From: Owenweeksia hongkongensis DSM 17368
GTDB lineage: Bacteria > Bacteroidota > Bacteroidia > Flavobacteriales > Schleiferiaceae
Assembly: GCA_945865885.1 (NCBI GenBank)
Contig: CAMBEZ010000007.1
Span: 1 to 64,000 of the forward strand
Direction: 5' to 3'
Length of the DNA: 64,000 nt
Shown here: positions 1 to 64,000 of the stretch, in pieces
How the letters are laid out: every line of letters starts with the position of its first letter
Position numbering within the stretch: the stretch's first letter is position 1
Made by a program: the position numbers and the translations under genes
The notes under the pieces: model-generated
Seen by the model: only the letters and a program-made list of their open reading frames with translations
What the model was told of the DNA's origin: nothing
Database searches by the model: none

Positions 1-156
1 ACGTTACAAGTAAAATCAAAAAAGTCTTAGATGATTTAAAATGAGTCTGATTCAAAAAATATACACGAAGTTTAACCCTTTAATTTCCTGATAGTCACAT
101 ACTCAATCATCGCATTATAGTTGCATCTTTCGTCTGTAAGGGGAGCCACCAACAAG

Positions 157-184
157 AAGCCTCACAGCGATGTGGGGCTTTTTT
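157..184 (+). terminator. Rho-independent terminator
   Basis: AAGCCTCACA at 157-166 and TGTGGGGCTT at 171-180 pair (one G-T wobble) around a GCGA tetraloop and run into TTTT. It would end a plus-strand transcript entering from the left edge. Confidence 0.75.
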
Positions 185-295
185 GTTTATTCAAATTCAA
201 CCTGTTTGAAATCATTAGGTTTGCCCCCCCGGGCAATGGTTGGTTGGGCTCAAATAAAATGAACTTGGTAACATCTAGCTAACATACCCGTAATC

Positions 296-323
296 TTGAG
301 GATATGTAGCAGGGCGAACTTTG
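296..323 (+). promoter_or_regulatory. Bacteroidota-type promoter of the TonB receptor
   Basis: TTG at 296-298 and GAACTTTG at 316-323 (close to TAnnTTTG) lie 17 nt apart. The box ends 34 nt before the ATG at 358, so this is one of the few promoters here with a normal leader. Confidence 0.45.
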
Positions 324-357
324 CATCTTGAATAAATCCAGTAATGCCCTGTTCGCC

Positions 358-3177
358 ATGTACCGCATCCTCCTCATTGTTTCGGTTTTTGTTTTGAATT
401 TCTCCGCCTTTGCGCAGTCTGGCAAGTTAGTTGGGACCGTGGTGGACGGTTCTACCGGAGAAACGATGCCCGGTACACGTATAATGGTAGAGGGCACGAA
501 TCTCACCACGCTTACCAATTTCGATGGCGAATATTCGTTAAGTGCAGCCGCTGGAACCTACACCATTACGGTGAAGTCCTTCGGGTTTTCCAACAAGTCC
601 ATCTCAGGAGTAGTGCTCAAACCCGGTGGTGAAACCACACTCAATGTGACCATGGAATTTTCAAAGGGGGAAGCCTTGGAGGTAGTTACCATCACCGCTT
701 CAGCAACACGGGAGAACGTTAATGCACTTCTGATTCAGCAAAAATCTCTTTCATCGGTATCGGATGGGATTTCGTCCGAGTCCATCCGTCGGACACCGGA
801 TCGCAACACCGGAGACGTGCTGAAACGCGTTTCAGGTGCCTCCATTCAAGACAACAAATTCGCTATTGTCCGGGGCTTGAACGATCGATACAACGCCGCA
901 TACCTCAATGGCGCTCCCCTTCCTTCAACCGAGTCCGACCGTAAGGCATTTGCTTTTGACGTTTTTCCCGCCGCACTTCTGGACAACCTGGTGATTGTAA
1001 AAACGGCTTCGGCAGAACTTCCCGGAGAATTCGCGGGTGGCGTCATTCAAGTGAACACCAAAAGCTTTCCGGGCAAAGCCTTTCATGAGTTCAGTTTTTC
1101 AACGAGCTACAACACCATCACCACTTTTAAAGATCGCTTGGATTACCAAGGCAGCTCAACAGATTGGTTGGGCGTTGACAACGGTGCTCGCGCATTGCCA
1201 ACGAATATGCCTACCTCCAATCAAATGTTCCAACTTTCCTCTTCAGAACGCGTACAAGTTGCGAGCAAATTCAAGAACGATTGGGCGCTTCAAAACAAGA
1301 CTTTTTTACCTGCACTTTCCTTTCAGTACAGCGGAGGAAGCAGCAAAGATATCGGCACCAAACGCCTGGGGGCAATCTACTCTTTGACCTACAACCAGAG
1401 TAACCAATACAACACAACGCGCCGGCAGTCTTGGCAAAACGCCGTGGGTTCAAACGAGGAATCACTCATGGAAAGTGATTTGCTCGACGACAATTACGTT
1501 GTGAACACTTTAGCGGGTGCCCTCGCAAACATCTCCTACAGCGCTGGTCCAAACACAACCATTGGATGGAAAAATTTGTACTCCATTACCTCACAAGACC
1601 GGGTACTCATGCGCAATGGCACACGCCAACCTATTGACGCACCCAATCAAGTCCTTCGCCAAAGTGCTCGTTGGTTTACCAATAACCAGATTCTGAGTAG
1701 CCAACTCAACGGATCCCACTACTTTGAATCGTTCAAAGGGAAGCTTCAGTGGTTGGCCTCATACAGCGGCATTTCTCGCAGTGTGCCCAACCTGCGAAAC
1801 ACCCTTTACTACGGAGATACCGATGTGCCAGACACTTCTTGGAGGGCCGGCATTACCTCTACCTCTGTTGGTCCAGATTATTCCGGCAGTCGTTTCTATG
1901 GATTAAATCTTGAAGGCATTACGAGTGGGCAAGCCACTTTTGAATTGCCTCTTGACTTGGTGGACCTGGGTATTCGGAACAACTTGAAAGTTGGGATTGG
2001 TGGACAGTATCGGGACCGAACCTACACCGCTCGTCAATTTGGGTATGTCTTGGCCAATTTCATGACGTTTGACCAAAATTTATTGAATGCCCCGATTGAA
2101 GAGATATTTGGAGCACAAAACATGAACGCAACGAGCGGCTTCTCCATGCGCGAGGGAACGAAATCCTCCGATTCCTATTTAGCCAATGCCACCACATCTT
2201 TTGGCTTCGTTCAGTTTGATTCACGCATTTTGGAAAAAACCCGTGTGAACTGGGGATTGCGTGCGGAGAATTTTGAACAAAACATGTATTCAAAAACCGA
2301 CAACAACGACACGGTCCAGGTTGAAAGCACGCGGCTTGACATCCTTCCTTCGGTTAACTTTATTTACAGCATCAACGATGCGCAAAATCTGCGACTTTCC
2401 TATTCGCGAACCCTCAACCGCCCAGAATTCCGCGAGTTAGCTCCATTCGCGTTTTACGACTTCCAAACGCGCTACGTCGTTACCGGCAATCCTTCGTTGG
2501 TGCGCTCAACGATTGATAATTTCGATGCTCGTTACGAATGGTACCCCGGGAAGGGCCAAGTCTTTTCAATGACTGCCTTTTACAAGAACTTCATCAATCC
2601 TATTGAACAGGCCACTCGTGAGGATGTAGTAACAGAATACACCTTCGTCAACGTACCGAAGGCGGTAGACTTTGGACTTGAATTCGAAGGGCGCTTACTC
2701 TTGAGCACCTTGTTTGGAAAGCCAGACCAGAAAGTCTTGAATAAGATGACCGTGTTTGCGAACTATGCCCTCATTCGCTCTCAAGTATCGCTTAATTTGC
2801 CCACGGCTGCAGATTCCATTCGCCCACTGCAAGGTCAGTCACCGTATGTTGTCAATGCAGGTATTCAGTACCAAAATGATGAGTCCGGCACCACAATCAG
2901 CGCCGCATTCAACCAGGTAGGCGATCGAATTTTTATCGTTGGATCAAGCCAAGAGCCCAGCATCTGGGAAAAAGGGCGCGCCGTACTCGACCTCTCTTTG
3001 AACCAAGAAGTCAACGAAAAGCTAAGCATCAAGTTGACCGCTCGCGATCTACTTGCGCCAGACTTGATTTTCTTCAACGACATCGACAACAACCAAAAGT
3101 GGTCTGAAGGAGATGATCAAATGTGGCGCAGCAATTTTGGCCCCACCATTGCACTCGGACTTACCTACCGACTGTAA
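358..3177 (+). CDS. TonB-dependent receptor with carboxypeptidase-like N-domain
   Basis: Outer-membrane active transporter of 939 residues. Residues 1-20 form a signal peptide ending SAFAQ. Residues about 22-100 are a carboxypeptidase-regulatory-like beta domain (GTVVDGSTGETMPGT), as in SusC-type receptors. The plug follows at about 125-235, with VRGLNDRYNAAYLNGAPLP and ELPGEFAGGVIQVNTKSFP, then the beta-barrel to the C-terminus, which ends in an aromatic/Leu strand (ALGLTYRL). The start at 358 is chosen because the signal peptide begins there. The next gene, 104 bp downstream, is a secreted protein whose repeat unit often accompanies this receptor subfamily in Bacteroidota, so the two probably handle one substrate. 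That substrate cannot be read from the sequence. No SusD-like lipoprotein is adjacent, so this is not a classical polysaccharide utilisation pair. Confidence 0.9.
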   Translation: MYRILLIVSVFVLNFSAFAQSGKLVGTVVDGSTGETMPGTRIMVEGTNLTTLTNFDGEYSLSAAAGTYTITVKSFGFSNKSISGVVLKPGGETTLNVTMEFSKGEALEVVTITASATRENVNALLIQQKSLSSVSDGISSESIRRTPDRNTGDVLKRVSGASIQDNKFAIVRGLNDRYNAAYLNGAPLPSTESDRKAFAFDVFPAALLDNLVIVKTASAELPGEFAGGVIQVNTKSFPGKAFHEFSFSTSYNTITTFKDRLDYQGSSTDWLGVDNGARALPTNMPTSNQMFQLSSSERVQVASKFKNDWALQNKTFLPALSFQYSGGSSKDIGTKRLGAIYSLTYNQSNQYNTTRRQSWQNAVGSNEESLMESDLLDDNYVVNTLAGALANISYSAGPNTTIGWKNLYSITSQDRVLMRNGTRQPIDAPNQVLRQSARWFTNNQILSSQLNGSHYFESFKGKLQWLASYSGISRSVPNLRNTLYYGDTDVPDTSWRAGITSTSVGPDYSGSRFYGLNLEGITSGQATFELPLDLVDLGIRNNLKVGIGGQYRDRTYTARQFGYVLANFMTFDQNLLNAPIEEIFGAQNMNATSGFSMREGTKSSDSYLANATTSFGFVQFDSRILEKTRVNWGLRAENFEQNMYSKTDNNDTVQVESTRLDILPSVNFIYSINDAQNLRLSYSRTLNRPEFRELAPFAFYDFQTRYVVTGNPSLVRSTIDNFDARYEWYPGKGQVFSMTAFYKNFINPIEQATREDVVTEYTFVNVPKAVDFGLEFEGRLLLSTLFGKPDQKVLNKMTVFANYALIRSQVSLNLPTAADSIRPLQGQSPYVVNAGIQYQNDESGTTISAAFNQVGDRIFIVGSSQEPSIWEKGRAVLDLSLNQEVNEKLSIKLTARDLLAPDLIFFNDIDNNQKWSEGDDQMWRSNFGPTIALGLTYRL

Positions 3178-3280
3178 GTGCTTAACATTCCCTTCGCATT
3201 CGCATAACCCAACCATAACAATACCTTAAGACACAGGTATTCTTCACCGAGTAGATTTGAATCAAATTTTCAAACTACTC

Positions 3281-6200
3281 ATGAAAAAAGTTTTACTTTT
3301 CCTTTTAGCGGCCATAGCGACCTCGTCGTTTGCCCAAGTCAATTGGAAGTTTGAGCCCACAAACTACCGTGGTGCTTTTGCTCCAGCTCCAACTCCGATG
3401 TGGACCACCGGATGGACAAACTGGGATCCGCAAACCACGGTATACGGCACCCCCACGGTAACGGTTGCAGCCAACATTTCTGCAAATACTACGTGGACTT
3501 CTGCTAACGTATACTTGCTTTCGGGCCCTATCTACGTTACCAACAACGCAACCCTTACGATTCAGCCTGGAACCGTCATCCGCGGTAACGTTTCCGTTGC
3601 AGGGTCTGCACTGATCATTACCAAGGGCGCAAAAATTATTGCTGCCGGTACTGAGTCTCAGCCCATTGTCTTCACTTCAAGCGCCGCGCCAGGCAGCCGT
3701 CAAATCGGTGACTGGGGTGGTATTGTGGTACTTGGAAAGGCCACCAACAACCTGCCCGCAAATGCAACGGCTGGAACGCCTGCCGGCATTGGCAACATTG
3801 AGGGTCTGCCCGTTACGACCAACTCCGAATACGGCGGTGGCGCAACACCCGACGACAACGACAACAGTGGCGTCCTCAAGTACATTCGCCTTGAGTTTGG
3901 AGGGTATGCCTACCAAATCGATAAGGAAATCAATGGATTCACCTTCGGCTCAGTAGGAGCTGGCACCGTAGTTGACTACCTCCAAACTTCATTCGTGAAC
4001 GACGACGCATTTGAATGGTTTGGCGGCACCGTCAACGCAAAGCACTTGGTAGCATACCGCTGCTTGGACGACGACATGGACTGCGATTTTGGATTCCGAG
4101 GTAAAGTTCAGTTTGGACTCATCGTTCGTGACCCAAACATTGCTGACCAATCTTCCGGTTCTACATCAGAAGGTTTTGAATGCGACAACGACGGCAGTGG
4201 CTCAACCAACACACCAAAAACTGCGGCGATGTTTTCAAACTTCACCGCCATTGGCCCACTTCGCGGCGTTCCTACTGCCACCATCAACAGCAAGTTTGAG
4301 CGCGCTCTTCGCCTTCGCCGCAACAGCGAAATGAAAATCTTAAACTCAATCTTTATGGATTGGAAGCGCGGGATTCATATCGACGGTACGGCCGCTGAGC
4401 TGCGCGCTGGAGAAGATCTTCTGCGTTTCCGCAACAACATCATCGCTGGATGCCAGCCTTCCAACAAGATGGTTACTGCATCAGCAACCTTTAATTCAAA
4501 GAGATGGGTTGGGGATAACATGAACGATACGCTGGTAAGTTCGGCGAACATCCTGGTGAATCCTTACAGCTACACGGCACCTGACTACCGTCCTGCATCG
4601 ACCTCTATTGCTTTGAACAATGTGGATTTTAACGATCCGGACTTCCCTCAGTTTACAACCACCTCTTTCCGTGGCGCATTTGCTCCTGCTCCAGAACCTA
4701 TGTGGACCGACACTTGGACCAACTGGGATCCCGCGAACACCATTTACCCAGCTCCTACGGTTACTGTTTCAACCGAGATTAACACGAATACACGGTGGAC
4801 GGCCAACAATACGTACTTGATCAGCGGCCCAATCTACGTGAAAAATGGCGCTACATTATTTATTGAGCCAGGTACTGTGATCCGCGGCAACAAAGCCGTG
4901 GCGGGTTCTGCCCTCATCATTACCAAGGGATCAAAAATCATCGCCAACGGCACCAAGAATGCGCCCATCGTGTTTACTTCAAGCGGTGGTGTAGGTAACC
5001 GTTCCATTGGTGATTGGGGTGGCATTATTGTTTTAGGTAAAGCCGCCAACAACTTGCCCGCTAATGCTACTTCCGGAACACCCGCAGGAATTGGCAACAT
5101 TGAAGGTCTTCCAGTCACTGCTGATTCTGAATACGGCGGCGGAGCTACTCCCAACGACAACGACAACAGCGGAGTGCTGAAGTACGTGCGTATTGAGTTT
5201 GGTGGTTACGCTTACCAAATCGACAAGGAAATCAATGGACTCACCATGGGTTCTGTTGGTCGCAACACCATCATTGACTACGTTCAAACGTCCTACACCA
5301 ACGACGACTCTTTTGAGTGGTTCGGCGGTACCGTTAACGCGAAGCACCTCATTGCTTACCGTGGTTTGGACGACGATATGGACTGCGACTTCGGTTTCCG
5401 CGGGCAAATCCAGTTCGCCCTGATTGTGCGCGATCCGGCCATTGCTGACCAGTCATCCGGTTCTACTTCAGAAGGTTTTGAGTGCGACAACGACGGAAGT
5501 GGATCTACAAACACACCCAAGACTGCTGCCACGTTCTCGAACGTGACTGCGGTAGGACCGCTCCGCGGAAATGTCACCGCAACCATTGACCCCAAGCACG
5601 AACGTGCCTTGCGCCTGCGTCGCAACAGCGAAATGAAGATTCACAACTCAATCTTCATGGATTTTAGAAAGGGTCTGTTCATTGACGGTGCTACCACAGA
5701 GGCGCAAGCCACCTCTGGAAACCTACAGTTCAAGAACAACCTTCTTGCGGGATACCGTCCCAACCAAGGTTTCTACAAAACCAGCGCTACCTTCAACATT
5801 AAAGCATTCTTTGGCGCCAACGCAAATGACTCGTTGACCAGCTCAGCGAACATTTTGACTACACCTTACAACTACACGGCTCCCGATTACCGCCCAGGCG
5901 CTAGCTCCATTGCGCTCACAGGCGCATCGTTTGCTGCCACTCCTTTTGTAAACAACATTGCGTGCGGACTTTCTGCTCCTTCGGTGACCGGTTCACTTAC
6001 GGTGTGCCAAGGTTCATCAACCACGCTTGCAGCTCCATCTGGGTTTACCTACTTGTGGAGCAATGGTGTAACGTCTCAATCCATTACGGTTTCTGCCGCC
6101 GGAAACTACACGGTTACCATCACCGATGCTTTAGGCTGTTCCAACAGCACCACTTCATCGGTAGCAGTAACTACTCGTCCGACGGTTGCTATCACGGGAA

Positions 6201-7846
6201 CGGCGACGATTTGCGCAGGTCAAAACGTTACCCTCACTGCGAATGGCGGTGCCACCTACACGTGGAACAACGCAGCAACAACCAGTGCAGTTACCGTTTC
6301 TCCAACAGCAACTACCACGTACACCGTAATCGGTGCCAACGCTTCCGGTTGTGCGGATACCGCCAACTTCTTGGTAACGGTTGTTGCACTTCCTTCACTT
6401 ACGGGAACTCCTTCGGTGACCAACGCTAGCTGTGGCCTGTCGAACGGATCTATTTCAAACGTAGTGGTAACTGGTTCCGGCCTGTCCTACAACTGGACCA
6501 ATGGTTCAGGCTCTTCAATTGGTACTACCGCTGCCTTGACAAACTTGCCTGCCGGTGCATACACGCTAACGGCTACAAACGCCAACGGTTGTATTGCAAC
6601 TTTCGGACCGTACACGGTCACGAATCCATCAACACCCCCTGCCCTTACAACGAACCCTACGGTAGCGAATGCAGGTTGTGGACTGTCAAACGGTTCGGTT
6701 AGCGGTGCTACGTTCTCCGGAACAGGCCTTACCTACAACTGGACGAACAGCGCCGGTACTTCGGTTGGAACTTCAGCTAACCTTTCAAACGTGCCTGCCG
6801 GTGTTTACAACGTCAGCGTAACCAACGCCGCAGGATGCTCTGCCAGCTTTGGCCCGTACTCCGTTGCGAACTTCTCAGCTCCTTCGGCTCCGAGCGTAAC
6901 GGTTGTTGACTCCGTACTTTGTGCTGGAGAAACCATTCAACTCACGGCTGCTTCGAGCGCTCCGAACGCAACATTCACCTGGAGCGGACCAAACGGATTT
7001 ACGAGCAACGGTCCTATTGTGAGCATTGCAAATACCACCGTTAGTAACTCAGGAGTATACTCGGTAACGGTAACATCAAACGGTTGTGTCAGCAGTTCTA
7101 AGAACAAAACGGTGACCGTTTATGCCATTCCAGCAGTAACTGCAACCGTTGCGGATTCCGTACTTTGTGCAGGAGAGACCATCCAGTTGACGGCCTCAAC
7201 GCTTGCTGCAGGCGCCTCGTATTCTTGGACTGGTCCAAACTTCACGGGCGCAGGTGCAACGGTAACCATTGCTAACGCAACAACTGCCAATGCAGGTCTC
7301 TACACGGTAACCATTTCGGTTAATGGTTGTACGAGTGCTGCTGTAAGCAAGTCTGTTGTAGTCAATAACCTGCCTTCGGTAACGGTTATTGCGCTCAACG
7401 ATACCATGTGTGTTAACTACAGCCCAATTGCTCTTGTGGCCGCCCCTGCAGGTGGAACCTACTCGGGTAACGGCGTTACCGGAGCAAGCTTCGACCCCGC
7501 TACCGCAGGTGTTGGATCGCACACCATCACCTACAGCTACACCGATGCCAACGGCTGCGCCAACAGCGCCACCACTTCGGTTTTTGTTGAGGCGTGTGTA
7601 AGCATCGACGAATCTTCGATGAACATCATTCGTGTGTTCCCGAACCCAACGAACTCGGTCATTAATGTAGTGACTTCACGTACCGACCTCGCTGCGGTGA
7701 TCTTGACCAACAGCGTAGGAGAGGTTGTAGCCCGCATCAGCGGAACACAGCTGGACGCTACTCAATTCGCCAACGGACTGTACTTTGTGACCGCCATCTT
7801 TGAAGATGGAAGCACCCTAGTAGCCCGCGTTACGGTGATGAACTAA
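3281..7846 (+). CDS. T9SS-secreted protein with duplicated beta-helix-like domain and Ig-like repeats
   Basis: Extracellular or surface protein of 1521 residues. The signal peptide is residues 1-19 (ends SSFAQ). A unit of about 435 residues occurs twice, at about 27-460 and 462-885. Each copy starts RGAFAPAP and carries GDWGGI, SGVLKY, NDD-FEWFGGTVNAKHL and DDDMDCDFGFRG. The copies remain close at DNA level, indicating a recent tandem duplication. Residues about 885-1440 are low-complexity Ig/PKD-like repeats rich in Thr, Ser, Asn and Val, with internal duplicates (DSVLCAGETIQLTA twice). The end (about 1448-1521; VFPNPTNSVINVV, then FANGLYFVTA) is a type A T9SS sorting domain, cleaved on secretion. 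An in-frame TTG at 3257 was rejected because ATG 3281 begins the signal peptide. The gene lies just downstream of the TonB receptor. Its ligand is unknown. Confidence 0.88.
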   Translation: MKKVLLFLLAAIATSSFAQVNWKFEPTNYRGAFAPAPTPMWTTGWTNWDPQTTVYGTPTVTVAANISANTTWTSANVYLLSGPIYVTNNATLTIQPGTVIRGNVSVAGSALIITKGAKIIAAGTESQPIVFTSSAAPGSRQIGDWGGIVVLGKATNNLPANATAGTPAGIGNIEGLPVTTNSEYGGGATPDDNDNSGVLKYIRLEFGGYAYQIDKEINGFTFGSVGAGTVVDYLQTSFVNDDAFEWFGGTVNAKHLVAYRCLDDDMDCDFGFRGKVQFGLIVRDPNIADQSSGSTSEGFECDNDGSGSTNTPKTAAMFSNFTAIGPLRGVPTATINSKFERALRLRRNSEMKILNSIFMDWKRGIHIDGTAAELRAGEDLLRFRNNIIAGCQPSNKMVTASATFNSKRWVGDNMNDTLVSSANILVNPYSYTAPDYRPASTSIALNNVDFNDPDFPQFTTTSFRGAFAPAPEPMWTDTWTNWDPANTIYPAPTVTVSTEINTNTRWTANNTYLISGPIYVKNGATLFIEPGTVIRGNKAVAGSALIITKGSKIIANGTKNAPIVFTSSGGVGNRSIGDWGGIIVLGKAANNLPANATSGTPAGIGNIEGLPVTADSEYGGGATPNDNDNSGVLKYVRIEFGGYAYQIDKEINGLTMGSVGRNTIIDYVQTSYTNDDSFEWFGGTVNAKHLIAYRGLDDDMDCDFGFRGQIQFALIVRDPAIADQSSGSTSEGFECDNDGSGSTNTPKTAATFSNVTAVGPLRGNVTATIDPKHERALRLRRNSEMKIHNSIFMDFRKGLFIDGATTEAQATSGNLQFKNNLLAGYRPNQGFYKTSATFNIKAFFGANANDSLTSSANILTTPYNYTAPDYRPGASSIALTGASFAATPFVNNIACGLSAPSVTGSLTVCQGSSTTLAAPSGFTYLWSNGVTSQSITVSAAGNYTVTITDALGCSNSTTSSVAVTTRPTVAITGTATICAGQNVTLTANGGATYTWNNAATTSAVTVSPTATTTYTVIGANASGCADTANFLVTVVALPSLTGTPSVTNASCGLSNGSISNVVVTGSGLSYNWTNGSGSSIGTTAALTNLPAGAYTLTATNANGCIATFGPYTVTNPSTPPALTTNPTVANAGCGLSNGSVSGATFSGTGLTYNWTNSAGTSVGTSANLSNVPAGVYNVSVTNAAGCSASFGPYSVANFSAPSAPSVTVVDSVLCAGETIQLTAASSAPNATFTWSGPNGFTSNGPIVSIANTTVSNSGVYSVTVTSNGCVSSSKNKTVTVYAIPAVTATVADSVLCAGETIQLTASTLAAGASYSWTGPNFTGAGATVTIANATTANAGLYTVTISVNGCTSAAVSKSVVVNNLPSVTVIALNDTMCVNYSPIALVAAPAGGTYSGNGVTGASFDPATAGVGSHTITYSYTDANGCANSATTSVFVEACVSIDESSMNIIRVFPNPTNSVINVVTSRTDLAAVILTNSVGEVVARISGTQLDATQFANGLYFVTAIFEDGSTLVARVTVMN

Positions 7847-7869
7847 GACGAACTCCTTAGGGAGTGACC

Positions 7870-7900
7870 AAGCCGCCTCCTTTTGGAGGCGGCTTTTTTT
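7870..7900 (+). terminator. Strong rho-independent terminator
   Basis: AAGCCGCCTCC at 7870-7880 and GGAGGCGGCTT at 7885-7895 form a perfect 11-bp stem with a TTTT loop and a long T run. It ends the T9SS gene 24 nt upstream. Confidence 0.92.
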
Positions 7901-8121
7901 ATTCCAGCCGATTGGGCAAGTTGCCGCACGGATCAACGAGCGACCCGTTTTCATCCCCGCATTGAACGAGGTGGTGAAATTTGCGGTTTAATCGGGAGTC
8001 GGTCTGGTATTCTATTTATTGCCGTTCAGCGCGTACCTTGAACTTCGCTTAAACGCATATCCCAAATCTTTCCAACCCCGCGGTATGCCCTCCCTCCGAT
8101 GCATTCGCTAAACCAAATCGA

Positions 8122-9375
8122 ATGCACAAAATCCTAACGTCCCTGTTTGCCCTGGCCACCGCTGCGGCCGCTGCGCAAACCTTGCCCTTCACTTTTGAAT
8201 CCGCCACGCCCGGAATGCAAGGCTACGACGGCGCAACCTTCACCATCGTGCCCAACCCCAGTGCGGTGGGCAACACCAGCGCCAATGCGGCCAAGATCGT
8301 GAAGGTGAATGCGGCAGACCAGTGGGCCGGCGGCAAGATTGTGGGCGTAACGTCGCTGAATTTTGCGCAGGCCAGTACCAGCGTGCTTTCCCTGGACGTC
8401 TTCACCACCGAACCGGTGGGCACCGTCATAAAGATCAAGTTGGAAGCCCCGTACACGGGCGAAGTGGACGCCGTCACCACTGTTTCCGGCGCGTGGCACA
8501 CCCTGCTGTTTGACTTTGGCATTCCTGCCTGCACCGGCAGCGCGGACCTCGTCATCATGCCCCAGCCCTTCACCAACGGCGGCGGCAACACCTTTTACAT
8601 CGACAACCTGCAGCAAGTGGCGGGCTCCATCGCTGCACCCCTGGCCGCATTGCCCCTCACCTTTGAATCAAACGCCACGACGGATCATTTCTTCAGTTTT
8701 GAGAGTGCCCAACTCGCGGTAGTGCCCAACCCCCACCAGAATTCGGACAACACCAGCGCCACCGTGGCCAAGCTGGTTCGCTACCGCGGAGCTCCCTACG
8801 GCGGTAGCAAAATCACGTTCAGCAACCCCATGGACCTGGCCACCCATTCGGAAATTACCCTGAAGGTCTGGACCTCGGCGCCCGTGGGCACCTCGGTCAC
8901 CCTGAAAACGGAAAAACCCTTTTGGGGCGTGGAGCGCACGGTGCAAACCACCAAAAGCAGCGCCTGGGAAACCCTGACGTTTGACTTTGCGGGGTCCCTG
9001 AGCGACATGCCCACCCTAGCCTTCCTGTTTGACTTTGCCGCCGGCAGCACCAACGTGGGCAACGGCTCCGCACAGTCCACCTTCTTCTTCGACGACGTCA
9101 AGTACGCCAACGTCCCGTTGTCTGCTGATGAGCCTGCCGCTCTCGCCAACTACCGGATTTACCCCAATCCAACGGCCTCAAGCTGGACCTTTGACGCTCC
9201 TGCGGGCGTCCCCATGCGCGTGGACCTGCTGGATCTGAACGGAAAACCGTGTGCCTCTGCGGAAGGCGAAGGCCCGGTTCGCTTGGACGCTACGCACTTA
9301 CCCGCGGGCCTGTACTGGGCAAAAATTCAGCTGGGCGAGACCGTGCGCGTGGAGCGCGTGAGCAAAATGGATTGA
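8122..9375 (+). CDS. T9SS-secreted protein with two carbohydrate-binding-like beta domains
   Basis: Secreted protein of 417 residues. The signal peptide (ends AAAAAQ) is followed by two homologous modules of about 150 residues, at about 20-172 and 178-335. Each starts LPFTFES or LPLTFES and shares VVPNP or IVPNP, NTSA, AKIV or AKLV, EPVGTVIKIKLEAP or APVGTSVTLKTEKP, and a closing F-DDVKY or YIDNLQQV strand. This is the jelly-roll pattern of putative carbohydrate-binding modules found on Bacteroidota enzymes. Residues about 345-417 are a type A T9SS sorting domain (YRIYPNPTASSW, then LPAGLYWAKI). There is no catalytic domain, so a binding or scaffold role is likely. The ligand is not deducible. 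It stands alone between a terminator and a hairpin-rich spacer. Confidence 0.8.
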   Translation: MHKILTSLFALATAAAAAQTLPFTFESATPGMQGYDGATFTIVPNPSAVGNTSANAAKIVKVNAADQWAGGKIVGVTSLNFAQASTSVLSLDVFTTEPVGTVIKIKLEAPYTGEVDAVTTVSGAWHTLLFDFGIPACTGSADLVIMPQPFTNGGGNTFYIDNLQQVAGSIAAPLAALPLTFESNATTDHFFSFESAQLAVVPNPHQNSDNTSATVAKLVRYRGAPYGGSKITFSNPMDLATHSEITLKVWTSAPVGTSVTLKTEKPFWGVERTVQTTKSSAWETLTFDFAGSLSDMPTLAFLFDFAAGSTNVGNGSAQSTFFFDDVKYANVPLSADEPAALANYRIYPNPTASSWTFDAPAGVPMRVDLLDLNGKPCASAEGEGPVRLDATHLPAGLYWAKIQLGETVRVERVSKMD

Positions 9376-9437
9376 GGCGCTGGCGGGTGCTCGTTGGCCG
9401 GAGCGCGCTGGTTTTGGGTGCCCGCTGGGGGTCTTTT

Positions 9438-9638
9438 GGGCTATAACGGGTTCGTTTATAGCCCAAGAATGAGGCTTTTCTGGGCTATAACACCCTGGAG
9501 ACGTTGGTAGTATTCGTTCTGGGCCGCATTAATGATGCTTTTATGCATCATTAAACGCTTATTTTATTTGTTATGATGTTTTTACGCATCTAATTGATTA
9601 AAATTATGTACTACAGAATGAGCGGCAAACCGCTCATT
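9438..9638. repeat. Cluster of three inverted repeats in a spacer
   Basis: GGGCTATAA at 9438-9446 pairs with TTATAGCCC at 9456-9464, and a third copy of GGGCTATAA lies at 9482-9490. TTAATGATGC at 9529-9538 pairs with GCATCATTAA at 9545-9554. AATGAGCGG at 9617-9625 pairs with CCGCTCATT at 9630-9638. All stems are perfect, at 9-10 bp. None has a good T run, so none is a clear terminator. The spacer (9376-9669) holds no gene. Confidence 0.7.
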
Positions 9639-9669
9639 TCTATGTCTTATTAATTCAAATAAATACCCC

Positions 9670-9894
9670 ATGAACTCCAACGACCCCCGTCCACCCAAAA
9701 AATGGAAAATGTTCCTCATCAGTTGGTTGTTCGTCTATCCGGTCATCAACCTCATGTTTGCGGTGGTGTTTCCCTTAGTACAGGACCTGCACCAATTGCT
9801 TAAAACCTTAATATTCACCGCCCTACTGGTTCCTTTGATGGGTATTTTCATTCCCAAACTGCATCAGAAGTTTTGGGGGTGGATTGTGAAATAG
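9670..9894 (+). CDS. Small two-TM membrane protein resembling the ABM-protein tail
   Basis: 74 residues: a polar N-terminus with PPKKWKMFLISWL, then two hydrophobic segments at about 14-34 and 44-62, and a basic end (HQKFWGWIVK). The pattern K/RWKM-x-WL-x-YP, followed by a second helix with LVPLMG, resembles the C-terminal membrane part of antibiotic-biosynthesis-monooxygenase (ABM) domain proteins. Here it is a free-standing peptide without the enzymatic domain. That resemblance is from memory of the family and is not proven. Function is unknown. It is preceded by the hairpin cluster and followed, 47 bp later, by hicA. Confidence 0.6.
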   Translation: MNSNDPRPPKKWKMFLISWLFVYPVINLMFAVVFPLVQDLHQLLKTLIFTALLVPLMGIFIPKLHQKFWGWIVK

Positions 9895-9907
9895 TTCGGT
9901 TCCATCC

Positions 9908-9938
9908 TTGCTTTTAGGTATATTATTTTATACCTTTG
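9908..9938 (+). promoter_or_regulatory. hicA promoter, leaderless type
   Basis: TTG at 9908-9910 and TACCTTTG at 9931-9938, 20 nt apart, match the -33/-7 consensus. The box ends 3 nt before the GTG at 9942, which predicts transcription starting on or next to the start codon. Confidence 0.65.
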
Positions 9939-9941
9939 GGA

Positions 9942-10127
9942 GTGAAGTCCAGTGAACTAATCCGACTATTACTTCGCAACGGCTGGTTCGTTGTTCGGCA
10001 ATCGGGTAGTCACATGATTTTAGCTCATCCGGACAAGTCTAATAAAATTGTTTGCCCCAATCACGGCAGTCAAGAGGTTGGAAAGGGTTTGGAATTAAAA
10101 ATCAAAAAAGACGCCGGTCTGATTTAA
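9942..10127 (+). CDS. hicA: HicA-family toxin (mRNA interferase)
   Basis: 61 residues, the usual HicA size. The dsRBD-like fold is recognised from KSSELIRLLLRNGWFVVRQSGSHMI: the G-S-H motif carries the catalytic His, followed by a lysine-rich end. HicA toxins cleave mRNA and are neutralised by the adjacent HicB. I chose the GTG at 9942 because it places the family-typical M-KSSEL at the N-terminus. A TTG at 9936 is possible but lies inside the promoter box. hicB follows within 12 bp in the same orientation. The region is AT-rich compared with its neighbours, consistent with acquisition by transfer. Confidence 0.88.
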   Translation: MKSSELIRLLLRNGWFVVRQSGSHMILAHPDKSNKIVCPNHGSQEVGKGLELKIKKDAGLI

Positions 10128-10138
10128 AGCTTGGAACC

Positions 10139-10516
10139 GTGAAAATTGAAATGATCGTTGAAAAAACCGAAAACGGATATTCTGCTTTTGCCAAAAAGCA
10201 GTCGGTTTATACGGTGGGCGAAACATTGGATGAATTAAAACGGAACATCCTCGAAGCCCTAAACCTGTATTTTGAGGAGGAAGGTAGGGTCGTTGGCGAG
10301 CAAGACTTAAAAATCACCTTGGATCTTGAGGGATTCTTTGATTTCTACCCCGTCATCAATGCCAGCGCCTTGTCCCAACGCATCGGGATGAATCAGAGCC
10401 TTTTGTCTCAGTACGTTCAGGGAAGGAAAAAACCCTCCGAAGCGCAATCGCGTCGCATTTTGGAAGGAATTCGACAATTGGGCAAGGAATTAAACGCCAT
10501 TCAAGCCCTCCTCTAA
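10139..10516 (+). CDS. hicB: HicB-family antitoxin with HTH domain
   Basis: About 125 residues. The N-terminal half is the HicB fold ([17 protein letters not shown], then [20 protein letters not shown]). The C-terminal half is a Cro/XRE-like helix-turn-helix ([20 protein letters not shown]) that would bind the operon promoter and autoregulate. The start is either the GTG at 10139 or the ATG at 10151. The former keeps the first beta strand intact and lies 12 nt after the hicA stop. HicB blocks HicA by covering its active site. It pairs with the upstream toxin. Confidence 0.87.
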
Positions 10517-10542
10517 CCCCCCTACCGCCCCGCTGCGGTTGC

Positions 10543-10550
10543 TACCTTTG
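10543..10550 (+). promoter_or_regulatory. -7 box of rluF
   Basis: A perfect TACCTTTG ends 3 nt before the ATG at 10554, which predicts a leaderless transcript. No clear -33 TTG is seen. Confidence 0.55.
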
Positions 10551-10553
10551 TGC

Positions 10554-11525
10554 ATGCACCAAAAACGAGGCATCCGGCTGAACAAGTTCATTGGCGAAAG
10601 CGGCTACTGCAGCCGACGCCAAGCGGATCTGTACATTGAGGACGGTCGGGTCAAAATCAACAACCGACGCGCCCAAGTAGGCGACACCGTTTCCCCGGGC
10701 CAAATCGTGATGGTCAACGGCCACGTGCTGGAGCCCGTACCGGAGGACCGCCTGGTGTTCATTGCGTTGAACAAACCGACGGGCATCACCAGCACCACGG
10801 AATCCAGCGTGGCGGACAACATTGTGGACTTTGTGCACCACAGCGAACGCATTTTCCCCATTGGGCGGCTCGATAAGGACTCGCAAGGGCTGATTTTCTT
10901 GACCAACGACGGGGACATCGTCAACAAGATCCTGAGGGCCGGCAACCGACACGAAAAAGAGTACGTGGTGACCGTGAACAAGCCGCTGACGGAGCAGGCC
11001 CTAAAAACCATGTCCCAGGGCGTGCCCATGCTGGGCACCACCACCAAAAAGTGCAAAATCGTGCAGGAGGCACCAAACGTCTTCCGCATTACCCTGATCC
11101 AGGGTTTGAACCGGCAAATCCGACGCATGGCCGAACATGTGGGCTACGACGTTAAAAAGCTGGAGCGCGTGCGGATCATGAACATCACCATGGGCAAGCT
11201 GCCGCTGGGCGAATGGCGCGACCTCACCACGGAGGAGGTGGAGTACTTGTACGCCGCCGTGGCCAACGACTCCTCCGAGGCGCCCGCCGCCGCAAAAGGA
11301 AACAAGCCCGGCGCGAAGCCCGCGGCCAAAACAGGGAACAAGCCTACCCCAAAAACGGGCGGAGGCGCTAAGCCGGGCGCCGGCGCAAGGCCGGGGGCCA
11401 GCGCAAGACCTGGGGGGAAATCCGGGGCGAAGCCCTCTTTTGGAAACCGCTCTGCGGGCAGCAAACCCACAGGTCGCGGGGGCTCCGCAAAGCCCAACCG
11501 CGGGGGGAGTCGGGGGAAACGGTAG
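10554..11525 (+). CDS. rluF: 23S rRNA pseudouridine synthase, RluF/RluB type, with basic tail
   Basis: 323 residues. An S4 RNA-binding domain ([19 protein letters not shown], residues about 6-60) is followed by the RsuA/RluB-family catalytic domain. The catalytic Asp is in GRLDKDSQG, and GLNRQIRRM is the family's C-terminal motif. RluF isomerises a uridine in the peptidyl-transferase region of 23S rRNA. RluB is an alternative, but the overall pattern ([18 protein letters not shown]) fits RluF better. From about residue 240 the protein continues into a low-complexity tail rich in Gly, Ala, Pro, Lys and Arg, a common basic RNA-contacting extension in Bacteroidota. It sits between two toxin-antitoxin pairs but belongs to the chromosome core. 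Confidence 0.88.
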
Positions 11526-11588
11526 GGTGCCGGGGGGGCTTCAAAAACTTATCCGTTTAACTTTTTCGGAGAAAAAATAGTACGTACA

Positions 11589-11621
11589 TTGTTTACTATT
11601 AGTAAACTTTAACTATTTTTG
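11589..11621 (+). promoter_or_regulatory. higBA promoter with palindromic operator
   Basis: A perfect palindrome, GTTTACT (11591-11597), ATT, AGTAAAC (11601-11607), sits immediately upstream of the -7 box TATTTTTG (11614-11621). A TTG at 11589-11591 could be the -33 element. The box ends 2 nt before the higB GTG. The palindrome is the likely HigA autorepression site. Confidence 0.7.
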
Positions 11622-11623
11622 CA

Positions 11624-11926
11624 GTGTTCAACATCATCACGCTTCGCACTCTATTGGCATACGCCCAACGGTATCCCGATGCTGCCAATGCCCTTTACGA
11701 ATGGTACCATGAGTTCAAAAAACAAGATTTCAACTCCTTTCAGGAGCTTAAAGAAATCTACGGAAACGCCAGTATCGTAGGGGACAACCGCATCGTCTTC
11801 AATATCTTAGGGAACCACTTTCGGCTGGTAGTTCGAATAAGTTTCGTCTATCGGTCCGTCCAAATCAAGTGGTTTGGACCTCACAAAGAGTACGATCGTA
11901 TTGATGTTTACACCGTCCAACCTTAA
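11624..11926 (+). CDS. higB: HigB-family toxin (RelE-like mRNA interferase)
   Basis: 100 residues starting with GTG. It matches the HigB_toxin family: NIITLRTLLAYAQRYPDA at the N-terminus, FNILGNHFRLVVRISF in the middle, and IKWFGPHKEYDRID at the end, with the conserved basic and His residues of the ribosome-dependent RNase. Toxin first, antitoxin second is the usual higBA order. The ORF is AT-rich relative to the adjacent rluF and katG. higA begins 11 nt downstream. Confidence 0.9.
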   Translation: MFNIITLRTLLAYAQRYPDAANALYEWYHEFKKQDFNSFQELKEIYGNASIVGDNRIVFNILGNHFRLVVRISFVYRSVQIKWFGPHKEYDRIDVYTVQP

Positions 11927-11937
11927 ATTTATTCGTC

Positions 11938-12294
11938 ATGGAAATTTCATTGATTGAATCCGAAGATCAATACAACCGCTATTTGGAACGGATTGACGCT
12001 TTGCTCAACGAAAATCCCGACCCCTCCTCTCCTTCCGGGAAACAGCTCAAGCACCTCCTTCTTTTGGTCCGAACTTATGAAGAGGAGCATTATCCTATTC
12101 CTTTGCCGGACCCCATTGAAGCGATCAAGCAAAAATTGGGTGAATTGGGCCTAAAAAACAAAGACCTCGCAGACGCCATTGGTAGCAAATCCTACATTTC
12201 TTCCATACTTAACCGGCGCAAGCCGCTCACTTTAGAAATCGCACGGAAGTTGCATAAATCATTACACATTCCGGCGGAGGTTTTGCTTCAATAA
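11938..12294 (+). CDS. higA: HigA-family antitoxin, XRE type
   Basis: 118 residues. An acidic N-terminal segment (EDQYNRYLERIDALLNENP) would wrap the toxin. A C-terminal helix-turn-helix (KLGELGLKNKDLADAIGSK, then ILNRRKPLTLEIARKL) binds DNA. This is the HigA arrangement seen beside HigB_toxin proteins. It likely represses its own operon at the palindrome in the higB promoter. It is followed by a terminator shared with katG on the other strand. Confidence 0.9.
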   Translation: MEISLIESEDQYNRYLERIDALLNENPDPSSPSGKQLKHLLLLVRTYEEEHYPIPLPDPIEAIKQKLGELGLKNKDLADAIGSKSYISSILNRRKPLTLEIARKLHKSLHIPAEVLLQ

Positions 12295-12356
12295 TCCAGC
12301 TGAGATCTTAGTTGAACTCGCCAAATTCTCTTTGGAAAAAGCACATTAGACCGCAT

Positions 12357-12388
12357 GAAAAAAGGGCGCCCCTTGCGGAGCGCCCTTT
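12357..12388 (-). terminator. Terminator of katG
   Basis: AAAGGGCGC (12361-12369) and GCGCCCTTT (12380-12388) form the stem. Reading the minus strand, the hairpin is followed by a T run, so it ends katG. It may also act on the converging higBA transcript. Confidence 0.8.
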
Positions 12389-12423
12389 CCAGCACCGAAG
12401 CCGGTGCCGCAATCGCCTAACGC

Positions 12424-14820
<2,397 letters not shown>

Positions 14821-14866
14821 CTAGTAAAGTCCCAGAGCCGAGTATTTGAAAAGTCGGCGGTGCTCA

Positions 14867-14895
14867 TTGTTGTGAAATTTATATACCTATATTTG
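14867..14895 (+). promoter_or_regulatory. Promoter of the XRE-DHFR operon
   Basis: TTG at 14867-14869 and TATATTTG at 14888-14895, 18 nt apart, fit the Bacteroidota consensus. The box ends 22 nt before the ATG at 14918. Confidence 0.6.
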
Positions 14896-14917
14896 TAATT
14901 CACCAATATAACTTGTA

Positions 14918-15289
14918 ATGACCCCAACCTCTGGAGACACCATTCGCTCAACCCGCCAGGCGCGCGGCTTCAGCCAGGAGTTCGTTGCATTAAAATTGGG
15001 CATCACCCAGCAGTCCTACTCCAATTTGGAAAAAAAACCCGACGGCGCTACCCTGGGGCGCTTGAAGGAACTGGCCAAAATTCTGGACATCGACCTCATG
15101 ACCCTCATTGGGGAGACCTCTTCCATGGTTCAAAACAACTTGAATCAACAAGGCGGTCAAGCGGCGTCGAACATGGTCATCAACCAGAATTCCGAACAGA
15201 AATACGCGTACCAAAAGATGATCGACCACCTGGAGGAAGAAATTGAATTTCTCCGAAAATTCTTGGCTCAACAAGGTAAGTCTTTGTAA
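14918..15289 (+). CDS. XRE-family transcriptional regulator with C-terminal coiled coil
   Basis: 123 residues. Residues about 5-65 form a Cro/CI helix-turn-helix (IRSTRQARGFSQEFVALKL, then ITQQSYSNLEKKPDGATL). A Gln/Asn-rich linker leads to a coiled coil at about 95-118 (MIDHLEEEIEFLRKFLAQQ), probably for dimerisation. It is not obviously an antitoxin, since no toxin-like partner is adjacent. The next gene starts 3 nt after its stop and encodes a DHFR-like reductase, so the two form an operon. It is divergent from katG, with an inverted repeat in the shared upstream region. Confidence 0.82.
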   Translation: MTPTSGDTIRSTRQARGFSQEFVALKLGITQQSYSNLEKKPDGATLGRLKELAKILDIDLMTLIGETSSMVQNNLNQQGGQAASNMVINQNSEQKYAYQKMIDHLEEEIEFLRKFLAQQGKSL

Positions 15290-15292
15290 ATC

Positions 15293-15871
15293 ATGCGGTT
15301 AGTGGCCAGCTACATCGCGTGCAGTGCGGACGGCTACATCGCCACGCCGGAGGGCGATATCTCGTTTTTGGATCGGGCAGTGCTGGAGGGCGAAGACTAC
15401 GGGTACACTGCCTTCATGGCAACGGTGGACACCGTTTTTGTGGGGCGAAAAACCTACGATAAAGTAGCTTCCCTGGGCTTCTCAGACCCGCATCCGGAAT
15501 GCACCCAAGTGGTGTTTTCGCGGCAACCGCAGCCGGATCCCTGGCTAAATAACGGACGTCGGATCTGGACCGCTACGCATCCCGTAGCCTGGGTTCGGGC
15601 CGAACTGCTGCATCCCGGCAAGGACCTCTACTGCGACGGCGGTGCTGAAATACTCCATCAAATTTTACAAGCTGGATTGGCAGACCGTTGGATCATCACC
15701 ACCGTTCCGGTGCTGCTTGGGAACGGCATTCCCTTGCTGGATCACCCAAATCGACTCTCTGACTTTACTCTGAAAAACACCACACACTACCCCAACGGGG
15801 TGGTGCAGCGGACGTATGCTAAAAAGTTTGAGGTTGAACCAACCGGCGCGGACGGTGGTGGAGACGTGTAG
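15293..15871 (+). CDS. Dihydrofolate reductase family protein (RibD C-terminal-like)
   Basis: 192 residues. The Rossmann-like reductase pattern of the RibD_C/DHFR superfamily is present: VASYIACSADGYIATPEGD at the N-terminus, a central VFVGRKTYD, LYCDGGAEILHQIL for NADPH contact, and TTVPVLLGNGIPLL near the C-terminus. Such YyaP/YwjB-like proteins are NADPH-dependent reductases of unknown substrate. They are distinct from FolA. It is translationally close to the upstream XRE regulator (3-nt gap). Confidence 0.82.
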   Translation: MRLVASYIACSADGYIATPEGDISFLDRAVLEGEDYGYTAFMATVDTVFVGRKTYDKVASLGFSDPHPECTQVVFSRQPQPDPWLNNGRRIWTATHPVAWVRAELLHPGKDLYCDGGAEILHQILQAGLADRWIITTVPVLLGNGIPLLDHPNRLSDFTLKNTTHYPNGVVQRTYAKKFEVEPTGADGGGDV

Positions 15872-15965
15872 TTTTCTTCAGCCAAAGTACAAACCTGATT
15901 TGTAAACCGCTGCTTTTGCTAAGGTTGGTGCCGCGAAAGCCCTGGGAGCGAAAAATACTTTTCGG

Positions 15966-15973
15966 TACCTTTC
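15966..15973 (+). promoter_or_regulatory. -7 box, leaderless type
   Basis: TACCTTTC ends 4 nt before the ATG at 15978, so the transcript should begin on or next to the start codon. Confidence 0.5.
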
Positions 15974-15977
15974 TCCC

Positions 15978-16406
15978 ATGGAAAATTGGAAACAAATACT
16001 CGGCGCCATTGCGGTGGGTTTGCTGGCCCTGTTCGTGGGCGGTATCACCAACATGGGCATTGTACAAGCCGGCGGAGCGCTGTGGCCCGTGGATCCACAG
16101 TTTGATTTGAAAACGATGGCCGGGCTGGAGGCGGCACTCCCCACCTACACCACCGTGCAGTTGCTGATCCCGGTCCTGGCGCACGCCGCGGGCACCTTGG
16201 TGGCCGCCTTGATTGTGGCCCGGTGGGGCCTGTGGCCGGTTTTCAGTGCCTACCTTTTTGCCGGACTTTTCTTCCTGGGGGGCTTGCAGATGGTCGTTGC
16301 GCTGCCCGCGCCCGTGTGGATGGAGACGCTGGACTTGTTGGTGGCCTACTTCCCCATGGCTTGGTTGGCGTTGCGCGCCCAGAAAAAGCAGGCAGCACAG
16401 GTCTGA
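15978..16406 (+). CDS. Four-TM membrane protein of unknown function
   Basis: 142 residues with four predicted membrane helices, at about 7-30, 55-78, 82-106 and 113-133. NMGIVQAG between helices 1 and 2, and HAAGTLVAALIVAR in helix 2, are the recognisable conserved-looking parts. Related short proteins are common in Bacteroidota, but I know no function for them. It stands alone, with its own promoter, and converges on the secreted hydrolase gene 22 bp downstream. Confidence 0.75.
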   Translation: MENWKQILGAIAVGLLALFVGGITNMGIVQAGGALWPVDPQFDLKTMAGLEAALPTYTTVQLLIPVLAHAAGTLVAALIVARWGLWPVFSAYLFAGLFFLGGLQMVVALPAPVWMETLDLLVAYFPMAWLALRAQKKQAAQV

Positions 16407-16428
16407 TCGGCGCTTTGCGCCCACGCCA

Positions 16429-17682
16429 TCAGCGGATCCTCACCCATCGGCAAACCGCCCCATCTTCGGCGCGCAGGGAATACATGCCTGGAGCCAAAAG
16501 CCGGACGTCTGCTTCGCCGCGATCGGCGGGCCAGCGAGCAACGCAACGGCCGGCGGCGTCCAGAACTTCAACCCAACCGGTACCCGGAACCCATTCAACC
16601 CGATCCCGAGCTGGGTTGGGCCAAAAGCTGGGTTGCAGGGATTCTGGTTCTACCGAACCCATACCACCTAGCACAACAGCGGCGTACGTCGTGTCTTCCG
16701 TGGTGCATCCAATGGCCCTAAGAACTACGCTGTAGGATCCGTTTGCAGAATACGTGTGTACGGGTGAAACCCCGGTAGACGTGGTGCCGTCGCCAAAACT
16801 CCATTCGTAGGATTGAGCGTCTAGGGACTGCTGCAGGAATTGAACCGTTTGACCGGAAACTTGTGCGCCAAAAGCTGCCTCAGCGCCCCATTGGCCTACG
16901 TTCCACCGAGGAAGGCTGTCAAAAACTACGGCATCCACAGCGGCGCGCACCGCGGCCGCCGAAGCCGGGTTCAGACCGGCGTCGGTTTTTACCAAGGTGG
17001 CGGATTTTTGAAATACCGTGGAGTAGAAACAAACGGCGGCGGCGTAACTGCCCAGCAAGGAGGGATGGCTGCCGTCGGAGTCGTAGAGTTCCAAATTGGG
17101 CTGCGTTTGGCGCAAATAACGCCACACTTCCCCCACGGGGGATACCCAAGCCCGGTTGGAATCTGCCATTTGCTGGTAGCGCAGGGCCAAGAGGCTGTCC
17201 ATGCCCGCGTAGGTGCAGACCGGAGGCCAGTTGGCGCAGTTGCCCGCGTCACCAAACTTGCGGCCCCACGTGCGGTAAAAAACCACCTCGGCGCACGGGT
17301 GAAAGGCCACTATACTGTCTGCTAAGGCTTTGGCAAAAGGAAATACGCTGGAAGCCACTTGCCCGGGAGGAAAAGACGGCAGTTGACTTTGCTCCTGCAG
17401 CACTACGTAGTCCCACGGACCGCCAGCTTTTATCTTCTGCTGGCTGACTGCATTGGTGGTGTGCCCTTGCAGCGTGTACCCGCCTGGGGTATTGGCGTCC
17501 ACCACCGCCGCATCTCCGGCGGATGTCGCTACCGACGCAAAAAGCTGAGGCAGGTTGTTGGCCGCCGTGTAGCTGTTGCCCAAAAAGAGGACCCGCGCAG
17601 GTGACTGAGCTTTGAGCGATAGTGCAGGCACCAAAGCCGCAAAAAGGCAAAGTATCGGGGGTATTCGAAGAATGTACTGCAA
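16429..17682 (-). CDS. T9SS-secreted SGNH/GDSL-like hydrolase with PKD domain
   Basis: 417 residues. The signal peptide is about 1-26 (ends SLKAQ). The SGNH domain (27 to about 265) has block I as FLGNSYTAANN, with the putative nucleophile Ser near residue 37 in GNS rather than GDS. LQEQSQLPSF follows, and block V is YDSDGSHPS with the catalytic Asp-His pair. A PKD domain follows (WSFGDGTTSTG, then HTYSANGSYSV, about 285-340). The end is a T9SS sorting domain (FWPNPARDRVEWVPG, then LAPGMYSLRAE). Likely an extracellular esterase or deacetylase of unknown substrate. The start appears to be a TTG, since no upstream ATG fits the signal peptide. Confidence 0.82.
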   Translation of the reverse strand: MQYILRIPPILCLFAALVPALSLKAQSPARVLFLGNSYTAANNLPQLFASVATSAGDAAVVDANTPGGYTLQGHTTNAVSQQKIKAGGPWDYVVLQEQSQLPSFPPGQVASSVFPFAKALADSIVAFHPCAEVVFYRTWGRKFGDAGNCANWPPVCTYAGMDSLLALRYQQMADSNRAWVSPVGEVWRYLRQTQPNLELYDSDGSHPSLLGSYAAAVCFYSTVFQKSATLVKTDAGLNPASAAAVRAAVDAVVFDSLPRWNVGQWGAEAAFGAQVSGQTVQFLQQSLDAQSYEWSFGDGTTSTGVSPVHTYSANGSYSVVLRAIGCTTEDTTYAAVVLGGMGSVEPESLQPSFWPNPARDRVEWVPGTGWVEVLDAAGRCVARWPADRGEADVRLLAPGMYSLRAEDGAVCRWVRIR

Positions 17683-17705
17683 CTTCTAGAATCAAAGTGT
17701 GGTGC

Positions 17706-17733
17706 AATGGCAGCCGCCGTGGCGGCTGCCATT
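17706..17733 (-). terminator. Hairpin after the VCBS-repeat gene
   Basis: AATGGCAGCCGCC (17706-17718) pairs perfectly with GGCGGCTGCCATT (17721-17733). It lies directly downstream of the VCBS gene and just upstream of the next minus-strand gene. The T run is poor, so termination efficiency is uncertain. Confidence 0.55.
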
Positions 17734-17737
17734 TTGA

Positions 17738-19069
17738 TTACGGCTGAACGACCACTTGGCCCGTTTGCATACCGGCGTCGGACTGTGCCCGAACCGTGTA
17801 CAGACCGGCAGGCCATTGGCTGGCCGCCACGTCCAAGCGAGACTCGCCGCGCAATTCCGTGCGGAAAACTTCCTGGCCGGCGGTATTCAAAACCACTACA
17901 GACCAATCCGTGGCGGTGCCCAGGTCCACCGAAAAGCGGTCTTTGGCCGGGTTGGGGGCTAGGCCAACCAAAGTAGTGACCTCGTCCACGCTGGCGCTGG
18001 GGTCGTTGTTTTGGTAGTACTTGGCGTCGCCGTTGTAGTTGAAGGCAAGCAGGTCCAAATCGCCGTCGTCGTCCAAATCAACCAAGTCAGACAAAGGAAA
18101 CTCTCCACCAGCGGTCAGGCCGAACGGGTTCACCAAAGGCGCAGCAAACGAAGGCGCTGCGGCCGTGCCGCCGTTGATGTAGACGTTCCAGTTGCCGTAG
18201 TCGTACTCACCCGCGATGACGTCCAAATCGCCGTCCAAATCGATGTCTCCTACTTCAACAAAAGAAACGTCGCCCAAACCTACGGTGGTCAATCCAAACG
18301 GGTTGATGACGGGCGCCGCAAACTGGGGCGCTGTGGCCGTACCGGTGTTTTGGTAGTACCGGAATCCGGTGGTGTAAAAGTTCATGGCCAAATAGTCGTC
18401 GTCGCCGTCGTTATCCATATCTGCAAAACGTCCGATGGACAAGAGCGTCGCGGGCGACGCTCCGTTCAAACCAAAGGGATTGTACGCGGGCGTTCCAAAC
18501 GCAGGAGCCGTTGCGCTGCCCGTATTCTGGTAGTAGTGAAACCCGTTGTCGGTAGCGTAGTAATCGAACTTATAGGCCAACACGTCGATGTCGCCGTCGT
18601 TGTCTAAATCCGAAAATCCCGAATAAAACATGGTCGTGTCCGACAAGCCAAAGGGGGACGGCTGGGGAAGGCCAAAGGCAGGAACCGCTGCCGTTCCTGT
18701 ATTGGGGACAAAATACACCCCCGAACCGTACAAGTCGCAGGCCATCAGGTCCAAATCTCCGTCGTTGTCCATATCCACGAAGGAGGGCAGTACCACGGTG
18801 TTGGCAGACAAGGTGTTGAGGCCAAAGGCTGCGTTGTTGGGTGCTGCAAACACTTGTGCTTCAGCCGCGTTTGGGGCCAGCGCCAGGGCGGCGAGGGCGG
18901 CGGTAACGCGCGCCCACTGGGGCACGGCAAAGGCAGCGCGGAAGGTGTGGGCCAGCCGGCGCAGTTTGCGCAGGAAACGGGCGCGCTCCGCTCCGGTGGT
19001 GCGGTAGGCCGCAGACCAAGCCCGCAGCCACTGGCGGCGCTTGCGCGCGAAGGGGATCAGTTGTTTCAT
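17738..19069 (-). CDS. T9SS-secreted FG-GAP/VCBS-repeat protein
   Basis: 443 residues. About five VCBS/FG-GAP repeats (residues about 85-350) each contain a calcium-binding-like loop, such as DMDNDGDLDL, DLDNDGDIDV, DMDNDGDDDY, DIDLDGDLDV and DLDDDGDLDL. Each also has a YYQNTGTATAP-type strand. The repeats suggest an integrin-like propeller and a surface-adhesion or binding role. Residues about 370-443 are a T9SS sorting domain (LAPNPAKDRFSVDL, then WPAGLYTVRA). The N-terminus is odd: about 50 basic, Arg-rich residues precede the hydrophobic stretch VTAALAALALAPNAAEAQ. An internal start would remove them, but no better one is evident. The hairpin at 17706-17733 follows. Confidence 0.85.
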   Translation of the reverse strand: MKQLIPFARKRRQWLRAWSAAYRTTGAERARFLRKLRRLAHTFRAAFAVPQWARVTAALAALALAPNAAEAQVFAAPNNAAFGLNTLSANTVVLPSFVDMDNDGDLDLMACDLYGSGVYFVPNTGTAAVPAFGLPQPSPFGLSDTTMFYSGFSDLDNDGDIDVLAYKFDYYATDNGFHYYQNTGSATAPAFGTPAYNPFGLNGASPATLLSIGRFADMDNDGDDDYLAMNFYTTGFRYYQNTGTATAPQFAAPVINPFGLTTVGLGDVSFVEVGDIDLDGDLDVIAGEYDYGNWNVYINGGTAAAPSFAAPLVNPFGLTAGGEFPLSDLVDLDDDGDLDLLAFNYNGDAKYYQNNDPSASVDEVTTLVGLAPNPAKDRFSVDLGTATDWSVVVLNTAGQEVFRTELRGESRLDVAASQWPAGLYTVRAQSDAGMQTGQVVVQP

Positions 19070-19111
19070 GGGATATGGATTAGTGGTTTGACGATTTTTT
19101 GAAAGACCGAT

Positions 19112-20197
19112 TTATTGATGAGATGCAGCAGCCGCCCAAAAGGTTGCTTCCGGGGTGGTAACTCCAAAATGGTGTTCTTCGGAGGCTGCCGTGAGGAGGT
19201 TGACGCGTTTTCCCGCCGTTAGCCAATGCACTTCAAACAGTTCGTCCACACTGTTCTCCCACTGCATTTCGCCCACCACTTGCTGCGTTTGCAAATCCAC
19301 GGCGACGATGCCGCATCGGTCCACGGTTTTGAGTTCCAGGTGGGCAAAACTGCTGGACTGCGTTCGGGCTTTGGAGTAGCCCACAAACGCGTAGCGGTCC
19401 ACCAACGTTAGGCCGCGCACAAAACGATCCAGACGAATGCACTCGTGGAAGGCCCCAGTAGCTAAATCGATGGTTCCCAACTGTCCGGTGGCGGACTGCA
19501 GCACCCACAGTTGGTGGTTGTGCCAGCGGGGGGAGTGCGGCATGGACAATCCGCTGGACGCCACTTCGCTGGACGCAACGTCCCAAACTACCCCTGCCCC
19601 CAAGAGCTCGGTACGCCAACTTTTAGCGGTGTTTCCTCGGTTGAAGGCGGTTGCATAGGCCAATTCCCCGTCCCGAACGGCCAAGCCGTTCAGGTGGCAG
19701 CGGTCTTCGCCGGCCAACTCCGTAATGCACGGCGGGGTCCACACCGGGGTGAAATGGTGCTGATCGTCGATTCGTGCAAGGCACGAAAACAAAGTGTTCA
19801 CGCCAAAAAGACCGGCGTCGGTCCAGGCCAAATCGTGCCAATCCATGGGGCCGGTGTGGAAGGTGGCGCGGGGCAAAAACAGGGCGTCGTACGTCTGTGG
19901 ATTTTTGGGGTAATTCGCCGCCAATTCCGGGGCGTTGGCAAACGTTTGAATGCTGTTGCGGCAGGCCACAGCGAGCCGACGTCCGTCCGGATGCACGGCC
20001 ATCCCCATGGGCTTTTCCAGACTGCGCGGAAGTTGCACCAACCGATCCGGTTGCGGGGCACTGAGCAAAATGAGTTTTCCCGCTTGGTACGTGGTCACGC
20101 CCAAGGTTCCACCCAGCCGATGAATCAACTCCGGAAAACCCGGGGTGTACGAACTGGTAAAAGCGGGCGGGACAGCGGAAACAGGACGGTTGTGCAT
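19112..20197 (-). CDS. TIGR03032 family protein
   Basis: 361 residues, with a beta-propeller-like pattern. The signature of TIGR03032/DUF4915 proteins is visible: GGTLGVTTYQAGKLILL near the N-terminus, GMAVHPDGRRLAVAC, HDLAWTDAGLFGVNTLFSC, CHLNGLAVRDGELAYAT, and MPHSPRWHNHQLWVLQS. There is no signal peptide, so the protein is probably cytoplasmic. Its function is not established. I chose the ATG at 20197 over an upstream start (20317) because homologous sequence begins there and a -7 box (TAATTTAG on the minus strand) ends 5 nt before it. It is divergent from the FMN reductase gene. Confidence 0.8.
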   Translation of the reverse strand: MHNRPVSAVPPAFTSSYTPGFPELIHRLGGTLGVTTYQAGKLILLSAPQPDRLVQLPRSLEKPMGMAVHPDGRRLAVACRNSIQTFANAPELAANYPKNPQTYDALFLPRATFHTGPMDWHDLAWTDAGLFGVNTLFSCLARIDDQHHFTPVWTPPCITELAGEDRCHLNGLAVRDGELAYATAFNRGNTAKSWRTELLGAGVVWDVASSEVASSGLSMPHSPRWHNHQLWVLQSATGQLGTIDLATGAFHECIRLDRFVRGLTLVDRYAFVGYSKARTQSSSFAHLELKTVDRCGIVAVDLQTQQVVGEMQWENSVDELFEVHWLTAGKRVNLLTAASEEHHFGVTTPEATFWAAAASHQ

Positions 20198-20202
20198 TCT
20201 TG

Positions 20203-20210
20203 CTAAATTA
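20203..20210 (-). promoter_or_regulatory. -7 box of the TIGR03032 gene
   Basis: The minus strand reads TAATTTAG, one mismatch from TAnnTTTG, ending 5 nt before the ATG at 20197. It predicts a leaderless or near-leaderless mRNA. Confidence 0.45.
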
Positions 20211-20367
20211 GGATTTTCGCGGGTGTTTAGGACGCTTTTGAAACGAATAATTTGGCAAATCCCCGTAACCAAGGAACGGAAATTGGCAAAATGTGCCAGC
20301 CTTTGCAACGGATTCATAAACCTTTACCAAACAATTGGAGTTTAAGAAAAGACAATCCCCTTTCTGT

Positions 20368-20934
20368 ATGAAACTGATCACCTTCGGCGCATCCTATACC
20401 CAAAACTCCATTAACCGTCAATGGGCACACTTTATTGGACAGCAATTGGCCCTCCACATTCCCCGTGTTGAACAAGTGGATTCCTTGGATTTGAATGCCT
20501 ACGACCTGCCTCTGTATACGATAGAACGCGAAGCGGAAATCGGTGTTCCGGAAGCGGCCCATCGCTTTGTGTCTGACCTGGCCACCGCGGACTTGGTGGT
20601 GGTTTCCCTTGCGGAATACAACGGATCGTACACGGCTGGTTTCAAGAATTTATTCGACTGGGCCTCCCGCGTTGAGCTGAAATTCTTTGGTGGCAAGCCC
20701 GTTGTAGTGACCTCTACTGCCCCCGGCCCCAGAGGCGGTTTGACGGTACTCCAAACTGCGGCCGATCGTTTTCCCCGGCACGGTGCAGAGGTTTTCGTGG
20801 GGCCCGCTTTGCCACAATTCAACCACCACTTCGATAGAACTGCTAATAAATTGGTGTCGGAAGAATGGCAAAATCAGCTCAATGAAGCACTGTCCCCACT
20901 GGTGCAGAAATACACAAGTGCTAACTTTGGTTGA
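20368..20934 (+). CDS. NADPH-dependent FMN reductase family protein
   Basis: 188 residues with a flavodoxin-like fold. ITFGASYTQNSIN at the N-terminus binds the FMN phosphate. LVVVSLAEYNGSYTAGFKNLFDW carries the conserved E-Y-N-G/S-loop contacting the isoalloxazine, and VVTSTAPGPRGG is the third loop. Members (chromate or azo/quinone reductases) reduce quinones or other acceptors with NAD(P)H. The physiological substrate is unknown. The ATG at 20368 directly precedes the first strand. An upstream in-frame start adds an unlikely polar extension. Single gene. Confidence 0.85.
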   Translation: MKLITFGASYTQNSINRQWAHFIGQQLALHIPRVEQVDSLDLNAYDLPLYTIEREAEIGVPEAAHRFVSDLATADLVVVSLAEYNGSYTAGFKNLFDWASRVELKFFGGKPVVVTSTAPGPRGGLTVLQTAADRFPRHGAEVFVGPALPQFNHHFDRTANKLVSEEWQNQLNEALSPLVQKYTSANFG

Positions 20935-21068
20935 AAACCAAACGCATTGCCTCCCCACACAACCCACGAATCTTATTGGGCGTAAAACGCTGGTTTTAAG
21001 ACGGCGATCTGTACCGCCCAAAAAGATTGACGCCTGCTTCTAGCAAAAAACAGTGACCGGTTGCGCAA

Positions 21069-22499
21069 TCAGTGGACTACCGCCAACCGCGTTCGGAATT
21101 TCAAACCCGAACGGTCGTAGCCAAGCAGTTGATAGATTCCCGCGGGCAGTTGTTCCACAGACCACAGCAGGCCCTCTTCATCTTTTTTGGGCAAAGCAAA
21201 CAGTCGGCCGTCGGCACTCATTGCCTTGACTTCGAATGCAACGGCGTCCAAGCGCACTTCTTGGGCGGCCGGATTGGGCGATGCCCAAACACGCGTTTCC
21301 AACTCGTTGACGGATGCCGTATTCACTTTGATCACTCGCTTCTGAACTACGGTACACGAGGTGTCGTACACGGCAAAGTTGATGAGGCCCAGGGTGATGT
21401 CGTCGTAGCCGTCGAAGATCTTTGCGTCAATGGCGGCTGAATCAGAAAGGCAGAAACAATTTTCGTCCAAATCCAAATTGGCATTTCCGCCGTTGGCCAC
21501 GTTGTAGTCCAGGTTGCCGCAAAGCCGGTTGTCTAACACCGTTGGGTTTCCTGGAGATCCGGGCCAAGCCGCTTTCCCAACAACCAGGCCGGTTTTGTTG
21601 GCCAATACCTGGTTGTTTGCAAACCACGACTGTCCGTAAATTGCAACGCCTAAGTCGTTGTTTGTAAACAAGTTGCTGTCCAGATTGCAGTCCACGCAAC
21701 CGGTGATTCCGAAGGTGTTCCCGTCGAATACATTTCCGCGGAATTGACTCTGGTGCGGCGTAGCAACCGCGGTAAAATTGTGGGTAAAGGTGTTTCCGGT
21801 GAATTTAGCAGGCATATACCAGTACCCCGGGTTGAAGTAAAACCCCATCTGGTTGCTGTCCAAAACGCATTGGTCCAACCAAACATTGGGGTATCCTTGA
21901 ATGACAACGTTGTTCTTTCGAAACACACTACTGCGCACCAAGGAAGGCACTGCGGTAGTGTTGGAGGCCAACACGGTGTATTCGTTCTTGTAAAAACGGC
22001 ATTGATTGAGTTCCAGTGCAGAGCCAATTCGGATGGCGTAGTGGTTGTGTTCAAACACGCAGTTGTTCCAGTACAGACGGTTGGAGTCTTGCTCGCCTTC
22101 GATTCCGTTCCACGCGTTGCGGAGTACAAAGCGGTCCATTTGCAAAGTTCCTCCCTGCGACTGCACCACCCGAATACCGTTCCACGTTACGTTGGTGTCT
22201 GCGTTGAGCCCTTCAAAGACAATGGGGTCCGCCGCGGTTCCCAACGCGTTCAGTGTTCCGCGAACCTCTAAGTAGCGGTAGTCGTTTGGAAGGTTGGGGT
22301 TGGGCTGCATTTGCACCACTACACCCGGCTGAATGGTGAGGGTTTTGCCGGGAAAGACCACCACGGAACCCGTGAGGACATACGGGGAGTTGGCCTTGGT
22401 CCACGTGGTGTTGGAATAAATCCCCCCACTAAAATTGGTTTGAGCCAGCAATAGCGACGGCGCTGCAACAAAACCAGCCAGAGCAAATCTCAGAAACAT
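21069..22499 (-). CDS. T9SS-secreted right-handed beta-helix protein
   Basis: 476 residues. The signal peptide (ends LLLAQ) is followed by a right-handed parallel beta-helix (about 20-370). It is built from Asn-rich repeats such as WNGIRVVQSQGGTL, YWNNCVFEHNHYAIRIG, VVIQGYPNVWLDQC and NVFDGNTFGITG, as in pectate-lyase-like and periplasmic copper-binding (NosD) folds. LTIQPGVVVQMQPN at the start recalls the repeat unit of the large T9SS protein at 3.3-7.8 kb. No catalytic residues can be named. The C-terminus (about 400-476) is a T9SS sorting domain (VWASPNPAAQEVRL, then LPAGIYQLLGYD). Confidence 0.82.
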   Translation of the reverse strand: MFLRFALAGFVAAPSLLLAQTNFSGGIYSNTTWTKANSPYVLTGSVVVFPGKTLTIQPGVVVQMQPNPNLPNDYRYLEVRGTLNALGTAADPIVFEGLNADTNVTWNGIRVVQSQGGTLQMDRFVLRNAWNGIEGEQDSNRLYWNNCVFEHNHYAIRIGSALELNQCRFYKNEYTVLASNTTAVPSLVRSSVFRKNNVVIQGYPNVWLDQCVLDSNQMGFYFNPGYWYMPAKFTGNTFTHNFTAVATPHQSQFRGNVFDGNTFGITGCVDCNLDSNLFTNNDLGVAIYGQSWFANNQVLANKTGLVVGKAAWPGSPGNPTVLDNRLCGNLDYNVANGGNANLDLDENCFCLSDSAAIDAKIFDGYDDITLGLINFAVYDTSCTVVQKRVIKVNTASVNELETRVWASPNPAAQEVRLDAVAFEVKAMSADGRLFALPKKDEEGLLWSVEQLPAGIYQLLGYDRSGLKFRTRLAVVH

Positions 22500-22529
22500 A
22501 TGAGCCAGGTGTTTTTTTGTTTAACCTTA

Positions 22530-22552
22530 GGCGATGAAAAAGGTTCATCGCC
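22530..22552. repeat. Inverted repeat upstream of the beta-helix gene
   Basis: GGCGATGAA (22530-22538) pairs perfectly with TTCATCGCC (22544-22552). There is no T run on either side. It lies between the stop of one minus-strand gene and the start of the next, so it may be a weak terminator or an operator. Confidence 0.5.
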
Positions 22553-22580
22553 CAGGGCACTTTTGCTCCGTTCACGTGGG

Positions 22581-23318
22581 TTACTGGCGGTGCACTTGGT
22601 CCGAACTTGATTCAACCCCAATTGGGCGGGAACGTCGGGCAAAAAAAACCGTCAACAAGGCGTAGTGCAGCGCGCCTGCAGCAACGAATCCCAGGATGTA
22701 CGTGGGCCACTCCCCCACAATGAACGGGTTGTTGGCAATGGGTTTTTGGGACAAGAACATGTAGTTGGCGCCGGTGGCTTTGTTGATCAAACCCACAGGT
22801 ACCATGAGCGCAATATTCACGGCCAGCATCTTGGCCCAAGTCCAGCGTTTGATTTCAAAACCGTGCACAAAATAATGGTAGAGGGGTACAATCATGATCC
22901 CGGCGTGTGCCAGGTTGTATTCCCAAAACATGAAGGGCGTGGCGCCCGCCGTGTACTGAGGAGTTAAAAAGGCGTGCAATCCGCCCACAATGCCCCAAAA
23001 GAAGAGGGGGTAAAAGGCCCACGAATGGCGGAACACCAGCAACAAAATGGCCAAAATCCGACTGAATCCGCACAGCTGCATTTCCAAGTGGTCCTGAGAA
23101 CTCCACTGCCCAGTGTACAGCAAATTGCCGTGCTTGAAGAACATGAGCGCCAAGATTGCGAAGCCCCAAATGCGCTCAAATCGAACGCGGTCTTCACCGC
23201 GCAGCAGGCGCGCCGCCAGCACCACCAAGGCCGCGTAGCCCAAACCAATGCTCAATCCAGACCACCAACCGGTTGTACCAATAGCATAGGTAGTTTGTTC
23301 AACAATTAAAAAGCTCAT
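22581..23318 (-). CDS. TIGR02206 (YwaF-like) membrane protein, copy A
   Basis: 245 residues with about seven membrane helices. It belongs to the TIGR02206 integral membrane family: GQWSSQDHL in the first third, FWGIVGGLHAFLTP, EYNLAHAGIMIVPLYH, and NYMFLSQKP near the end, then GEWPTYILG. Family function is unknown. This copy has LEMQLC where the two paralogues downstream have LPLHLC or LPFHMC, so the conserved Pro and His are lost. The ATG at 23318 is chosen because homology starts there (MSFLIVEQTTYAIG). Two more paralogues lie within 4 kb on the same strand. Confidence 0.85.
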   Translation of the reverse strand: MSFLIVEQTTYAIGTTGWWSGLSIGLGYAALVVLAARLLRGEDRVRFERIWGFAILALMFFKHGNLLYTGQWSSQDHLEMQLCGFSRILAILLLVFRHSWAFYPLFFWGIVGGLHAFLTPQYTAGATPFMFWEYNLAHAGIMIVPLYHYFVHGFEIKRWTWAKMLAVNIALMVPVGLINKATGANYMFLSQKPIANNPFIVGEWPTYILGFVAAGALHYALLTVFFARRSRPIGVESSSDQVHRQ

Positions 23319-23420
23319 TTTTGGGGTATTAAGATTCCAAAAATGAGGAAAAAGGGGCACATCTGCAATGTGTAGCACTGGCGGTTGCACGAAATGCAGA
23401 ATTTTGTTGGTGGTACCCTC

Positions 23421-23453
23421 CCAAAAAGCCGCCCCGGAAGGGCGGCTTTTTGG
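23421..23453. terminator. Bidirectional-looking terminator
   Basis: CCAAAAAGCCGCCC (23421-23434) and GGGCGGCTTTTTGG (23440-23453) form a perfect 14-bp stem, with A and T tracts on both flanks. It serves the AlkD-like gene that ends at 23466 on the minus strand. Confidence 0.85.
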
Positions 23454-23465
23454 TTCTGGATTACG

Positions 23466-24143
23466 TCAACGAAGTGCCTCGCGCCGGCTCAATCCGCTCA
23501 TGTGCTCACCGTGCCGGTCCACAAAGTCAGCCACCCAATGGGGATCTGTTTTCCGGTACTCCCGCAAGGCCCAACCCATGGCTTTTCGGTGAAAAAACCA
23601 CTTGGACTCCAGGTGCGCCACCAAGGCCTGTTCCAGCAGTTCCGTATGGGTTTCTTTTTTCCAGCGCAGCTGGGCAATCATGGCGGTTCGGTTCTCCCAA
23701 CCGTTTTCCGATTCCATCAACGGAACCAAAAATTCCTCCCAACGTTCTGGGTAGCGCAGCAGGGTTCTGCCCACCATGTCCGACGCGAGAATGTCGACAG
23801 TATCCCACCAGGAACGCGTGCGAATGAGCTCCATCAACAATTCCAGATCGTTGTATTCCAGAGTTTTGCGTTCCAGTCGCAGCAGTTCAATGGCCACATA
23901 GGCCCACTCGCGTTCGGATCGTTCGAAAAGTTGAAAACAAACCTCCGGCAAATCCTCCCGAGCGGGCCGATTTCCGCGTTCCAACCAGGGCTTACAAAGT
24001 GCGGTTCGTTCGGGTTTTTTCAGCCCCAAAAACGGAAATAAATCCTTCATGTAGGCCGCCATGGCCTTGGCTTGTTCGGGGTTGGCATTTGCCTCCAACA
24101 CCTCCGCCAGTGCGACGAGCCAGTCCTGCGATTCTTGTTTCAC
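23466..24143 (-). CDS. DNA alkylation repair protein (AlkD-like glycosylase)
   Basis: 225 residues, almost entirely helical HEAT-like repeats, the size and pattern of AlkD DNA glycosylases that excise N3/N7-alkylated purines. Family features visible: MAAYMKDLFPFLGLKKPER at the N-terminus, VCFQLFERSEREWAYVAIELL, SWWDTVDILASDMVG (Trp and Asp of the catalytic cleft), and KWFFHRKAMGWALREYRKTD toward the end. It probably acts in cytoplasmic alkylation damage repair. The start is a GTG at 24143, preceded by a box 4 nt upstream. Its start codon lies only 29 bp from that of the divergent CDF transporter. Confidence 0.87.
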   Translation of the reverse strand: MKQESQDWLVALAEVLEANANPEQAKAMAAYMKDLFPFLGLKKPERTALCKPWLERGNRPAREDLPEVCFQLFERSEREWAYVAIELLRLERKTLEYNDLELLMELIRTRSWWDTVDILASDMVGRTLLRYPERWEEFLVPLMESENGWENRTAMIAQLRWKKETHTELLEQALVAHLESKWFFHRKAMGWALREYRKTDPHWVADFVDRHGEHMSGLSRREALR

Positions 24144-24147
24144 GCCC

Positions 24148-24168
24148 CAAAGGAACGGCTTACCTTGT
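24148..24168. promoter_or_regulatory. Divergent back-to-back -7 boxes (alkD / CDF)
   Basis: On the minus strand TTCCTTTG (24148-24155) ends 4 nt before the alkD-like GTG. On the plus strand TACCTTGT (24161-24168) ends 4 nt before the CDF GTG at 24173. The boxes are 5 nt apart, so each polymerase must contact DNA inside the opposite gene. This predicts mutual interference and leaderless mRNAs. Confidence 0.55.
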
Positions 24169-24172
24169 TGTT

Positions 24173-25180
24173 GTGAAAGAACCCGGTACCGAACAAAACA
24201 AAAATCAAGCCTTGCGGCTGCCCTCGCTCTTTTTGATGGCGAGCGTAGGCATCATGGGCATCAAGTTCTGGGCCTACGAGCGCACCGGATCCCACGCTAT
24301 TCTGTCCGACGCATTGGAGTCCATTGTGAATGTTGTGGCAGGCGCCTTTGCCCTGTACAGCTTGTGGTGGTCCATGCGGCCGCGGGACCAGACCCACCCC
24401 TACGGCCACGGGAAAATTGAATTTTTGTCTGCCGGCGTTGAAGGGGGACTCATTTTCATGGCCGGGATGGGCATTGTGTACGAGTCCGTGCAAGGTCTTT
24501 TGTATCCCTCTGAATTGAAGCAATTGGACCTGGGCATTCTCTTGGTGGCTTTGGCCGGAGCGGCCAACGGTCTGTTGGGTTTTTTGTTGCTGCGCCACGG
24601 CAGGAACATCCACTCTTCTGCGCTCCAAGCAGACGGCCACCATTTGCTGTCCGACGCCTACACCTCGGCCGGGTTGCTGGTGGGTTTGGCGGTTGCCTGG
24701 TTCACGGGCATCGTTTGGCTGGACAGCGCCCTAGCTTTAGCTTTTGCGGGCTTATTGCTGTTCACGGGCTACCGCTTGGTGCGGCGCGCCTTGGCCGGCT
24801 TGATGGACGCGGCAGATATGGAGTTGCTGCCCAAAGTCATTCAAACCTTGGCAGAGAACCGTCGGCCCCGATGGATTGACATCCACAACCTGCGGGTGGT
24901 GCAGTACGGGGGTTCCTACCACATCGACGCCCACCTGACCTTGCCGTGGTACGTGAATTTAGAGGAGGCCCACGAGGAGGTTACCGCCATGGAACACATT
25001 GCGGCCACCCATTTCCACGACGCCCTGGAGCTCTTTGTGCACGCGGATCCGTGCATCTCCACTTCCTGCAGCATTTGTTCGCTGGACTGCGCGCACCGAA
25101 CAAGCGCCTTCCAAGAATCCGTTCCGTGGACGTTGAGCAACGTACTGAGCAACCAAAAACACCGACTGCCAACCGCCTAG
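24173..25180 (+). CDS. Cation diffusion facilitator (CDF) metal transporter
   Basis: 335 residues, six membrane helices and a cytoplasmic C-terminal domain. It exports divalent metals such as Zn, Fe, Mn or Co by proton exchange. The two transport-site motifs are HAILSDALES (helix II) and DGHHLLSDAYTS (helix V), each giving Asp/His ligands. HPYGHGKIEF is the cytoplasmic loop after helix II. The C-terminal domain ends with a Cys-rich segment, HADPCISTSCSICSLDC, not usual in the family and probably an extra metal site. The GTG at 24173 is the only reasonable start, since longer frames run through the divergent alkD. The stop overlaps a universal-stress-protein relic on the other strand. Confidence 0.9.
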   Translation: MKEPGTEQNKNQALRLPSLFLMASVGIMGIKFWAYERTGSHAILSDALESIVNVVAGAFALYSLWWSMRPRDQTHPYGHGKIEFLSAGVEGGLIFMAGMGIVYESVQGLLYPSELKQLDLGILLVALAGAANGLLGFLLLRHGRNIHSSALQADGHHLLSDAYTSAGLLVGLAVAWFTGIVWLDSALALAFAGLLLFTGYRLVRRALAGLMDAADMELLPKVIQTLAENRRPRWIDIHNLRVVQYGGSYHIDAHLTLPWYVNLEEAHEEVTAMEHIAATHFHDALELFVHADPCISTSCSICSLDCAHRTSAFQESVPWTLSNVLSNQKHRLPTA

Positions 25181-25286
25181 GCCGGGCGGTCTTCGTGCAG
25201 AATCAACAGCGGTTGTTGGGCACGGAAAACTCCGCCGCACGCTGTGCGCCGGCAGAGAAATCGGTGGGGCAAAGGATCGTATACAT
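25177..25286 (-). pseudogene. Relic of a universal stress protein (UspA family)
   Basis: On the minus strand an ATG at 25286 opens a frame with ILCPTDFSAGAQRAAEF, the unmistakable N-terminus of a UspA protein (family form: ILVPTDFS then A..A). The frame stops at 25203. A one-base shift after that segment restores RAQQPLLILHEDRPA, which matches the next Usp strand (L-LLH). It then ends at a TAG (25177-25179) against the CDF stop. The remaining ATP-binding part is absent. So it is frameshifted and truncated to about 36 residues. Its promoter still looks intact (see the adjacent entry). Length is far below the 140-280 residues of Usp proteins. Confidence 0.75.
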
Positions 25287-25290
25287 GGTT

Positions 25291-25334
25291 ACAAGGTAGA
25301 TCCCTTGCACCGGCGGCAACCTGATTTATATCAG
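25291..25334 (-). promoter_or_regulatory. Promoter and FNR/CRP-like site of the Usp relic
   Basis: The minus strand carries TACCTTGT (25291-25298) ending 4 nt before the relic ATG, with TTG at 25317-25319, 18 nt upstream. CTGAT-TTAT-ATCAG (25321-25334), a palindrome like FNR/CRP half sites, is centred 41.5 bp from the ATG, the class II activator position if the mRNA is leaderless. Its regulatory role is inferred. Confidence 0.45.
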
Positions 25335-25350
25335 TTAAAACAAAAAAGCG

Positions 25351-26055
25351 TCAAGCCTCCCCAACCGAGGGGTTTCCCTCGCCTTCGGGGTGTGTGTAGC
25401 GCCGGAACCCCCAGAGAAACAAGGCCACCAAGGCAAACAACGCCACGTCGATCCAAAACAAGTAGTAGGGCCAACTGCCGTGGAGGAGCGGATGGTCCAC
25501 GGGCGGGGGTTGGTTGACGTACATGTAGTTGCTGCCCAACGAACGGTTGATCAGATGCAGCACCAAGGCAACTAAGTGGGTGTAACCAATGATGGGCCAA
25601 AAGAAGCGTTTGGGCAACCGACGTCCGGCACGAACCATCAGGTAAATCGGAACCAAAACCACCAAGCTGTGGGAAACAAAAAACTGAACCACCAACGGAA
25701 ACCAATAATCAGCCTCGATGCCCGGGGTAAACAGCGCTTGAATGCCGCCCAACGGGCCCCAAATGGCCGAGATGCGAAACGCCCACTGCTGCCCAGTGAG
25801 CAAGTGCCAAATCAGCAGCAATTGGGTGAGGTTGCACATATGGAAGGGCAGGGAATCTTGCACGGACCAATCGCCCAAAACCGCTGCAGAAACGTGGTAA
25901 AAGGCGTAGTTGAGTGCAATGAATAGGGCCAGCCCTTTTTCAAAGGTCTTCAGGTGCGGCGAGCCCAAACGCGGGGCCACCCACCACAAGAGAACGAATA
26001 CCGCCACAAAGAGGTACCAGCCCAGGCCGGTAGCAATCCAGTCGTGTGCGTTCAT
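25351..26055 (-). CDS. TIGR02206 (YwaF-like) membrane protein, copy B
   Basis: 234 residues, about seven membrane helices. Family marks: GDWSVQDSLPFHMCNLTQ, IWGPLGGIQALFTPG, HSLVVLVPIYLMVRAGR, NYMYVNQPP and GSWPYYLFW. It is the most divergent of the three copies (WGPLGGIQ where A and C have WGIVGG-H). Its start codon overlaps the stop of a 39-codon ORF by ATGA, and that ORF overlaps the next paralogue upstream in the same way. The three genes therefore look translationally coupled. Function is unknown. Confidence 0.87.
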   Translation of the reverse strand: MNAHDWIATGLGWYLFVAVFVLLWWVAPRLGSPHLKTFEKGLALFIALNYAFYHVSAAVLGDWSVQDSLPFHMCNLTQLLLIWHLLTGQQWAFRISAIWGPLGGIQALFTPGIEADYWFPLVVQFFVSHSLVVLVPIYLMVRAGRRLPKRFFWPIIGYTHLVALVLHLINRSLGSNYMYVNQPPPVDHPLLHGSWPYYLFWIDVALFALVALFLWGFRRYTHPEGEGNPSVGEA

Positions 26056-26171
26056 CGTTCAATTCGCTTGTACGCGACGGCCGTAAACACCAAAAACTGC
26101 GCGGCAGCCAGCAGGACCCATCCCATAAACCACCACAGCAAACCGATGGAAATGATGTGGTGCTCGCTCAT
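26052..26171 (-). CDS. 39-residue single-TM peptide, N-terminal fragment of a TIGR02206 protein
   Basis: This ORF reads from ATG (26169-26171) to TGA (26052-26054). Its peptide begins MSEHHIISIGLLWW, has one hydrophobic segment (about 6-32) and ends YKRIER. It aligns with the first about 50 residues of copy C just upstream (METHHVIPFGSSWWWGGW, later KRFER). The shared pattern is M-x-x-HH-(I/V)-I-x-x-G, WW-x-x-GW, then KR-x-ER. It starts by ATGA overlap with the stop of copy C and ends by ATGA overlap with the start of copy B. It may be a truncated duplicate kept as a coupling element, or a real micropeptide. No function can be assigned. Confidence 0.7.
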   Translation of the reverse strand: MSEHHIISIGLLWWFMGWVLLAAAQFLVFTAVAYKRIER

Positions 26172-26869
26172 GCGGTAGCTCTTTTGGGAAGTAAATAATT
26201 GAAGAAAATGAGGCGCAACACACCGTAGTGCAGCAAGGCCGCGGCCTCAAAGCCCAAGATGTAGTAAGGCCACTCGCCTACCACAAAGGGATTCTCTGCT
26301 GCCGGGGCAGCCACCAAGAACATGTAGTTGCCGCCTACGGCCAGATTGATGAGGTAAATGGGAAGCAAAAGGACGTTGTTCCAAAAAAACGCCTGCAACC
26401 AGCCGTTGGCCGGAATGCGCCATCCGCCCACAAACACGCTGTAGAGCGGCACTAAAATGATGCCGGCGTGGCTGAAGTAGTATTCCACCAGCATGAAGGA
26501 GCCGCTTCCCAGGGTGCTTTCTGGCGTCATTAACGAATGAAACCCGCCCACAATTCCCCAAAAGAACAGCGGCACCAAGGCCCACTTTTGACGGAACGTG
26601 AGGTACAATACCGCCAAGAACCGGCTGAACCAACACAGGTGCAGCGGGAGACTTTCTTGCAGGCTCCAAGAGCCGTCCAGTACTTGGTAGAATTGTCCAA
26701 AGGCAAAAAAGCCCAAAATGACCCATCCCCACCAACGCTCAAACCGCTTGCGCGTGGCCTTGGTGGCCGTTTTTCCAATCCAAAAAACAACGGTTCCGTA
26801 GACCGCAAAAATGAGCCATCCTCCCCACCACCAGCTGGAGCCAAAGGGAATTACATGATGCGTTTCCAC
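26168..26869 (-). CDS. TIGR02206 (YwaF-like) membrane protein, copy C
   Basis: 233 residues, about seven membrane helices. Family motifs: GSWSLQESLPLHLCWFSR, FFWGIVGGFHSLMTPE, YYFSHAGIILVPLYS, NYMFLVAAP and GEWPYYILG. It is closer to copy A than to copy B. The start is a GTG at 26869, and a textbook promoter lies immediately upstream. It is the first gene of a coupled trio with the 39-residue peptide and copy B. Biochemical role unknown. Confidence 0.87.
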   Translation of the reverse strand: METHHVIPFGSSWWWGGWLIFAVYGTVVFWIGKTATKATRKRFERWWGWVILGFFAFGQFYQVLDGSWSLQESLPLHLCWFSRFLAVLYLTFRQKWALVPLFFWGIVGGFHSLMTPESTLGSGSFMLVEYYFSHAGIILVPLYSVFVGGWRIPANGWLQAFFWNNVLLLPIYLINLAVGGNYMFLVAAPAAENPFVVGEWPYYILGFEAAALLHYGVLRLIFFNYLLPKRATA

Positions 26870-26873
26870 GGTT

Positions 26874-26903
26874 CCAAGGTAATTAAATTTTGCAGTAAAT
26901 CAA
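26874..26903 (-). promoter_or_regulatory. Promoter of the TIGR02206 operon
   Basis: On the minus strand TTG (26901-26903) and TACCTTGG (26874-26881) are exactly 19 nt apart. The box ends 4 nt before the GTG at 26869. This is one of the clearest leaderless-type promoters in the window. Confidence 0.65.
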
Positions 26904-26992
26904 GTATTTGCAACGCTTTCGGCCAAGCGGTTTGCCGGTAAAAATGTTTGTTTTCACCAAGGAATTGAGCCTGTACTGGGGGGTGGCGAGCG

Positions 26993-27433
26993 TTATTTTT
27001 GGGTGCCGGTGTGTCCAAATCCCCCTGCTCCGCGTTCGGTTTCCGGGAGCACCTCAACGGACGTCCACTCCACCTGGGCATAGGCGGCAATAACCAGCTG
27101 CGCAACGCGGTCGCCGGGTTCAATGGTGAAGGGTTCAGCGCCTAAATTGATGAGGATCACGCCCACGTCCCCGCGGTAATCGGCGTCGACGGTTCCCGGA
27201 CTGTTGAGGACCGTGATGCCGTGTTTTAAAGCCAGTCCGCTGCGCGGCCGCACCTGTGCCTCAAAGCCATCCGGCAAGGCCAGGGAAAGGCCGGTGGGAA
27301 TCAACACCCGCTCGCCGGGTTGGATCACTTTGGGTTCCGGTAGGTGCGCACGAAGATCCAAGCCTGCGCTGCCCGGAGTGGCGTAGTCAGGCAAGGGATA
27401 TGGGGAGCGGTTGACAATGGAAACGTGCATCAT
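26993..27433 (-). CDS. dut: dUTP diphosphatase
   Basis: 146 residues, trimeric dUTPase. It hydrolyses dUTP to dUMP and PPi, keeping uracil out of DNA and feeding dTMP synthesis. All five motifs are visible: AGLDLRA (1), [11 protein letters not shown] (2), [10 protein letters not shown] with the catalytic Asp (3), GDRVAQLV (4) and [10 protein letters not shown] (5, closing the active site). The ATG at 27433 overlaps the flippase stop (ATGA), and a second ATG follows at 27430. A flippase-dut pairing is a familiar gene order in Bacteroidota. Confidence 0.95.
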
Positions 27434-28881
27434 GGAGCAGGCGTATGGTTTGGGACGGAGGTGCGGCGCCATCGGTCTGGGCGCTCAACGGCAAAAACGA
27501 CGGCAGCATAAACTCCCGCGGCCAAGATTTGGAGGAGCGGCATGCCGGAAGCCAGGAAGGCTCCATAGCCGCACGCCGCCGCCGCAACCAGGTACAAGGA
27601 GATTTTCCCCACCTCATAGGGAACCGGGAAGTGTTTGGTGCCCAAACCGTAGGAGACCAAGGTCATGCCGGCGTAGCTCACCAAGGTGGCCCAGGCGGCT
27701 CCCTCAATGCCCCACAAGGGAATCCAGGCCCAGTTCAGCACCACCGTCAACGCAAATCCCACCAAGGTGACGCGCAGCGCCAAGGACGTTTTGTCGTTCA
27801 GCTTGTAACCTAGGGACAATTGGGTGTTGAGGGCCAGAAACAGGTTGGCCAAAAGCAATATGGGGAGCAGGTGGAGGTGGTCCCAGTACTTGGCGGCAAT
27901 AAAATGTTTGAGCAGGTCCAACCCGGCCAAAACCGAAACCATGCCCAAGCCCACCACTGCTACAAAAGCACGCGTGGTGCGGGCTAAAAGCGGTGCCGCA
28001 TTCCCTTGGCCCCCCGCTTTGAAGAAAAAGGGCTCCGCCGCGTAGCGGAACGCCTGGTTGAACATCACCAAAAAGATGGACAGTTTGTAGATGGCGGAAT
28101 ACGTGCCGACGTCGGCCAAACTGGTGTCTGCGGGCAGCAAATACTTGATGAAAAAGCGGTCGGCCATTTCGTTGGCAACGCCCGGCAATCCCGCCAGCAG
28201 CAGGGGTAATCCAAAGGCAAGCATACGGCGCCAAACGGCCCAGTCAAAGTTCGGAAAGCGAATGGCGCGCCACTCCGGCCACAAACACAAGAGCATGAAC
28301 AAGGACGCGCCCAAGTTGGCCACCAAAACCCATTGAACCGTGTGGGCGTCAAACGCCGGATTCTGCGCGGGGTACCATTGGTAGAAGAACAGGTTGAGCA
28401 CAATGTTGACCAAAATCAATCCGGTCTTGATGGCCACGAAGCGCGCCGCCTTTCCTTGAGCCCGGAGCCGGGCAAAGGGAACGGCCGCTACGGCTTCAAA
28501 CGCCACAATGAGGCCCATTCCCAGAACCAATTCCGGACGACTGCCGTACCGTAAAACCTCAGCCAGAGGTTTGTAGAACAAGCTCAATACCAGCAAGAAA
28601 AAAACGGTAGTTCCCAAAATGGACAGCAGCGAGGTGCTGTACACGGACTCCGAATTGGCGTCCGACCGCTGGCTGAATCGAAAATACGCTGTTTCCATCC
28701 CGTAGGTCAGTACCACCATCAAAAAGGCAATAAACACATAAAGGTCTGAGTACGCTCCGTACTCCGATTTGGAGAGCACTGCGGTGTGCAGCGGGGTCAA
28801 TAAAAAATTGAGCAAACGGGCCACAATGCTGCTCACGCCGTAGAGCGCAGCATCCCCGACGAGTTTTTTAACGGTGGCCAC
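27430..28881 (-). CDS. Polysaccharide flippase (Wzx/MATE-like)
   Basis: 483 residues with 12-14 membrane helices. The oligosaccharide-flippase pattern is clear: [21 protein letters not shown] at the start, [34 protein letters not shown], and alternating helices to the end. It would move lipid-linked sugars across the inner membrane for capsule, LPS or exopolysaccharide. No glycosyltransferase genes flank it, so the substrate is unknown. The start is a GTG at 28881, with TACTTTTA 4 nt upstream on the minus strand. dut overlaps its stop. Confidence 0.88.
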
Positions 28882-28885
28882 GGGG

Positions 28886-28893
28886 TAAAAGTA
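28886..28893 (-). promoter_or_regulatory. -7 box of the flippase-dut operon
   Basis: The minus strand reads TACTTTTA, one mismatch from TAnnTTTG, ending 4 nt before the GTG at 28881. Leaderless type. Confidence 0.45.
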
Positions 28894-29065
28894 CGAACTG
28901 GAGAAGATGGGCTCGCTGCTTGGTAACGTTCAATCGTATGAAGAGGCTCAGAAATCAAGGACCAACTCGCCCCAAACCGCAAGGACCACCTCCCTCCATT
29001 GGTTGTTCGCAGAACAAAAATAAATAATTTACTTAGTGTACCGTGAACACTTTGAAAAATTATTC

Positions 29066-29157
29066 TATATTTGACCTGTTGGATTAGTTTTTCTGAGCTG
29101 TTTCGACACAAGGGTTAGAAAAACGTCGTCTTTTGGGCGGCGTTTTTCGTTTTTTAA
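29066..29157 (+). ncRNA. Candidate small RNA (orphan promoter plus terminator)
   Basis: TATATTTG (29066-29073) fits the -7 consensus but has no gene after it. A hairpin, AAAAACGTCG (29119-29128) with CGGCGTTTTT (29138-29147, one wobble), plus T tracts ends any transcript about 75-85 nt later. A canonical -33 TTG is missing at the right distance (TTTG at 29051-29054 is too close). An RNA of unknown class is possible. Otherwise the hairpin is just a terminator. Confidence 0.35.
29119..29157 (+). terminator. Rho-independent terminator upstream of ridA
   Basis: The stem AAAAACGTCG / CGGCGTTTTT is followed by CGTTTTTT. No plus-strand gene ends nearby. The previous plus-strand CDS ends 3.9 kb away, so it must serve a non-coding or antisense transcript. 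Confidence 0.75.
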
Positions 29158-29262
29158 CAATTTGGTACTGTGCGGCGAAGTTGCTGTGCGGGGCGACGGT
29201 TCCTGAAAAGCGTGGTGCAGCCCAAAACCAACAGGGCCCTCGTCCATCCCTCGCGCGCGCTG

Positions 29263-29270
29263 TATCTTTG
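29263..29270 (+). promoter_or_regulatory. -7 box of the ridA-ileS operon
   Basis: A perfect TATCTTTG ends 6 nt before the ridA ATG at 29277. Confidence 0.55.
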
Positions 29271-29276
29271 CGTCCT

Positions 29277-29705
29277 ATGGACTCTTCCGCTTCCAACGCT
29301 CCGCAGCCCGTGGGGCTGTACCCTGCCGCCCGCAAAGTGGGCAACCTGTTGTTTGTTTCAGGCATTGGGCCCCGGTTGCCCAAGAGCGCCCCGGCGGCTT
29401 CCAGCGTGCCCGGCCTCGCCTTGGATGCGGCCGGAAATTACCAATCTTTTGATTTTGAGGCCCAAGTACACAGCGTGATGGCGAATGTGCGCACGGTATT
29501 GGAAGAAAACGGCGCAAAATGGTCTGATTTGGTGGACGTAACGGTCTTTTTAACCGACATGCGCCGCGACTTCTCCACCTTCAACCGTCTGTACGCGGAA
29601 TACTTTGCGGACGTGAATCCGCGTCCGTGCCGCACCACGGTGGAAGTGGGCGCCTTGCCCACGCCCATTGCCGTTGAATTGAAAGTGATCGCTGTGCTCC
29701 CATGA
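29277..29705 (+). CDS. ridA: RidA family protein (enamine/imine deaminase)
   Basis: 142 residues of the YjgF/YER057c/UK114 family. Members hydrolyse reactive enamines and imines made by PLP enzymes such as threonine dehydratase. Seen: VGNLLFVSGIGPR near the N-terminus, VMANVRTVLEENGAKWSDLV, VTVFLTDMRRDFSTFN, and NPRPCRTTVEVGALP, where the Arg and Glu that bind the substrate carboxylate sit. A short insertion near residues 35-60 resembles the longer aminomuconate-deaminase-like subgroup. It overlaps ileS by ATGA, so the two are coupled. RidA beside isoleucyl-tRNA synthetase fits its known link to isoleucine metabolism. Confidence 0.87.
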   Translation: MDSSASNAPQPVGLYPAARKVGNLLFVSGIGPRLPKSAPAASSVPGLALDAAGNYQSFDFEAQVHSVMANVRTVLEENGAKWSDLVDVTVFLTDMRRDFSTFNRLYAEYFADVNPRPCRTTVEVGALPTPIAVELKVIAVLP

Positions 29706-32700
29706 AAACGCACTACCCAGAATACACCCAGTTGGACCTCGCTGCCGTGCAGCGGGAGGTGCTGACGCAATGGGAAGCTGAGGAAACGTTTGCGCACAGC
29801 TTGGCGCAGCGGGCAGATGCGCCGGCTTTTGTTTTTTACGAAGGCCCCCCCTCCGCCAACGGGCTGCCGGGCATCCACCACGTCATGTCGCGCACCCTGA
29901 AAGACGCTTTTTGCCGGTACAAAACCCAGCGCGGCTACCGCGTGGACCGTCGGGCCGGATGGGATACGCACGGACTTCCGGTGGAACTGGGCGTGGAAAA
30001 AGAGTTGGGGATTACCAAGGAGGATATTGGCAAAACCATCACCATTGAGGAATACAACGCCGCGTGCCGCAAGGCCGTGATGCGGTACACCGGCATTTGG
30101 AACGACTTAACCCGGCAAATGGGCTACTGGGTAGACCAGGAGAACGCCTACGTCACCTACAAGACGCCGTACATTGAGTCCGTTTGGTGGTTGCTGTCCC
30201 AGATCTACAACAAGGGCTTGCTGTACAAGGGATACACCATCCAGCCGTATTCACCCGCCGCGGGTACCGGTTTGAGCTCCCACGAGTTGAACCAGCCCGG
30301 TTGCTACAAAGACGTTACAGACACCAGCGTTACGGCGCAGTTTGCCGTGGTGCCATCGGACCAAAGCCGGGCGCTTTTTGGGGATTCCCCCGTGCACCTT
30401 TTGGCCTGGACCACCACCCCGTGGACCTTGCCGTCCAATACGGCGCTGACGGTGGGCCCGGACATTGAATACAGCCGCATCGCCACAGAAAACCCCTACA
30501 CGCATGCGACGGTGGCGGTGGTGTTGGCCACCGCTTTGGTGCCCAATTATTTCAAAGCGGAGGAGGAAGGTTCGGTTTGGACCCGACGCAGCACACACTT
30601 GGGCTCCGCTTTGGTGGGCTTGCGCTACGAGCAGTTGCTGCCGGGCGCGTTGCCGCACGAAAACGCAGACCAGGCTTTTCGCGTGATTCCGGGTGATTTT
30701 GTGACCACGGAAGACGGCACGGGCATGGTGCACACGGCTCCCACTTTTGGCGCGGACGACGCCCGGGTGGCCGCCGCCGCCGGAGTGCCGCCTCTATTGG
30801 TGTTGAACGAAGACGGTGACCCCGTCCCGTTGGTGGACCTCCGCGGGCGGTTCCTGCCGCAAGCCGGCGGCCCGTGGGCCGGAAAATTTGTCAAAAACGC
30901 CTACTACCCCGAGGAAGAGGCGCCCAAATTGAGCGTGGACGAAGAAATCGCCATCCAACTGAAAACAGAAAACAAGGCGTTCAAAGTTCAGAAGTACGTG
31001 CACAGTTACCCGCACTGCTGGCGAACGGACAAGCCGGTCTTGTACTACCCGCTGGACAGCTGGTTCATTCGCGCCACCGCGGTCAAAGAACGCATGCAGG
31101 CCCTGAACAACACCATCCAGTGGAAACCGGCCAGCACGGGAACCGGTCGGTTTGGAAATTGGCTGGAATCGCTGAACGATTGGAATTTGAGCCGTTCGCG
31201 GTACTGGGGTATTCCGTTGCCCCTCTGGCGCACGGAAGACGGAAAAGAAACCGTTTGCGTGGGCTCTTTGGAGCAGTTGAAGGAAGCGTTGGACGTTTCG
31301 GTTGCGACCGGGCACATGGCGTCCAATCCACTGGCCCGCTTCACTCCGGGGGATTTTTCCGCCGCCAACTACGGCGCCGTGGACCTGCACCGGCCGCACG
31401 TAGACGCCTGGGTTTTAACCGCTCCTTCCGGCAAGCCCATGCGCCGCGAAACGGATTTGATTGACGTTTGGTTTGATTCTGGGGCGATGCCCTTTGCCCA
31501 ACTGCACTATCCCTTTGAAAACCAAGAGGCGGTAGACGGAGGATCTGCGTTTCCGGCGGATTTCATTGCGGAAGGCGTGGACCAAACGCGCGGCTGGTTT
31601 TACACACTGCACGCCATTGCGGCCCTGGTCAAGGATTCCGTAGCGTACAAGAACGTCATCTCCAACGGATTGGTCCTGGACAAAAACGGCCAAAAAATGT
31701 CCAAGCGATTGGGCAATGCCGTGGACCCCTTTGCGGCCATGGACCTCCACGGGGCAGACGCGGTGCGCTGGTACCTCCTCACCAATGCCCAGCCCTGGGA
31801 CAACCTGAAGTACGATCCGGACGGCGTGACGGAAGTTCAGCGCAAGTTTTTTGGCACCCTTTACAACACCTACGGGTTCTTTGCACTCTACGCCAACGTG
31901 GACGGCTTTGATCCCAAAACCACGCCCGCGGTGGACCCGTCGGATCGTCCGGAAATTGACCGCTGGATTTTGAGCCGACTGCAGTCTTTGGTGGCGGAAG
32001 TGACGGAGCAAATGGACCAGTACGAGCCCACCAAGGCCTACCGGCCGGTTCAGGAGTTCGTAACGGACCACCTGAGCAATTGGTACGTGCGGCTGTGCCG
32101 CAGACGATTCTGGAAGGGCGAAATGGGCGCAGACAAGCGCGCCGCCTACCACACCCTGCACACATGTTTGGACACCGTGGCGCGGCTCATGGCGCCGTTG
32201 GCGCCGTTTTACGCGGACCGTTTGTACCGGGACTTGACCGGCGGAGCCAGCGTGCACTTGTCTTCGTTTCCGGTGGTGGATGCCGCGCAGATAGACGCCG
32301 GCTTGGAGGCGCGCATGGATTTGGCTCAAGGCCTAACCAGCTTGGTGCTGAGCGTGCGCAAGCGCACCAAAATGCGCGTGCGCCAACCGCTGGCAAAAAT
32401 GCTCGTTCCCGTGCTGAGCGAAGAGCGTCGGGCCGAATTAGCAGCCATCACGCCCCTCGTTTTGGCGGAGGTCAACATCAAAGAATTGGTGCCCGTGACG
32501 GCGGAAAGCGGCGTGTTCACCAAAAAAGCCAAGGCCAACTTCAAGGCATTGGGGCCCAAAGCCGGCGCCTCCATGAAGGACGTGGCGGCCGGAATCGCTG
32601 CCTTGAGCCCAGAAGCGCTGAATGCTTTGGAAACCAGCGGCTCTTGGACCCTCCAACTGCCAAACGGTTCCTTTGAATTGACGCCGGAAGACGTGGAAAT

Positions 32701-33052
32701 CACCACCGAGGTACAAGCTGGATTGGAAGTGGCCTCCGAGCGCGGACTGACGGTTGCCGTGGACACCGTCCTCACTCCGGAATTGGAAGCCGAAGGTTGG
32801 GCCCGGGAAACCGTGAACCGCATCCAAAACCTCCGCAAAGATTCCGGTTTGGAAATTACGGACCGTATTTCGCTTTGGTTGCAAGCGCCCAGCCCCCTCC
32901 GGGAGGCCTTGGTGGCCCATGCGGATTGGGTTGCCTCCGAAGTTTTGGCGGTGGGTTTAGCTTGGGATTTGCAAGGCATACCTGCATCTGCCGTGCCGAC
33001 GGACATCGAGGTAGAAGGTTTAACGTGCCAAGTGGTATTGGAAAAGGCGTAA
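29702..33052 (+). CDS. ileS: Isoleucine-tRNA ligase, eukaryote-like (type 2)
   Basis: 1116 residues. It charges tRNA-Ile and edits misactivated valine. The HIGH-type motif is PSANGLPGIHHVMSRT, the class I signature GWDTHGLPVELGVEKELGI follows, and the KMSKS loop is KMSKRLGNAV. Residues about 190-420 are the CP1 editing domain, and the C-terminus carries the anticodon-binding helices and a further extension. Length and motif wording (GITKEDIG, YNAACRKAVMRYTG) place it in the eukaryote-like IleS2 group, usual in Bacteroidota and generally insensitive to mupirocin; that last point is family knowledge. It is coupled to ridA. Confidence 0.96.
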   Translation: MKTHYPEYTQLDLAAVQREVLTQWEAEETFAHSLAQRADAPAFVFYEGPPSANGLPGIHHVMSRTLKDAFCRYKTQRGYRVDRRAGWDTHGLPVELGVEKELGITKEDIGKTITIEEYNAACRKAVMRYTGIWNDLTRQMGYWVDQENAYVTYKTPYIESVWWLLSQIYNKGLLYKGYTIQPYSPAAGTGLSSHELNQPGCYKDVTDTSVTAQFAVVPSDQSRALFGDSPVHLLAWTTTPWTLPSNTALTVGPDIEYSRIATENPYTHATVAVVLATALVPNYFKAEEEGSVWTRRSTHLGSALVGLRYEQLLPGALPHENADQAFRVIPGDFVTTEDGTGMVHTAPTFGADDARVAAAAGVPPLLVLNEDGDPVPLVDLRGRFLPQAGGPWAGKFVKNAYYPEEEAPKLSVDEEIAIQLKTENKAFKVQKYVHSYPHCWRTDKPVLYYPLDSWFIRATAVKERMQALNNTIQWKPASTGTGRFGNWLESLNDWNLSRSRYWGIPLPLWRTEDGKETVCVGSLEQLKEALDVSVATGHMASNPLARFTPGDFSAANYGAVDLHRPHVDAWVLTAPSGKPMRRETDLIDVWFDSGAMPFAQLHYPFENQEAVDGGSAFPADFIAEGVDQTRGWFYTLHAIAALVKDSVAYKNVISNGLVLDKNGQKMSKRLGNAVDPFAAMDLHGADAVRWYLLTNAQPWDNLKYDPDGVTEVQRKFFGTLYNTYGFFALYANVDGFDPKTTPAVDPSDRPEIDRWILSRLQSLVAEVTEQMDQYEPTKAYRPVQEFVTDHLSNWYVRLCRRRFWKGEMGADKRAAYHTLHTCLDTVARLMAPLAPFYADRLYRDLTGGASVHLSSFPVVDAAQIDAGLEARMDLAQGLTSLVLSVRKRTKMRVRQPLAKMLVPVLSEERRAELAAITPLVLAEVNIKELVPVTAESGVFTKKAKANFKALGPKAGASMKDVAAGIAALSPEALNALETSGSWTLQLPNGSFELTPEDVEITTEVQAGLEVASERGLTVAVDTVLTPELEAEGWARETVNRIQNLRKDSGLEITDRISLWLQAPSPLREALVAHADWVASEVLAVGLAWDLQGIPASAVPTDIEVEGLTCQVVLEKA

Positions 33053-33101
33053 CTTTTTTATCTTCACCGCTTCCTAAACCGAGTAACCTCCTAATACCGC
33101 C

Positions 33102-33482
33102 ATGGCCGAAGCCCATAAAATCCGTTACACCGACGCAGACTTGGAAGAGTTTCGCGTGTTGATTATTGATAAAATTGCCAAGGCCGAGCAAGACCTCGGC
33201 CTGCTGCGCGAACAATTCGCCAACAACTTGAACAACGGAACGGACGACACGTCGCCTGTTTTCAAAAGTTTTGAAGAGGGGTCAGAGACCATGAGTAAAG
33301 AAGCAAATGCTCAATTGGCCGCGCGTCAGGAAAAGTTTATTCGGGACCTCAAGGCGGCCCTGATGCGCATTGAAAACAAAACCTACGGCATCTGCCGCGA
33401 AACCGGCCAGCTCATTGGCAAGGACCGGCTGCGCCTGGTCCCGCACGCCACGCTGAGCATGGAAGCCAAGAAAAAACGATAA
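33102..33482 (+). CDS. DksA/TraR-like zinc-finger family protein
   Basis: 126 residues. A helical hairpin (residues about 12-80: FRVLIIDKIAKAEQDLGLL, then EKFIRDLKAALMRIE) is followed by YGICRETGQLIGKDRLRLVP, the remnant of the C4 zinc finger. Only one of the four expected Cys remains. This is normal for the Bacteroidota subgroup, in which the metal is probably not bound. A DksA-like role at RNA polymerase is a family inference. It sits directly before lspA (stop TAA followed at once by GTG). A TATCTTCA box lies 35 nt upstream of its ATG. Confidence 0.85.
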   Translation: MAEAHKIRYTDADLEEFRVLIIDKIAKAEQDLGLLREQFANNLNNGTDDTSPVFKSFEEGSETMSKEANAQLAARQEKFIRDLKAALMRIENKTYGICRETGQLIGKDRLRLVPHATLSMEAKKKR

Positions 33483-34142
33483 GTGAATTCAGTACCCCGC
33501 GGACCCCTGGCCTTAGTGGGCCTCTTGTTGCTGGCCGATCAGGCCTTGAAAATCTACATCAAAACAACCTTCGCTTTTGGCGAAAGTGTGGAACTACTGC
33601 CTTGGTTTCACCTGCATTTCACGGAAAACCCGGGCATGGCGTTTGGGATGGAGTGGGGCGGAACCACCGGTAAATTGATCCTCTCCCTGTTTCGGGTGTT
33701 GGCCATTGGCTTTATTGGCTGGTGGGGCTGGAACGTGTGGAGCAGAAGCCGTGCAGACTTTGCAGAACGCGGTTTTTGGTCCGCTCCCTTGCTGGTCTAC
33801 TCCATTGCCTTGATTTTCACGGGCGCGTTGGGCAACGTGCTGGACAGTGCCTTGTACGGGGTGCTTTTTGACCGCGGTATGACCTACCTGCCGATGTTTG
33901 AATCTTGGGTGCCCTACGGCGGCGTGGCCGAATGGGGCAGGGGTTATGCAGCTCCCTTGATGGGGAATGTGGTGGACATGCTGTACTTTCCTTTGGTAGA
34001 CACCCAATGGCCGGACTCCTTCCCTTTCTGGGGCGGCGAGCGCTTGGTCTTCTTTAGGCCCATATTCAACCTGGCCGACGCCGCCATCTCTACCGGCGTG
34101 GGCTTGTACGTCTTGACTCAATGGAAACAACAACCCGAATGA
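33483..34142 (+). CDS. lspA: Lipoprotein signal peptidase (LspA)
   Basis: 219 residues, four membrane helices. This aspartyl protease of the inner membrane removes signal peptides from diacylated prolipoproteins. Seen: ADQALKIYIKT at the end of helix 1, ENPGMAFGM, GNVLDSALYG and GNVVDMLYFP, with the second catalytic Asp in FNLADAAIST. It is longer than the E. coli enzyme because of a loop before GNVVD, as in other Bacteroidota. The start is a GTG immediately after the previous stop. Its own stop overlaps the ATG of the M28 peptidase (ATGA). Its substrates in this window include GldH, the cytochrome lipoprotein and DUF4837. Confidence 0.93.
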   Translation: MNSVPRGPLALVGLLLLADQALKIYIKTTFAFGESVELLPWFHLHFTENPGMAFGMEWGGTTGKLILSLFRVLAIGFIGWWGWNVWSRSRADFAERGFWSAPLLVYSIALIFTGALGNVLDSALYGVLFDRGMTYLPMFESWVPYGGVAEWGRGYAAPLMGNVVDMLYFPLVDTQWPDSFPFWGGERLVFFRPIFNLADAAISTGVGLYVLTQWKQQPE

Positions 34143-35800
34143 TGCGTTTTTCTGTTTTTGTGCTGGGGATGCTGCTCTGGAGCTTGGGAGCCTGGGGACA
34201 GTCTGCCTGCGAGCTGCCTTTGCACGTTGCCCGCGAGAACATGATGCACCACATTGGTTATTTGTCTTCGGACGAATTGGAGGGGCGTTATCCGGGGACG
34301 GAGGGCGCTGACAAGGCGCGTCAATACATTGCCCAGGTGCTGCGCGAGAACGGTGCTGCGCCCGCCGTAACCGACAACGGTTCGCAGTGGTTCACCGTGG
34401 CCCGCTTGGCGTCGTTTCCCCCAGACCGAAACTCCGCGGTGCCCCTAAAAACAGGCGTTGCGCTGAAAAACACCTTCCCCCACCCCCGCACCGCCAACGG
34501 CGCAGCCTCCGGGAAAATCAAACGCGTTGGATACGGAATTGATGCCTCCGATTTGGGCCGCAACGACTTTCGAAACAAACGAATTGCCGGAAAAATCGCC
34601 TTGATCCAAGCGGGCACGCCGGACGGCAAGGGTCCGCACGGAAAATTTGCCAAGCACTTGGACTTGGACACCCGTATTGATCGCGCTGCAAGCGCTGGTG
34701 CCGTGGGCGTGGTTTTGGTTCCCGGGAAAAAGGACAACTTACTGCCCGAGCCTTTCTACAAAGGGACGCGTCCGGGAAGAATTCCAGTTGTCGTCCTTCC
34801 GGAAGGCACCGTGCCGCGTGGATTGATTGATTTGAATGCCTTCGTGCAGCGCGAAACGGCGCAGGCCGCCAACGTCTGTGGTTTTGTGGACCACGGCGCC
34901 ACCAAAACGCTGGTGTTGGGCGCGCACTACGACCACTTGGGTTGGGGCTTGGAGCATTCGCTGCACCGTGGGGAGCCCGCCATCCACAACGGCGCGGACG
35001 ACAACGCATCCGGAGTTGCCGTGGTGTTGGAGGCCGCTCGTCTTTTAAAAGAATGGCCCACCGCCAAGGCGTTCAACTACTTGATCGTGGGATTCAGCGC
35101 GGAAGAAGACGGGCTGCTGGGATCGCAGCACTTTGTGGCCAACCGGCCGGCCGAATTCAAGGAATTGTTTGGCATGCTGAATTTTGACATGGTGGGGCGC
35201 ATGGAAAAAGGCAATCCCTTTATTGTGAGTGGCACCGGAACGGCCTTGGAGTGGCCGGAGGTCTTGAGCCGCGCAACGTGCTTGCCCATTTCCTTGAAAA
35301 CCGAATCCGCGCCGGGAAGCGCCTCCGATCACGCCTCCTTTTACCGCCAAGGCATTCCCGTTTTGCATTTTTTCACGGGCGCCCACGGAGACTACCACCG
35401 TCCGTCCGACGACGTCGAGAAAATTGAACCCCTCAGCGTGGAGTACACCCTCCGCACTTTGTTGGCCACCGTGGAAGTGCTTTCGCAAGCTCCGGCCCTC
35501 ACGCAACAAGACGTGAAAGAGCCCACAACGGCTAGTTCTGCATCGTTCAAAGTTACCTTGGGTGTGGTTCCAGATTACGCCTTTGCGGGCAGCGGCATGC
35601 GTATTTCCGGTCTTTCTCCGGGCAAACCGGCAGAGAAAGCCGGCCTGGTGGCCGGCGATGTGGTGGTGGAATTGGGCGGTATGCCCGTTCGGGACATGAC
35701 TTCCTACATGACCGCGCTGTCTGCGTTCAGCAAGGGCCAAAAAGCCAAAGTGGTATTCGTTAGAGACGGCGAACGCTTGGCCAAAGACGTCGTATTTTGA
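34139..35800 (+). CDS. Secreted M28-family metallopeptidase with PDZ domain
   Basis: 553 residues. The signal peptide is MMRFSVFVLGMLLWSLGAWG. A PA-like insert (about 125-250) is followed by the M28 zinc aminopeptidase domain. Its ligands are GAHYDHLG (His), NGADDNASG (bridging Asp), SAEEDGLLGS (Glu pair), NFDMVGR (Asp) and GDYHRPSDD (His). Residues about 470-553 are a PDZ domain (LSPGKPAEKAGLVAGDVV). All catalytic residues are intact, so it is probably an active periplasmic or surface peptidase. The ATG at 34139 overlaps the lspA stop by ATGA, and another ATG lies 3 nt later. The end overlaps gpsA. Confidence 0.9.
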   Translation: MMRFSVFVLGMLLWSLGAWGQSACELPLHVARENMMHHIGYLSSDELEGRYPGTEGADKARQYIAQVLRENGAAPAVTDNGSQWFTVARLASFPPDRNSAVPLKTGVALKNTFPHPRTANGAASGKIKRVGYGIDASDLGRNDFRNKRIAGKIALIQAGTPDGKGPHGKFAKHLDLDTRIDRAASAGAVGVVLVPGKKDNLLPEPFYKGTRPGRIPVVVLPEGTVPRGLIDLNAFVQRETAQAANVCGFVDHGATKTLVLGAHYDHLGWGLEHSLHRGEPAIHNGADDNASGVAVVLEAARLLKEWPTAKAFNYLIVGFSAEEDGLLGSQHFVANRPAEFKELFGMLNFDMVGRMEKGNPFIVSGTGTALEWPEVLSRATCLPISLKTESAPGSASDHASFYRQGIPVLHFFTGAHGDYHRPSDDVEKIEPLSVEYTLRTLLATVEVLSQAPALTQQDVKEPTTASSASFKVTLGVVPDYAFAGSGMRISGLSPGKPAEKAGLVAGDVVVELGGMPVRDMTSYMTALSAFSKGQKAKVVFVRDGERLAKDVVF

Positions 35801-36795
35801 GCACCAAATCTCCCCGTATAGCCGTCATTGGCGGCGGTAGTTTTGCCACCGCACTCATTAAGTTGCTGGCCAACAACAATGAGTACGTGGGCTGGTGGGT
35901 TCGGGATCCGGAGATGGCCTTGCACATCCAACGCTTCCACCACAACCCCCGTTACCTCACGGATGTAGCGCTCAATACAGAACACCTGGCCATTGATTCG
36001 GACCTGGATTCCGTGGTAGAAGACGCAGACATTATTGTGCTGGCCGTTCCTTCGGCATTTTTGAAATCCGCGTTGGAAAACCTGCACGTTTCCTTGGAGG
36101 GGAAAAAAGTATTTTCCGCCATCAAAGGAATTGTGCCCGACAGCAACCAGATTGTGGGGGAGTTCATGCACGACACCTATGGAGTTGATTACAAAGATTT
36201 TGGGGTAATCGTGGGACCGTGCCACGCGGAAGAAGTGGCCCTGGAGCGCCTGAGTTACCTCACCCTGGCCTCGGAAAGCGCAGAGGCCGCCCGGTACATG
36301 GCAGACATGTTGGCGTGCACGTACTTGCGCACCCAAGTGTCCGACGACATCTACGGCACGGAGTACGCCGCGGTGTTGAAGAACATTTACTCCATCGCTT
36401 GCGGCATTTGCCACGGCTTGGGGTACGGGGATAACTTCCAAGCGGTTTTGGTCAGCAATTCCGTTCAGGAAATGAAGCGGTTCATCAAGGCCGTGCACCC
36501 CATCAAACGAGACATCAACGGCTCCGAGTACTTGGGAGACCTTTTGGTTACGGCGTATTCGCAATTCAGCCGCAACCGAACCTTCGGAACCATGATTGGA
36601 AAGGGGTATACGGTGCGCTCCACCATGTTGGAAATGAACATGGTAGCGGAGGGATACTACGCCACAAAGTTGATTAAGTCGGTCAAGAAAAGCCACGACG
36701 TGCGGATGCCAATTGCCAACGCAGTGTACAAAATCCTGTACGACGGGGAGTCTGCCCGCAAAACGATGGCCAAGCTCGCTGAAAAATTAGCTTAA
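35797..36795 (+). CDS. gpsA: NAD(P)H-dependent glycerol-3-phosphate dehydrogenase
   Basis: 332 residues. It reduces dihydroxyacetone phosphate to sn-glycerol-3-phosphate for phospholipid synthesis. The dinucleotide loop is VIGGGSFATAL. The catalytic Lys lies in EYAAVLKNIYSIACG, and SEYLGDLLVTAYSQFSRNR follows. The start is a TTG whose last base overlaps the previous stop (TTGA), an unusual start codon supported by the strand beginning three residues later (RIAVIGGG). It is in the operon with lspA and the M28 peptidase. Confidence 0.93.
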   Translation: MSTKSPRIAVIGGGSFATALIKLLANNNEYVGWWVRDPEMALHIQRFHHNPRYLTDVALNTEHLAIDSDLDSVVEDADIIVLAVPSAFLKSALENLHVSLEGKKVFSAIKGIVPDSNQIVGEFMHDTYGVDYKDFGVIVGPCHAEEVALERLSYLTLASESAEAARYMADMLACTYLRTQVSDDIYGTEYAAVLKNIYSIACGICHGLGYGDNFQAVLVSNSVQEMKRFIKAVHPIKRDINGSEYLGDLLVTAYSQFSRNRTFGTMIGKGYTVRSTMLEMNMVAEGYYATKLIKSVKKSHDVRMPIANAVYKILYDGESARKTMAKLAEKLA

Positions 36796-36812
36796 GGCCC
36801 CGCCGGACTTCG

Positions 36813-36820
36813 TACCTTTG
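36813..36820 (+). promoter_or_regulatory. -7 box upstream of tatA
   Basis: A perfect TACCTTTG ends 20 nt before the tatA ATG, giving a short leader. Confidence 0.5.
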
Positions 36821-36840
36821 GGATTCTAAATTGCACCGCT

Positions 36841-37035
36841 ATGAATGCATGGGCTATTTTTCTGGGCATTGTTGGACCGTGGCAGATCGTATTGATCGTT
36901 GCCGTGGTGGTTTTGTTGTTTGGTGGTAAAAAAATTCCGGAATTGATGCGCGGCCTAGGCGGCGGCGTGAAGGAGTTTAAAAACGCCATGAAGGACGAAG
37001 ACGTTCCCGCAAAGAAAGAGGAAAAGAAAGACTGA
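36841..37035 (+). CDS. tatA: Twin-arginine translocase subunit TatA/E
   Basis: 64 residues. One membrane helix (about 10-28, ending in VVLLFGGKKIPEL) is followed by an amphipathic helix, and the end is Lys/Glu-rich. FGGKKIPEL-x-RG-x-G is the TatA/E signature. It forms the pore for folded proteins carrying RR signal peptides. It is shorter than E. coli TatA, as usual in Bacteroidota. gatA begins inside its stop (TGATG). No tatC is nearby. Confidence 0.92.
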   Translation: MNAWAIFLGIVGPWQIVLIVAVVVLLFGGKKIPELMRGLGGGVKEFKNAMKDEDVPAKKEEKKD

Positions 37036-38462
37036 TGGGTTTTTCGCCGTTGATGGACTACCGCGCGGTTTCCGCGGGGAAGACTACCTGTGCCGCTTTG
37101 GTGGAGGAAGCCTTGACACGCGCCGGGCAGGCCGCTGACCTCAACATGTTTATTGAATTGTTCTCGGAATCCGCTCGCGCCCAAGCCGCGGCCGTAGATG
37201 CCCGTTTGGCGGCCGGTGATTCCTTGCCTTTGGCGGGAATGGTAGTGGCGTTGAAAGACAATTTTTGCTACCGCGGCCACAGGGTTTCTGCCGGCTCCAA
37301 AATGCTGGAGACGTTTGAAAGTTTGTTTTCGGCCACGGCTGTAGAGCGCTTGGAAGCCGCGGGTGCCGTGTTTTTGGGCCGCACCAACTGCGACGAATTC
37401 GCCATGGGCTCGTCCAACGAAACGTCGTACTACGGTCCGGTGCGCAACCCCTTGGACCCCAGCAAAGTTCCGGGCGGATCTTCGGGCGGCTCTGCCGCCG
37501 CAGTGGCCGCGGGCTTGTGCCATGTAGCCTTGGGCTCGGACACCGGCGGCTCCATTCGCCAACCCGCTGCATTTACCGGCATTGTGGGCATGAAGCCAAC
37601 CTACGGCCGCATTTCGCGCCACGGACTCATTGCCTACGCTTCCTCCTTTGACCAAATCGGGCCCTTCGCCCACACCTTGGAAGACGCTGCTGCGGTTTTG
37701 GAAATCATGTCCGGTGCCGACGCCTTTGACGCCACGGTATCTTCCCGTCCGGTGGTGTCCTCGCCGCCCATTGCGCCCATAGGGCCCCAACGCTACGCTT
37801 ATTTTCAGGCAACCTTGGACCATCCGGGGTTGGATCCGCACATACGAGCTTCTTTAGAGAACTTGTTTGAGCAGCTCCGCTCCGCAGGACACACGGTAGA
37901 CGCCGTCGATTTTCCCTACCTGGATCAATTGGTCCCCTTGTACTACGTCTTGACTACCGCCGAAGCCAGCGCCAATTTAGCGCGGTACGACGGCGTTCGC
38001 TTTGGGCACCGTTCGGAGCAAGAAGTTGACGATTTGGACGGACTGCTGAAGGCGTCGCGGTCTGAGGGTTTTGGGTTGGAAGTACAGCGCCGCATTCTGT
38101 TGGGCACCTTTGTTTTGTCCAGCGGTTACTACGACGCCTACTACGGCAAAGCCCAAAAAGGCCGACGCCTGCTGCGCGACCACGCGGAATCCCTGCTCGC
38201 CAGCTACGACGCCTTGCTGTCTCCCACCTCTCCGCACACGGCCTTTCCCATTGGGCGCGAGAACTCGGACCCCACGGTCATGTACCTGGAAGATTTGTAC
38301 ACCGTGCACGCGAACCTGACCGGATTGCCGGCTTTGAGTTTGCCGGGCGGACTGCATCCCAACGGACTTCCGTGGGGGTTACACATCACCACCGGAAGGT
38401 TTGAGGAGCCGGCGCTGTTTGCGCACGCGGCCCTCCTGCAAAATACTTTAAGCGCCCACTGA
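37035..38462 (+). CDS. gatA: Glutamyl-tRNA(Gln) amidotransferase subunit A
   Basis: 475 residues, amidase-signature enzyme. It liberates ammonia from Gln for transamidation of Glu-tRNA(Gln), and of Asp-tRNA(Asn) where AsnRS is missing. The catalytic triad is the Lys in VVALKDNFC, the cis-Ser in PGGSSGGSAAA and the Ser nucleophile in SDTGGSIRQPA. Length and motifs fit GatA rather than other amidases. gatB and gatC are not adjacent. The ATG at 37035 shares a base with the tatA stop. Confidence 0.93.
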   Translation: MGFSPLMDYRAVSAGKTTCAALVEEALTRAGQAADLNMFIELFSESARAQAAAVDARLAAGDSLPLAGMVVALKDNFCYRGHRVSAGSKMLETFESLFSATAVERLEAAGAVFLGRTNCDEFAMGSSNETSYYGPVRNPLDPSKVPGGSSGGSAAAVAAGLCHVALGSDTGGSIRQPAAFTGIVGMKPTYGRISRHGLIAYASSFDQIGPFAHTLEDAAAVLEIMSGADAFDATVSSRPVVSSPPIAPIGPQRYAYFQATLDHPGLDPHIRASLENLFEQLRSAGHTVDAVDFPYLDQLVPLYYVLTTAEASANLARYDGVRFGHRSEQEVDDLDGLLKASRSEGFGLEVQRRILLGTFVLSSGYYDAYYGKAQKGRRLLRDHAESLLASYDALLSPTSPHTAFPIGRENSDPTVMYLEDLYTVHANLTGLPALSLPGGLHPNGLPWGLHITTGRFEEPALFAHAALLQNTLSAH

Positions 38463-38464
38463 AG

Positions 38465-39673
38465 ATGGGTTGGGGCTGGCGGTTCGCAGGAGTGCTGTCG
38501 GCCTTCCTCCTGGGCCCTGTGCTTTGGGCGCAAGAGGAGTTGGACACGGTCAAGGGTGTTCCAACGGAGGCTCTGGAGCCGGGACTCGCCACCTTGGACA
38601 GTACCCTGGAACAAGCCGCCGTTCGCACCGCTCCGTCGGACTCGCTGATCCAATACCGATTGCGGGTTTTGGACGAGCGCACCGCCTTTCCTTTGGTGTA
38701 CAACCACCACGTCAAAAACTACATTGACTTGTATACCAAGCGCCGATCAGCACTGATCAGCCGGGTATTGGGGCGCAGCGCCTACTATTTTCCGCTGATC
38801 GATAAAATCTTTACCAAGCACGGTATTCCGCTGGAATTGAAGTATTTAGCGGTTATTGAAAGCGCTTTGGACCCCCGGGCCCAGAGCCCCGCCGGCGCTA
38901 AGGGGCTGTGGCAATTCATGTACAGCACTGCCAAAATGAAGGGGCTGGAAATCAACGGATTCATCGATGAGCGTGCGGACCCCATCAAGAGCACGGAAAC
39001 GGCCGCACGCTATTTGAAGGAACTGCACCGCATTTTCGGCGATTGGAACTTGGTGCTGGCGGCGTACAACAGCGGCCCGGGCAACGTGGCCAAGGCCATC
39101 CAGCGAAGCGGCGGAATACGCGATTACTGGGCGCTCCGGCCCTATTTGCCCAAAACCACCTCCGGCTACGTTCCGGGATTCATTGCGTTGGTTTACGTGA
39201 TGGAATACGCTCAGGATCTGCAACTTCCAGCTCAGGAACCCCCCTACCGGTACGACCAACTGGATACCGTTGACATCAAAAAAGGGTTGTCTTTGGCCGT
39301 GCTCAGCAAAACGTTGCGCGTGGACGAGGAAGTGTTGGCGGACCTCAATCCGGCGTACCGCTTCCGGCAAATCCCCGCGCCGCAACCCGGCGGACACGCC
39401 TACCACGCGGTACTGCCCCGCGAGGCGGCGCAGTTGTTTATTGCCTTGGAGGATTCCATTTACGCCCTGGAGCCCCTATCCATCGCGGCACCCGCAGCGG
39501 CGCCCAAGCCCGCGGCTCCCAACCCCACCACTCGAACCCACACGGTGCGCAGCGGAGACACGCTGAGCGCCTTGTCCCGGCGCTACGGCGTAACGGTAAA
39601 AGAAATACAAGCCTGGAACGGCCTCAAAGGCGAACGCATTGATATTGGCCAGCGTTTAAAAATCAAGCGGTGA
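38465..39673 (+). CDS. mltD: Membrane-bound lytic transglycosylase D-like, SLT plus LysM
   Basis: 402 residues. The signal peptide (ends LWAQ) is followed by an SLT lysozyme-like domain (about 100-260) with the catalytic Glu in LKYLAVIESALDP and the motifs GAKGLWQFM and LVLAAYNSGPGNV. Residues about 355-402 form one LysM peptidoglycan-binding repeat (HTVRSGDTLSALSRRYG). It cleaves murein glycan strands to anhydromuramyl products during wall remodelling. E. coli MltD has a lipobox and two LysM; this one has neither lipobox nor second LysM. It overlaps the DUF4837 gene by TGATG. Confidence 0.9.
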   Translation: MGWGWRFAGVLSAFLLGPVLWAQEELDTVKGVPTEALEPGLATLDSTLEQAAVRTAPSDSLIQYRLRVLDERTAFPLVYNHHVKNYIDLYTKRRSALISRVLGRSAYYFPLIDKIFTKHGIPLELKYLAVIESALDPRAQSPAGAKGLWQFMYSTAKMKGLEINGFIDERADPIKSTETAARYLKELHRIFGDWNLVLAAYNSGPGNVAKAIQRSGGIRDYWALRPYLPKTTSGYVPGFIALVYVMEYAQDLQLPAQEPPYRYDQLDTVDIKKGLSLAVLSKTLRVDEEVLADLNPAYRFRQIPAPQPGGHAYHAVLPREAAQLFIALEDSIYALEPLSIAAPAAAPKPAAPNPTTRTHTVRSGDTLSALSRRYGVTVKEIQAWNGLKGERIDIGQRLKIKR

Positions 39674-40680
39674 TGAACTACGGAACGAAACGCGCGTTTC
39701 GCAACGCCCTTGTTGTATGGGGCCTTTTTGCAGCGGCAGGTTGCGACACCTCCTCCTCCGGGATCATCTTGCCGGACAGCAACGGCTCCCCCGGGGAGCT
39801 GCTGGTGGTGGCGGACGATTCGGTCTGGTTTGGCGGTACCGGTTTGGTGGTGGCGGAAACCTTGGGCGGTCCCATGGACGGGCTGCCCCAATCCGAACCG
39901 AAATACAAATTGACGCGAATTCCCCACGCCGCCTTCAAGCCGCTGGTGCAGCGGTGCAAGGCGTTGTTGCGTTTGGTCGTGCAGCCGGATTCAGTGGGCG
40001 TCTACCGCTCCACCGACGTTTGGGCCAGTCCTCAATTGGTGGTTACCGTGGTGGCTGCGCGGGCCGCTGATTTTCCCGAACTACTGAAACGGGAACAACC
40101 GCGCCTGGAGCAGTGGTTTGGCGAACACGACCGCGCTGCGCTGGCGGGGCGTTTGAAAGAGTCCGCCCAACCCCTTCCGGAAGAGCTTAAAGTTCTGGGC
40201 TTGAATCAAATGCAGATCCCTTCCGGATTTGGCGTGACGTTGGCCAAAGACACCCTGGTCATCTTGCGCTTGGACGGCAAAAAAACGACGCAGTTTTTGA
40301 TGTGCTCCCGGTCCCGATGGACCCCGGAGTGGCGCAGTCGGATTCAATCCACGCGGGATACGCTGCTGAAACGGCACTTTGAAGGCGGACAGCCGAAGTC
40401 GTACATGGCTACCGAAATGCGCTTGGCGCCCACCCTCAAACCCACCCAAATCGACGGTCTTCCCGCGGTGGAGACCCGGGGGCTGTGGCGAACCTACGGC
40501 GATTTCATGGGCGGCCCGTTTTTGTCTTATGCGGTAGCGGATTCCGCCGGGGGCTATGTGTATGCCTTGAATGCGCTGGTGTACTCCCCCGGAACCCCAA
40601 AACGGCTGACGCTGTTGGAGTTTGAAACCACGATGCGCGGTGCGCGACTCCGCAGAAATAAGGAGTCCCGCGCTCAATAA
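39673..40680 (+). CDS. DUF4837 family lipoprotein
   Basis: 335 residues. The lipobox is LFAAAGC (Cys near residue 22). It is recognised as DUF4837 by position beside a LysM transglycosylase and by the N-terminal LPDSNGSPGELLVVADDSVW. SSPQ-like WASPQLVVTV and GLWRTYGDFMGGPFLSYAV further support this. The function of DUF4837 is unknown. Pairing with the cell-wall enzyme suggests an envelope role. Start ATG 39673, within the TGATG overlap. It converges on recO with a 6-bp gap and no hairpin between. Confidence 0.82.
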   Translation: MNYGTKRAFRNALVVWGLFAAAGCDTSSSGIILPDSNGSPGELLVVADDSVWFGGTGLVVAETLGGPMDGLPQSEPKYKLTRIPHAAFKPLVQRCKALLRLVVQPDSVGVYRSTDVWASPQLVVTVVAARAADFPELLKREQPRLEQWFGEHDRAALAGRLKESAQPLPEELKVLGLNQMQIPSGFGVTLAKDTLVILRLDGKKTTQFLMCSRSRWTPEWRSRIQSTRDTLLKRHFEGGQPKSYMATEMRLAPTLKPTQIDGLPAVETRGLWRTYGDFMGGPFLSYAVADSAGGYVYALNALVYSPGTPKRLTLLEFETTMRGARLRRNKESRAQ

Positions 40681-40686
40681 GCCTTT

Positions 40687-41388
40687 TTATTCCAGGAGCG
40701 ACCGCAGCACCGGCAAGCTCCGCGGCGCTCGAAAATTGGGCAACTGCACTTCCAGATAGCGAATTAGGCCGTCCACCCATTGGCCGCGCTGCGGTTGTCC
40801 CGGCGCCTGGCCTTCCGCCAACCAGCGTCCCCAGGCCAAGACCACTTCCGGCGCCAAAACATCCGGGTGCACCGGGGGATGGGTGCCGAATTGTCCTTCG
40901 CGCAGATCCATCCAAAGCAAGGCGGGCGGGGGGGTGCAGCCCAAGCCCAGGTGTTCCAAAAGAAGGAGAAGGGCTTCCACCACCGCCATGGGGGAAGGGG
41001 GCTCGGAAGCCACCAAAGAGGCGCGCCACAACAAGGCGTCGGCATAAAATCCTTCGTCCGATTCTCCTTCTTGCAGGGCGCTGGACCAAATTTCCGCCAC
41101 CAAAAGGGCCACGGATTGCGTCAAGGGATGACGAGGTGCAGCCGCATCCAGAGCCCGTACTTCCTGTATGTTTTCCAATTGTCCTTTGCCCTTACGGGTA
41201 ACAACGGCCTCCAAAAAAGTCAAGGGAAGCAGGTGGGCCGGGCGCACCGAAGAAAGCTTGCTGTGGGTGCCGTAGAGGTAATAGCGTTGGAGGCCAAATC
41301 GGTCCGTGTAAGCGTGCACCACTTTGGCGTGCTCGCCGGAGGCAAACACCCCCAATACCAGCAAATTGCATTTTTCCAGCGGGCCCAT
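40687..41388 (-). CDS. recO: DNA repair protein RecO
   Basis: 233 residues. An OB-fold N-terminal domain (VLGVFASGEHAKVVHAYT, then YLYGTHSKLSSVRPAHLLPL) is followed by a helical C-terminal domain. It anneals single strands and loads RecA with RecR in gap repair. The Cys zinc ligands of some RecO proteins are not apparent. It starts 2 nt after the stop of the upstream PorZ-like gene, so they share a transcript, a recO-porZ order I recall from other Bacteroidota. Confidence 0.85.
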   Translation of the reverse strand: MGPLEKCNLLVLGVFASGEHAKVVHAYTDRFGLQRYYLYGTHSKLSSVRPAHLLPLTFLEAVVTRKGKGQLENIQEVRALDAAAPRHPLTQSVALLVAEIWSSALQEGESDEGFYADALLWRASLVASEPPSPMAVVEALLLLLEHLGLGCTPPPALLWMDLREGQFGTHPPVHPDVLAPEVVLAWGRWLAEGQAPGQPQRGQWVDGLIRYLEVQLPNFRAPRSLPVLRSLLE

Positions 41389-41390
41389 GT

Positions 41391-43745
41391 TCAGCGCCCG
41401 TGGCGGGCAACGGCAACGGTGGCCACGTAGGTGTCTGTGCCCAAGTCGTCCGTGGTGTAGACTTGGTAGATTCCCGCAGGAGCCGGTTCACCGTTGAGGG
41501 TGTTGCCCGGCCAAACCAAGGTTCCGCCCCAAGCGGTTGCTTCAAAGACCAAGCGGCCGGAGCGGTCCGTGATCTTGCACCGAACGTTGGCCTTGAGCCC
41601 GCGCACGGAAATGGGGCCGGTGTAATCCGGAGGCACGGGGTTGGGGAAGGCCACCACGTCGCCAAACGTTTCGCCGCCCGCGGTGGCGCCGGCGCGGAAA
41701 GACTGAAGGCCGCGGTCCGTGCCCATGAAAACCTCTCCCGTAACGGGATCTACGGCCAAGGAAGTAATGCGGTCCGAGAGCATGGGGGAGTTGGTGGAGG
41801 TGAGGTGCATCAACTCCTCCAACCCGTCCGGACTCAACAAAAAGAGTCCACCGGACTGCGTTCCTACCCACTTTCGGTTGCCTCCGTCCACGGCAATGCA
41901 GGAAATGCGCTCGGAGCCCAAAACCTTTTGAACCACACCGTTCTCCTCGCGCAAAATGGGCTGCGCGTCAATGGATCGGCCCGGATTGAAGACGTTGTAT
42001 GGGGTGTAGATTACGGCCAAACCGTCCGTGGTGCCCACCCAAAGCTCACCGTCTTGATCGAATGCCAGCGCTTGCACGTCCGGGCTGGGCAAATTGCCGT
42101 CCCCGGCGCCGGAAGTGATTCGGCGTACCTGCACGGAGGAACCGTCGACCTCTGCGCAAACGATGCCCTTGGTGCGGCTGATCATCCAAACCCTGCCGTC
42201 CTCGTCCAGGGCGAGGTCCTTGATGGCTTCGCCGCTGAATTGGCCCAAGCTGTATGCCGTCCAGGTGCCGTCCGGGGTTCGCTTATAGAGGTTGTTGGTG
42301 GCCAAAGAGGCTGTGGCCCAAAGGGTGCCGTCCTGCGCAAAGGTCAGTCCGCCCACGCGCACGTCGTTGGAGGTAGACGCCAGCGCCGGCCCCAGTGGGC
42401 TGTTGGTGGCGTCCCAGCGCTCCACAAATTGACCGCGGTGCAAGTGAACCACGCCCTTGCCCCAGCTGCCCAGGTACACGTGGGACGTGTCCGTGGGATC
42501 CACCGCTACTGCCACCAGATCCTTGGCGTTGTCTACGTTGGCATCTTGCCGAGCAGACCACCGGCCGCCGGTAAAGACAAACAGGCCGTCGTTGTTGAAC
42601 TGCGCCGTCCACGTGGCGTCCAGGGAGCCCGGAGCCACGTAGAGCTTGTCTCCCGGGGAGGCCATGCGGTACACGTTTCCGGTGGGCGGGCCCGACGGTA
42701 CCCGGTGTTGCGCGTAGGTGGGGTTATCCTTGAACGTCAGCCCGCGGTAGCTGTTGGCCGTCCACAAAATTTGGCGTTGGGCGTCCCAAACCAATCCACG
42801 GGGTCGGAATCCGGCATTGTTGCCGGTACCGGGAGACATGATTGGGCTCGTTTGCCACGCGGTTCCATTTCCGGGAAGCACTTCCAGCACATCAAACGAA
42901 CGAGCCACCCAAAATCCCGCGCCTTGGGGAACAATCTGGTACAAGGAAGACGGAATGTCCAATCCGTCGTCCACTGTGCGCCACGTGCCGTTTCGCCGAA
43001 TGGACAGGGAGTCGCCCGCAGCCGTGGGAACGCCAACCGCCAACTGGGGATCCGCAACCGACGGATGGGCCGCAACGAGGTGCACTACTTGGCCTTCCCA
43101 TTGGGCGTGTCGGTGCCAAACCGACGGATCGTACCAGGGGTCTGCTTGCGCGGCGGCCACCAAACCTTGGCCCGTGGCCACCCAAACAGAGTCTGCCCGG
43201 GTGCTGGTGCCGTACACTACTGCTTCCTGAGCATTGGGACCCACTAAGTAGGTTCCCACCACCAGCTGGGTGGCTAAATTCAATTCCACTAGCCCAAAAT
43301 CCGTGGACAGCAAAGCGCGTCCGGCACGGGGCGTTCCGGGAGCTCCGCAGTGGATGTGGTTGACCTTCTTTTTGCCCGGGTAGAGGGAAGAACGCACCAA
43401 TTCCGGCACATTGACAATTTTCTCGTTCCGGATCAAGTCCAAATTGCCGTTTCGGTAACCCACCACCACCCAGTCCGTAACGGGATCGTAGGCCAAGGAG
43501 GTAATGTCTACGTCCGTGAGGCCCTCCACCTTGGTCAGGGGCTCCACGTACTTTTCGTCCGCATGGTACCGAAACAACCCGCTGCCGGAGGCTACAAAAA
43601 CCCACGGCCCGGCTTGGACCACGTGGGTGGAAAGTCGGTACGGCAAATGGGAACGCCATTGGCCCACCGGCTGAATCTGCGCAGTGGCCGCGAAGGTCAA
43701 AACGAATGCCCCAAAGAGGGCGGCGAGGGTGGTTTTGCGGGGCAT
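41391..43745 (-). CDS. porZ: T9SS component PorZ-like, two-component-regulator propellers
   Basis: 784 residues. The signal peptide is about 1-23 (MPRKTTLAALFGAFVLT). Next comes QPVGQWRSHLPYRLSTHVVQ, the hallmark of PorZ-like proteins. Two seven-bladed propellers follow, from repeats such as TSLAYDPVTDWVVVGYRNG and LAFDQDGELWVGTTDGLAV. The C-terminus has the immunoglobulin-like sorting-type domain (VAFPNPVPPDYTGPISV, then APAGIYQVYTT). PorZ is part of the T9SS attachment complex that modifies cargo with anionic LPS. An upstream in-frame start at 43955 was rejected because it runs through ricT. The ATG lies 31 bp from the divergent ricT start. Confidence 0.8.
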   Translation of the reverse strand: MPRKTTLAALFGAFVLTFAATAQIQPVGQWRSHLPYRLSTHVVQAGPWVFVASGSGLFRYHADEKYVEPLTKVEGLTDVDITSLAYDPVTDWVVVGYRNGNLDLIRNEKIVNVPELVRSSLYPGKKKVNHIHCGAPGTPRAGRALLSTDFGLVELNLATQLVVGTYLVGPNAQEAVVYGTSTRADSVWVATGQGLVAAAQADPWYDPSVWHRHAQWEGQVVHLVAAHPSVADPQLAVGVPTAAGDSLSIRRNGTWRTVDDGLDIPSSLYQIVPQGAGFWVARSFDVLEVLPGNGTAWQTSPIMSPGTGNNAGFRPRGLVWDAQRQILWTANSYRGLTFKDNPTYAQHRVPSGPPTGNVYRMASPGDKLYVAPGSLDATWTAQFNNDGLFVFTGGRWSARQDANVDNAKDLVAVAVDPTDTSHVYLGSWGKGVVHLHRGQFVERWDATNSPLGPALASTSNDVRVGGLTFAQDGTLWATASLATNNLYKRTPDGTWTAYSLGQFSGEAIKDLALDEDGRVWMISRTKGIVCAEVDGSSVQVRRITSGAGDGNLPSPDVQALAFDQDGELWVGTTDGLAVIYTPYNVFNPGRSIDAQPILREENGVVQKVLGSERISCIAVDGGNRKWVGTQSGGLFLLSPDGLEELMHLTSTNSPMLSDRITSLAVDPVTGEVFMGTDRGLQSFRAGATAGGETFGDVVAFPNPVPPDYTGPISVRGLKANVRCKITDRSGRLVFEATAWGGTLVWPGNTLNGEPAPAGIYQVYTTDDLGTDTYVATVAVARHGR

Positions 43746-43754
43746 AGAGTAGTG

Positions 43755-43772
43755 CAAAGATGCGTATCTTCG
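43755..43772. promoter_or_regulatory. Divergent back-to-back -7 boxes (porZ / ricT)
   Basis: Minus strand CATCTTTG (43755-43762) ends 9 nt before the porZ ATG. Plus strand TATCTTCG (43765-43772) ends 4 nt before the ricT ATG. The boxes are 2 nt apart. Confidence 0.5.
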
Positions 43773-43776
43773 TGAC

Positions 43777-44931
43777 ATGGCCTGTAGCACCTGTTCATCA
43801 AGCGGCGGAATTCCCAGCGGTTGCGGAAACAACGGTTCCTGCGGTACCCACTCCTGCGGCAAGTTGACGGTGTTCAACTGGCTGACCGACATGGCGTTGC
43901 CAGAGGGGCAAGAGCCCTGTTGGTGGGTGGAGGTTCGCTTCAAAAACGGGCGCAAAGACTTCTACTACAACGCACACCAACTGCATTTTTATGTGGGCAA
44001 CGCTGTGGCGGTGGAAACCGGAACCGGCGGATACGACCTGGGGAGCGTTTCCCTGACCGGCGAACTGGTGCGCGTGCAAATGCGAAAAAAGGCTGCAGAC
44101 ACGGACGTTGCCGCGGCGCGCAAGCTGCTTCGCAAAGCCACGGAGCGCGATCTGGAAAAGTGGGAAGCCGCCCGTGCCAAAGAAGGCGAATGGATGACGG
44201 CTTGCCGGCAAATGGCGGTTCAGCACGGCCTGGACATGAAGGTTTCTGACGTGGAGGCCCAGGGCGACGCCTTCAAAGCGTTTTTTTACTACACCGCAGA
44301 AGAGCGCGTGGATTTTCGTCAATTGGTTCGGGACCTTTCTGCGGCATTGGGCATTCGGGTGGAAATGCGCCACATCGGTGCCCGCCAAGAGGCCGGACGG
44401 TTGGGCGGACTGGGCATTTGCGGACGCGAATTGTGCTGCTCCACCTGGCTGACGGATTTCCGGGCGGTCACCACGTCCGCGGCCCGCTACCAATCCTTGA
44501 GTTTGAACCCCCAGAAATTGGCCGGACAATGCGGCAAACTGAAGTGTTGCCTCAATTTTGAATTGGATCAGTACGCGGAGGCCATGAGCATTTTCCCCGA
44601 GGGCAAGAAAATCAAAACCGAAAAGGGCGAGGCAGAAATGCTAAAAATGGACATCTTGCGCGGCATGATGTGGTTTGCCTACCGGGACGACCGCGCCACT
44701 TGGATTGCCCTGAAGGCGGAGGACGCCAAGGCCATGATGGAAATGAACGCCCGTGGGGAGAAACCTGCGGCGTTGGAAGACAAGCAAGTGGTGGAACACC
44801 GGGTAAAAGCAGATGATTTCGTTGAAATTGTTGCTCCTATGGAAGATTCGCTAACTCGCTTCGACAAGCCCAAAAAGAAAAACCGTTCGTTCAATAAACG
44901 TGGAAACCGTCCGCCTCAAAAAAAAGCCTAA
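43777..44931 (+). CDS. ricT: PSP1-domain RicT-like iron-sulfur complex subunit
   Basis: 384 residues. The N-terminal stretch is Cys-rich (ACSTCSSS, then CGNNGSCGTHSCGKL), a likely metal-binding extension. The central PSP1 domain (about 60-200) has VEVRFKNGRKDFYYNA. The conserved C-terminal Cys set is GGLGICGRELCCSTWL and KLAGQCGKLKCCLNFE. RicT works with RicA/RicF in Bacillus in RNA maturation. In Bacteroidota its role is less clear. The Cys array suggests an Fe-S cluster. gldH overlaps its end and a PBP1A gene follows, a common Bacteroidota order. Confidence 0.86.
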   Translation: MACSTCSSSGGIPSGCGNNGSCGTHSCGKLTVFNWLTDMALPEGQEPCWWVEVRFKNGRKDFYYNAHQLHFYVGNAVAVETGTGGYDLGSVSLTGELVRVQMRKKAADTDVAAARKLLRKATERDLEKWEAARAKEGEWMTACRQMAVQHGLDMKVSDVEAQGDAFKAFFYYTAEERVDFRQLVRDLSAALGIRVEMRHIGARQEAGRLGGLGICGRELCCSTWLTDFRAVTTSAARYQSLSLNPQKLAGQCGKLKCCLNFELDQYAEAMSIFPEGKKIKTEKGEAEMLKMDILRGMMWFAYRDDRATWIALKAEDAKAMMEMNARGEKPAALEDKQVVEHRVKADDFVEIVAPMEDSLTRFDKPKKKNRSFNKRGNRPPQKKA

Positions 44932-45409
44932 ATTCCTGATTGTCGGAGTTTTGTTGGTCCTTGGGTGCGCCGTTGGGTGCGCCGACGGGGACGCGTTGCT
45001 TCGCGATTTTGCAAACCTGCCTTCTGCCGGATGGGAGCGGGATTCTGCCGTTCAATTCGACGCAACGGTAACCGACACGGCGCAGCCTTACGTATTGCTG
45101 GTTTCCGTGCGGCACACCCAAGCGTATCCGTTTCGCAACCTCTATTTGGGGCGTCAAATCATTGGGGCCGACGGTATTGAATACCAAGACACCGTGGAAA
45201 TTCAGCTCGCCGACGACCGCGGAACCTGGCTGGGCGAAGGCGTTGGAGGCATTAAAACCCTCACCGTTCCTTTTCGGGGACAAGCGGTTGCCTTCCAGAA
45301 AGCGGGTCCGTACCGTTTTAGATTTCAACACGTAATGCGCGAAAACCCCTTGCCGGGCGTGCGGAGCGTGGGTCTCGCCATTGAACCTGCCAATGCCGCC
45401 CGCAGATAA
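44900..45409 (+). CDS. gldH: Gliding motility lipoprotein GldH
   Basis: 169 residues. A hydrophobic segment ends in LVLGCAVGC (lipobox Cys near residue 27). FRNLYLGRQIIGADGIEYQDT and GEGVGGIKTLTVPF are typical of GldH. GldH is required for gliding in Flavobacterium, but its exact role is not settled. It starts with a GTG at 44900, overlapping ricT by 32 nt; other starts would cut into the signal peptide. Position between ricT and a class A PBP is a strong contextual support. Confidence 0.82.
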   Translation: METVRLKKKPKFLIVGVLLVLGCAVGCADGDALLRDFANLPSAGWERDSAVQFDATVTDTAQPYVLLVSVRHTQAYPFRNLYLGRQIIGADGIEYQDTVEIQLADDRGTWLGEGVGGIKTLTVPFRGQAVAFQKAGPYRFRFQHVMRENPLPGVRSVGLAIEPANAARR

Positions 45410-47681
45410 ACCCACTGCGCCGCGCGATTTTCGCCGCGAAGTACGAATCTTTTGGATTGCGGTACTTTCCGTACCGTCCTTCATCCTCTTGGGCCTGTTT
45501 TTGGCCTGGGTTGGGGCTTTTGGCGCCTTGCCGTCCACCGAAGAAATCGCCAACCCCAAGAGTTTTCTGGCCACCCAACTGATGGACGCCAACGGCGAGC
45601 AACTGGGAACCTTTTTTGAAGAAAACCGCGTCCATACCGAATACGATCAGCTCCCCCCTCATTTGGTACAAGCCTTGGTGGCCACCGAAGACGAGCGTTT
45701 TTACGACCACGCCGGTATAGACTTTCGCTCCCTGGGGCGGGCCTTGGCCAGTTTCGGTACCCAGGGGGGTGGTTCCACGCTGACCCAGCAGTTGGCCAAG
45801 CAGATGTTCCACCAACCGGCATCCAGTAAAGCGGGCCGGGTTCTTCAAAAATTCAAAGAGTGGATTATTGCGCTGCAACTGGAGTCTCGGTACACCAAAG
45901 ACGAGATTATTGCACTGTATTTTAATCAGTTCGACTTTCTCTACCAAGCGGTAGGCGTGCACAGTGCGTCCCGTATTTACTTCGGGAAAAACCCGCAGCA
46001 ATTGACCGTTCCGGAGGCCGCTGTCCTGGTGGGCATGGTGAAAAACCCGTCCATCTACAATCCCGTTCGTCGGTTGGAGGAGACCACGGCACGACGCAAC
46101 ACGGTGCTGCGCCAAATGGAGCGCAACGGGTACCTTACGGAAGAAGAATACACGGCCTTTGCCGCCACCCCGCTAGAGGTGCGGTTCAACCCGCAAACGC
46201 ACGACCGCGGGTTGGCTCCCTACCTGCGCGAGTACGTTCGGGGACAACTCAAAGAATGGGTGAAAGATCACCCCAAGCCAGACGGCTCGTCGTACAATTT
46301 GTACACCGACGGTTTGAAAATTTACACGACGGTGGACATCCGCATGCAGCGCTATGCGGAGGAAGCGGTTGCCGAGCACCTGTCCAACTTGCAGCGGGTG
46401 TTTTTCAAGCAAATCAAGGGTCGCAAATACGGGCCTTTCTACTTCCAAGGAAGCGCCGAAGACCAATACCAAACCATCATGAACCGGGGCATGAAGCAAA
46501 CCCCGAGGTACCGAAATTTGGTGGAGTCCGGTACCAGCGAAGCGGAAATTCAGCGCATTTTCCGGACCAAAATCCCCATGAAGGTCTTCAGTTGGAAGGG
46601 CCCAGTGGACACGGTCTTGAGCCCGCTGGACTCCATCCGCTACATGAAGTCCTTCTACCAGTGCGGGCTGCTCAGCGTGGAGCCCCAAACGGGTTTTGTG
46701 AAGGCCTGGGTGGGCGGTATTGACTACGCTCACTTCCAGTACGACCACGTAGCGCAAGGACAACGTCAGGTAGGGTCAACGTTCAAGCCGTTTGTGTACG
46801 CCGCGGCCATGGAGCAGAAAAAGTTTTCGCCGTGCATGGAGGTGCCCAACCAAAAGGTGTGCATTCAGGCCGGTGAATTTGGCCTGACCGAAGACTGGTG
46901 CCCCAGCAACTCAGACAACGAATACGGCGGACTGCTCACCCTGAAACAAGCGCTAGCTAAGTCGGTGAATACCATCACCACCTACTTGATGAAACAAATC
47001 GGTCCGCAGGCCGTGGTGCAGCTGGCTCGGGCCTTGGGCATGACGTCGGACCTGCCGGAAGTCCCCTCCATCGCACTGGGAACGGTCGATTTAACGGTGG
47101 AAGAAATGGTGGGCGCGTACACGGCCTTTGGCAATGGGGGCGTGTACACCAAGCCCATTGTGATTACGCGCATTGAAGACAAGAACGGCGTGGTGCTGGA
47201 CGAGTTTGTACCGGAGTCCCACGAGGCGCTTTCCCCGGAGGTAGCCTATGCGGTAACCAGCTTGCTGTCTGGAGTTACCGAGTACGGAACGGGGGCCCGG
47301 CTGCGCTCGTCTGGCGGCGGTTATCCGGACAACGTAGTCACCGGTTTCCCCTACGCTTTTACCAACCCCATTGCGGGCAAAACCGGCACCACGCAAAACA
47401 ATTCGGACGGCTGGTTCATGGGCATGGTGCCGAACTTGATTACCGGCGTTTGGACCGGGTGCGACGACCGCGCCGCGCACTTTGGCTCCACGGTATTTGG
47501 GCAAGGGGCCACCACGGCCCTTCCCGTATGGGCCCTATACATGCGCAAATGCTATGCCGACCCCGCACTGGGCGTGCGGTCCAACGCTTTTGACTTGCCT
47601 TCTACTCCCATGACCATTCGTACCGACTGCAAGGCTGCAGCTGCGGAGGCGGCCACGGACGAGTGGAGCGAATTTGACTGA
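45393..47681 (+). CDS. Class A penicillin-binding protein (PBP1A type)
   Basis: 762 residues. One N-terminal membrane helix (about 20-43) is followed by a GT51 transglycosylase domain with catalytic Glu in VATEDERFYDHAGID and motif GGSTLTQQLAKQMF. The transpeptidase domain has STFKP (active Ser in VGSTFKPFVYAA), KSVNTITTYL, and KTGTTQNNSDGWFMG. It polymerises and cross-links peptidoglycan at the inner membrane. ATG 45393 overlaps the end of gldH by 17 nt. A TTG slightly upstream is less likely. No missing catalytic residues. Confidence 0.95.
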   Translation: MPPADKPTAPRDFRREVRIFWIAVLSVPSFILLGLFLAWVGAFGALPSTEEIANPKSFLATQLMDANGEQLGTFFEENRVHTEYDQLPPHLVQALVATEDERFYDHAGIDFRSLGRALASFGTQGGGSTLTQQLAKQMFHQPASSKAGRVLQKFKEWIIALQLESRYTKDEIIALYFNQFDFLYQAVGVHSASRIYFGKNPQQLTVPEAAVLVGMVKNPSIYNPVRRLEETTARRNTVLRQMERNGYLTEEEYTAFAATPLEVRFNPQTHDRGLAPYLREYVRGQLKEWVKDHPKPDGSSYNLYTDGLKIYTTVDIRMQRYAEEAVAEHLSNLQRVFFKQIKGRKYGPFYFQGSAEDQYQTIMNRGMKQTPRYRNLVESGTSEAEIQRIFRTKIPMKVFSWKGPVDTVLSPLDSIRYMKSFYQCGLLSVEPQTGFVKAWVGGIDYAHFQYDHVAQGQRQVGSTFKPFVYAAAMEQKKFSPCMEVPNQKVCIQAGEFGLTEDWCPSNSDNEYGGLLTLKQALAKSVNTITTYLMKQIGPQAVVQLARALGMTSDLPEVPSIALGTVDLTVEEMVGAYTAFGNGGVYTKPIVITRIEDKNGVVLDEFVPESHEALSPEVAYAVTSLLSGVTEYGTGARLRSSGGGYPDNVVTGFPYAFTNPIAGKTGTTQNNSDGWFMGMVPNLITGVWTGCDDRAAHFGSTVFGQGATTALPVWALYMRKCYADPALGVRSNAFDLPSTPMTIRTDCKAAAAEAATDEWSEFD

Positions 47682-47684
47682 ACC

Positions 47685-48386
47685 ATGATAGACAAACGCG
47701 TAGCGAACGCCGACGTGGCCGTAACCGGATTGGAAGACGGCATGACGGTTCTTTTTGGGGGTTTTGGCCTGAGCGGCATCCCGGAAAACGCCATTGCGGC
47801 CGTGCGCAAACGCGGTACCCGCAACCTCACCTGCGTCTCCAACAACGCCGGCGTAGACGGTTTTGGCTTGGGCCTTTTGCTGGAAACCCGACAGGTGAAG
47901 AAAATGATTTCTTCCTACGTGGGCGAAAATGCAGAATTCGAACGCCTAATGCTCTCCGGGGAATTGGAAGTTGAGTTGATTCCGCAGGGAACCTTGGCGG
48001 AACGGTGCCGCGCCGCAGGCGCGGGCATTCCGGCCTTCTACACCCCGGCCGGATACGGAACCGAAGTAGCGGAAGGCAAAGAAGTCCGGGTCTTCAACGG
48101 CAAACCGCACCTGCTGGAACACGCATTCGACGCCTCGTTTGCCTTTGTAAAGGCCTGGAAGGCAGACCCCGCCGGCAACCTGGTGTTTCGCGGCACCGCC
48201 CGCAACTTCAACCCCTTGATGGCCATGGCCGGGAAAATCACGGTGGCGGAGGTGGAGGAAATTGTGCCGCTGGGCTCCTTGGATCCCAACCACATCCACG
48301 TTCCGGGCATCTTTGTGCATCGGCTTTTTCAGGGAGAACACTACGAGAAACGCATTGAAAACCGCACGGTTCGTCCGCGCCCTTGA
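47685..48386 (+). CDS. 3-oxoacid CoA-transferase subunit A
   Basis: 233 residues, subunit A of a class I CoA-transferase (succinyl-CoA:3-ketoacid type). [18 protein letters not shown] is the glycine-rich N-terminal motif, and [16 protein letters not shown] and [15 protein letters not shown] follow. It transfers CoA from succinyl-CoA to acetoacetate or a similar acid. Subunit B follows 9 nt later. Starts 3 nt after the PBP1A stop. Substrate specificity (acetoacetate or 3-oxoadipate) cannot be told. Confidence 0.92.
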
Positions 48387-48395
48387 TCCTTCGCC

Positions 48396-49055
48396 ATGGC
48401 ACTTGACAAAAACGGCATTGCGCAACGCATTGCACAAGAACTCCGCGACGGCTGGTACGTCAACCTGGGCATCGGCATTCCCACCTTGGTTGCGAACTAC
48501 ATACCGCAGGGAATTAACGTCGAATTTCAGTCGGAAAACGGCATTTTGGGGATGGGTCCGTTCCCTTGGGAGGGCGAGGAAGATCCGGACTTGATCAACG
48601 CCGGCAAGCAAACCATCACGGCTCTGCCCGGCGCTGCCTTTTTTGACTCCGCCTTGAGTTTTGGCATGATCCGCGCGCAAAAAGTTCAATTGACCGTCTT
48701 GGGCGCCATGGAGGTGTCTGACAACGGAGACATTGCCAATTGGAAAATTCCCGGAAAAATGGTCAAAGGCATGGGCGGCGCCATGGACTTGGTGGCCTCT
48801 GCGGAGAACATCATTGTGGCCATGCAGCACACCAACCCCAAGGGCGAGTCCAAGTTGCTCTCTGCCTGCACCCTGCCCATCACGGGCGTGGGCTGCGTCA
48901 AAAAAGTAGTGACCGAACTGGCGGTGCTGGACATCGACCCCGAACGCGGATTCGTTTTGTTGGAGCGCGCACCGGGCGTCAGCGTGGAAGAAATTGTGGC
49001 CAAAACCGCCGGCCGATTGGTGGTGAACGGGGAAATTCCCGAAATGAAGCTGTAA
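48396..49055 (+). CDS. 3-oxoacid CoA-transferase subunit B
   Basis: 219 residues. It carries the catalytic Glu in the [10 protein letters not shown] motif, which forms the CoA-thioester intermediate. [16 protein letters not shown] and [17 protein letters not shown] are family motifs. It partners subunit A directly upstream. A separate-subunit arrangement is normal in Bacteroidota, unlike the fused mammalian enzyme. Confidence 0.93.
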
Positions 49056-49117
49056 CCCATCCAAAGGAACTGATGGGGGACCGACCCGCTAGGCCGGTTT
49101 AAGTCCTACAATCTCCG

Positions 49118-49125
49118 TACCTTCA
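49118..49125 (+). promoter_or_regulatory. -7 box of the cytochrome lipoprotein gene
   Basis: TACCTTCA (close to TAnnTTTG) ends 4 nt before the ATG at 49130. Leaderless type. Confidence 0.45.
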
Positions 49126-49129
49126 AATC

Positions 49130-49483
49130 ATGAACAAGTCAACCATCGCCCTCTGCGCCGCACTGGCCCTATTCCTTTCTGCTTGCGGTACCCAGTCTGC
49201 AGTAGTGGAAACCGCAGCACCCGCAGAGTCCAGCGGACTGGTCGCCGCAAAAGCCAAGTTTTCGGGCTACACGGCCGCCGATTTCGCCGCCGGCCAAGCC
49301 CTGTACCAAGGAAATTGCGGCCGTTGCCACGGCCTGTACGGCCCCCGAAGCCATTCGGAAGCACAGTGGGCAGAAGTAGTGCCCCGCATGGTGGTCAAGG
49401 CCAACAAAAAAGCAGAAGCCACGGTAATTTCTCCCGAAGGCGAACAGCTCATTGTGCGCTATTTATTTGCCGCAAGCAACTAA
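49130..49483 (+). CDS. Small c-type cytochrome lipoprotein
   Basis: 117 residues. The lipobox ALFLSAC places the lipidated Cys near residue 19. The heme c motif is CGRCH near residues 63-67, with a downstream Met (RMVVKANKK) as possible axial ligand. The rest is a short linker and a helix. It resembles small mono-heme electron carriers of Bacteroidota, and its redox partner is unknown. It ends inside a hairpin, converging on the GT39 gene. Confidence 0.82.
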   Translation: MNKSTIALCAALALFLSACGTQSAVVETAAPAESSGLVAAKAKFSGYTAADFAAGQALYQGNCGRCHGLYGPRSHSEAQWAEVVPRMVVKANKKAEATVISPEGEQLIVRYLFAASN

Positions 49484-49518
49484 ATAACAATTAGTTGCAA
49501 AACCTCATGCCGAGGTTT
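49476..49518. terminator. Two hairpins between convergent genes
   Basis: GCAACTAA (49476-49483) pairs with TTAGTTGC (49491-49498), and AAACCTC (49500-49506) with GAGGTTT (49512-49518). There is no strong T run. They likely act as a bidirectional stop for the cytochrome and GT39 genes. Confidence 0.55.
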
Positions 49519-49574
49519 GCTCCCTCTTCTTTGATTTTTAGAAGCGACTTTCCGGGCCGTTACGGCCGGGAGGG

Positions 49575-51023
49575 CTAGCGCGTTTGGCGCTCCGGAACCA
49601 ACTCCGGTTGGGCGTTGACACTGCGCACATCCACCGTGCCGTCCGTGAAAAACAACGCCAGGGGTACGGCGTGTTTGGGAACGTTTTGAAAGACCGGACG
49701 CTCGCCCGGATGCGTTGCCGCGTGCGCGCGGAAATAGTCTGCGTAGCGCTGCCGGGTCCGGCGCATGGGAGTGTTTAATTGAGCCTTGCTCCAAGTCTCC
49801 CAGGGCCGACCGTTGTCCAAAAAAGCGAGCGCCAAAAGCGCCGCGATTGCCGCGTTCCGAGCCCAGCGAATCCGGCCCACGGGACTGTCTGACCTCCGCA
49901 GCACCCCTTCCACTTTCCGCAGCACTCCATCTGCCCCGCACCCCACCAACAAAGCGAGCGGCACGGAAATGCCGTAGGTGAAGGATACCATCTTGGTGGC
50001 CGCCGCGGTGTACACCCCAAAAAACAAGACCACCCCCACCACCGTGGAGCGCCACTCCGGACGTCGGGTGCGCCAGGCGGCCCCAAGGCCCAGCACCAAA
50101 AGGAGGGCGCCGGACCATCCCCACAGGTCCGTTTGGCTGGTCGCATGAATGTAGAGGGGTTCGCGGTGCCCTTCCAGGGCTTCCGTCAGGTGGCGCGCGT
50201 TGTACTCAGACTCGTACGCCGCCTCCGTTGGAAAAACCGTTCGGATGTACACATTCCAGGGCAGCGCGACGGCCGTCGCAACGCACACCGCCAAGATTCC
50301 GTGGGCTAAAGAACGCCGGCCGACCGTTCCTAGGTGCCGCCCGGACCAAAAAATCCACAGGCCCAAGACCCCACCGGCCCACAGGCCGGGAAGCCATTTG
50401 GTGAGCACGGCGGCGCCCACCGCAGCACCTACGGCCGCGGCGCGGCCGCAGGTGCTGCGGTGCATGTACCCGGACGCCGTCCACAAACCCAGGCCTACCC
50501 AAAAGGCAAAATGCACGTCGTTGTGGTCCGTGGGAATGCGTCCCGCCACCAGGGACAAGCTAAAATGACCCACCGCCAACCACAGTGCGCCCCAAAGCCC
50601 GGCGCGCTCGTTGGAGAACCGTCGGCCCAAGGCCCATACGAGCAAAACGGAAAACGAGCCCAACAAGATGCTGGGAAAGCGCAGGCCCCAAACGGTGGTT
50701 CCCCAGAGGCGCAAACTGCCGGCGAGGGTCCAGAGGAACAGCGGCGGTTTGTGCAGCCACACCCCGTTGCCCGTCCAGTCCTTATGATCCAACTCCTGGC
50801 CGGTGTCGGGCAGCAGCCGAGGCTCCAGCGGGTTGTTGATCAAGGATTTCGCCACCGCGGCGTGGTACTGCTCATCCCACAAATTGGGAAAATCTTCGAG
50901 CGTCGCACTCCAAGCCCGCAGAACAAATGCGAGGAGGAAGAGCGCGACTCCTTGAACCCAAGGGGTGCGCCAATTCGGCAAACCCACGGAACGCGAACGA
51001 GGGGAAAAAGACACGTTACTCAA
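49575..51023 (-). CDS. ArnT-like family 39 glycosyltransferase
   Basis: 482 residues, about 11 membrane helices. LWDEQYHAAVAKSLI near residue 50 contains the D-E pair of GT39/GT83 enzymes that transfer sugars from polyprenyl-phosphate donors. FPSILLGSFSVLLVWALGRRF, GRIPTDHNDVHFAFW and LTKWLPGLWAG are typical. The acceptor could be lipid A or surface proteins; unknown. The likely start is a TTG at 51023, overlapping the ABC gene stop by 8 nt, with a GTG at 51014 as alternative. Coupled to the ABC gene. Confidence 0.83.
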   Translation of the reverse strand: MSNVSFSPRSRSVGLPNWRTPWVQGVALFLLAFVLRAWSATLEDFPNLWDEQYHAAVAKSLINNPLEPRLLPDTGQELDHKDWTGNGVWLHKPPLFLWTLAGSLRLWGTTVWGLRFPSILLGSFSVLLVWALGRRFSNERAGLWGALWLAVGHFSLSLVAGRIPTDHNDVHFAFWVGLGLWTASGYMHRSTCGRAAAVGAAVGAAVLTKWLPGLWAGGVLGLWIFWSGRHLGTVGRRSLAHGILAVCVATAVALPWNVYIRTVFPTEAAYESEYNARHLTEALEGHREPLYIHATSQTDLWGWSGALLLVLGLGAAWRTRRPEWRSTVVGVVLFFGVYTAAATKMVSFTYGISVPLALLVGCGADGVLRKVEGVLRRSDSPVGRIRWARNAAIAALLALAFLDNGRPWETWSKAQLNTPMRRTRQRYADYFRAHAATHPGERPVFQNVPKHAVPLALFFTDGTVDVRSVNAQPELVPERQTR

Positions 51024-52581
51024 GGAGGTGTTCGGACAGTTGCCGCAGGTAGGGGGTGGTGGGGTGGTGCAGCAGGGATACCGGGTCGCCCTGAGCGTCC
51101 CAAACCCCGTGGCGCAAGACCAAGAGCCGGTCCGCCATGTATTGAACCACGCGCAAATCGTGGGAAATGAACAATATGGAGAAGCCCATTTGCTGCTTGA
51201 GCTCGTTCAACAGGTTGAGGACCTGGGCTTGAACGCTGACGTCCAAGGCGCTGACGGATTCGTCGCACAGGAGCAACTCAGGCTCCACGGCCAACGCACG
51301 CGCAATGCCCACGCGTTGGCGCTGTCCACCGCTGAATTGGTGCGGGTATTTGTGCCGATCTTCCGGCTGGAGGCCAACGCGGGTGAGCAACTCCACCACC
51401 CGCTCTTCCCGTTCCTGGGCGGTGGGTGCCCAGCGGTGTACCTGCAACGGTTCTTCCAAAATTTGACCCACTGTCCGGTGGGGCGGTAGGCTGGAAAAGG
51501 GATCCTGAAAAATGTACTGAATGCGCTTGGCCCGCTCGGAGCGCGGAACAGCTTGCTGGGCCGGTTGGCCTTTCCACCACAGAGATCCGCCGTCGGGGTG
51601 CTCCAGGTTCACCAAGCACCGGGCCAGGGTGGACTTTCCGCTGCCGGATTCACCCACCAGGCCTACGGTTTCTCCGGGGTAGATTTCCAAGTCTACCGAG
51701 CGCAAAACGGGTCCGGAAAAGGATTTGACCAAGCCTTCCGCGCGCAAAAGCGGAACAGCATGCGCGTCTGCAGTGCGTCGGGGCCATTCGTGGGAGGCCG
51801 CCGGGCGGGATTCCAAAAAATCCGCTACCGTGGGCAGGGGGTAGGGCCGGGCGTCTACGGGGGGGCGGCTGGCCAACAATCCGCGGGTATAGGGGTGCTG
51901 CGGACGGTTCAACACGTCCTGGGCGGTGCCGGACTCCACGGCAACCCCTTTCCACAAAACGCACACGCGGTCCGCAATGCGCTTGACCACGCCCAGGTCG
52001 TGGGTGATGAACAAGACGGCCGTGCCGTGCTGCTTCTGAAGCTTTTGAATGAGTTCAATTATTTCCTCCTGCACGTGGGCGTCCAGGGCGGTGGTGGGCT
52101 CGTCGCACACCAAAAGCGCCGGCTCGCGAGCCATGGCCAGAGCAATCATCACGCGCTGGCGCTGGCCGCCGCTGAGCTCGTGGGGGTAGCGCTGGGCCAA
52201 TTCTTGGGGTTGGGGAAGCTGCACCTGATCCAACCATTCCACCGCTCGTTTTCGCGCCTCTTTTCGCGGCATACCAAAGGCAATCCAAAGGGCTTCTGCT
52301 ACCTGTTCGCCGCAGCGCATGGTGGGGTTGAGCGCCGTCATGGGTTCCTGGAACACCATGGACATGCGCGCTCCGTTGAAGGTGAACTCGTTCCACGCCA
52401 CCTCGGCCTGAGGCGGCAAGAGGTTCATCAGCGCCAGAGCAGCGGTGCTTTTTCCGGAGCCGGACTCCCCCACCAAGGCCAGGGTTTCGCCGCGGGCGAT
52501 TTCCAGGTGGAGGTTGGACAGTGCCGGTTTGTTGGAGAAGGAAACCCGCAGTCCGCGAACGGAAATTACCGGGTCACCCAT
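51016..52581 (-). CDS. Peptide/nickel-type ABC transporter, fused double ATPase
   Basis: 521 residues with two complete nucleotide-binding domains, equal to fused DppD/DppF (YejF/GsiA type). Domain 1 has Walker A GESGSGKSTAAL, signature LSGGQRQRV and Walker B ALLVCDEPTTALD. Domain 2 has GESGSGKSTLARC, FSGGQRQRVGIARALA and LLLCDESVSALD. The first domain lacks a long linker, and a shared C-terminal oligopeptide-type region is seen (HPYTRGLLAS). No permease or binding-protein genes are adjacent, so its partners are elsewhere. It overlaps the serine hydrolase by 16 nt. Confidence 0.92.
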   Translation of the reverse strand: MGDPVISVRGLRVSFSNKPALSNLHLEIARGETLALVGESGSGKSTAALALMNLLPPQAEVAWNEFTFNGARMSMVFQEPMTALNPTMRCGEQVAEALWIAFGMPRKEARKRAVEWLDQVQLPQPQELAQRYPHELSGGQRQRVMIALAMAREPALLVCDEPTTALDAHVQEEIIELIQKLQKQHGTAVLFITHDLGVVKRIADRVCVLWKGVAVESGTAQDVLNRPQHPYTRGLLASRPPVDARPYPLPTVADFLESRPAASHEWPRRTADAHAVPLLRAEGLVKSFSGPVLRSVDLEIYPGETVGLVGESGSGKSTLARCLVNLEHPDGGSLWWKGQPAQQAVPRSERAKRIQYIFQDPFSSLPPHRTVGQILEEPLQVHRWAPTAQEREERVVELLTRVGLQPEDRHKYPHQFSGGQRQRVGIARALAVEPELLLCDESVSALDVSVQAQVLNLLNELKQQMGFSILFISHDLRVVQYMADRLLVLRHGVWDAQGDPVSLLHHPTTPYLRQLSEHLLE

Positions 52582-53681
52582 TCGTCCAGCAAGCGAATCA
52601 GGGCCCGGGGATGGTCTCCCCGTGCAGGGCCGTGGTGGTGGCCCAGTCGAACAAAAACCGCATCCTTACTGGGCACGGAAACAATCCATTGCCCCAGGTG
52701 GCCGCGGTAGTACACGAAGGGGGTGCCGTTGGACGTTTGGCCGCACCAAAAACTTTGGCCGTAGAAGGCGCTCAAGGCGTGGGGAACAGTGGCGCGCGCC
52801 AAGAAGGCGCTGTCCACTACGGAAACGCCGTTGGCGTTGCCGTGGTCCAGTAAAAGCTGTCCCAAACGGGCAAAATCACGCGCTGTAGCATTCAAACAGC
52901 AGTAGGCCAGGGCCTCCCCGGTTCCGTCCGTGTGCCAGGTGGCGTTGGTTTCTGCTCCCAGGGGGCTCCACAGGTATTCGCCGGCCAAATCCGTCAATTT
53001 CCGGCCCGTAGCGGCCTCCAAACACAGCGACAGCAGTTGGGTACTTCCGCTTTGGTACTCGTATTGGGCTCCGGGGTTGCCTACTTCAATTTCGCGCATG
53101 GTGTGCTCCACGCTGTGTCCGTAGTAGGCCCGGGCGGTGATGCCAAAGGGCTTTTGGTAGTTTTCTCGCCAGTTGAGGTCTGCCGTCATTTCGGACAGGT
53201 GGCGCAAGGTGAGGCGATCTGCTCCGGGGCCCGTGATCCACGGGAGGTAGCGCTTGGCCGGGGTTTCCCAGCCGGGGATTTCGCCGCGTTGGATGGCTAT
53301 TTGCGTCAGCAAAACCACCACAGACTTGCCCATGGAGAAGGAATTGGTGCGGGACTCTGCCGTAACGTCTTCAAAATAAGCCTCGTAGCGTACGGTATCC
53401 CGCTGAACCACCAACAGAGCTCCGGTGTGGATGCTGTCCAATGCGGTGCGCAGGGAGGCCGACGGTTCCCAGCGTTGGGCGTCTATTTTTTCTGCCCACG
53501 GGCGCGGCGCGGTGGCCAATACGCTGTCTTGATCAAAGTACAAACGGTCGTGGATGTTGGAGGTGGTTCGCCCTTGGAGGTAGGTGGCGTACACGCCTTT
53601 TAGTAAATAACCGTAGCCGGCGGCCAGCAGGACGCCCACAACCAAAATCAAAGCACCAATAAACCAAAAAAGTCTGCGCAC
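52566..53681 (-). CDS. Serine hydrolase, class C beta-lactamase-like
   Basis: 371 residues. One N-terminal membrane helix anchors a periplasmic beta-lactamase/transpeptidase-fold domain. The S-x-x-K motif is FSMGKSVVVL. The second motif is YEYQSGSTQLL (Tyr-x-Ser rather than Tyr-x-Asn), and the HLGQWIVSVP segment replaces the KTG loop. This matches the EstB/AmpC-like hydrolase family of mixed esterase, peptidase and lactamase members. The natural substrate is unknown. Start GTG 53681, with TAATTTTC 6 nt upstream on the minus strand. Confidence 0.87.
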   Translation of the reverse strand: MRRLFWFIGALILVVGVLLAAGYGYLLKGVYATYLQGRTTSNIHDRLYFDQDSVLATAPRPWAEKIDAQRWEPSASLRTALDSIHTGALLVVQRDTVRYEAYFEDVTAESRTNSFSMGKSVVVLLTQIAIQRGEIPGWETPAKRYLPWITGPGADRLTLRHLSEMTADLNWRENYQKPFGITARAYYGHSVEHTMREIEVGNPGAQYEYQSGSTQLLSLCLEAATGRKLTDLAGEYLWSPLGAETNATWHTDGTGEALAYCCLNATARDFARLGQLLLDHGNANGVSVVDSAFLARATVPHALSAFYGQSFWCGQTSNGTPFVYYRGHLGQWIVSVPSKDAVFVRLGHHHGPARGDHPRALIRLLDEWVTR

Positions 53682-53687
53682 GATTCG

Positions 53688-53695
53688 GAAAATTA
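53688..53695 (-). promoter_or_regulatory. -7 box of the serine hydrolase-ABC-GT39 operon
   Basis: The minus strand reads TAATTTTC, ending 6 nt before the GTG at 53681. It is also only 6 nt from the lipB stop, so this operon may start at an internal promoter after lipB. Confidence 0.45.
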
Positions 53696-53700
53696 AGGGG

Positions 53701-54435
53701 TTAACCGTTGGCTAAAGTAAGAGAATCCGTCGGGTCCGGTACCAAAACGGCGCCAAATTGCGCTTCAAAATGGCGTTTAACCTTTTCCTTGACCTCGTCC
53801 ATGGAAACGGCGCGCTTGAGCTCCCGGTCCAACGAGGTTACGCTCTTGTCCGTGATGCCGCAGGGAATGATGTACTCAAAATAGCGCAGGTCCGTGTTGA
53901 CGTTGAAGGCCCAGCCGTGCATGGTCACCCACCGGCTGGCCCGCACGCCCAGGGCGCAAATTTTTCGCGCAAAAGGAGTTCCCACGTCCAGCCAAACCCC
54001 GGTTTCGCCCGGGCTGCGTTCGGCGTGGAGCCCGTATTCGGCCAAAACCAGTATGATGACTTCCTCCAGGGTGCGGAGGTAGCGGTGGATGTCCGTGAAG
54101 TAGTGGTCCAGGTCCAAGATGGGGTAGCCCACCAGCTGGCCGGGTCCGTGGTAGGTAATGTCTCCGCCGCGGTTGATGGGGTAAAATTCCGCCTGAATGG
54201 CCTTCAACTGCTCCTCGTTGGCGAGTAGATTCTCCAAATTTCCGCTCTTCCCAAGGGTGTAAACGTGCGGATGCTCCACAAACAGCAGGCGGTCCACCGT
54301 TGGAATTTGCTCTTGTTCAGGCAATTTCCGGTTGTCTGACTTGCGGGTGAGGCTCTCCTGAAAATAGGTTTCCTGCAGGTCCCAGCAGGGGCCGTACGAG
54401 GCCGTGCCCAGGTCGCGAAAGAGAATGGATTTCAT
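53701..54435 (-). CDS. lipB: Octanoyltransferase LipB
   Basis: 244 residues. It transfers octanoate from octanoyl-ACP to lipoyl domains, the first step of lipoate synthesis. RGGDITYHGPGQLVGYPI is the hallmark motif. The catalytic Lys is in ARKICALGVRAS and the Cys in YIIPCGI, with MHGWAFNVN between. It will serve the 2-oxoacid dehydrogenases of which a fragment is seen at the right edge of the window. lipA is not adjacent. Confidence 0.94.
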   Translation of the reverse strand: MKSILFRDLGTASYGPCWDLQETYFQESLTRKSDNRKLPEQEQIPTVDRLLFVEHPHVYTLGKSGNLENLLANEEQLKAIQAEFYPINRGGDITYHGPGQLVGYPILDLDHYFTDIHRYLRTLEEVIILVLAEYGLHAERSPGETGVWLDVGTPFARKICALGVRASRWVTMHGWAFNVNTDLRYFEYIIPCGITDKSVTSLDRELKRAVSMDEVKEKVKRHFEAQFGAVLVPDPTDSLTLANG

Positions 54436-54595
54436 GAGCGTACTGATTTGGTGCCCTAATTTGTTCCGTTGATTCGGACGTCAGCCCCAAAAAGAGTTGC
54501 GCCGATTTCGATGACACTCTTTTGGACGATGGGCAAACGCGTATTTGATCGTTGTGTTTGGAACGGATGGTAAAAGTACGGACATTGCATGCGAT

Positions 54596-55051
54596 ATGGA
54601 ATGGCGTTTAAAGGCATTTGACCAATTGCACCCCCACGAACTGTACGCGTTGCTCGCCCTGCGGTCTGCGGTCTTTGTGGTGGAGCAAAACTGCGTTTAC
54701 CAAGATCACGACGGTGTGGATCTGCGCGCATTGCACCTGTGGTGTGGCACCCCGGAGGCGGGCGAACGCACCACCGAAGCGTTGGCCGTTGCCCGGCTCA
54801 TACCCCCGGGGGTTTTGTACACGGAAGCCAGCATTGGCAGAGTGGCCACGGCCGCAGCCGTTCGCCGCACCGGTTTGGGGCGCGTGCTGTTCCAGCGCGC
54901 GCTGGACGAAACCGCCCAGCGTTGGCCCGGCCCCGTGCGCATCATGGCCCAGTCTTATTTGACGCGATTCTATTCCGCATTTGGGTTTTCACCCGTAGGC
55001 GATGAATTTTTGGAGGACGGAATTCCTCATTTTTACATGCTGAAACCATGA
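54596..55051 (+). CDS. GNAT-family acetyltransferase, ElaA-like
   Basis: 151 residues. ElaA-like start: FDQLHPHELYALLALRSAVFVVEQNC, then QDHDGVDLRALHLW. The acetyl-CoA loop is RRTGLGRVLFQRAL, and the end is FYSAFGFSPVGDEFLEDG. Substrate unknown. The ATG at 54596 is chosen because ElaA proteins begin M-x-W there; an earlier start (54545) lacks similarity. Stop overlaps the next gene by ATGA. Confidence 0.87.
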   Translation: MEWRLKAFDQLHPHELYALLALRSAVFVVEQNCVYQDHDGVDLRALHLWCGTPEAGERTTEALAVARLIPPGVLYTEASIGRVATAAAVRRTGLGRVLFQRALDETAQRWPGPVRIMAQSYLTRFYSAFGFSPVGDEFLEDGIPHFYMLKP

Positions 55052-55806
55052 AACTCACGCGCATCAACCCAGACCACAGCTGGCTTCTGGAAACACCCGG
55101 ACTGCGCCTGGTGGTGGACCCCTGGTTGTTGGGTCCGGAGATCGACGGATTTGGCTGGTTTCACACGCAGCATTTGCCGCAAGCGGCATGGCCCATTGCC
55201 GCCTTGGGGCCGCTGGACGCCGTCGTCATCACGCAGCCATTTTCCGACCACTGCCACGAGGAAACCTTGCGCGCCTTGCCCGCCTCCGTCCCCATCTTGG
55301 CGGTTCCCGCTGCGTACCGACGCCTCAAGCGCCTTTTTCCCGAAGGCCGAAACCTGGTTTCTTTGGACGGAACTTTTTGCTCCCATCCTTCGCTCCCGGA
55401 GTTGACCCTCACCCCCCTCCCAACCTCCTGGTGGGACCCCACGCACGGCGGCCTCTGGATCTCTTCCGAAGAGGGGAGTGTGTTGATTGCCCCGCACGGA
55501 TACCGCAACCGAAGCTTGCTGCGCGCGTTGCGAACCACCATGGCCCGGCCGTGCACCGTTCTGGCCCCCTCCCTACAGTACCGGCTGCCGTTTTTCTTGG
55601 GCGGAACCGTCAATTTGGGACTCACAAACGCCTACCACCTGTGTCAGGATGTCCACGCCCATGCCTACGTGGAAACGCACTCGTCGGACAAACCGGCTTC
55701 GGGCGTGGCGCGCGCCCTGGCGCGCATTCGGCGCCCCCGTTTTGAGGAAGTAAAGTCCGTCATTGCCATAACTCAGGATCTTCCTTATCTGCAGACGCGG
55801 GCTTAA
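55048..55806 (+). CDS. Metallo-beta-lactamase-fold protein, degenerate motif
   Basis: 252 residues with a UlaG-like MBL pattern: LRLVVDPWLLGPE, LDAVVITQPFSDHCHEETL, then VPILAVPAAYRRL. In the canonical H-x-H-x-D-H motif the first two His are Gln and Phe here, leaving only Asp and His. A DH-C/T-H-x-x-T version is known in a subset of MBL-fold proteins. Metal binding is therefore uncertain. It is coupled to the GNAT gene (ATGA overlap) and ends at a strong terminator. Confidence 0.82.
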   Translation: MKLTRINPDHSWLLETPGLRLVVDPWLLGPEIDGFGWFHTQHLPQAAWPIAALGPLDAVVITQPFSDHCHEETLRALPASVPILAVPAAYRRLKRLFPEGRNLVSLDGTFCSHPSLPELTLTPLPTSWWDPTHGGLWISSEEGSVLIAPHGYRNRSLLRALRTTMARPCTVLAPSLQYRLPFFLGGTVNLGLTNAYHLCQDVHAHAYVETHSSDKPASGVARALARIRRPRFEEVKSVIAITQDLPYLQTRA

Positions 55807-55820
55807 TTGCCCACCAATGA

Positions 55821-55848
55821 AAACGGGCCCCGCTGGGGCCCGTTTTTC
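55821..55848. terminator. Strong bidirectional terminator
   Basis: AAACGGGCCCC (55821-55831) and GGGGCCCGTTT (55835-55845) form a perfect stem with a T run on the plus strand and an A run on the other side. It separates the MBL gene from paaE, which ends at 55885 on the minus strand. Confidence 0.88.
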
Positions 55849-55884
55849 TTCGTTTTGCTTTGGTTCAAAAACCCGGCAAATCCC

Positions 55885-57033
55885 TCACTCGTCAAAACTA
55901 ACCACCACCCGTTCGGACGTGGGCGTCGCTTGGCAGGTGAGGACGTAACCGTCGGCCACTTCTTCTTCGCTCAACGCGTAGTTCATGGCCATCTCCACGG
56001 ATCCCTCCAAAACCTTCGCGCGGCAGGTGCAGCAAACTGCGCCCTTGCAGGCATACGGCACGTCAGCACCCGCGTCCAAGGCGGCGTCCAGCACGAAATC
56101 TTTGGGGCGCATGTTGAAGTGGGTTTCCTCGCGGTCCAGGATCACCGTGGCCTGCACCGTGGCTCCTTTGTCCAGCTTGCTGGACGCTGACTTTGCCGGA
56201 GCGGCCCCGGGGGTTGCCGCGGTAAACAACTCAAAGTGAACGCGTTCTTTGGGCACGCCCAAGCCCACCAAGGCGTCGGTAACGCCGTGGATCATGGGTT
56301 CCGGGCCGCACAAATAAAAGGCGCGTGCAGACGTGAGTGCGGGAAAGCGCTCCGCAAAAAGCTCCACGCGGTCCCGGTCAATGCGGCCCTTGAGGGCGTC
56401 TGCCCCCTGGTCTTCCCGGCTCAACACGTGGTGCACTTCCAAACGGCCCAGGTACCGGTCCTTCAGGTCCTCCAACTCCTGCTTGAACAGAATGGTAGCC
56501 GTGGAGCGATTGCCGTAGTACAGGGCAAAGGTGCTCGTGGGTTCTGCTTCCAGAACCGTCGTCAAGATGCTCAGTACGGGCGTGATGCCACTTCCGGCCG
56601 CAAAACCGGCGTAGTGCGCCGTGCGGGAACCGTCGGGGTCAAAAACAAACCCTCCCTGCGGGGGCATGGTTTCCAAGGTGGTTCCTGCGGCCAAAACCGT
56701 GTTGGCCCAGGTGCTGAACACGCCGTTTTCCACCTGCTTGATGGCCACGCGCAATTCCCCGCTCAACGGGCTGGAGCACAGCGAATAAGACCGACGAACT
56801 TCCGTGCCGTCGATGGTGGTGCGAAAGGTTAGGTACTGGCCCGCGCGAAAACGGAACAGCTCCCGAAGCTCCTCCGGCAGCGCAAACGCTACAGAAACGG
56901 AGTCCGACGTCTCGCGGCGCACCTCGGCCACGTTTAGGGGCTGAAACTTGGGCGCGCCTCGCCCTTTTTGGACTTCTGCGGTGGTGGATAGGCCGGGCAG
57001 CTGCTCGGCTTTTTTCTTGAAAAATCCCAACAT
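55885..57033 (-). CDS. paaE: Phenylacetyl-CoA epoxidase reductase subunit PaaE
   Basis: 382 residues. It passes electrons from NADPH to the PaaABC epoxidase. Seen: FAD domain (RRSYSLCSSPLSGELRVAIK), NAD(P) domain (GSGITPVLSILTTVL, YLCGPEPMIHGV) and a C-terminal plant-type [2Fe-2S] ferredoxin (CKGAVCCTCRAKVLEG, with the fourth Cys in LTCQA). The ATG at 57033 is chosen; an upstream ATG adds an unlikely extension. It is the only paa gene on the minus strand, divergent from paaA with 107 bp between. Confidence 0.93.
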   Translation of the reverse strand: MLGFFKKKAEQLPGLSTTAEVQKGRGAPKFQPLNVAEVRRETSDSVSVAFALPEELRELFRFRAGQYLTFRTTIDGTEVRRSYSLCSSPLSGELRVAIKQVENGVFSTWANTVLAAGTTLETMPPQGGFVFDPDGSRTAHYAGFAAGSGITPVLSILTTVLEAEPTSTFALYYGNRSTATILFKQELEDLKDRYLGRLEVHHVLSREDQGADALKGRIDRDRVELFAERFPALTSARAFYLCGPEPMIHGVTDALVGLGVPKERVHFELFTAATPGAAPAKSASSKLDKGATVQATVILDREETHFNMRPKDFVLDAALDAGADVPYACKGAVCCTCRAKVLEGSVEMAMNYALSEEEVADGYVLTCQATPTSERVVVSFDE

Positions 57034-57140
57034 AAACTTATGCGTGCTAAACTCGTTGTAAAGGCAGAACAACAAAGGTAACGCAGCGCGGTGCGCGTTG
57101 GTTCCTTTCGTAAACTTGCAGTATCAGAAATCAAGGCCCC

Positions 57141-58106
57141 ATGGGAGAAGAAATTTCACTCGAACACCGGTTCCAAGCTTATGTTGACGCAGACAACAAG
57201 GTGGAGCCGAAGGACTGGATGCCGGAGAAGTACCGAAAAACCATGATTCGGCAAATTTCCCAGCACGCCCACTCGGAAGTGGTGGGCATGTTGCCGGAAG
57301 CCAACTGGATCACGCGGGCTCCCAGCCTGCGGTCCAAGTTGATCTTGTTGGCCAAAGTTCAGGACGAAGGCGGTCACGGCTTGTACCTCTACAGCGCCGC
57401 AGAAACCTTGGGCATTTCCCGCGAGGAATTGCTGGACGATTTATTGGCCGGACGCGCCAAGTACTCCAGCATCTTCAACTACCCCACCTTGAGTTGGGCA
57501 GACATGGGTGCCGTGGGTTGGTTGGTGGACGGAGCCGCCATTGCCAACCAAGTCATGTTGTGCCGCACCTCCTACGGGCCCTACGCCCGCGCCATGGTGC
57601 GCATTTGCAAAGAGGAATCCTTTCACCAGCGCCAAGGGTACGAGATCATGATGCACTTGGCCGCGGGCACGCCCGAACAAAAGGCCATGGCGCAAGACGC
57701 CCTAAACCGCTGGTGGTGGCCTTCGCTGATGATGTTTGGCCCGCCGGACGATCAGTCGCCCAACACCGCCCAGTCCATGGCTTGGCGCATCAAGCGCAAA
57801 ACAAACGACGAACTGCGTCAGGAATTTGTAGACAAAACCGTTCCGCAAGTGGAGTTCTTGGGCCTCAACGTGCCCGATTCCCACCTGAAGTGGAACGAAG
57901 CCCGCGAACACTACGACTTTGGCCCCATCGATTGGGAAGAGTTTTTCCAAGTTGTAGGCGGCAACGGTCCGTGCAACAAGGAGCGCCTGGCCGCCCGCCA
58001 AAAAGCCCACGACGATGGGATGTGGGTGCGTGAGGCCGCCCTGGCACACGCCAAAAAACGTGCCGCTGCCTCGGCGTCCAACGCCCTTAAAACCAGCGCC
58101 GCATGA
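57141..58106 (+). CDS. paaA: Phenylacetyl-CoA epoxidase catalytic subunit PaaA
   Basis: 321 residues, the di-iron subunit that epoxidises the aromatic ring of phenylacetyl-CoA. Iron-ligand motifs: [23 protein letters not shown] and [12 protein letters not shown]. Size and wording match PaaA. A TAAACTTG box lies upstream of the ATG. The stop overlaps paaB by ATGA. Likely regulated by phenylacetyl-CoA, but no PaaX/PaaR-type repressor is in view. Confidence 0.96.
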
Positions 58107-58396
58107 GCCAAAGTCCCGATGCCTGGCCGTTGTGGGAGGTCTTTGTGCGCAGCAAAAACGGATTGGCCCACAAGCACTCCGGCAGTCTGCACGCCCCCGA
58201 CGCCGAAACTGCACTCAAAAGTGCGCGCGATGTGTACACGCGTCGGTCCGAAGGAGTCTCCATTTGGGTGATTCCCTCCAGCGCCGTAGTGGCCTCCTCC
58301 CCAGACGAGCGCGAACCACTGTTTGCCCCTTCCGACGACAAACCGTACCGCCATCCCACCTTCTACGACATTCCCGATGAAGTGGGCCACATGTGA
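58103..58396 (+). CDS. paaB: Phenylacetyl-CoA epoxidase subunit PaaB
   Basis: 97 residues, a small structural subunit that bridges PaaAC heterotetramers. Seen: [20 protein letters not shown] at the N-terminus and NARDVYTRR-type [19 protein letters not shown]. Ends [10 protein letters not shown]. The ATGA overlap with paaA couples its synthesis. Confidence 0.94.
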
Positions 58397-59135
58397 TTTA
58401 GCCGACTATGCCCTGCGCAAGGCAGACGACACCCTCGTATTGGGGCAGCGTCTGTCCGAGTGGTGCGGTCACGGGCCGGTTCTGGAGCAGGACATCGCCC
58501 TCACCAACGTTGCGCTGGACCTCATTGGCCAAGCACGGGGGTACTACCAAATGGCTGCCGCCTGGCGGGCCGACGGTTCCACGGAAGACGACTTGGCGTA
58601 CCGTCGCGATGCCCATCTGTATGGCAATCACCTGTTGGTGGAATTGCCCAATGGCCACTGGGGCGACACCCTAGCGCGCCAATTTTTCTTTGACGCCTAC
58701 AACTTCTTCTTGCTGGAGCAGCTATCCAAGAGCCCCGTTCCGGAACTCTCCGCACTGGCTCAAAAAGCCTACAAAGAGGTGAGCTACCACGCGCAGTTCA
58801 GCGCGGAGTGGATCATTCGCTTGGGCGACGGCACGGACGAGTCCCACACCAAAATTCAGCAAAGCGTCAATCGCCTGTGGGCCTACACGGGCGAACTGTT
58901 TGAAGACACGGATCTGGACCGCAAGTTGGACGGTGCGGTACCCTTGCCCAGCACGTTTCGCGCGGATTGGTTGCAAAAAATGCGTGAGGTATTCGCCTTG
59001 GCTACCTTGGAACTGCCGGACCCCAACGCCTACATGCAAAAAGGCGGGCTGCACGGCCGGCACACGGAACACTTGGGGTACATCTTGGCGGAAATGCAGT
59101 ACCTGCCCCGGGCCTACCCGGACGCCAAATGGTAA
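58377..59135 (+). CDS. paaC: Phenylacetyl-CoA epoxidase structural subunit PaaC
   Basis: 252 residues, the ferritin-like non-catalytic partner of PaaA. Seen: LVLGQRLSEWCGHGPVLEQD, NVALDLIGQARGYYQ, KEVSYHAQFSAEWIIRLGDG, and GLHGRHTEHLGYILAEMQY at the end, typical of PaaC. ATG 58377 overlaps paaB by 20 nt; later in-frame starts would cut the first helix. Its stop overlaps paaD by 7 nt. Confidence 0.94.
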   Translation: MKWATCDLADYALRKADDTLVLGQRLSEWCGHGPVLEQDIALTNVALDLIGQARGYYQMAAAWRADGSTEDDLAYRRDAHLYGNHLLVELPNGHWGDTLARQFFFDAYNFFLLEQLSKSPVPELSALAQKAYKEVSYHAQFSAEWIIRLGDGTDESHTKIQQSVNRLWAYTGELFEDTDLDRKLDGAVPLPSTFRADWLQKMREVFALATLELPDPNAYMQKGGLHGRHTEHLGYILAEMQYLPRAYPDAKW

Positions 59136-59626
59136 GAAACCCCGAAGATTCGGACGTTTGGAACATCTTGGAGTCCGTTTTGGACCCGGAGGTGCCTGCA
59201 GTCAGCATTGTGGAGCTGGGCATGGTTCGCTTTGTGGAGCGTGCGCCCGGCGGTAACCTGCGCGTGGGCATTTCCCCCACCTACACGGGTTGCCCCGCAA
59301 CAGACGTCATTGTGCGTTCCGCTCGCGAGGCGTTGGAAGGTGCTGGATTTGCCCACACGGAAATCCAAACGGTACTGTCTCCCCCGTGGACCACAGACTG
59401 GATCACGGAGGAAGGCAGAGCCAAGCTGGAGGCCTACGGCATTGCGCCCCCCGTGGGCAGCTCCGCAGACAAACGCTCTTTGTTTGCCCCGTCCCCTGCC
59501 GTGCGGTGCCCGCGGTGCAAGAGCCTGCACACCACCCGCGTTTCCAACTTCGGATCTACCGCGTGCAAAGCCCTCTTCCAATGCGATGACTGCCGCGAGC
59601 CATTTGATTATTTCAAGTGTTTGTAG
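59129..59626 (+). CDS. paaD: Phenylacetate degradation protein PaaD
   Basis: 165 residues. The N-terminal DUF59/MIP18 domain (LDPEVPAVSIVELGMVR, GCPATDVIV) matches Fe-S assembly helpers. The C-terminal zinc ribbon has RCPRCKSLH and FQCDDCREPF. TTDWIT near residue 90 is a typical PaaD marker. It is needed for maturation of the PaaABC complex in other bacteria. Last gene of paaABCD, followed by a hairpin. Confidence 0.93.
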   Translation: MVRNPEDSDVWNILESVLDPEVPAVSIVELGMVRFVERAPGGNLRVGISPTYTGCPATDVIVRSAREALEGAGFAHTEIQTVLSPPWTTDWITEEGRAKLEAYGIAPPVGSSADKRSLFAPSPAVRCPRCKSLHTTRVSNFGSTACKALFQCDDCREPFDYFKCL

Positions 59627-59690
59627 GAACCGCCCAGGCTGTTTTGTTGCACTTGAGCGCGCGCCGGATTGACCCGTTAGCGCGTGATCC

Positions 59691-59726
59691 AAAAAAGCGA
59701 ACCCCGGCTGAGCGGAGCCGGGGTTC
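59691..59726 (+). terminator. Hairpin after paaD
   Basis: GAACCCCGGCT (59699-59709) and AGCCGGGGTTC (59716-59726) form a perfect 11-bp stem with a GAGCGG loop. The A run (59691-59696) precedes it but the T run is poor, so it may be a weak terminator or an RNA stability element. Confidence 0.6.
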
Positions 59727-59813
59727 TGGATTGGTTTGGTAACGAAGGGTAGAGAACCTGTTTCGTGTGATACAAAGTTGCATTATGTCGGGGCGGCTAC
59801 CTAAATAATTTGG

Positions 59814-59841
59814 GAAAATATGGGAAATTCCCGTATTTTCA
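59814..59841 (+). promoter_or_regulatory. 13-bp palindrome over the -7 region
   Basis: GAAAATATGGGAA (59814-59826), a single A, then TTCCCGTATTTTC (59828-59840) form an inverted repeat with one T-G mismatch at its seventh base. Its right arm contains the -7-like TATTTTCA (59834-59841), which ends 4 nt before the ATG at 59846. A protein bound here would block the promoter. Confidence 0.6.
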
Positions 59842-59845
59842 CATA

Positions 59846-61270
59846 ATGCGAAGCGCGCAACTCTTCCTCTACATCGGGATTTTTCTTGGGTCACAACTGG
59901 CTGTTGGGCAGCCTATTTCCGCGGGTTCTCCCCACCAACCCGGCGACATGGCCATCGTTAAAGACGGTGGGCAAGTGTACGGTCTGCAACTGGCAACCAA
60001 GAGTCGGTACCGCTGGAATCAGGACCGTTGGGTGCTGGATGGGGGCTTGAATGTTCATTTGCCCGCGAGGCGCTTGCCCTTCATGCACAAATCGCAAGCC
60101 CTCAAAGGTTCTAACGGCCGCTGGTTCGTTCACGCGCCTGGCTTTGGGCATTTGTGGAGCTACCAAAAAGGCGTACTTACCCGTTTGGACACCACCTTTT
60201 TCGCCGGTTCTAATTTTGGGGCGGACCGATTCGTTTACCACGACACCGTTTATTCCCAGGGGGGCTATGGATTTTGGTTGTACCACGGAATCATCAGTTA
60301 CTTCGACCCCCGTTTTAAAGAATGGGAGCGGTTGATTACCATGGGGCACGAAAGTCCTGTTTTGCCCAATCCCATTGCCGCGTATGCCGGAAATGGGGTG
60401 CGTTGGTTTTGGGCGGTTTCCAGTTATCCCGAACAAGGGGGGAGCCAATTGTTTGAACCGGACGGAACCGTCTACGCTTTGGATTTGCAGAATCGCGAAA
60501 TAACGCCCATCGGACAAGTGCGCAGGGCCATTTGGCGGGAAATCGGTAAGCCCATCGCCATCTGGGACAGTGTGGTGCTGACCTCCGGCACAAACGGTGG
60601 TTTGTTGGTGAACATGGCCAAGAACGAAGTGCGACGAATCCCCTCAGACATCATGTACGGCAATGCGCTAGGGACCATGGACGCTTGGGGCGCTGGGTGT
60701 GTAGCTCTGGACGATACGCTTGAAGTATTCACTACCAAGGACCGAGCGCGTTCCAACATCCTGGTGCACAACCAGTATGCATTGCGCGATTTGTGGGAAC
60801 AGTCGGAACCGTTGGGGGCGTTTGTGGAGCCCAAATGGATGAACGCTTTAAAGCGGAACTATTGGCTTCCTTTGTTGACGCTGCTCATCAGCATGGGTGC
60901 TTGGTTGTTGGGGCGGTTTCGGTCCGTTCGTCCGATGGGACCTACAGCCTTCGCCCGAGAACTGGATTTGTACGAGCGCAAATTGTTGTTGCCCTTGCTG
61001 CTGGAGGGTCCGGGCCGAAAATGGACCTCGCACGAGCTGGATGAGCTTTTGGAAACGTCGGACAAGTCCTGGGACAACCAGCGCAAGATTCGAAAAACAA
61101 CCATCAACGATCTGAACCGCAAAGCATTGCTTCATTTGGAGCTATCCTTGCTCATTTCCGACGAACGCGATGCGGAAGACCGTCGGGAAAAGCGGTACTT
61201 TGTGGTGCCGGAGGTCCTGCCGTTTCGACGCGATCTGGTGGACCTACTCCAACAACCGGCAAACTTTTGA
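59846..61270 (+). CDS. Predicted membrane-anchored protein with periplasmic propeller and cytoplasmic winged-helix-like domain
   Basis: 474 residues, start ATG 59846 (MRSAQLFLYIGIFLGSQL, a signal peptide or anchor). Residues about 25-330 form an Asp/Gly/Trp-rich beta domain with propeller-like strands, including YSQGGYGFWLYHG and GGSQLFEPDGTVYALDL. A single membrane helix follows at about 338-358 (YWLPLLTLLISMGAWLLG). The C-terminal 110 residues are helical and charged (FARELDLYERKLLLPLLLEG, then KIRKTTINDLNRKALL) and look like a winged-helix domain, but no known family is recognised. Hypothesis: a membrane-bound regulator. It lies between paaD and paaG, with paaG 17 nt after its stop. Alternatives: a cell-envelope sensor or a protein of unrelated function. 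DNA binding is not proven. Confidence 0.6.
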   Translation: MRSAQLFLYIGIFLGSQLAVGQPISAGSPHQPGDMAIVKDGGQVYGLQLATKSRYRWNQDRWVLDGGLNVHLPARRLPFMHKSQALKGSNGRWFVHAPGFGHLWSYQKGVLTRLDTTFFAGSNFGADRFVYHDTVYSQGGYGFWLYHGIISYFDPRFKEWERLITMGHESPVLPNPIAAYAGNGVRWFWAVSSYPEQGGSQLFEPDGTVYALDLQNREITPIGQVRRAIWREIGKPIAIWDSVVLTSGTNGGLLVNMAKNEVRRIPSDIMYGNALGTMDAWGAGCVALDDTLEVFTTKDRARSNILVHNQYALRDLWEQSEPLGAFVEPKWMNALKRNYWLPLLTLLISMGAWLLGRFRSVRPMGPTAFARELDLYERKLLLPLLLEGPGRKWTSHELDELLETSDKSWDNQRKIRKTTINDLNRKALLHLELSLLISDERDAEDRREKRYFVVPEVLPFRRDLVDLLQQPANF

Positions 61271-61287
61271 CGAAAACGCAACGATTC

Positions 61288-62067
61288 ATGAACCAACCCA
61301 TTGACGTCCAACACCTCGACGGTGTGTGCCTCATTACCTTAAACCGCCCGGACAAGTTCAACAGCTTCAACCGGGAGCAGGCCCTGGCGCTGCAAGAGGC
61401 CCTGCGCGCAGCCAACGAAGACCCCGCCGCGCGCTGCGTCTTGCTGACGGGTGGCGGCAAGGCCTTTTGTGCCGGACAGGATTTGGGGGAAGCCATTGAT
61501 CCCGCCGGACCCGGAATGCGCACCATTTTGACCGAGCACTACAATCCCTTGGTGCTGCAAATTCGCGCTTTGAGCAAGCCCGTAGTGGCCGCCGTCAACG
61601 GAGTTGCTGCTGGAGCAGGAGCCAGTTTGGCTTTGGTGTGCGACGTGGTGGTGGCGTCGGATAAGGCATCGTTTGTGCAGGCGTTTACCAGTATTGGCTT
61701 GATTCCGGATTCGGGAGGCACGCTGACGTTGCCGCGCTTGATCGGTTTTGGTCGGGCCAGTGCCACCATGCTTCTGGGGGACCGGATGACGGCGCAAGAC
61801 GCCCTCGCTGCGGGAATGGTCTATCGGGTATTTCCGGCCGACTCCTTCGCGGAAGATGCGTTGAACGTAGCGCGCGAGTTGGCCCAGCGGCCCACGCGGG
61901 CACTCGCTTTGGTCAAGGAAGCGCTCAACGCTTCTGTATTTGCCAACCTGGAGGCCCAGCTGCATACGGAGTTGCATTTGCAATTGGCAGCAGCAGAAAC
62001 CGACGACTTCAAGGAGGGCGTTGCGGCATTTCTGGAAAAAAGAACCCCAAATTTTCGCGGACACTAA
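61288..62067 (+). CDS. paaG: Enoyl-CoA hydratase/isomerase, probable PaaG
   Basis: 259 residues of the crotonase fold. [16 protein letters not shown] forms the oxyanion-hole region, and [22 protein letters not shown] is the second strand-turn. [19 protein letters not shown] carries the PaaG-like Asp in place of one of the hydratase Glu residues. PaaG isomerises ring-1,2-epoxyphenylacetyl-CoA to the oxepin. Context in the paa locus supports this, though a generic enoyl-CoA hydratase cannot be excluded. The ATG at 61288 is preferred over a TTG at 61267. Confidence 0.87.
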
Positions 62068-62080
62068 CCGTTCCCCCCAC

Positions 62081-63223
62081 ATGAAAGTAATCGTAATAGG
62101 AGCCGGCGCCATGGGGTCCGGCATCGCTCAAGTTTTGGCCCAAGCAGGCGAGTCTGTGGTGGTGTACGACACCAAGCCGGAAATGCTGACGAAGTCGGCC
62201 CAACGGCTGGCTCAGACGTTGGAAACCCTGGTTGCCAAGGGGAAATTCACCCAAATTCAGGCCGACGCCCTCCACGAACGCATCCACTTCAGCGACAACC
62301 TGCGGGACGGCGAAGGTTCCGAATTGGCGATTGAGGCCATTTACGAAAACCTGGAGGCCAAGCGTTCGGTGTTCCGAATTCTGGACGATTTGTTGCCGGA
62401 AACCGCTGTTTTGGCCTCCAACACCAGCTCGTTGAGCATCGCCTCGTTGGCTTCTGGTATTCATCGGCCCGAACGCGTGGTGGGCTTGCACTTTTTCAAC
62501 CCCGCACCGCTGATGCCGTTGGTGGAGGTGGTGCCCTGCCTGACTACCGCGCCCAAAACGGTGGAGCGCTGTTTGGCATGGGTTGCCGGGTGGAAGAAGA
62601 CGGGAGTAGTGGCGCAAGACACGCCCGGTTTCATCGTCAACCGAGTGGCGCGTCCGTACTACGGTGAGGCCCTTCACATGGAAGAAACCCAGGTGGCGGA
62701 TCGCGCTACCATTGATTGGGCCCTAACAACCCACGGCGGATTCAAAATGGGCCCGTTCGCCCTGATGGACCTCATTGGGCACGACATCAACTACACGGTG
62801 ACGGAAACCGTTTGGAAGCAGTTCTACTACGATCCGCGCTTCCGTCCCTCCTTGGCGCAGAAACGTTTAGTGGAGGCTGGATTGCTGGGCCGCAAGACCG
62901 GTCGTGGGTTTTACGATTACCGCGAAGGGGCCGTCCAGCCGGCGCCAAACGAAGATGCTGCCTTGGCGCGAACGGTGGTCAACCGCACGTGGGCGTTGAT
63001 CATCAACGAAGCCTACGACGCTTTGTACCGAGGAGTAGCTAATGCAGAAGCAATTGACACGGCCATGAAACTGGGCGTGAACTACCCGATGGGGCCCTTT
63101 GAAAAGGCCGAACAATGGGGTTTGCACGAGGTCGTTGCCGTTTTGGACGGCATGGTGGCCGAGACCGGCGATCCGCGGTACCGCGTTTGTCCGCTTTTGC
63201 GACGGGAAGCTGGAAGCAACTGA
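62081..63223 (+). CDS. paaH: 3-hydroxyacyl-CoA dehydrogenase, probable PaaH
   Basis: 380 residues. NAD loop [19 protein letters not shown], catalytic His in [19 protein letters not shown], and [11 protein letters not shown] in between. A second copy of the C-terminal helical domain ([19 protein letters not shown]) follows the first ([19 protein letters not shown]). In phenylacetate breakdown PaaH oxidises the 3-hydroxyadipyl-CoA intermediate. It starts 13 nt after paaG. Nothing but context separates it from a general beta-oxidation enzyme. Confidence 0.87.
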
Positions 63224-63232
63224 ACCGTGGGG

Positions 63233-63267
63233 TGATGGAGCGGCGCGGTTCCCGCGCCGCTCCATCA
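63233..63267. terminator. Very long GC-rich hairpin between convergent genes
   Basis: TGATGGAGCGGCGCGG (63233-63248) pairs perfectly over 16 bp with CCGCGCCGCTCCATCA (63252-63267) around a TTC loop. It overlaps the stop codon of the E1 beta gene. There is no T run. It probably acts as a bidirectional terminator or mRNA 3' end stabiliser. Confidence 0.65.
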
Positions 63268-64000
63268 GTACGCCAACAACTCCTCCAACGCCTGAGCCAC
63301 CTTGTCTGCATTGGGCAAAAGAGTGGCTTCCAGTATTTTATTCAACGGAATAGCGGGTACGCGAACGCTGCCCACCAAGCGTACGGGGGCGTCCAGGTGC
63401 GCAAAGCAGCGGTCTGAAATACGGCCGGCTACCGCTTGGGCAAACGTCTGGCCCACCATCTCTTCGCTCACCACCAAGCAGCGGCCGTGTGCTTGAACAC
63501 GTTCTACCACCAATTCCTCATCCCACGGAGCTAAGGTGCGCAAGTCAATTACCTCCACGCGGCCGGGCCACTTTTGTGCGGCCTCCAAACTCCAATAAAC
63601 CCCCATTCCGTAGGTCACCACAACCGCCGTCGCTACCGCTGGCTGGGGTTCCGCTTCCAAAACGCGTCTGCCCACACCAAAGGGCAAAACATAATCTTCC
63701 GACGGTTCCACCGTCTTGGCCCCTTCGGTGCCTTTTATTTTGCTCCAATACAGGCCCTTGTGCTCCAGCAGCAGAACCGGGTTGGGGTCCAAAAACGCCG
63801 CCTTCATCAAACCTTTGAGGTCCGCACCGGTGGAGGGGTACGCCACCTTAATGCCCGCAATATTCGTTACAATGCTTTCCACGCTGGAACTGTGGTACGG
63901 GCCTCCGCTGCCGTAAGCGCCAATGGGAACGCGCACCACCGCGCTCGCGGGCCACTTGCCGTTGGAGAGGTAGTAGCTTCGGGAAAGCTCGGTGAACAAC
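63265..64000 (-). CDS. 2-oxoacid dehydrogenase E1 component, beta part (partial)
   Basis: The visible 245 residues lack the N-terminus, which lies beyond the window edge. They contain a transketolase pyrimidine-domain end (VVRVPIGAYGSGGPYHSSSVES, KVAYPSTGADLKGLMKAAF) and C-terminal domain (VTYGMGVYWSLEAAQ, VEVIDLRTLAPWDEE, VSEEMVGQTFAQAVAGRI). This is E1 beta of a pyruvate or branched-chain ketoacid dehydrogenase. In many Bacteroidota it is fused to E1 alpha, which cannot be judged here. Needs lipoylated E2, linking to lipB upstream. Confidence 0.88.
   Translation of the reverse strand, partial: LFTELSRSYYLSNGKWPASAVVRVPIGAYGSGGPYHSSSVESIVTNIAGIKVAYPSTGADLKGLMKAAFLDPNPVLLLEHKGLYWSKIKGTEGAKTVEPSEDYVLPFGVGRRVLEAEPQPAVATAVVVTYGMGVYWSLEAAQKWPGRVEVIDLRTLAPWDEELVVERVQAHGRCLVVSEEMVGQTFAQAVAGRISDRCFAHLDAPVRLVGSVRVPAIPLNKILEATLLPNADKVAQALEELLAY

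Follow-up and report, generated by a model that had tools for sequence, protein, structure and literature searches.

The window, meaning the whole 64,000-nt stretch of Owenweeksia hongkongensis DSM 17368 DNA analyzed here, contains a phenylacetate (paa) degradation locus. The divergent gene paaE (55885-57075, minus strand) and the upstream operon paaA, paaB, paaC, and paaD (57141-59626, plus strand) encode proteins that all scored above the NCBIfam cut-offs. A GC-rich terminator-like hairpin lies 3' of paaD (59698-59727). It recurs at the same place in many paa loci and likely insulates the next operon from paaABCD. The following plus-strand ORF, with its ATG at 59846 and its stop codon ending at 61270, is intact and encodes the 474-aa candidate regulator. 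Its downstream neighbor is a paaG-like enoyl-CoA isomerase gene (61288-62067, plus strand), which begins 17 bp past the regulator stop codon and is followed by a paaH-like 3-hydroxyacyl-CoA dehydrogenase gene (62081-63223, plus strand); both are presumed to belong to the same operon. PaaG and PaaH were the nearest NCBIfam models for these two products, but the scores were below the respective cut-offs. At the 10 loci examined, the ends of the regulator and paaG genes either overlapped or were at most 17 bp apart. In many genera, the lower paa operon also encodes a conserved protein (about 166 aa) that matched neither Pfam nor NCBIfam; its gene usually lies between those for paaH and paaI (L019:5329-5831, minus strand; L090, L094, L095, L102, L104-L107, L129, L130, L135, L140, and L141).

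The candidate regulator gene is present as a single copy in this 1.8-Mb, 94% complete genome, and its position between paaD and paaG was supported by orthologues. The protein is 90% identical to that of one congener and 36% identical to that of another, and orthologues with 27-30% identity occupy equivalent paa positions in other genera. Searches of the 474-aa sequence against Pfam, NCBIfam, and the PDB gave no significant match, in agreement with the first-pass annotation, which had called the protein unrecognized. The same annotation had reported no ordinary PaaX, PaaR, or TetR regulator. Consistent with this, PaaX (PF07848) was not detected in the nine genomes tested from g1, the window genus, and g12, and TetR_N (PF00440) was not detected at the paa locus of the window. 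The only TetR of the genome is on another contig, C21.

The architecture of the protein was examined with an AlphaFold2 model of the whole chain built from 65 aligned sequences. As shown by this model (pLDDT 88.1), a hydrophobic helix at residues 2-19 is followed by a beta domain, a transmembrane (TM) helix, and a C-terminal winged helix, in that order. The first helix falls within a predicted signal peptide (residues 1-22, 59846-59911). Residues 340-358 (60863-60919) form a single TM helix, and a hydrophobic stretch at this position is conserved among relatives. The signal or anchor and the TM helix had both been proposed from the sequence, as had a large periplasmic beta domain. This last proposal stood, and the domain can now be named a Kelch beta-propeller (residues 36-324, 59951-60817). 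In the window protein, the assignment comes from structure, as Foldseek of the whole model returned Kelch propellers with a best E of 3.4e-9; in relatives, it comes from Pfam as well, with weak to moderate Kelch matches in 38 of 65 family members. The propeller has the family signature D-x-T...G-x-N-F...S-x-GGYGFW...EW. From the signal peptide and the single TM helix, the predicted topology is an external propeller and an internal winged helix.

The C-terminal 113 residues were then modeled alone (pLDDT 92.7, pTM 0.86). The winged helix, which had been suspected earlier, was recovered at residues 375-468 (60968-61249), and all 50 best PDB matches in Foldseek were MarR-family regulators, including BpsR, MepR, AbfR, MexR, ZitR, PcaV, and HosA. 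The match values ranged from E 7e-3 to 4e-2, with TM scores of 0.45-0.57 and Foldseek probabilities of 0.96-1.00. At the sequence level, the MarR models of Pfam and NCBIfam did not match this member, and the family profile reached one MarR chain across the whole domain only at E 0.095. The wing has a D-x-R motif that is invariant in the family and also typical of MarR wings. The predicted recognition helix spans residues 409-422 (61070-61111) and has the motif DNQRKIR. These results suggest a DNA-binding role for the cytoplasmic domain, based on a MarR-like fold for which E was not below 7e-3.

We next describe the promoter of this gene. The 13-bp palindrome reported earlier is present at 59814-59840 as the inverted repeat GAAAATATGGGAA-A-TTCCCGTATTTTC, with 13-bp arms, one mismatched pair, and a 1-nt spacer. 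Its 21-bp core had no second occurrence in the 1.8-Mb genome with up to three mismatches allowed. Phylogenetic footprinting of paa-linked promoters placed the palindrome at the center of a longer predicted operator (59812-59842) with four boxes, GGGA at 59812, GGGA at 59822, TCCC at 59829, and TCAC at 59839. The window operator thus reads GGGA-N6-GGGA-N3-TCCC-N6-TCAC, that of the congener G001 reads GTGA-N6-GTGA-N3-TCCC-N6-TCAC, and that of g12 reads GTGA-N6-GTGA-N13-TCAC-N6-TCAC. Boxes of the same pair are 10 bp apart, which is one helical turn, and the inner spacings of g1 and g12 differ by exactly 10 bp. In 14 g12 sites, the half-site positions held 1.95 bits of information vs. 0.96 elsewhere. 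The palindrome had been said to overlap the -7 box; we found that TAATTTG at 59806-59812, a sequence close to the -7 box of Bacteroidota, ends at the first operator base, which makes it a candidate promoter touching the operator. The operator ends 3-4 bp 5' of the start codon in the paa members (3 bp in the window). Because the operator abuts the start codon, autorepression is suggested in these members. The regulator promoter of g9 keeps a TATTTTCAC right arm.

Inverted arms that abut a start codon could also form a leader RNA hairpin, acting as an attenuator or in translational control, instead of a DNA operator. This reading is highly improbable, as base pairing across the arms is frequently disrupted and the 10-bp direct repeats persist. 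In the window itself, the left outer box GGGA no longer pairs with TCAC and the direct repeat is intact, and the full arms would leave a loop of only 1 nt. The element had no Rfam match, and in Sphingobacteria it is separated from the ORF start by tens of bases.

The occurrence of the operator was determined across genomes. Each of the three g1 genomes (G000, G001, and G002) has one exact copy of the operator, located at the regulator. In g12, it was exact at the regulator in 12 genomes and had one mismatch in two more, and the reversed-pattern control gave no matches in g12 genomes. Orthologous promoters thus have the site in all three g1 genomes and at the majority of paa loci in g12. Among the g12 genomes that lacked a match at the regulator are G071 and G087, which have paa but no regulator, and G073 and G086, which have only a distant member. 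G075 had no match at all, G078 carries a 1-bp insertion, and the regulator gene of G079 is split. Two 2-mismatch matches in the g12 scan (G013 and G088) look like chance, and further genomic targets in g1 were rejected, since 2-mismatch matches were no more common than in the reversed-pattern control.

When the regulator loci of g1 and g12 with intact genes were scanned with a position weight matrix (PWM), the four-box operator had the top score in every one. A search for the palindrome upstream of paaA and paaE had been suggested. No operator was found at either promoter in the site scan, and the other sites in the paa loci scored within background. These results indicate that the likely target is only the operon of the regulator itself, because no such site is present at the paaA/paaE promoter.

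A PWM trained on g12 sites only was applied across families with 1046 control promoters. Upstream of the homologues of Sphingobacteriaceae (L149, L153, and L154) and Arcicella (L163), the scores were 17.6-19.3, and the score at L151 was 14.3, equal to the best of the 1046 controls (14.3). None of these five homologues is in a paa cluster, and homologues of Sphingobacteria and Flavobacterium that lie away from paa loci have these boxes upstream as well. When four boxes were required and one mismatch was allowed, 22 of 128 members matched, with duplicate records included. Among 1089 controls, there were three matches, and all were regulator promoters, one in a masked copy, one in a truncated copy, and one shared with a divergent neighbor, so the pattern was absent from the approximately 1086 genuine control promoters. 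Shuffled sequences gave one match in 2560. The exact four-box element occurred once in each of five sphingobacterial genomes, and at L149 and L154, it lies about 50-70 bp before the ORF.

We also compared the operator with the recognition helix in a co-variation set of 120 non-redundant members. GTGA boxes were found in 21 of the 28 members with the NQ recognition-helix motif and in none of the 91 members without it, three of which are truncated at the helix. The remaining member, L165, has the boxes and a truncated sequence that stops short of the helix. Seven NQ members are exceptions, namely the window member and a close relative with GGGA boxes, three g9 members with GCGA-like boxes, L163 with two mismatches, and L155. 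The boxes recur outside paa loci and are confined to members with a single recognition-helix sequence, so the site tracks the protein and not the pathway. The co-variation of helix and operator in part reflects shared ancestry.

Other helix classes have promoter elements of their own. AAAAAANTGCATTTTT was present in the promoters of 18 of 21 SQRQF-class members (for example, L161, L173, and L204), TAGGTTATTTCTTATYT in 12 of 18 LQKKV-class members (for example, L179 and L195), and AACATATKTGTAACRTG in 11 of 15 VQRR-class members; all three were rare in controls. These elements are weaker evidence because they were picked by eye in the same sets. Taken with the helix classes, they suggest family-wide autoregulation through class-specific sites.

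The binding of the membrane protein to the four-box site is a prediction, and winged-helix folds can mediate protein contacts too. An unlinked factor might therefore bind the site and control the gene, with the membrane protein as its target and perhaps as a sensor acting through protein contact. We consider this unlikely, given that the site occurs once per genome and always at the regulator gene across separate families and unrelated contexts, and that its sequence class tracks the recognition helix of the protein itself. The autoregulation through the palindrome that was proposed in the first-pass annotation is instead supported by the conserved four-box operator at the gene of the protein.

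The distribution of the family was investigated in the host family and more widely. paaA was detected in 81 of 88 host-family genomes, covering 19 of 19 genera, and a regulator homologue in 42 genomes from five genera; in 14 of the 19 genera, paaA was present and no homologue was detected. Since other genera keep paa without the regulator gene, the gene is dispensable for the phenylacetate pathway. Linkage of homologues to paa genes was seen in three genera. In g1 and g12, the homologue lies between paaD and paaG, and in g9, the paa cluster is rearranged and the homologue is next to paaC/paaD. Phaeocystidibacter luteus, a cultured relative, likewise has a homologue at its paa locus. In g6, it is divergent beside glnB-amtB, and the three g6 paa loci examined had no regulator homologue. 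Across Bacteroidia, homologues were sporadic (13 of 295 genomes; 80 loci), and most of those outside the host family were unlinked to paa. In the tree, the glnB group formed one clade (support 1.00) and g1 with g12 another (0.96); g9 was placed apart from g1 and g12, at an uncertain position. A paa-specific family was ruled out by the glnB-amtB branch and by the location of most Bacteroidia members elsewhere. The proposed role as a regulator of aromatic degradation is therefore probably lineage-specific.

Several features of the branches were also observed. In the g6 branch (L022, L023, L084, L087, L089, L097, L099, L101, and others), a conserved outer-membrane-like protein with no Pfam match comes next, and the promoters of this glnB-amtB branch have AACATATKTGTAACRTG in common. 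Some g12 genomes (L108, L109, and L110) have a distant branch with the altered recognition helix LDYSHxTR, which is located close to sugar-nucleotide and polysaccharide genes. Where genera lack the regulator in the paaD-paaG gap (L125, L128, L131, and L137), this gap is often occupied by unrelated genes, namely those for outer-membrane-like proteins, lipoproteins, a GAF-type protein, and an HTH gene pair. The gap looks insertion-prone for this reason.

The protein may alternatively be a true autoregulated membrane regulator whose paa position is incidental, with itself alone or an unlinked envelope function as its target. Most homologues are unlinked to paa, paaA/paaE have no operator, and the paaD-paaG gap carries unrelated genes in other genera, as this would predict. 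We nevertheless regard it as rather doubtful, because three genera, among them g9 with its rearranged layout, retain the regulator within the paa cluster, and because it leads paaG-paaH with overlapping or near-overlapping ends.

We favor, with a probability of roughly 0.8, an autoregulated single-pass one-component transmembrane regulator of its own operon, here regulator-paaG-paaH. This reading draws on the computed fold and architecture, the conserved operator, its single site per genome, and the helix co-variation, and the predicted union of sensor, TM helix, and winged helix in one chain agrees with the one-component design first proposed. In the proposed mechanism, one TM helix would connect the Kelch propeller in the periplasm to the MarR-like winged helix in the cytoplasm. 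Acting as at least a dimer and probably two dimers, the winged helices would bind the four GTGA/GGGA half-sites; the two half-sites of a pair are spaced by about one helical turn, and the two pairs face each other. Binding would control the promoter of the regulator and the operon that it leads, regulator-paaG-paaH, which represents the lower phenylacetate pathway. The default state may be repression, and a periplasmic signal sensed by the propeller, possibly aromatic-related, would lead to release or activation.

The candidate was compared with known systems. It shares the winged-helix fold with the MarR family, whose members have the D-x-R wing motif and inverted-repeat operators and are often autorepressors. 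It differs from them in being membrane-tethered, in having no significant sequence match, and in the absence of the long MarR dimerization helices. MarR dimers form through N- and C-terminal helices, and their ligand sits at the interface. ToxR and CadC are likewise one-component membrane-bound winged-helix regulators. Their DNA-binding domain is N-terminal and cytoplasmic and their sensor is C-terminal, an order opposite to that modeled for the candidate.

SusR of Bacteroides has a periplasmic sensor, a TM segment, and a C-terminal cytoplasmic DNA-binding region (PMC3878776). Compared by topology, the candidate is likewise a Bacteroidota-specific membrane protein with the same predicted order, and repeated sites are phased to the DNA helix in both (PMC3878776). 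SusR controls starch genes through direct repeats spaced by 67 or 77 bp (PMC3878776), whereas the predicted operator of the candidate is compact and inverted, with four boxes, and lies at the promoter of its own gene. Transmembrane transcription regulators (TTRs), as described in the part of the survey considered here, combine a DNA-binding domain and at least one TM segment in one protein, are usually single-pass, and are enriched in Bacteroidota (PMC10269533). The candidate similarly has a DNA-binding-domain fold and TM helix 340-358 in one chain; it also has a Kelch sensor, which that part of the survey does not mention (PMC10269533). A domain-based census would probably miss it, because its DNA-binding domain has no Pfam match. 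Two local paa regulators are known so far, PaaX and PaaR, the latter being the usual one in Flavobacteria (PMC13186573). Their genes lie inside the paa cluster, as here, but they are soluble proteins of other families, and the candidate, which would be membrane-bound, is unrelated to them in sequence or architecture (PMC13186573). A literature search for a Kelch-TM-winged-helix regulator found no paper. These comparisons place the candidate in a new family of a known kind, transmembrane transcription regulators with SusR-like topology.

Beyond this member, we lean toward a Bacteroidota-wide unnamed family of Kelch-TM-MarR receptors that would read periplasmic signals onto DNA. Each member would control its own promoter via a helix-matched operator and would be wired by lineage to different operons, such as the lower phenylacetate pathway, glnB-amtB, and others. 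Such a regulator family would probably escape domain-based censuses, and the predicted operator and recognition-helix code are directly testable. The reading of a multi-box site by a membrane-tethered winged helix becomes testable as well, as does the nature of the periplasmic signal sensed by a bacterial Kelch propeller. Tandem pairs of regulator genes, possibly encoding partner receptors, were observed at L111:8279-11040 and L120:7615-10676.
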